Virus record (IMG/VR): IMGVR_UViG_3300009621_000018
Location: 1-20,737 of that record
Source of the DNA: a virus
Strand: one strand, 5' to 3'
DNA length: 20,737 nucleotides
Shown here: positions 1 to 20,737 of the stretch, one piece after another
Layout of the letters: each line of letters starts with the position of its first letter
Position numbering within the stretch: the first letter of the stretch is position 1
The notes under the pieces: generated by a model
Told to the model about the DNA's origin: nothing
Database searches by the model: none
What the model saw: the letters and a program-made list of their open reading frames with translations, nothing else
Program-made: the position numbers and the translations under genes

Positions 1-1
1 C

Positions 2-817
2 ACCGGCATCGAAGGCGTTACGTCGAATACCCACGATGAAGGCGACATGATGAATCTTTACGAGGGCAACGTGTGGGGAGGGTCATGGACAGATCACACC
101 CACGGCACGCATTTCCTGCTGACATGGTTCCGGAACGCAATGATCGGCACAAAATACGAGCCTGGAGCAGGGAACATCAACGCTACCTTCCAGTTTGAAG
201 GCAACAACCGATTTATGAACGTGGTTGGAAACGTGTTGGGCGGCTTCTCGGGGATCACCGGCTATGAAGCCAACCTAGAGCCTACTTCAACTTGCGGGTC
301 AACGGTCATTTTCGACCTGGGAGCGGCTGGCTGCAACAGCGGCACGGTCCTGACCACGGATACGAATGTGAAAAGAACGTTGATGCGCTGGGCCAATTGG
401 GATTCGGTTACGAATGCAACGCGATATTGCAGCCCTGGCGATCCTGGATTTTCCAGCGCCCCATGTTCGAGTACGTCAGAGGTGCCAACGGGCATCACTA
501 ATTTTCCGAATGCGGACCCTTATCCCAGCGTAGGACATGCGCTGCCTGCGTCGTTCTATCTATCAGCGAAGCCTTCCTGGTGGCCATCGGGGAAACCCTG
601 GCCCGCCATTGGCCCAGATGTTACTGGAGGAAACATCACCAGCGTTGGCGGTCATGCCTACACGAACCCAGCGGCGGACTGCTATCTAACGACAATGGGT
701 GGCCCGACGAATGGTAGTGGTAATCCTCTCAGCAATTTCAACGCGGCGACCTGCTATGCCTCAAATTCGCCGACTGTCGTGGCACCAGCGACAAATCTTT
801 TTGCGAAAGCACAATAA
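2..817 (+). CDS. Beta-helix (pectate-lyase-like fold) protein, C-terminal part, 5' end outside window
   Basis: The reading frame is open to the left edge of the window, so the true start lies upstream and the Met codons at 47 and 50 are probably internal; 271 residues are visible. Glycine/asparagine-rich rungs such as NLYEGNVWGG and NRFMNVVGNVLGG look like turns of a right-handed parallel beta-helix, the fold of pectate lyases and phage tailspikes. The C-terminal third is Pro/Gly/Cys-rich (LSAKPSWWPSGKPWP) and contains several cysteines, which suggests an extracytoplasmic protein. It lies 12 bp upstream of a secreted fibronectin-like gene on the same strand. It could be a polysaccharide-binding or depolymerising virion protein, or a secreted host-type protein carried by the phage. 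I see no catalytic motif in the visible part, so no enzymatic activity is assigned. Confidence 0.6.
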   Translation, partial: TGIEGVTSNTHDEGDMMNLYEGNVWGGSWTDHTHGTHFLLTWFRNAMIGTKYEPGAGNINATFQFEGNNRFMNVVGNVLGGFSGITGYEANLEPTSTCGSTVIFDLGAAGCNSGTVLTTDTNVKRTLMRWANWDSVTNATRYCSPGDPGFSSAPCSSTSEVPTGITNFPNADPYPSVGHALPASFYLSAKPSWWPSGKPWPAIGPDVTGGNITSVGGHAYTNPAADCYLTTMGGPTNGSGNPLSNFNAATCYASNSPTVVAPATNLFAKAQ

Positions 818-829
818 AGGAGAAATGCG

Positions 830-1222
830 ATGAAACGAAGTTGGGTAGGAATAATTGGGATTTTCTTTTTGATTCCCGCACTGCTCTTGTTCTGGCCGCG
901 CACGCAACAAGAAGTGCGGGCGCAGACTGTCCAGCATGGCGTCAACGTGACGTGGACGGCAGGCACCCCGACTGCTGGACAGGTCGCTGCTACCGGCTGG
1001 AAAGTTGAACGCTCGACCGTCACCGGAGGCCCGTACACGCAAGTCGGCGCAGTGACCGTAACCAACTACCTCGACACGACAGGCACGGCCGGAACGAAGT
1101 ACTTCTATGTGATCGTAGGCACAGCGCCCGGAGCGATTGATGCCAACCCAAGCCTAGAAGCCAGTGCAACTTTTTTAGCACAAGCAGCGGCGGCGGTGTC
1201 TCCGGTTGCAACGGCACAGTAA
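830..1222 (+). CDS. Secreted fibronectin type III-like single-domain protein
   Basis: This 130-residue protein starts at an ATG preceded by a strong ribosome-binding site (AAAGGAGA, 814-821). Residues 1-32 form a signal peptide: basic MKRSW, a hydrophobic stretch to about residue 20, then an AxA-like site near VRAQ. Residues 35-115 carry a fibronectin-III-like pattern: VNVTWTAG, then TGWKVERSTVTGG, TNYLDTTG and GTKYFYVIV, corresponding to strands B, C, E and F. The tail is Ala-rich. Domains like this bind carbohydrate or protein surfaces and are common in phage virions, but a free signal-peptide-bearing version points to export by the infected host. It sits between the beta-helix gene and a small unknown, 18 bp before the next start, so all are probably co-transcribed. 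Export is well supported; the function is unknown. Confidence 0.7.
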   Translation: MKRSWVGIIGIFFLIPALLLFWPRTQQEVRAQTVQHGVNVTWTAGTPTAGQVAATGWKVERSTVTGGPYTQVGAVTVTNYLDTTGTAGTKYFYVIVGTAPGAIDANPSLEASATFLAQAAAAVSPVATAQ

Positions 1223-1239
1223 GTCAATAGGAGGAAAAA

Positions 1240-1476
1240 GTGTCAACGATTCTGGCGCGAATCGGTTTCGCTTGGAGAGTTCTCATTGGCCGAGTTGATC
1301 TCGAAGGGCGATGCACGTTGGAGCATGTGCCCGCGGGCCATGTCGTGATCCAGGCTGATCAGCACGCAGCCCTCGAGAAGGCGGCAGCGGAATTGACCTT
1401 CGCACGCGGCTACATTTCGCGGGTAGAAGAGAAGAAGTACGTCGAAGGCGTAAAGGACACATTCGGTCTCACCTAA
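1240..1476 (+). CDS. Small hypothetical protein upstream of the portal gene
   Basis: This 78-residue protein begins at a GTG with an excellent ribosome-binding site (AGGAGGAAAAA, from 1229), which decides the start. Its stop codon (TAA, 1474-1476) is one base before the portal ATG at 1478. The portal gene has no clear ribosome-binding site of its own and is probably translated by coupling from here. The N-terminus (ILARIGFAWRVLIGRVDL) is amphipathic and hydrophobic; the C-terminal half is charged and helix-prone (ARGYISRVEEKKYVEGVKD). I do not recognise a family. The position, between a secreted protein and the portal, would suit a small packaging or head accessory protein, but that is only an inference from position. 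Confidence 0.6.
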   Translation: MSTILARIGFAWRVLIGRVDLEGRCTLEHVPAGHVVIQADQHAALEKAAAELTFARGYISRVEEKKYVEGVKDTFGLT

Positions 1477-1477
1477 A

Positions 1478-4400
1478 ATGGGCGTTCCGAAGACCAGCAT
1501 CATTCCACGGCCAATGTCCCGGGCGGACTATGACGTTTTCATGTCGCCCTTGCCGCCGCTGAAGCCGACGGTCACTGATGGCGAAGCGCGCCGGCTGGAT
1601 TATCCCGTCGGGTACAACATCTCGTACATGCCGCGGAGCTACGAGGGAATCTCCTTCGAGCAGTTGCGCATGCTGGCTGACACGGACTATCTGACCCGGA
1701 CGTGCATCGAAACGCGCAAGGACCAGGTGTCGAAGCTGGTCGTTCACTTTGGGCTGAAGAAAGAGGACGTCGACGAGCCCGACTCGAAGGTAAAGAAGCG
1801 CAGCAAGAGTGACTCGCGCGTCGATGACGTTCGCAAGTTCTTCGACCGTCCTGACGGCGAACACGATTTCCACGAATGGATGAGGTTGTGGTTTGAGGAT
1901 CAACTCGTGGCCGATTGCGCCAGTTTACTTGTCGGACGTGACCCAAAGTCGCAGAAGGTGACGCGGTTCGTTCCTACTGACGGCGGCACCATCGGCATCC
2001 GCCTCGGGCCGGACGGCACTACACCCAAAGCGCCCTTCACCGCCTATCAACAAATCGTGAAGGGCCAGATCCTCTGCGATCTGAACACGAATCAGTTGGT
2101 CTACATGCCGCGCAATCTGCGCACGCATCGCGTCTACGGCATGAGCCCGGTCGAGCAGATCATCTTTATGATCAACCTAGGCTTGCGGCGCGACGTTTCG
2201 CGCTTGGCCGAGTACACCTCGGGCACCATTCCCGATGCGATCGCGCAGGTTCCTCCCGACTGGTCCCCGGACCAGATCGAACGGTTCCAGCGGGCGTTCG
2301 ACGCCGCCCTGGAAGGCAACCTGGCAGCCCGGCGCATGCTCCGGTTCATTCCGTCGCTGGGCGAAAAAGGGCCCGGGCAGATAACTTTCGCCAAGAAGGA
2401 CATGCTGCTCGACCAATTCGAGGAGTGGCGTGCGCGTATCGTGGCATTCTGCTTCTCGCTGCCGCCTACGGCATTCGTCAAGATGATGAACCGGGCTAGC
2501 GGCCAGCAGCAGCAGCGCCAAGCGCTGGAAGAAGGCTTCGAGCCGTCAAAGGTCTGGATCCTCGAGAAGCTGAATTACCTGATCCAGGCTCCGCAATATC
2601 TGAACTTCCCTGACATTGAGGCATCCTTCGATGACGATGTTGAAGTTGATCCGCTGGTGCAGGCGCAAGTCGACAAAATCTACATAAGCTGTGGGAAAAG
2701 TTCCGTAGACGAACTCCGGATCCGCGACGGCGAGGAGCCGTGGGGCATTGGGCCGTTCATCCTGACTCAAACCGGGCCGATCATGCTGGACGACGTCAAG
2801 AGCGGTGACGGGCGCGTGAAACCGGGTGCGCCGAAGCCCATGCTGCCGCCAGCGAACGGAGCAAACGGCGGTGCACCGGGAGCCAAGACACCCCCCGCAA
2901 AGCCGCCCCTGAGCGAATCCAGGGCCAAATCCGCGGAGGTTGCGAACAAGTTCGCGGAAGCGCTGGCCAAAGCCGAAAAAAAAAAGATTGTGGTAACGAC
3001 GGGGAAGCTGCCAGCGCGGGTTGAGAAGCGGATCGGCCGGCTGGCAGGGGTACTAGGACGCTTCCTGAAGAAGCAGGGCAAGGCTATTGCAGCGAAGGTG
3101 GCGGACCACTATGCGGAAGTCACCAAGACGGACGAGGACGAAATCGACCGCATCGTGCGCTCGATAGAGCTCGAATGGGACGCGATTGTTACTTCCTCGC
3201 AGTCGGCCATCGAGGAAACAGCCCAGGAAGTCGCACGCGATGTGCTGGTGGAAGTGGGTGTGACGGACAAGGCAGTGTTCGACCAGGTGAATCAGGCGGC
3301 AGTGGATTTTGCTCGGGACCGTGCCGCGGAGATGGTCGGCATGAAGTGGGACGGCGACACACTGATCGAGAATCCGAATCCGCGGTGGGCCATCACGGAC
3401 ACCACGCGGGACGCTCTGCGAGACACGGTGACACGGGCATTTGAGGACGGACTCGGACCCCAAGCGCTGGAAGATTCGATTGCGGACTCGTTTCAGTTTA
3501 GCGAAACGCGCGCGGAGATGATTGCACGGACGGAACTGGCAAAGGCGCAGATTCAGGGTGCGCTGCTGAGTGCAGCGAGTACTGGCATCGAGATGAAGAA
3601 GGCCAGCATCCTCGGGTCAATGCACGACGGAGACGACGAGTGTGACGATGCCGCAGACGACGGAGAGATTGATTTGGATGAGACATTTTCCACGGGAGAC
3701 GACGGGCCACCTTACCATCCGAACTGCTGTTTACCAGGAACGCTTGTAGCGGCCTGTGACCGAGTCACGAAGCAGTTTCGCCGCAGGTTTCATGGGGAAG
3801 TGGCTGTCATTCGCGTCGCCAGCGGCGAGGAGCTTTCCATAACCAAAAATCACCCAGTTCTGACGGACCAAGGATGGGTCAATGCGGGTTGCCTCAAGAA
3901 GGGCGTGTACCTGGCTTATGCCGGTGAGCAGGTTCGCATGCTTATGTCGGTTAGCCCAAATCATAACTTGATGCCAGCCCTTGCGGAGGATGTATTTAGT
4001 GCGGCTTTGAAAGCGGGCGGCCTGGCGACCTGTTCCATGCCAGTCACCGCCGAAGATTTCCACGGCGACGGAACCGCCGACACCGAAGTCGAGATTGTAC
4101 TTGCCGAGGGCACGCTGGAAAACAAAGGGCAGTTCCATCCGACTCAACATATCAGCGAAAACAGCCTCGGCTTCGCTCATGGGCGGGGGATGGCCTTCCC
4201 TAGTGTTCGCTCTTTTGTAGAGTTCTCTGAGCGAAGCCTTCCTCCCGCGAGCAGCATCGTTAGCGAAGGCAGCAATAAACTTTCTCTTGCCGGGAGACAT
4301 GAGTCTGTAGGCTGCTGTTTGGCAGATTCCGATCTCCCTGATGGGCAGACCGAGGTCGTGGAATCGATTGCGAATAGTGCTGCTGTGCGCTCCGACCATC

Positions 4401-4588
4401 CGACCGAGATCAACCGTAGACTTTCCGGCCACATAGAGTTTGTAGAAATAACGGATGTCGGCGTCGCTGAATTTGACGGGCATGTGTACAACCTCCAGAC
4501 TGACAGCTCATATTACCTTGCAAACGGCCTAATTGTACACAACTGCGTGTGCGATTTGGTGATCACTTACGCGGCAGAAGCTGAATGA
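1478..4588 (+). CDS. Portal protein fused to MuF-type minor head protein, interrupted by an intein
   Basis: The precursor is 1036 residues, or about 763 after removal of the intein. Residues 1 to about 440 resemble phage portal proteins, the dodecameric ring through which DNA enters the head (GMSPVEQIIFMINLGLRRD, then an SLPPTAFVKMMNRASGQQQQ segment typical of portals). A Pro/Ala/Gly linker follows at about 451-488, then a Lys run (codons 501-503), then a MuF/SPP1-gp7-type domain. That domain has the helical ETRAEMIARTELAKAQ motif at about 675-690 and the C-terminal HPNC...C motif of the family. The motif is split by the intein (Cys750-Asn1022); joining the exteins gives HPNCVCDLVITY. The C-extein is only 14 residues. 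There is no evident ribosome-binding site; the start follows the previous stop by one base, so coupling is likely. Fusion of portal and MuF is unusual, because the two are normally separate adjacent genes. Confidence 0.88.
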   Translation: MGVPKTSIIPRPMSRADYDVFMSPLPPLKPTVTDGEARRLDYPVGYNISYMPRSYEGISFEQLRMLADTDYLTRTCIETRKDQVSKLVVHFGLKKEDVDEPDSKVKKRSKSDSRVDDVRKFFDRPDGEHDFHEWMRLWFEDQLVADCASLLVGRDPKSQKVTRFVPTDGGTIGIRLGPDGTTPKAPFTAYQQIVKGQILCDLNTNQLVYMPRNLRTHRVYGMSPVEQIIFMINLGLRRDVSRLAEYTSGTIPDAIAQVPPDWSPDQIERFQRAFDAALEGNLAARRMLRFIPSLGEKGPGQITFAKKDMLLDQFEEWRARIVAFCFSLPPTAFVKMMNRASGQQQQRQALEEGFEPSKVWILEKLNYLIQAPQYLNFPDIEASFDDDVEVDPLVQAQVDKIYISCGKSSVDELRIRDGEEPWGIGPFILTQTGPIMLDDVKSGDGRVKPGAPKPMLPPANGANGGAPGAKTPPAKPPLSESRAKSAEVANKFAEALAKAEKKKIVVTTGKLPARVEKRIGRLAGVLGRFLKKQGKAIAAKVADHYAEVTKTDEDEIDRIVRSIELEWDAIVTSSQSAIEETAQEVARDVLVEVGVTDKAVFDQVNQAAVDFARDRAAEMVGMKWDGDTLIENPNPRWAITDTTRDALRDTVTRAFEDGLGPQALEDSIADSFQFSETRAEMIARTELAKAQIQGALLSAASTGIEMKKASILGSMHDGDDECDDAADDGEIDLDETFSTGDDGPPYHPNCCLPGTLVAACDRVTKQFRRRFHGEVAVIRVASGEELSITKNHPVLTDQGWVNAGCLKKGVYLAYAGEQVRMLMSVSPNHNLMPALAEDVFSAALKAGGLATCSMPVTAEDFHGDGTADTEVEIVLAEGTLENKGQFHPTQHISENSLGFAHGRGMAFPSVRSFVEFSERSLPPASSIVSEGSNKLSLAGRHESVGCCLADSDLPDGQTEVVESIANSAAVRSDHPTEINRRLSGHIEFVEITDVGVAEFDGHVYNLQTDSSYYLANGLIVHNCVCDLVITYAAEAE
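3731..4483 (-). CDS. HTH plus Vsr/EDxHD-like homing endonuclease, antisense within the intein
   Basis: The protein is 250 residues, on the strand opposite the intein and codon-aligned with it. Residues 13-46 form a helix-turn-helix (KLYVAGKSTVDLGRMVGAHS, then STIRNRFHDLGLP), as in DNA-binding domains attached to homing nucleases. Residues 102-180 match the Vsr-like PD-(D/E)XK fold: SEAEAVF (E104/E106), KYNLDFGVG (D132), VAVEIFGGDWHG (E142, W148, H149) and LRKGWHQVMIW. That order fits the EDxHD family known from phage introns and split inteins. A near-perfect ribosome-binding site (GGAGGT, then 7 nt, then ATG) precedes the start. The stop is the complement of the intein's TTA codon at 3731. 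A weak -10-like TACAAT lies on the minus strand at 4532-4537, but I see no convincing -35. The inferred role is to cut intein-free alleles and drive homing of the intein; activity is unproven. Confidence 0.82.
   Translation of the reverse strand: MPVKFSDADIRYFYKLYVAGKSTVDLGRMVGAHSSTIRNRFHDLGLPIREIGICQTAAYRLMSPGKRKFIAAFANDAARGRKASLRELYKRANTREGHPPPMSEAEAVFADMLSRMELPFVFQRALGKYNLDFGVGGSVAVEIFGGDWHGTGRQAARFQSRTKYILRKGWHQVMIWANRHKHANLLTGISQVHALLEATRIDPSLVRQNWVIFGYGKLLAAGDANDSHFPMKPAAKLLRDSVTGRYKRSW
4491..4496 (-). promoter_or_regulatory. Ribosome-binding site of the antisense homing endonuclease
   Basis: On the minus strand this reads GGAGGT, 7 nt before the ATG at 4483-4481. On the + strand the same bases encode Asn-Leu within intein block F (VYNLQT), so one six-base stretch serves both the splicing domain and the translation of the nuclease. 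This is the main non-homology evidence that the antisense frame is a real gene. Confidence 0.75.
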
Positions 4589-4743
4589 GACAGCATCTCT
4601 GGATAAATGCTTGGAACTGGTTGCTTCCTTGGGGTCTGAGAGTGCGCTTGTACTACTGGATTTTCCCGAGGTTGGGGCGCAAGCAAGAAATGCTTGGAAG
4701 GCACTCTTTCTGGCATGACTGGTTTCATTTGATAGACCAATGA
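4585..4743 (+). CDS. Tryptophan-rich 52-residue protein, translationally coupled at both ends
   Basis: This short ORF runs from an ATG that overlaps the portal-MuF stop (ATGA, 4585-4588) to a TGA that overlaps the next gene's ATG (ATGA, 4740-4743). Exact 4-nt overlaps on both sides argue strongly that it is translated by termination-reinitiation. The protein starts MRQHLWINAWNWLLPWGLRV and is very rich in aromatics: 7 Trp in 52 residues, plus clustered Tyr, Phe and His in LYYWIFP and SFWHDWFH. It is basic and amphipathic and could lie at a membrane or pack against the capsid. I recognise no family. If translated, its production is tied to portal-MuF translation, so it may be a minor head component. 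Confidence 0.6.
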   Translation: MRQHLWINAWNWLLPWGLRVRLYYWIFPRLGRKQEMLGRHSFWHDWFHLIDQ

Positions 4744-5003
4744 TGACGGTCGAACAGTTGGCGGGTCGCATTCACGCCATCGTGCATGAAGTGTGCGGCA
4801 CGGTCGAAACCTGTGACGCGCATCCCGGGGAAGTGACCGATCTGGAAGCCGAGGAAATCATGCGGCGCGTGGGAAAGATTTTGACGGGCGAGGCGCGCAA
4901 GAACTTCAAACCTGCGGAAGTTATCGAGAAGCCGATTGTCACAGGGAGTTCGGCGGGAGTCAGAACTGTGACACGCAGGCGTGGTGGAATCAGCGTCAAA
5001 TAA
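4740..5003 (+). CDS. Small hypothetical protein between portal-MuF and protease
   Basis: This 87-residue protein starts at one of two tandem ATG codons (4740 or 4743); the first forms an ATGA overlap with the preceding small ORF. The N-terminal part (MMTVEQLAGRIHAIVHEVCG) and the middle (DLEAEEIMRRVGKIL) look alpha-helical. The C-terminus is basic and flexible (RTVTRRRGGISVK), as in small nucleic-acid-contacting or capsid-associated proteins. It ends 4 bp before the ATG of the protease gene. I do not recognise the family. The conserved packing of the neighbourhood suggests a head-assembly accessory role, by position only. Confidence 0.65.
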   Translation: MMTVEQLAGRIHAIVHEVCGTVETCDAHPGEVTDLEAEEIMRRVGKILTGEARKNFKPAEVIEKPIVTGSSAGVRTVTRRRGGISVK

Positions 5004-5007
5004 AACC

Positions 5008-6660
5008 ATGCCCTATTCATCGATCAGCGAAGTTCCCTACTACGTTCCGCAGGAGAAGCGAAAGCAATGGCTGGATGTGTGGAACAGCGAGTACGAGAAG
5101 CATGGGGACGAGAGCAGGGCATTTGCCTCAGCGAACTCTGTAACAGGGACCAAATCGAAGGAGAAATTTATGCGCATCGAATTTCGCAAGTTTATCCCAC
5201 TGGTCAAGGTGGACCTGGAAAAGCGCGAGATCCACGGCATCATGGCCGAAGAGGTCGAAGACAAGGCCGGCGAAACATTCGACTACTTGACCTCGAAGCC
5301 CTACATCCGCAAATGGAGCGAAGGGATCGAAAAGGCCAGTGACGGCAAGAGCCTGGGCAACGTGCGCGTAATGCACGGCTCCGTGGCTGCAGGCAAAGTC
5401 GTCGCGTTGGAGTTCGACGATGTAAACAAAAAGATTCCTGTTGTCGTTAAGGTCGTGGACGACAACGAATGGGCAAAAGTCCAAGAGGGCGTCTATACGG
5501 GATTCTCTCTGGGCGGCCGTTACGTCCGCAAGTGGACGGACGGAGACACGACCCGTTACACCGCATCGACTGCCGAACTGTCCATTGTGGACAATCCCTG
5601 CATGTATGGCGCGACGTTCACCGCCATCAAAGCCGACGGCAGCGAAGAGATGCGGAAGTTCGTCGGGATGAAGAAGGCAGCGAAAACAAAGACCGTGAGC
5701 GGCGAAGAACTGCACGCCTCGGACTTCGCGCACGTTGGCGACCCGGAAGATACCTCGACCTGGAAGCTACCCATCCACGACGCATCGCACGTTCGCAACG
5801 CGCTCGCGCGGTTCAATCAGACGCAGGGAATGAGCGAGGAAGAGAAGAAAGCGGCGAAGGCGAAGATTGACGCGAAAGCGAAGTCGTTCGGCGTCGAGGT
5901 GTCGAGCGAAAAGGTTGCAAAGTCTTTGTGGGATGTTGGCCGCATGGCCGACCTCCTGCAAACCATCTACTCCGTCCAGACCTGCCTTGAATCCGAGGCG
6001 GAATGCGAAGGCGATGGTTCGGATATTCCTGCGCGCCTGAAGGAGTGGCTGACAGAAGGCGTGTCGATTCTGACAGACCTCGCGGAGGAAGAAGGCCAGG
6101 AACTAATTTCAAAGAAAGAAGGAGACGAGTCTATGACACCGGAACAAACGGCGTTGCTCGAAAAGGCCACTGGCCTGATTGACCGCGTCGATAAGTTGGA
6201 AAAGATGAGTGCGGAGCACAAGGCGCACCTCGGAGCGGTTCTTGAGCATCACGCTTCGATGGGCAAGCACCTTGCGGCAATGCACGATGGCGGGGACGGC
6301 AAGGACGGCGCCGGGAAGGTAGCGAAGGACGCTGCGGCCGCATCTGCTGCGGCAGCCGCTGCCACTCCGACACCCAACGCCGAAGTTGAAGCGTTGAAGA
6401 CCGAAGTCGCCGACCTCACCAAGAACTTCAAGGAGTTTTTGGAGGAACTCGGAAAGAGCATCCCCAAGAAGTCCGACCTGCCCGCGGGCGCGGTGGCGAA
6501 GTCTGCCGCTGGCACTGCCGAAAAGGGTAAGGAAGGTGCCGCTGCGGAGGAAGCTCCCCGCGAAGTCATCACCTCTGGCGGAAACAAGGTGGATCTGGCG
6601 AAGTTCGGCCGGGACACCCTTGCGAAGCCGCTGTACGTCAACCCCACGATCGCGCGGTAG
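5008..6660 (+). CDS. Prohead protease (XkdF-like) fused to a scaffold-like C-terminus
   Basis: From ATG 5008 the protein is 550 residues; the frame also extends upstream to a GTG at 4981, which I reject because it overlaps the previous gene. Residues 1-50 (SSISEVPYYVPQEKRKQWL, then a DESRAFASANSV helix) resemble the ChaB-like N-terminus of phage head proteins. Residues about 55-215 look like the XkdF-type prohead protease domain (KREIHGIMAEEVEDKAGETF, VRVMHGS, GVYTGFSLGGRYV, ELSIVDNPC). Residues about 238-295 (LPIHDASHVRNALARFNQ) match the small DUF6582-type domain. From about 376 it becomes a coiled-coil, Ala- and charge-rich scaffold-like tail. A second, better-spaced ribosome-binding site (AAGGAG 5158-5163, ATG 5170) could give a protein lacking the ChaB-like part. 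It precedes the capsid gene, as expected for a maturation protease with scaffold. Confidence 0.8.
   Translation: MPYSSISEVPYYVPQEKRKQWLDVWNSEYEKHGDESRAFASANSVTGTKSKEKFMRIEFRKFIPLVKVDLEKREIHGIMAEEVEDKAGETFDYLTSKPYIRKWSEGIEKASDGKSLGNVRVMHGSVAAGKVVALEFDDVNKKIPVVVKVVDDNEWAKVQEGVYTGFSLGGRYVRKWTDGDTTRYTASTAELSIVDNPCMYGATFTAIKADGSEEMRKFVGMKKAAKTKTVSGEELHASDFAHVGDPEDTSTWKLPIHDASHVRNALARFNQTQGMSEEEKKAAKAKIDAKAKSFGVEVSSEKVAKSLWDVGRMADLLQTIYSVQTCLESEAECEGDGSDIPARLKEWLTEGVSILTDLAEEEGQELISKKEGDESMTPEQTALLEKATGLIDRVDKLEKMSAEHKAHLGAVLEHHASMGKHLAAMHDGGDGKDGAGKVAKDAAAASAAAAAATPTPNAEVEALKTEVADLTKNFKEFLEELGKSIPKKSDLPAGAVAKSAAGTAEKGKEGAAAEEAPREVITSGGNKVDLAKFGRDTLAKPLYVNPTIAR
6119..6124 (+). promoter_or_regulatory. 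Internal ribosome-binding site for an in-frame scaffold protein
   Basis: AAGGAG lies 8 nt before an in-frame ATG (6133) inside the protease-scaffold gene, exactly where the sequence changes from folded enzyme domains to a coiled-coil scaffold-like tail. Its strength and position make independent internal initiation plausible. Confidence 0.6.
6133..6660 (+). CDS. Nested in-frame scaffold protein (C-terminal part of the protease-scaffold gene)
   Basis: An internal start in the same frame as the protease would give a separate 175-residue protein beginning MTPEQTALLEKATGLIDRVD. The content is typical of scaffolds: a coiled coil (LEKMSAEHKAHLGAVLEHHA), a Gly/Asp hinge (DGGDGKDGAGK), an Ala-rich stretch of about 20 residues, a second helix (VEALKTEVADLTKNFKEFLE), then a low-complexity charged tail. 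In phage lambda the scaffold Nu3 is made from an in-frame start inside the protease gene C, and this arrangement looks the same. The scaffold would be made in excess of the protease and would guide assembly of the capsid protein encoded next. Translation from the internal start is inferred, not shown. Confidence 0.55.
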   Translation: MTPEQTALLEKATGLIDRVDKLEKMSAEHKAHLGAVLEHHASMGKHLAAMHDGGDGKDGAGKVAKDAAAASAAAAAATPTPNAEVEALKTEVADLTKNFKEFLEELGKSIPKKSDLPAGAVAKSAAGTAEKGKEGAAAEEAPREVITSGGNKVDLAKFGRDTLAKPLYVNPTIAR

Positions 6661-6687
6661 GCAGCAGAGCCAAATCGAGTTTCAAGC

Positions 6688-6728
6688 ACGCCGAACCAAC
6701 GCCTACGGGCGTCAGGACGGCGTTTTTT
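6688..6728 (+). terminator. Rho-independent terminator between scaffold and capsid genes
   Basis: A nested hairpin: an outer arm pairs the bases near 6688-6693 with 6718-6723, and an inner stem pairs ACGCC (6699-6703) with GGCGT (6708-6712) around a TACG loop. A run of six T follows (6723-6728). It lies about 63 bp before the capsid start. Confidence 0.65.
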
Positions 6729-6791
6729 GTTGCACAAATCTCGGCTTCCCGGTTAGGCGCTGACCGCTGAAGCCACGGAGGAAAAGAGTTT

Positions 6792-8303
6792 ATGAACGCT
6801 GAATTGTCTGCTTTGACCCAGCGCACACTCGCACTCTTCAAGGATGCGACGACCGCCGGGATCGCACAAAACACCGGGTTGGTTTACTACGACCTGGAAT
6901 CTCAAGCCAAGCGCCTCTATCCGGTGCTGACACCCCTGCGGAACCAAACCGCTCGCGTGAACAAGCCTTCCGGGTACGGCACGGCGGCACACTGGAAGGC
7001 CATCACCGGCATCAACACCGGCTCTCCCGCGACCTATGTTGGAGTGCAGGAAGGGAAGCGCGGCATGGTCATGTCCTTGACGGAAAAGGACTACACCGCA
7101 ACCTACAAGGGCATCGGGATTGAAAACCAGGTGACCTTTGAAGGGCAGTATGCCGGCGAAGGTTTCGACGACATGCGCGCGCTCGCGCAAATCACCACGC
7201 TCGAAGCATTGATGCTCGGCGAGGAACAGATGTTGCTCTCTGGCAACTCTGGCACGGCGCTTGCCCAAGTCACGTTCCTTGGAACGCCGGGCGTTGCGGC
7301 TGGCTCTGACGGTTCGTTCGGCGCCGTCCCGGTCTATTGCTTCTGCGTGGCATTGACCCCGCTTGGCGTGGCCCTGTGTGGCGGCGCGAACGGCTTCACC
7401 ACCGCCGCAATCGCTGCCGGCAATTCGCCCAACCCTTCGTTCTCGCAGACTTCTGCGGGACCGTACAGCAACTCCCAGACCGTCAATGGCGGCGTCGGAC
7501 AAATCTCCGCGCAGGCCACCGTCACCCCCGGCGCAACCCAGCACATCACCTGGTCGGTCAACCCCGTTCAGGGCGCGGCTGGCTATGCCTGGTACATCGG
7601 CACAACCACCGGCGCGGCCAACTGCTCGCTTGTCGGCATCACCGACATCCCCATCATCGTGACGCCTTCACTCGGCACTGCCGGCAACCAGAAGGCCAAC
7701 GCGACTGGCCTGTCCGCGGACCACTCCACGAACGCCACGTCGTTCGATGGATTCACCACGCAACTGATCAACGGCGGCGGCTATTACCAATCGCTCGCCG
7801 GCGCGAAGTTCACCACCGACACTCACGGCGGCATCATCGAAATCGACGCGATGTTCAAGTCCTTCTGGGACAACTACCGCTTGTGGGTTGACGAGTTGTG
7901 GGTCGGCTCGAAGCTGGCGAACGAGATTACCCAGATCGTTCTCAGCGGCACCTCGAACCCGGTCTACAACATCATTATGCCGAACAACAATGACGGGCAG
8001 GGAACCGTGACTGCTGGCGCGTTGGTCACCTCCTACCTGAACAAGTTCAGCATGGAAGGCGCGAAGCAGACGCCGATTCGCCTGCATCCGAATATGCCTT
8101 CCGGGTGGCTCTTCGCCAACCTGAAGCACGTTCCCTACCCGAACGCGAACATCCCCGGTGTGGCGCGGGTCGTCACCCGGCAGGAGTACTACTCGAAGGA
8201 ATGGCCCGTGATCCAGCGGACTTATGAGTACGGTGTCTATGCCGACGAAGTCCTGCAGCTCTACGTGCCATTTGGGCTCGGGCTGATTCAGGACGTAGCC
8301 TAA
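6792..8303 (+). CDS. Major capsid protein (HK97-like fold expected) with inserted Ig/FN3-like domain
   Basis: This 503-residue protein has a strong ribosome-binding site (GGAGG 6777-6781) and is placed after protease-scaffold and before connector genes, the standard capsid position. The N-terminal part (KRLYPVLTPLRNQTARVNKP, EKDYTATYKGIGIENQVTFE, TTLEALMLGEEQMLLSGNSG) and the C-terminal part (GWLFANLKHVPYPN, TRQEYYSKEWPVIQRTYEYG, YADEVLQLYVPFGLG) read as capsid core. Between about 155 and 315 lies a Gly/Ser/Thr-rich insert containing a beta-sandwich-like segment (ITWSVNPVQGAAGYAWYIGT), probably a surface-exposed Ig/FN3-type domain decorating the shell. Terminators on both sides of the gene suggest it is transcribed separately to a high level. 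The lack of an N-terminal delta domain agrees with a separate scaffold. Confidence 0.85.
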   Translation: MNAELSALTQRTLALFKDATTAGIAQNTGLVYYDLESQAKRLYPVLTPLRNQTARVNKPSGYGTAAHWKAITGINTGSPATYVGVQEGKRGMVMSLTEKDYTATYKGIGIENQVTFEGQYAGEGFDDMRALAQITTLEALMLGEEQMLLSGNSGTALAQVTFLGTPGVAAGSDGSFGAVPVYCFCVALTPLGVALCGGANGFTTAAIAAGNSPNPSFSQTSAGPYSNSQTVNGGVGQISAQATVTPGATQHITWSVNPVQGAAGYAWYIGTTTGAANCSLVGITDIPIIVTPSLGTAGNQKANATGLSADHSTNATSFDGFTTQLINGGGYYQSLAGAKFTTDTHGGIIEIDAMFKSFWDNYRLWVDELWVGSKLANEITQIVLSGTSNPVYNIIMPNNNDGQGTVTAGALVTSYLNKFSMEGAKQTPIRLHPNMPSGWLFANLKHVPYPNANIPGVARVVTRQEYYSKEWPVIQRTYEYGVYADEVLQLYVPFGLGLIQDVA

Positions 8304-8370
8304 AACGAAATCGCCGGCGGTTCATGACTTTACCGGCGTAGAGGCTGCAAGCGCCGCAGTCTTCGGGATT

Positions 8371-8402
8371 GTGGGGAGGGGCCCGACTCCTCCCCACTTT
8401 TC
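8371..8402 (+). terminator. Rho-independent terminator after the major capsid gene
   Basis: A perfect 9-bp stem (GTGGGGAGG 8371-8379 with CCTCCCCAC 8389-8397) is followed by TTTTCT. It ends only a few bases before the ribosome-binding site (AGGAG, 8406-8410) of the next gene, leaving no room for a promoter. Some read-through must therefore feed the downstream genes. A second inverted repeat (CGCCGG 8312-8317 with CCGGCG 8333-8338) lies just upstream. Confidence 0.75.
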
Positions 8403-8416
8403 TGCAGGAGAACACG

Positions 8417-9061
8417 ATGCCGCAAGCGGACCCCACGGACCTTGTCGATCTTTCGGACTTGAAGGATTGGATCAGCATTCCTTCAACTAACAACACCGAC
8501 GACACGCTACTTTCGCGCCTGATCACTGCTGTCTCCAATCAAATCTACAGCCGTCTGTCGCGCCCGGCTTTGGGCTTCACGGTTTCTTCCTCATTCGTGG
8601 AAACCCGCGACGGTTCTGGAACGCCTTCGATGATCACGCGCAACTTCCCAATCACGGCGGTTTCCGACCTGACCATCGACGCGATCGACATCCCATTTTC
8701 CCCTGACGGTGTGCAGCCGGGCTACGTCTTCGACAACTATACCGTCGCGCTTGTGGGTGGCGGCTACTACTCCTGGCAACGCAACGACATCGGCTCGATG
8801 TCACCTTACGGCATCTTTCGTGCCGGAAAGCAGAACGTCAACATTTCCTATACCGCGGGTTACGCCCAGGTTCCCGGCGACCTCGAGCAATACGCGCTCG
8901 AAATCTGCGCGCTGAAGTACATGAACAGGAAGCGCATCGGAATCAAATCCAACAGTTCGAAGGCAGGCGAATCGGCGACTTTCAGCAACATGGAAGAGGC
9001 CGAGGCTATTATGAAGGAAATCGAGAACCGCTACCGCATCGTCGTCACGGTCATGCAATGA
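8417..9061 (+). CDS. Head-tail connector protein (gp6-like)
   Basis: This 214-residue protein starts at ATG 8417 with AGGAG six bases before it; longer starts upstream would run through the terminator and are rejected. The N-terminus (DLVDLSDLKDWISIP, TDDTLLSRLITAVSNQIYSR) is the helical pattern of the gp6-like adaptor family, in which two helices pack against the portal. The rest includes a beta-rich part (FPITAVSDLTIDAIDIPF) and a final helix (LEQYALEICALKYMNRKRIG). Adaptor proteins form a ring under the portal and close the DNA channel. The gene overlaps the following one by 4 nt (ATGA at 9058). The family is recognised by pattern, order and size. Confidence 0.75.
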   Translation: MPQADPTDLVDLSDLKDWISIPSTNNTDDTLLSRLITAVSNQIYSRLSRPALGFTVSSSFVETRDGSGTPSMITRNFPITAVSDLTIDAIDIPFSPDGVQPGYVFDNYTVALVGGGYYSWQRNDIGSMSPYGIFRAGKQNVNISYTAGYAQVPGDLEQYALEICALKYMNRKRIGIKSNSSKAGESATFSNMEEAEAIMKEIENRYRIVVTVMQ

Positions 9062-9564
9062 TCACCATTTCATTCAACGGGACCGACAAAATCCTGATCG
9101 ACAAATTTGTGCGCATGGGCGACAAGCTGGTGGGCGATGTGGCCGTAGCAATGCGCAGGGAAATGTACGATCTGATGGCTTACATCAAATCGACCAAACT
9201 GTCAGGCCGGCCTGGACTTCGGCACCTCACGGGAAATCTAAAGCATTCGATGTTCCCTTCCACCTACCAGGAATCACGCGCGTCGGTGGTCGGCAAGGTG
9301 GCTGTGGGGCGAGAAGCGCCTTACGCTAGATACCAGGAAGAAGGCCGAACAATTCCTCCGTTCGACGCGAAAAACAAAAAAGCTCTATCCAACATCAATT
9401 CCTTCGGCGCGCGTCATGGAGACGCTATCTGGGGACCGTATCGCAGGAAAAAGAACGTAACGATACTTCCCGCACGTCCTTTCATGCACACGTCGCTGCA
9501 AGAGCGCCGCATGGTTATCATGGCCGGGCTACGAAATGCCGTGAACAAGAGCGTCATTGGATGA
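9058..9564 (+). CDS. HK97 gp10-like tail completion / head closure protein
   Basis: This 168-residue protein starts within the stop of the connector gene (ATGA) and its own stop overlaps the next start in the same way. The pattern of a long N-terminal helix (DKFVRMGDKLVGDVAVAMRR), then HLTGNLKHSM, then VAVGREAPYARYQEEGRTIP, and near the end ILPARPFMHTSLQE, is the signature of the HK97-gp10 family: an 'LTGNL' step, a 'YA.YvE.G' step and an 'ARPFM' step. Members act at head-tail joining or tail completion. The order connector, gp10-like, terminator-like, tail tube agrees. Confidence 0.78.
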   Translation: MITISFNGTDKILIDKFVRMGDKLVGDVAVAMRREMYDLMAYIKSTKLSGRPGLRHLTGNLKHSMFPSTYQESRASVVGKVAVGREAPYARYQEEGRTIPPFDAKNKKALSNINSFGARHGDAIWGPYRRKKNVTILPARPFMHTSLQERRMVIMAGLRNAVNKSVIG

Positions 9565-10010
9565 GAGCTGCACGCGAAGCGATTTACATGGCGTTTTACA
9601 ACCAGATTTCGCAAGCTGTCGGCTTCAACACAATCAGTCGCACGCCAATCCCCGAGGCCAAGTTGGCAACCGCGCGCATGCCGGTGCTGGAAGTTCTCGA
9701 CGAACTGGAGACGCCGTTATTCAAAGGTTTAGGCATTCCGCTTTATTGGACGCTCCAGATCACGGCGCAGGTGTACGTCGATACGGGCGACACCTCGATT
9801 CCAGGCTACGCGGTGATCAACGCCATGCTCGATGCGATTGATGTGGCGCTGCGTCCCGACCCGGCCACGGGAAGGTTGGCGCTCAGGGACGCGAACGGAA
9901 ACGAAATCGCCGTGGATTGCAGGTTCTCAGGTTCAGGCGCAAAAGACCCAGGGTATCAGACCGGAATCGGTGTGGCAGGCATTCGCATCGACATCATCAC
10001 CACAAGTTAA
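9561..10010 (+). CDS. Tail terminator-like protein
   Basis: This 149-residue protein is coupled to the preceding gene by an ATGA overlap and ends 15 bp before the tail tube gene, the usual place for a tail terminator (lambda gpU / HK97 gp11-like). The pattern is alpha/beta: an N-terminal helix (REAIYMAFYNQISQAV), a strand (PLYWTLQITAQVYVDTG), a helix with a small loop (YAVINAMLDAIDVALRPDP) and a last strand (VGIAGIRIDI-like, at 139-147). Terminators form hexameric rings that cap the tail tube. Assignment rests mainly on gene order and fold pattern. Confidence 0.6.
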   Translation: MRAAREAIYMAFYNQISQAVGFNTISRTPIPEAKLATARMPVLEVLDELETPLFKGLGIPLYWTLQITAQVYVDTGDTSIPGYAVINAMLDAIDVALRPDPATGRLALRDANGNEIAVDCRFSGSGAKDPGYQTGIGVAGIRIDIITTS

Positions 10011-10025
10011 AGGGAGGGATTTTCT

Positions 10026-10799
10026 ATGTATCTGTTCAACAGTGGCGTATTGGTTTGCACGCCGAACGCTGGAAACCTGTCAGCATTACCGACGCCGCTG
10101 GCGCTCGGTGTTCTGCAGGAGGGCAGCATCGACGTGAGTTTTGAAGTGAAGGAGCTGTACGGCCAGGCGCAATTTCCCGTGGATGTGGCAACGGGAAAGG
10201 GCAAAGTCACCGGCAAGGCGAAGTTCGCTTCCATCACCGGCAAGACCTTGACCGACATCATCTTCGGGCAAAGCACGGCTGTCGGCTACAACTCGCCGGT
10301 CTACAACGAAGGACCGACAAGCATCCCAGCCACGCCGTTCACGATCACGGTCACCAACGCGACGAACTATATCGCTGATCTGGGTGTGATCAACGCGGCA
10401 ACGGGCGTTCCCTTCGTTTGCATCAGCACTGTCGGCGGCGGCACTCCAACCGCAGGACAGTACAGCGTGAGCCTCACCGGAGCGAACAAAGGGAAGTATA
10501 TCTTCTCCTCGGCGGACAACGTGTCAGGAATCAAGGTTCTGATTTCCTACATTTACTCCGTTGCAGCTTCCGGGCTTTCCATCACGATTGCCAATCAGCT
10601 CATGGGCTATGGCCCGATTTTCGAGGCCGACCTGTTCATCCAGTACGAAGCGCAGGTGGCCTTGACGCGCTGGTTTGCGTGCCGCATGACGAAGTGGAGC
10701 TTCCCGGCGAAGCAGGGCGATTACTTGATTCAGGATGTCGAGTTCGCCATGTTCGCCAATGCCGCGGGCAATCTCGCGGAATTGGACTTCAGCCAGTAA
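10026..10799 (+). CDS. Major tail tube protein with inserted beta domain
   Basis: This 257-residue protein is preceded by AGGGAGGG (10012-10019). The N-terminal half (LQEGSIDVSFEVKELYGQ, GKGKVTGKAKFASITGKTLT) and the C-terminal part (PIFEADLFIQYEAQVALTRW, then SFPAKQGDYLIQDVEFAMFA) fit a tail tube subunit, with the 'kvtgkakfa' strand and a final strand typical of siphovirus tubes. Residues 105-175 hold an added module (DLGVINAATG, GTPTAGQYSV, GKYIFSSADN, IKVLISY) that also occurs twice in the large tip protein. Such modules probably project from the tube. A strong terminator follows the gene, consistent with high-level expression. Confidence 0.8.
   Translation: MYLFNSGVLVCTPNAGNLSALPTPLALGVLQEGSIDVSFEVKELYGQAQFPVDVATGKGKVTGKAKFASITGKTLTDIIFGQSTAVGYNSPVYNEGPTSIPATPFTITVTNATNYIADLGVINAATGVPFVCISTVGGGTPTAGQYSVSLTGANKGKYIFSSADNVSGIKVLISYIYSVAASGLSITIANQLMGYGPIFEADLFIQYEAQVALTRWFACRMTKWSFPAKQGDYLIQDVEFAMFANAAGNLAELDFSQ
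10338..10550 (+). repeat. Shared beta module, copy in the tail tube protein
   Basis: Protein-level repeat: a T-I/V-T-V strand, xDLGV, a small loop, GTPTxGQYxV, GxYxFxxAD, then IxISY. Found once here (residues 105-175 of the tube protein) and twice in the tip protein. It looks like a mobile Ig-like surface module shared among virion proteins. Confidence 0.7.
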
Positions 10800-10825
10800 T
10801 TTTTCCCACGCGGTCACCCCAAGGA

Positions 10826-10860
10826 GGGAGAGCGTCTCGCCCCTGCGCTCTCCCTTTTTT
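10826..10860 (+). terminator. Rho-independent terminator after the tail tube gene
   Basis: A 9-bp perfect stem (GGGAGAGCG 10826-10834 with CGCTCTCCC 10846-10854), an 11-nt loop and a run of six T. The next start is only 24 bp downstream, so the tail chaperone genes must be reached by read-through. Confidence 0.82.
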
Positions 10861-10884
10861 ATTTCGCAGTAGAAAGGAATCTTC

Positions 10885-11286
10885 ATGGCGCTGGAAGAAC
10901 GCAAGACTGTCGAACTGAGTGGCAGGGACTTTATACTGACCCCGCTGAACCTGCTCGACATGCAATTGCTCGAAAAGATTGGTGTGGACGCGCAGGCCGG
11001 AACCATTACGGCACGCGACTCCATCGTTCAAACCGCAGAAATTATCTTCCGCTCGGCTAAAGTCGCCGAACCTTCCCTCGAATCTGACGACGTAAAACGC
11101 TGCCTCACGCTTCGTAACTTCCCGCGAGCGATGAAGGCATTGCTGCAAGTGTCCGGCCTGGTGGCCGATGACGTGCCGGAAGAACAAAAAAAAACCGAAA
11201 GCCCGGATTCGGGATTGATTGGGACGACCTCTACGGCTCAGTCATCACAGCTACCGGATGGCACTTTAGAGACGTTGACGCGTTGA
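10885..11286 (+). CDS. Tail assembly chaperone, zero-frame product (gpG-like)
   Basis: This 133-residue protein has AGAAAGGAA before its ATG. The N-terminus is a compact chaperone-like part (RKTVELSGRDFILTPLNLLD, then helices to about residue 95). The sequence after the A9 run (11186-11194) becomes low-complexity (SPDSGLIGTTSTAQSSQLPD), as expected of a zero-frame tail read past a slip site. In the -1 frame, the region from the A run to 11465 is clearly coding. Position between tube and tape measure with a shifted extension is the hallmark of the lambda G/GT pair, in which a few percent of product is the long form and both guide tape-measure folding and tube polymerisation. Confidence 0.8.
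   Translation: MALEERKTVELSGRDFILTPLNLLDMQLLEKIGVDAQAGTITARDSIVQTAEIIFRSAKVAEPSLESDDVKRCLTLRNFPRAMKALLQVSGLVADDVPEEQKKTESPDSGLIGTTSTAQSSQLPDGTLETLTR
11187..11193 (+). promoter_or_regulatory. Probable -1 ribosomal frameshift site (A AAA AAA within an A9 run)
   Basis: Zero-frame codons CAA AAA AAA ACC form an A-rich slippery heptamer. A -1 slip here joins the upstream chaperone to an open frame that continues to 11465. The site lies at the point where the zero frame turns into low-complexity sequence and the -1 frame becomes protein-like (KPGFGIDWDDLYGS). Confidence 0.75.
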
Positions 11287-11465
11287 CATGGAAGCAGGTC
11301 ACGCTCCTGATGAAGTATTGGTCCAACAATCCGCCAACGCACATCACTTCCGCTGCTCTAGCGGGCGTCTACCGCAAAGAACGTCTCACGCATGGCGGCG
11401 GTGAACCCGCTTCAACTCTAATGTCGATGTCTGGCGTCTCGATAAAGCGAAAGAACAATGGCTGA
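11193..11465 (+). CDS. Tail assembly chaperone, -1 frame extension (gpT-like)
   Basis: In the -1 frame this segment reads GFGIDWDDLYGSVITATGWH, then RDVDALTWKQVTLLMKYW and a Thr/Gly/Lys-rich tail, ending at TGA 11463-11465. The 'W..L.g..i...GW....i..lTw.q...l...w' pattern is what I expect for T-type extensions. There is an ATG at 11288 in this frame but no good ribosome-binding site, and the coding character starts upstream of it, so production by frameshift from 10885 is preferred. The fusion would be about 193 residues. The end overlaps the tape measure start (11458) by 8 nt. Confidence 0.75.
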   Translation, partial: NRKPGFGIDWDDLYGSVITATGWHFRDVDALTWKQVTLLMKYWSNNPPTHITSAALAGVYRKERLTHGGGEPASTLMSMSGVSIKRKNNG

Positions 11466-13155
11466 CAACATCCTCGAAATTCAGGCGCGCGCTGATTTCA
11501 GCGCTCTCTTCGGCGAAAGCCAAGCTGCGGCCGCCTCGGTAGAAGACTCTTCCAAGCGCATCAAGACCGCGATGGAGAGTGCGGGTGAGGCCCCGAAGAA
11601 GATCGAGTATTCTTTGATGGAAGCGCGGCATGCCGCGAGCGGCTTTGGCGAGGAAATTGGAATCAGGATTCCTCGGGTATTGGGTTCGTTTTTGGCGCAA
11701 TCCTCCACCATTGGTCCCATCCTCGCTTCAGCTTTCTCGGTGGTAGCTATCGGCATGTTCATTCAGGTTCTTGCGCAAGTTCCCGAAGCGATCGACAAAA
11801 TCATCGCCAAGTTCACGGGATGGGACGATGCGGCGCGCAAAACCTACAACGACATCATCAGCGACAACAACCGTCTGCTGATGAAGAACGTCGAATTGGC
11901 GGACAAACAAGAGGCGCTGAATCTCATCGGCATTACCGGGTCACAGAAGTATGCGCGCGAAATCCTGAATGTCGTTGATTCGCAGGAACGCTGGGGCAAA
12001 TTGGGTGAAGTGCTTGCCCAGAAAGCCGCCGATCTAAACAGACAACTAGAGGCAATAAAGAACAACGCGGCGGCAACCGTTCGCGGCCCAGCGTTTCTCT
12101 ATAACTGGATAACAGGAATGGACAAGGACGCTAAAGCCTTAGAGGAGCAATTGAAGGCCGTCACCAAAGCTCAGGAGGAAGTTGCGGAAAAAGGAGCAGA
12201 AAAAGGGCAGCAGGTCCCCGGGCTCCGTAAGGAAGAACAAATCGCAGTCATTCACGAAACTATGGAGGCGGCCAAGGAAGCGGCCCGATTGCAGCGTGAA
12301 CAGACTCTTGCGGCATTGAATGATGATGAAAGGGCCGCAAAAGAACGAACACGCGTCGCCACGGAAGAAGCCAAGGAGAACGAGGCCGCGAACAAGAGCA
12401 TGGACGCGGAGGAAAAGAAGGGCGCCGAGGAACTCGCCGCACTGAAGATCAGGCTCATGCGCCAGATCACCGAAGAGAATAACCGCGAAGTGCGCGAGCA
12501 GGAACGCATCACGAAGGAACTCGAACGCCCGTGGGATCAGCTATCTAAGAATATCCAGCGCACCATGACGCATACGACGATGGGATTGATTGAAGGGACG
12601 ATGACCGTCCAAAAAGCCTTCATCAAATTGGGTGACGGCATCCTGCAAATCATGGTGAACGCGCTGGCGAAGGTCCTGGCGCAGCACATCGCGCACGCCA
12701 TCATGGTGAATGTGGTTGAGAAAAGCCAGTTGGCGCAGTCGATTGCCGCGTATCTGGGCTACTACAGCACGAAACTTGCAGCGTCAAAGACGGCTGCGGT
12801 GGCGCAAGGTACCACGGATGCAGGCCTCGCGGGAGCTGCGGGCTATGCCTCGGTGATCGAGGCGCTTCCATTCCCGGTCAATATTATGACCGCGCCAGGA
12901 GTCGCGGCGGAAGTCATTGCGACAACTATGGGCCTGCAATCCTTCGCCGCCGGGACCGATTACGTTCCGAGGACGGGACTGGCACTCGTTCACGAAGGCG
13001 AAAAAATCACCCCTGCAGGTCAGACTGATGGCGGCGCGATGCATCTACACATTCATGCCGTGGATGCGAGAGGACTTGATGCTTGGTTCGACCAAAATCA
13101 GGACAGGCTGACGCGGACGCTGCAGCGGGGCATGCGCAAGCGAAATGCTTTCTGA
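11458..13155 (+). CDS. Tail tape measure protein
   Basis: This 565-residue protein starts within the end of the frameshifted chaperone frame. It has a hydrophobic segment at about 84-107 (STIGPILASAFSVVAIGMFI), a long charged coiled-coil middle (about 215-360, many Glu/Lys/Ala), a second helical hydrophobic region at about 390-430, and the C-terminal motif SFAAGTDYVPRTGLALVHEG common at the end of tape measure proteins. Tape measure proteins fill the tube, set tail length and help DNA cross the membrane. At the usual rule of about 1.5 Angstrom per residue, a tail of roughly 85 nm would be expected, shorter than lambda's. No clear ribosome-binding site is seen; coupling to the upstream frame is likely. 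Confidence 0.88.
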   Translation: MADNILEIQARADFSALFGESQAAAASVEDSSKRIKTAMESAGEAPKKIEYSLMEARHAASGFGEEIGIRIPRVLGSFLAQSSTIGPILASAFSVVAIGMFIQVLAQVPEAIDKIIAKFTGWDDAARKTYNDIISDNNRLLMKNVELADKQEALNLIGITGSQKYAREILNVVDSQERWGKLGEVLAQKAADLNRQLEAIKNNAAATVRGPAFLYNWITGMDKDAKALEEQLKAVTKAQEEVAEKGAEKGQQVPGLRKEEQIAVIHETMEAAKEAARLQREQTLAALNDDERAAKERTRVATEEAKENEAANKSMDAEEKKGAEELAALKIRLMRQITEENNREVREQERITKELERPWDQLSKNIQRTMTHTTMGLIEGTMTVQKAFIKLGDGILQIMVNALAKVLAQHIAHAIMVNVVEKSQLAQSIAAYLGYYSTKLAASKTAAVAQGTTDAGLAGAAGYASVIEALPFPVNIMTAPGVAAEVIATTMGLQSFAAGTDYVPRTGLALVHEGEKITPAGQTDGGAMHLHIHAVDARGLDAWFDQNQDRLTRTLQRGMRKRNAF

Positions 13156-13443
13156 TTACTGGTTGACTCCAATGTAGTGGGCCAACATAAAGAGAAGGCC
13201 AAAGACGGTGATAGAGGCGATCACGGTGAAAAAAATCATCATTGCGCGCATGGATTGGATCGCCTTGCGAATGTCTACGAGAACAGCGTGATCAGTTTCA
13301 GTCTCAGCAATCTTTATGGTTTCGGTTGTTGCTTCCAGAGGACACATAGCGCCGACCTCCGGTCGGATAGTACGCCGGGCATCTAGCATGTGCAACATCA
13401 TTTTACCGCGCAGTCCTGGCTGGGACGGGAAGAGTATTGCCAC
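13156..13443 (-). CDS. Small single-TM membrane protein on the opposite strand (moron-like)
   Basis: This is the only stand-alone gene on the minus strand, 95 residues, starting at a GTG with a near-perfect ribosome-binding site (AGGAGGT at 13454-13448, 4 nt before the start). The N-terminal half is soluble (MAILFPSQPGLRGKMMLHML onward). The middle is helical (TETIKIAETETDHAVLVDIR). Residues about 67-90 form a transmembrane helix (MIFFTVIASITVFGLLFMLA), with a short C-terminus. Its stop directly abuts the tape measure stop, and it is read against the tail operon between tape measure and distal tail genes. That placement is typical of phage morons, genes expressed in the lysogen for host-altering functions such as superinfection exclusion. 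The function here is unknown. Confidence 0.72.
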   Translation of the reverse strand: MAILFPSQPGLRGKMMLHMLDARRTIRPEVGAMCPLEATTETIKIAETETDHAVLVDIRKAIQSMRAMMIFFTVIASITVFGLLFMLAHYIGVNQ

Positions 13444-13484
13444 ATTGACCTCCTGGCAGCAGATAGTACCACTAAACGTCTAAC

Positions 13485-14099
13485 ATGAGTTACGCTATCT
13501 TCCCCACGTTCACCGCGACAAATGGCGGCCCGGCGTGGCCTGTCAAAAAGACGCCATCATTCCGCACCATCGTTCAGATTCCCGCCAACAATCGCGGCGA
13601 GAATCGCATCTCGCTGACTCCGTATCCAATTTGGAAGTTTGAACTAGTTTTCGACATTCTCAAGGGCGACTACGCGACAGCTTCTTCCGCGCTGCAAACG
13701 CTCGCCGGATTCATGGGCAGCGTGCAGGGCAGCTACCAGAACTGGCTGTACAGCGATCCCTACGACAACGCTGTGACCGCGATGAACTTCGGCACCGGCG
13801 ACGGCGCAACGAAAACGTTTCAACTCACGCGCACCATTGGCGGCATGGTGGACCTGATTCAAAACTTGAACGGTACGCCGACGATCTATGTGAGCGGCAG
13901 TCCGGTAACGCCAGCCTCAATCTCGCCGACTGGTCTGGTCACCTTCACGAGCGCACCGGCAAACGCTGCGCCGATCACCTGGACGGGCTCGTTCTATTTC
14001 CTGTGCAGATTCGAGGAAGACGAATGGGCTGACCTTGAAGAATTTCTATATCAGCGGTGGCAACTGACCTCGCTGAAGTTCCGTTCGGTTTTACTGTGA
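13485..14099 (+). CDS. Distal tail protein, DUF2460 family (GTA-like)
   Basis: This 204-residue protein starts at ATG 13485. The beginning, with FPTFTATNGGPAWPVKKTPS and then NRISLTPYPIWKFELVFDIL, and the end, FEEDEWADLEEFLYQRWQL, match the DUF2460 pattern (beta-rich start, 'P.wkf.l.y..L', and a C-terminal 'f..d..df..f.....'). The middle (MNFGTGDGATKTFQLTRTIG) is the usual inserted loop domain. In gene transfer agents and related siphophages this protein is the distal tail ring after the tape measure. Its stop overlaps the next start (GTGA at 14096-14099). Confidence 0.82.
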   Translation: MSYAIFPTFTATNGGPAWPVKKTPSFRTIVQIPANNRGENRISLTPYPIWKFELVFDILKGDYATASSALQTLAGFMGSVQGSYQNWLYSDPYDNAVTAMNFGTGDGATKTFQLTRTIGGMVDLIQNLNGTPTIYVSGSPVTPASISPTGLVTFTSAPANAAPITWTGSFYFLCRFEEDEWADLEEFLYQRWQLTSLKFRSVLL

Positions 14100-14974
14100 A
14101 AAACCTCGGCTCAACTCTCCTCACGTTCCTGCAGACCAATAACATCTTCGGCAGAGCTGACCTCTTCGCCATCACCCTTGTAAACGGTCAAGTCCTCCGC
14201 ACCACCAGTAGCCAGGCTGACATCACCTACGGCGGCAACATTTTCTATTCATCGCTCTACGGTGCCTGGCAGCGCGGCGTGCTGAAGATGGAAGCCTCAT
14301 TCAGCCTCACCGCCAACGACATGCCGCTGACGGCGATGCTTCCAGCTTCGATTCTTTTCCCTGGTACGAGCATTCCGATGATGCAGTGTTTGACCGCCGG
14401 GCTATTCGATGGCGCAGCGGTGACGGTCTATACGGCGTACTGGGCACCAGGCGAAGCACCGAACACAACTCGCGGCGTGGAAACAAAATTTGTCGGACAG
14501 ATCCTCGACTTCAAGCAGACCGGGCGCTCCATCGTGGAGTTCACTGTGGCGGACCTGCTCTATCTACTGAACCTGAAAACGCCGCCGAAACTCATCCAGG
14601 CTTCCTGCCGCCACACGCTCTATGACGCGAACTGCACGCTACTGGCCTCCGCCTTCGGCGTGTCGCGCACCGTGGCCGCGGGTTCGACCACGCAGACCAT
14701 CAATCTCAGCTCTGCGGTGACCGCGGCTGTCTACGCCCAGGGATTCATCACTTTCACGTCGGGCGCCAACGCTGGAATCACTATGAGCATCAAGTCACAG
14801 CCTTCGACCACGCAGATTGTGCTGGCTGGATTCACGCCGCTGGCATTGGCCGTTGGCGACGGCTTCACGATGTACCAGGGCTGCAACAAGACGCAGGCGC
14901 GCTGCAGCCAACTCGGAAATTTACTCAACAATGGGTCAGAGCCTTATGTACCCAATCCAGAGGTAGCGGTATGA
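14096..14974 (+). CDS. Baseplate hub-like protein, DUF2163 / BR0599 family (GTA-like)
   Basis: I place the start at GTG 14096, which overlaps the previous stop by 4 nt; a longer start at GTG 14057 would overlap by 43 nt. From 14096 it is 292 residues. The pattern (ADLFAITLVNGQVLRTTSSQ; VGQILDFKQTGRSIVEFTVA; CRHTLYDANCTLLASAFGVS; GCNKTQARCSQLGNLLNNGS) is characteristic of the DUF2163 N-terminal plus BR0599 C-terminal domains. The paired-cysteine segments are probably a metal- or disulfide-stabilised knot. In GTA-like tails this protein is the hub between distal tail and the peptidase-bearing tip. It ends with an ATGA overlap (14971). Confidence 0.8.
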   Translation: MKNLGSTLLTFLQTNNIFGRADLFAITLVNGQVLRTTSSQADITYGGNIFYSSLYGAWQRGVLKMEASFSLTANDMPLTAMLPASILFPGTSIPMMQCLTAGLFDGAAVTVYTAYWAPGEAPNTTRGVETKFVGQILDFKQTGRSIVEFTVADLLYLLNLKTPPKLIQASCRHTLYDANCTLLASAFGVSRTVAAGSTTQTINLSSAVTAAVYAQGFITFTSGANAGITMSIKSQPSTTQIVLAGFTPLALAVGDGFTMYQGCNKTQARCSQLGNLLNNGSEPYVPNPEVAV

Positions 14975-15405
14975 CGGAAGACGAGTCCCGCGCACGCATT
15001 GTGGAAGTCGCAAAGAGTTGGTTGAACACTCCGTTCCATGACTGCGCGGGCATCAAGGGTGTCGGCGTGGATTGCGCCTATTTGCCAGTCTGCGTGCTGA
15101 ACGAATCCGGCTTGAAGTTGATCCCAAAACCCCCGGAATACGCTCCGCAGATGATGCTGCACAGCGATGAGGAACTTTACCTCCAGTTGATTTTGCGGTA
15201 CATGCGGGAGATCACGGAAGCAGAAGTAAAGCCGGGAGACTTTGTGCTGTATCGCGTTGGGCGCACTTTCAGCCACGGCGCCATCGTTGCCGAGTGGCCA
15301 AACTTTGTGATTCATCCGGTGCGCGACCGCGGCGTGATCGGTTCACACGGCACCGAAGAGGGATTTTTGCGGCGCAGGCCGCGGCGGTACTTCAGTCTTT
15401 TCTAA
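14971..15405 (+). CDS. NlpC/P60-family cell-wall peptidase of the tail tip
   Basis: This 144-residue protein starts within the stop of the hub gene. The catalytic triad is visible: Cys35 in GVGVDCAYLP, His102 in RTFSHGAIVAEW and a third polar residue at His115 (NFVIH). NlpC/P60 enzymes cut peptide cross-bridges in peptidoglycan; in GTA-like tails the protein sits in the tip and opens the cell wall for DNA entry. The core helix after Cys35 (AYLPVCVLNESGL) and the strand KPGDFVLYRVG fit the fold. Its size is on the short side but complete. The stop (15403-15405) is one base before the next ATG. Confidence 0.85.
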   Translation: MTEDESRARIVEVAKSWLNTPFHDCAGIKGVGVDCAYLPVCVLNESGLKLIPKPPEYAPQMMLHSDEELYLQLILRYMREITEAEVKPGDFVLYRVGRTFSHGAIVAEWPNFVIHPVRDRGVIGSHGTEEGFLRRRPRRYFSLF

Positions 15406-15406
15406 A

Positions 15407-18400
15407 ATGGGTTTCGGCCAACCACAGCAAATCATTCAGAAGTATCATGCGATCCGCACCAACGCTGCCATCCTCGGCATCCCCATCCCCATCTTGTTCG
15501 GACAGAACCGCCTTACTGGAAAGCTGATCTGGTACGGCGATTTCACCGCGAACAAAGCGAAGCAGCAGGGCGGCAAAGGGCTTGGCAAAGGCGGCAGCCA
15601 GTACGTCTACACCGCTTCGATCATGGCGGCGCTCTGTCATGGGCCTCTGAGTGCCCTCCTAAGTGTGTGGGACAATACCGGGCGCTTTGTCGTCCAGGGC
15701 GTCACGGAATCCTACACCGTGGGCTCGCCTTACACGTATACGCCCACCTACGCCGCTGCATTTGCGGCTGACCAGGGAGTCGCGGCAGTCACAGCCTACA
15801 GCTATTCAGGGATCAACGATTATGGCTCGCCCGGAGCGATCACGCTGGCTGGCAACACGCCAGTCGGCATGACGGCCACCACGGGCACGCCCAGCGCAGG
15901 GCAGTACAAAGTCAACCCCGCCACGGGTGTTTACACCTTTGCGAGCGCCGACGCAGGCAAGAACGTCCAGATTTCGTATGGCTTTTACCGCTACATTCTC
16001 GCAACGGAAGAACTTTCCATTGTGCCCTTTTCCGGTCCCTACACCGTCACGGTGCAGAACTCGGCTACCTTCAACAGCGACCTTGGCGTGAAGTATTACC
16101 CCGGAGGGAATGGATTTGTCAAAATCTCCAGCGGCACGCCCACGGTCGGACAGTACAAAGTCAGTGCTGGCGTCTATACCTTTGCGGCAGCCGATACAGG
16201 GCAGGGAATTGTCATCAATTACCAATATGCTGACCCAAACACGGACAACAACGCGCCCAGTTCGATCAATCTGACGCTCATCGGCGGTGGGCAAGGTCAG
16301 TCGCCGTGGTCCTACCTGACCTCGAAGCATCCATCACAAGCGCTGGGATACACGCAACTGGCGATGATCGCATCGTCCCAGCTCTATCTTGGCTATTCGC
16401 CGGAACTTCCCAACTACAACTATGAGGTCGCTGGGGCCTATCAAGTCGGCGGCGGCATCCTCGACGCGAATCCCGCCGACTGCATCACGGCGATTCTTTC
16501 TGATCCTGGCTACGGCATCGGATTTCCACTCGCCAGCATCGGCGATCTCACGCTCGCGCGAAAATGCTGGACCGCCAATTCGTTCTTTATTTCCCCGGTT
16601 CTGGAAAACCAGCAATCCACCGCCAGCGTAATCGGCGAATGGCTGGAAGCGGGCATGGTCGGGGCCTACTGGTCCGAAGGGCTGCTCAAGTTTGTTCCTT
16701 ACTGCGATACCTCGGCGGTGGGGAACGGCGTGCTCTATCAGCCTTCAACAACACCAGTGGCCGGTCTCACTGATAGCGATTTCCTGGTAGACGATAAGGG
16801 CGAAGACCCCGTGAAGGTCACGCGAACGCCTTACATGGACGCTTACAACCGCGTGCCGGTATCTTATTCGGCGCGGGTGAACGATTATAACCCCGAAGTG
16901 GTCTATGAACAGGACGATGCCTCGATTCAGCGCTACGGTTTGCGGAGCGAAGATTCGCAATCCTGGGACTTCATCACGACTTTGCTGGCTGCGCAATACG
17001 CGGCTTCCATGCGGCTGCAGCGCAACGTCTACATCCGCAACACCTACGAGTTCCGCCTTCCTTCTTCCTTCGCGTTCCTCGAACCGATGGATGTCGTCAC
17101 AATCAACGATTCGATACTGGGCCTAAACGCCGCGCCAGTGCGCATCCAAAAGATTGAAGACGACCCGGAAAAGGGTTTGTCCATCGTGGCGGAAGACTTC
17201 ATCTGGGGCGCGGCTGCGCCGGCTTACAACCCCAAGGACACGAACAATCCGCCACCGCCTCTGCCTGGACAGGAAGATCCCGGCAACACGAGTGCGGTAA
17301 TCTTCGAGGCTCCCTCGCGCCTAGGTCTGCAGCAAGGCAATATGCTGTTCGGCTTCGTGAACGGCTCCAACGAAAACTGGGGCGGCTGCCACGTCTGGGT
17401 GTCATTCGACGGCACTAATTACCAGCTTCAGGAGACGGTGAACTTCCCGGCGCGCATGGGCACGCTGGTTGCGAATCTGGCCAGTTACGGCGGCGCGAAC
17501 CCTGACACGGGACATACACTCGGCGTGGCCATGACCGACAACACGCCGCTCTCCAGCACATCGCCGACCGGCGCGGCATCCAACGTCACGCTCTCAGCTA
17601 TTGTTAGCGCCGGTCCAGTTCTCGAACTTCTGAGTTACCAGACAGCAACCCTTGTCGCTGACCAGCAGTACAACCTGACCACGCTCTACCGCGGTATCTA
17701 CGGCACCACACCTGGTGCGCACGTCACCGGCGACCTGTTCGCGCGACTGGACGAAGCATCGTTCACGTTCCAGTTCGATCCGACCTACGTCGGAAAGACC
17801 ATCTGGTACAAATTCACTTCGTTCAACCTGCTGGGCCAGAACGAACAGTTGCTCTCCAATGTGACGGCTTATTCCTTCACCCTGGCGGGCACGGTGGGCT
17901 CAATCGCACTCGACACCGGCGCACTGAACATCATGGCGCCGGGCTACGCTAGCTACCAGCCGCTGACGAATCCGCTGACGGCAACGGATGCCGGCTCGAA
18001 TGCGACGATCAGCATTGCGGCCTTCACGATGCAGCTCACGGGCCATGCAAATATCAGCCTGAACTCAGGCTCCATCACGGCCCTTGCTTACAACACGTTG
18101 TACTGGGTCTATTACGACGATCCGAACTTGACCGGCGGCTCAGTGACATACCAAGCGACGACGACGAAGGCCACGGCGCACACCGGCGTCGGGCGCTTCT
18201 TCGTCGGTTCGATTGTGACCCCGCCATCGGGTGGGGCGCCGACGACTGGCAACGGAGACGGAGGAGTCGGAAGCGCTGGCGGGACAGTTACGGGCGGACC
18301 TGGCACACAGGTCTACACGACCGCGGGCACGTCGCCGCCGACCTGGACGAATCAGACCAACACGCTTGACGGCAACGTCAACACGTTCGGCGTGCTCACG

Positions 18401-18763
18401 GGAACAGGAACCTCGCAGATCAAGTCCGGCACCTACGTCCTCAGCAATTTCAGCACTCCGAGCGATCCGACCTACAGCAGCCTGCAGTTGAACGTGAAGA
18501 TTGCCGTGCCGACGAACACGCTCAACGGTGGCACCAGCCATATTACGATTTCCTATTCGTTAGACGCCGGGATCACTTTCACGCAGTTGCGGCAGATTAC
18601 CAGCGGCAACACGCTTGCCACTACGATCGACACGGTAACGCTTGCGAAAACGCAGAACTGCGCTGCGATTCAGATACAAGTTCTGCACTCGCAACTGGCC
18701 AATGACACGAGCGGCTCCGCGGTACTGGACTTCTTCGAGGCTTGGGTCTCGGGGGTGAAATGA
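15407..18763 (+). CDS. Large tail tip / receptor-binding protein (phage-tail_3-like)
   Basis: This 1118-residue protein is the largest in the tip module. The start (RTNAAILGIPIPILFGQNRL, GKLIWYGDFTA) matches the conserved N-terminus of GTA-type tip proteins. Residues 109-272 contain two copies of the same beta module found in the tail tube protein. The centre (PVKVTRTPYMDAYNRVPVSY, TLLAAQYAASMRLQRNVYIR, YEFRLPSSFAFLEPMDVVTI) has the phage-tail_3 pattern. The C-terminal third is beta-rich with fibronectin-like strands (YQTATLVADQQYNLTTLYRG, ...TIWYKFTSFNLLGQNEQLLS), then a Gly-rich linker (about 942-965) and a final jelly-roll-like domain. The C-terminal domains are the likely receptor-binding part. 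Confidence 0.82.
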   Translation: MGFGQPQQIIQKYHAIRTNAAILGIPIPILFGQNRLTGKLIWYGDFTANKAKQQGGKGLGKGGSQYVYTASIMAALCHGPLSALLSVWDNTGRFVVQGVTESYTVGSPYTYTPTYAAAFAADQGVAAVTAYSYSGINDYGSPGAITLAGNTPVGMTATTGTPSAGQYKVNPATGVYTFASADAGKNVQISYGFYRYILATEELSIVPFSGPYTVTVQNSATFNSDLGVKYYPGGNGFVKISSGTPTVGQYKVSAGVYTFAAADTGQGIVINYQYADPNTDNNAPSSINLTLIGGGQGQSPWSYLTSKHPSQALGYTQLAMIASSQLYLGYSPELPNYNYEVAGAYQVGGGILDANPADCITAILSDPGYGIGFPLASIGDLTLARKCWTANSFFISPVLENQQSTASVIGEWLEAGMVGAYWSEGLLKFVPYCDTSAVGNGVLYQPSTTPVAGLTDSDFLVDDKGEDPVKVTRTPYMDAYNRVPVSYSARVNDYNPEVVYEQDDASIQRYGLRSEDSQSWDFITTLLAAQYAASMRLQRNVYIRNTYEFRLPSSFAFLEPMDVVTINDSILGLNAAPVRIQKIEDDPEKGLSIVAEDFIWGAAAPAYNPKDTNNPPPPLPGQEDPGNTSAVIFEAPSRLGLQQGNMLFGFVNGSNENWGGCHVWVSFDGTNYQLQETVNFPARMGTLVANLASYGGANPDTGHTLGVAMTDNTPLSSTSPTGAASNVTLSAIVSAGPVLELLSYQTATLVADQQYNLTTLYRGIYGTTPGAHVTGDLFARLDEASFTFQFDPTYVGKTIWYKFTSFNLLGQNEQLLSNVTAYSFTLAGTVGSIALDTGALNIMAPGYASYQPLTNPLTATDAGSNATISIAAFTMQLTGHANISLNSGSITALAYNTLYWVYYDDPNLTGGSVTYQATTTKATAHTGVGRFFVGSIVTPPSGGAPTTGNGDGGVGSAGGTVTGGPGTQVYTTAGTSPPTWTNQTNTLDGNVNTFGVLTGTGTSQIKSGTYVLSNFSTPSDPTYSSLQLNVKIAVPTNTLNGGTSHITISYSLDAGITFTQLRQITSGNTLATTIDTVTLAKTQNCAAIQIQVLHSQLANDTSGSAVLDFFEAWVSGVK
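15731..15979 (+). repeat. Shared beta module, first copy in the tip protein
   Basis: Residues 109-191: YTYTP strand, AADQGV, a loop, GTPSAGQYKV, GVYTFASAD, VQISY. Same order of motifs as in the tail tube protein. Confidence 0.65.
16040..16222 (+). repeat. Shared beta module, second copy in the tip protein
   Basis: Residues 212-272: YTVTV strand, NSDLGV, a loop, GTPTVGQYKV, GVYTFAAAD, IVINY. GGCACGCCCA and CAGTACAAAGTCA are identical at DNA level with the first copy, suggesting internal duplication. Confidence 0.7.
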
Positions 18764-18770
18764 GGCGGAC

Positions 18771-19040
18771 ATGAAGACGCTTGGAACGATGACGCAGGCT
18801 GGTCAGAGCGTGACCGTGACCGCATCCCAGCGGGATGACGGATCAATTCTGCTTGTAGCGAGCTGCGGCCAAACGACGCGCGAGCACGTCTTCAATCCCG
18901 CACCGAGTCTGGACTATACCGAGGACCAGTTTTTGAGCGACATTGACGCCGCGAAGCAAGCTATTTCCGATGAGGCCGCAGCCTACGAGAGCCAGCGGCT
19001 TATGCAGGAAAAATTCTTTTCGGACCAAACAACGCCGTGA
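18771..19040 (+). CDS. Small hypothetical protein after the tip gene
   Basis: This 89-residue protein starts at ATG 18771, 7 bp after the tip gene stop, with GAGGCGG before it. The N-terminal half is beta-rich (KTLGTMTQAGQSVTVTASQR, GSILLVASCGQTTREHVF) and the C-terminal half helical and acidic (DQFLSDIDAAKQAISDEAAA). Small beta-then-helix proteins after the tip gene are often tail accessory proteins, but I do not recognise this family. It overlaps the next gene's GTG start by 4 nt (GTGA at 19037). Confidence 0.65.
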   Translation: MKTLGTMTQAGQSVTVTASQRDDGSILLVASCGQTTREHVFNPAPSLDYTEDQFLSDIDAAKQAISDEAAAYESQRLMQEKFFSDQTTP

Positions 19041-19402
19041 AGAAACCCCACTACATCGTCGCAGTCATTCTGTTTTGTCTGATACCCTTTATTTTCCTTT
19101 ACGCGCAACAGGTCAAAATAAACTCAGAGCAAACACAGTTCGCGCTCGATAGCCAACGGCTCAGGGCGATTGAGGAGAGACTGGACAAACTGGAAATCCG
19201 GCACGAGCTTCATTTCGACAAAGAGCAAGGGCAATACGATCTCATCACGAATCGTTTGACGGCGCTGGAACTAACGGTGGCTCATCACGAGCAGCTTCTG
19301 TGGGTCTTCATCGGCATGGTGCTGCTGATCATCACCGAGAAAATTTTAAGCATGGCGTTTCGCAAGAGCAATGCAGTAGAAAAACTCATTGGACGCAATT
19401 AG
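19037..19402 (+). CDS. Two-TM coiled-coil membrane protein, probable lysis accessory
   Basis: This 121-residue protein starts at GTG 19037. There is a hydrophobic helix at residues 6-24 (YIVAVILFCLIPFIFLYAQ), a charged coiled coil at about 25-86 (RLRAIEERLDKLEIRHELHF), and a second transmembrane helix at about 87-103 (LLWVFIGMVLLIITEK) with a basic tail. It sits directly before the endolysin gene, overlapping it by 14 nt. The arrangement suggests a holin-like or spanin-like protein of the lysis cassette, but two transmembrane segments with a coiled coil between them are not a textbook i-spanin. The role is inferred from position and topology. Confidence 0.6.
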   Translation: MKKPHYIVAVILFCLIPFIFLYAQQVKINSEQTQFALDSQRLRAIEERLDKLEIRHELHFDKEQGQYDLITNRLTALELTVAHHEQLLWVFIGMVLLIITEKILSMAFRKSNAVEKLIGRN

Positions 19403-19889
19403 CCTCACGCGGTTGCAGACCGTTCACCCGGAACTGCAGCGCCGCATCCTGCAACTCGATCAGCTTCTCACCGCGTCTTCGCCCGCAATCCATCTCCGCG
19501 TCACGCAGGCATTGCGTACATGGCCGGAACAAGCGGCACTCTATGCCCAAGGCCGCACGGCGCCGGGACCGATCATCACGAACGCGAAGCCCGGAACTTC
19601 CATGCACAACTACGGACTCGCCGTGGATTGCTGCCCGGACCTGCCCGGCCTTCCGACGTGGCAGCCGGATTGGTCCACGACGGACGAACGGTGGAAGCAA
19701 TTTCTTGTGCAAGCGCTGACCTTCGGACTTGCCGAGGGCGCGACTTGGCGGACATTTGCCGATGCCCCGCACCTTTACCTGCAGGAATTGCCCGCAGACC
19801 CCGACGACAACCTGTTGCAGCTTTTGACGGACGGCGGCATTCAAGCCGTCTGGGATTGGGTCAATCAGACGTATGGATTCTCATCTTAA
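19389..19889 (+). CDS. Peptidase M15 (VanY/CwlK-like) endolysin
   Basis: This 166-residue protein starts at a TTG overlapping the preceding gene; no better start keeps the N-terminal helix. The M15 signature is complete: EQAALYAQGR (47-56), then SMHNYGLAVD with Zn ligands His73 and Asp80, then DAPHLYLQ with Asp125 and Zn ligand His128. These are metallopeptidases that cut the peptide stems of peptidoglycan (L-Ala-D-Glu or D-Ala-D-Ala type). There is no signal peptide, so it needs a holin for release, consistent with the membrane protein genes on both sides. The N-terminal segment (RLQTVHPELQRRILQLDQLL) is typical of this phage endolysin group. Confidence 0.88.
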   Translation: MDAISLTRLQTVHPELQRRILQLDQLLTASSPAIHLRVTQALRTWPEQAALYAQGRTAPGPIITNAKPGTSMHNYGLAVDCCPDLPGLPTWQPDWSTTDERWKQFLVQALTFGLAEGATWRTFADAPHLYLQELPADPDDNLLQLLTDGGIQAVWDWVNQTYGFSS

Positions 19890-19906
19890 CTAAGGAGGAA
19901 GTGGCA

Positions 19907-20623
19907 ATGACCGTTTTCATGCATTTGCTTTATCAGTTCCTGCTCCTCATTGGTCAGGCAGTCAACCTGTTCGGTGGGATCGTTCCCGCGAAATATCAGC
20001 CCCTGGTGGCGTTCGTTCTTGGCTTTTCCCAGTTGGGCCTTGCGCTTTACAACCACTATTACAATCCCGACGGCACGTCGGCCAAGGTGGCCTACATCGC
20101 CAAAGTGGTCATCCTTTGCCTGCTCATTTCCGGCGTAGCAATGGCGCAGACTACCCCACCGGCACAGATCGTCTCTCAACCGTGGTCTTTGAACACGAAT
20201 GTTCTGTCGCTGCCTGGCAACCATCAAACCATCGCGGCCAGTGACAGCGGCTTGGCGTTCACGCCGACGCCGAGCCTCGATCTTTACGATCGCAATCTGA
20301 TCAGCACGGACGGGGTGCTGAAGGTCTTCTCTGGCGGGGTGAATTATCGGCTGGCGTGGTTAAACAAGAAGATCGACAACATCAGTCCTAACGTGAATTT
20401 CCTGCGTGTTCAACTTTTTGTCACTGCTGGCGCCGGCATTGATCAGGTAAGCCTTGCAGGAGTCACCAAAAACCACTACGCCTTCACGGCCGGTGGCGGC
20501 GCAAACTACATGCTTAATACGAGCGGTTCGTGGACGCTTGGCGGCAGCGTCGAGTGGGCCAAGTTTCCTGGCTATCAAAACAACGGCTTGATCGTTAAGT
20601 TCGGGCCGACGTTTCACTTCTAG
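19907..20623 (+). CDS. Holin-like N-terminus fused to outer-membrane beta-barrel-like domain
   Basis: This 238-residue protein starts at ATG 19907 with a perfect AAGGAGG (19892-19898); the frame is open further upstream but overlaps the endolysin there. Residues 1-50 have two hydrophobic helices around a conserved-looking GGIVPAKYQPLV, like a small holin. Residues 61-80 (VAYIAKVVILCLLISGVAMA) look like a signal peptide with cleavage at AMA/Q. The rest is beta-rich with alternating pattern (VLKVFSGGVNYRLAWLNKK, LRVQLFVTAGAGIDQVSL, SWTLGGSVEWAKF) and ends in HF, the C-terminal Phe used by the barrel assembly machinery. Either it is a true fusion, or a second start (GTG 20087) yields a separate outer-membrane protein. 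Only one strong ribosome-binding site is visible. Confidence 0.65.
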   Translation: MTVFMHLLYQFLLLIGQAVNLFGGIVPAKYQPLVAFVLGFSQLGLALYNHYYNPDGTSAKVAYIAKVVILCLLISGVAMAQTTPPAQIVSQPWSLNTNVLSLPGNHQTIAASDSGLAFTPTPSLDLYDRNLISTDGVLKVFSGGVNYRLAWLNKKIDNISPNVNFLRVQLFVTAGAGIDQVSLAGVTKNHYAFTAGGGANYMLNTSGSWTLGGSVEWAKFPGYQNNGLIVKFGPTFHF

Positions 20624-20624
20624 C

Positions 20625-20737
20625 ATGGGCGGACTCGTCAGCGGCGCGATCAGCGGCATTGGCGGGCTGATCCTGTCCAAGATCGAGCATGGAGAGATTC
20701 AGAACTGGGTGCGCCTGCTTCTCTCCGTGTTCTTTTC
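20625..20737 (+). CDS. Small Gly-rich membrane-associated protein, 3' end outside window
   Basis: An ATG one base after the previous stop (TAG 20621-20623) opens a frame that runs off the right edge. The visible 37 codons read MGGLVSGAISGIGGLILSKI, then a charged HGEIQNWVR and a hydrophobic LLLSVFF. The pattern suggests a small membrane protein, perhaps another lysis or holin-type component. Only the N-terminus is seen, so no assignment is made. Confidence 0.5.
   Translation, partial: MGGLVSGAISGIGGLILSKIEHGEIQNWVRLLLSVFF

Follow-up and report, generated by a model that had tools for sequence, protein, structure and literature searches.

The lysis cassette at the end of the window (the whole stretch of DNA analysed, a 20,737-base IMG/VR virus record) contains a single conserved open reading frame in which a two-helix hairpin of a family without a name is joined in frame to an internal signal-peptide-like segment and a probable outer-membrane barrel (Table 1). 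The gene belongs to a group of soil phages. On balance we favour the interpretation that its product is a precursor in two parts, expressed together with the lysis genes and cut into an inner-membrane hairpin and an outer-membrane barrel. The data show directly that there is one conserved ORF, that its hairpin belongs to a family and that it sits in a lysis cassette; we infer its topology, cleavage, barrel, timing and product function, and we assume that the host has an outer membrane.

Table 1. Features of the lysis cassette and the fusion ORF
Feature	Coordinates	Strand	Basis
121-aa protein with a signal or TM at the N terminus, a coil-like charged stretch and a TM at the C terminus; possible type I partner	19037..19402	+	sequence
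M15 peptidase endolysin, directly upstream of the fusion ORF	19389..19889	+	Pfam M15_4 1.1e-7, VanY 3e-7; phrog_15351 7.4e-23
Shine-Dalgarno AAGGAGG, 8 nt before ATG 19907	19892..19898	+	sequence and anti-SD duplex energy -12.0
Fusion ORF, 238 aa	19907..20623	+	ATG 19907 to TAG 20623; conserved in L007 (93% identical) and L025 (38%)
N half, residues 1-60, two-helix hairpin, HY[FY]NPDGT family	19907..20086	+	stand-alone relatives L013, L026, L027, L028, MW202444; hydropathy
Internal signal-peptide-like segment, residues 61-80, ending AMA/QT	20087..20146	+	hydropathy peak 2.48; AMAQT conservation
Mature C half of 158 aa, probably an 8-stranded barrel of the outer membrane	20147..20620	+	model and structure comparison, low confidence
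C-terminal KFGPTFHF, beta-signal-like	20597..20620	+	sequence; resemblance to the BAM beta-signal pattern
Beginning of a hydrophobic 114-aa protein, truncated at the window end; another holin-like candidate	20625..20737	+	full copy in L005 4719-5060

A sequence-only reading of this DNA had proposed one gene with one strong ribosome-binding site, and the single ORF and its AAGGAGG (duplex energy -12.0) agree with this. Hydropathy, scanned over the first 110 residues, peaks at residues 11-27, 32-48 and 64-80; the first two peaks correspond to the two small hydrophobic helices described earlier, and the third to the predicted internal signal-peptide-like segment, which ends in V-A-M-A/Q-T, an AxA cleavage motif when read by eye. 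The C half (residues 81-238, with no Cys and 17 Gly) is the putative beta-rich domain ending in Phe of the same reading, and its terminal KFGPTFHF fits the BAM beta-signal pattern, polar-x-G-x-x-hydrophobic-x-hydrophobic. That reading had also offered two genes in a single frame, the second starting at GTG 20087; GTG 20105 is another candidate. Both codons are present in the window, and a start at 20087 would yield a good signal peptide (MAYIAK...), but the first is AGC in L025 and the second is GTA in L007 and ATG in L025, and the anti-SD duplex energies at the two GTGs are -2.1 and -5.4 versus -12.0 at the real start (0.1 at the ATG of L025). Since neither GTG is conserved or has a convincing Shine-Dalgarno sequence, an internal start is very improbable, and the ORF is taken here as one translated product. 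The earlier picture of a holin-like hairpin joined to a signal peptide and a barrel-like domain is thus retained, minus the second gene at GTG 20087, and the fusion is placed within a lysis cassette.

Searches of 2.9 million viral contigs found the fusion ORF in seven further IMG/VR contigs, five at 100%, one at 92% and one, an incomplete copy, at 95%, and also found L025, whose protein is 38% identical to that of the window across its whole length. Because identical contigs may be the same virus, the independent evidence comes from two lineages, with L007 a near variant of the window type. Between the window and L007 dN is 0.043 and dS 0.76 overall (dN/dS about 0.06), and the dN/dS pairs are 0.030/0.43 for residues 1-60, 0/0.39 for residues 61-80 and 0.054/1.03 for residues 81-238; the codons of all three segments are under purifying selection. 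The reading frame across the junction is open in every fused copy, and AMAQT is invariant in the window, L007, L008 and L025, whereas the h-region differs. Judged from these sequences the fusion is real and old, being kept by both the window type and the 38%-identical L025 lineage.

The N half belongs to a family of six lineages with a common Y[FY]NP[DN]GT 3' of the second hydrophobic segment, which matched no Pfam or PHROG family. It is fused in two of these lineages and is a stand-alone protein of 64-71 amino acids in the other four (L013, the near-identical L026/L027, L028 and MW202444), which stop at or just after the point where the fusion's signal peptide begins. The sequence-only reading had called for stand-alone homologues of each half and had held that homologues with a stop codon between the halves would speak against it; the N half does occur alone, ending at that point, while a separate C half neither follows it there nor occurs elsewhere in our searches. 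Each of the seven sequences scanned has two hydropathy peaks in its N half, as in class II holins with their two TM segments, and a low-confidence model (pLDDT 38.9) has helices at residues 2-21 and 28-51. An N-in/C-in topology is suggested by the N-terminal Lys of most members and by the requirement that the following segment begin inside, the loop charges of the L028 hairpin being ambiguous on this point. MW202444 is a named-phage match found through L013, L025 and L028; the window protein itself (P0001) matched no named phage. A first search of bacterial genomes gave no match. Seven Clostridia loci were rejected as relatives, having only a short HYFNPDGT stretch within exported proteins of >600 amino acids and HMM scores of 14.8-17.2 bits versus 100 or more for true members; a weak phage match between L025 and a replication protein (H2, E 0.7) was set aside, as was the small two-helix protein of L074 (probability 1.3%).

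In the window, tail genes lie upstream of the lysis cassette, and the 114-aa hydrophobic gene begins one base past the fusion stop codon; its L007 copy is 28% identical to the gene that follows the stand-alone hairpin in L026/L027. The layout of the 121-aa coil protein is repeated at L007 3123-3482 and L025 3130-3498. In five of the six lineages the hairpin gene is directly 3' of a peptidoglycan hydrolase gene, position beside the endolysin being a further class II holin feature. This 5' neighbour encodes an M15 peptidase in the window, L025 and MW202444, a GH24 lysozyme in L026 (the L027 neighbour is an ORF nearly identical to that of L026, on whose copy the scan was done) and a Hydrolase_2 protein in L028. 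The sixth lineage, L013, has a coil-TM gene 5' of the hairpin and a DUF5675 gene directly 3'. As all six lineages adjoin a peptidoglycan hydrolase or DUF5675 gene, the hairpin is, by its gene context, a lysis-cassette protein of holin-like shape and a putative holin, and expression with the endolysin makes a role at the time of lysis likely.

Several other genes deserve mention. Near the stand-alone hairpin of MW202444.1 (L029), 1223-1666 encodes a u-spanin-like protein with a signal segment containing LMSC, a charged coil and a C-terminal TM. In L090 an M15 endolysin gene is followed (3584-4561) by two small 2-TM genes and then a separate 168-aa signal-plus-beta-rich protein, an unfused analogue of the fusion's halves with no detectable relation to them. 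Directly 3' of the M15 endolysin gene of L076, 3477-4121 encodes a 214-aa protein with an N-terminal TM, a charged stretch and a beta-rich-looking C end in Phe, which looks like another inner-to-outer-membrane lysis candidate. Elsewhere in the window, a portal fused to a Mu F-like domain (1478-4588, +) carries an intein (PF14890, residues 761-1022), and on the opposite strand within it (3731-4483, -) lies a 250-aa ORF, perhaps an antisense homing endonuclease, whose match to an endonuclease family (REase_MTES_1575, E 1.4e-4) is weak and below cutoff.

The C half was found only as part of the fusion. Two scans of viral contigs returned fused contigs only, plasmids gave no match, and it is absent from all five stand-alone-hairpin records, some of which are fragments. 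HMMs of both halves, run on endolysin-anchored loci (the best 80 of 103 confirmed), matched solely the eight contigs already known, apart from a C-half match on the L109 minus strand (E 0.57) that was taken as chance. A crude signal-plus-beta screen of the endolysin loci gave ten rows and missed the L090 protein, and so was uninformative. The C half had no PDB sequence match, and no Pfam, PHROG or NCBIfam family fits the fusion protein; a Pfam scan of P0001 returned PF15794 alone (E 0.37) and did not match the Ail/Lom family.

AlphaFold, given only four C-half sequences, one of them incomplete, produced a low-confidence model (pLDDT 48.1) of seven strands and one helix. Foldseek with this model found nothing at E <= 0.001 in PDB or BFVD; below that cutoff several top viral rows are named outer-membrane barrels and the two top PDB rows are coproporphyrinogen oxidases. 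A second structure comparison matched best NspA (Z 10.1), OprF (10.0) and PagL (9.9). Outer-membrane barrels or designed membrane barrels fill the first five of its 50 rows (Z 10.1 to 9.2), the sixth is avidin (Z 9.1), and 43 of the 50, from Z 9.1 down, are soluble avidin-like barrels; two further rows are OmpW and CarO. Since the rows are thus membrane barrels and avidin-type barrels, an 8-stranded barrel is probably the fold of the C half. A membrane location is suggested by the signal peptide, by the beta-signal-like end, and by the higher rank of the membrane barrels; strand alternation is weak relative to shuffles (P 0.079, 0.018 and 0.107 for segment count) and is not counted as proof. 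A prediction that this part is not a membrane barrel, which would have counted against the sequence-only reading, was not obtained, the weak model being most like outer-membrane barrels.

In the precursor that we propose, residues 1-60 would insert in the inner membrane with both ends inside and serve as a small holin or as the partner of one. The third hydrophobic segment would be a signal peptide that carries the C half out via Sec, signal peptidase I would cut after AMA (residue 80), and BAM would then insert the released 158-aa C half into the outer membrane as an 8-stranded barrel. A lysis protein of the inner membrane and a protein of the outer membrane would thus come in equal amounts from a single message, the second acting at the outer membrane at the time of lysis or shortly before it. 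We count in its favour the retention of the fusion at 38% identity, the low dN/dS of all three segments, the invariant AMAQT, the end of the stand-alone hairpins just before the signal peptide, the hydrolase adjacency, the common hydrophobic gene and the NspA, OprF and PagL matches; against it stand the low-confidence models, the 43 of 50 avidin-like rows, the lack of a Foldseek match, the weak strand alternation and the lack of a fitting family.

A protein left uncut, with three inner-membrane helices and a periplasmic beta domain, would be a holin variant or a true bridge between the membranes. The third helix is hydrophobic enough for a TM (2.48), and the roughly 19 residues between residue 81 and the first strand of the model would draw the membranes towards each other; however, AMA/QT is invariant and, given the width of the periplasm, this linker is too short to span it intact, so we regard this reading as quite unlikely. 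Two other readings overlap with the cut precursor, as both concern the task of the barrel once it is free. It may alter the host surface, like lambda Lom in kind, blocking receptors or re-adsorption on dying cells and debris, with the lysis-gene fusion serving only for late expression; this we consider possible, though not the probable outcome. A small barrel encoded near tail genes, the best structural likeness to small outer-membrane barrels, and the apparent dispensability of the barrel, absent as it is beside stand-alone hairpins, agree with such a role, but there is no Pfam sequence match to Ail/Lom, and a surface gene would not be expected to be joined to a lysis-type hairpin.

In one form of the cut-precursor reading, the barrel could be the outer-membrane partner of the coil protein with a C-terminal TM encoded just upstream, an unconventional spanin pair; this seems unlikely to us, as does the attendant action of joining or disrupting the membranes after the endolysin cuts the wall. 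By definition the fusion protein is not a spanin, since it has no lipobox: the C half lacks the lipobox Cys of an o-spanin, the only nearby Cys (residue 71, preceded by V-I-L) is Phe in L025, and, in place of the N-terminal lipobox and C-terminal TMD of a u-spanin, its hydropathy peaks fall within residues 11-80 and it ends in KFGPTFHF. According to a spanin survey (PMC6139136), no spanin was found in 91 of 677 phage genomes, and a type I inner-membrane protein or an OMP, the OMP as o-spanin, might do the work; proteins of both kinds appear to stand side by side in the window, and no candidate emerged when the window, G001 (44,305 bases) and G007 (30,726 bases) were scanned crudely for lipoboxes. 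Counting against the pair are the shortness of the coil, the crudeness of the scan and the chance that the records are incomplete. In G003, the contig of L025, the scan gave five start positions, one with an SD and inside the lysis cassette, a strict-lipobox lipoprotein gene (MKFTFPLLIVLFLAGC...); the L025 lineage may therefore own an ordinary o-spanin, which tells against the pair there. We note that this possible o-spanin gene lies at L025 2749-3123, where the window and L007 have an unrelated-looking protein of 89-94 amino acids. It is doubtful that the cassette is a new kind of spanin system, with a type I coil inner partner and a barrel, released by cleavage from the hairpin, in place of the lipoprotein, and the surface role is at least as good an explanation.

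If such a spanin type were real, it would explain how the outer membrane is breached by some phages that lack spanins, and its hole-forming and outer-membrane parts would be made one to one. In any case this work brings out a hairpin family that lacks annotation and what may be a phage precursor processed at an internal signal peptide, and a conserved lysis-cassette gene with its own probable outer-membrane barrel makes the idea of an OMP as o-spanin directly testable. The literature listings and opening parts of abstracts surveyed mention no holin-OMP fusion, phage OMP or internal-signal-peptide case of this sort, which is no proof of absence.

Among known systems, the N half resembles the class II (two-TM) phage holins, such as those of S21 type or LysF1a from phage Girr (described as having two TMDs, N-in-C-in; PMC13056207), in being a small two-helix hairpin beside the endolysin, but it has no Pfam or PHROG match, is joined to a signal peptide and barrel, and has a putative lytic role. 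Like the unimolecular spanin T1 gp11, the fusion is one gene whose product would extend from inner to outer membrane with a beta-rich periplasmic or outer part; u-spanins have an N-terminal lipobox and a C-terminal TMD (PMC6139136), whereas the present protein has the opposite order and lacks a lipobox. The C half is similar to the 8-stranded barrels of the Ail/Lom/OmpX and NspA types in likely strand number, size and beta-signal-like end, although it has no detectable sequence relation to them and its signal peptide is internal. The cytochrome b/c1 protein FbcH is a polyprotein precursor cut at an internal signal peptide; the proteins are unrelated, and the setting here is phage lysis and the cleavage predicted, but in both an internal cleavable signal separates the inner-membrane part from the exported part after it.
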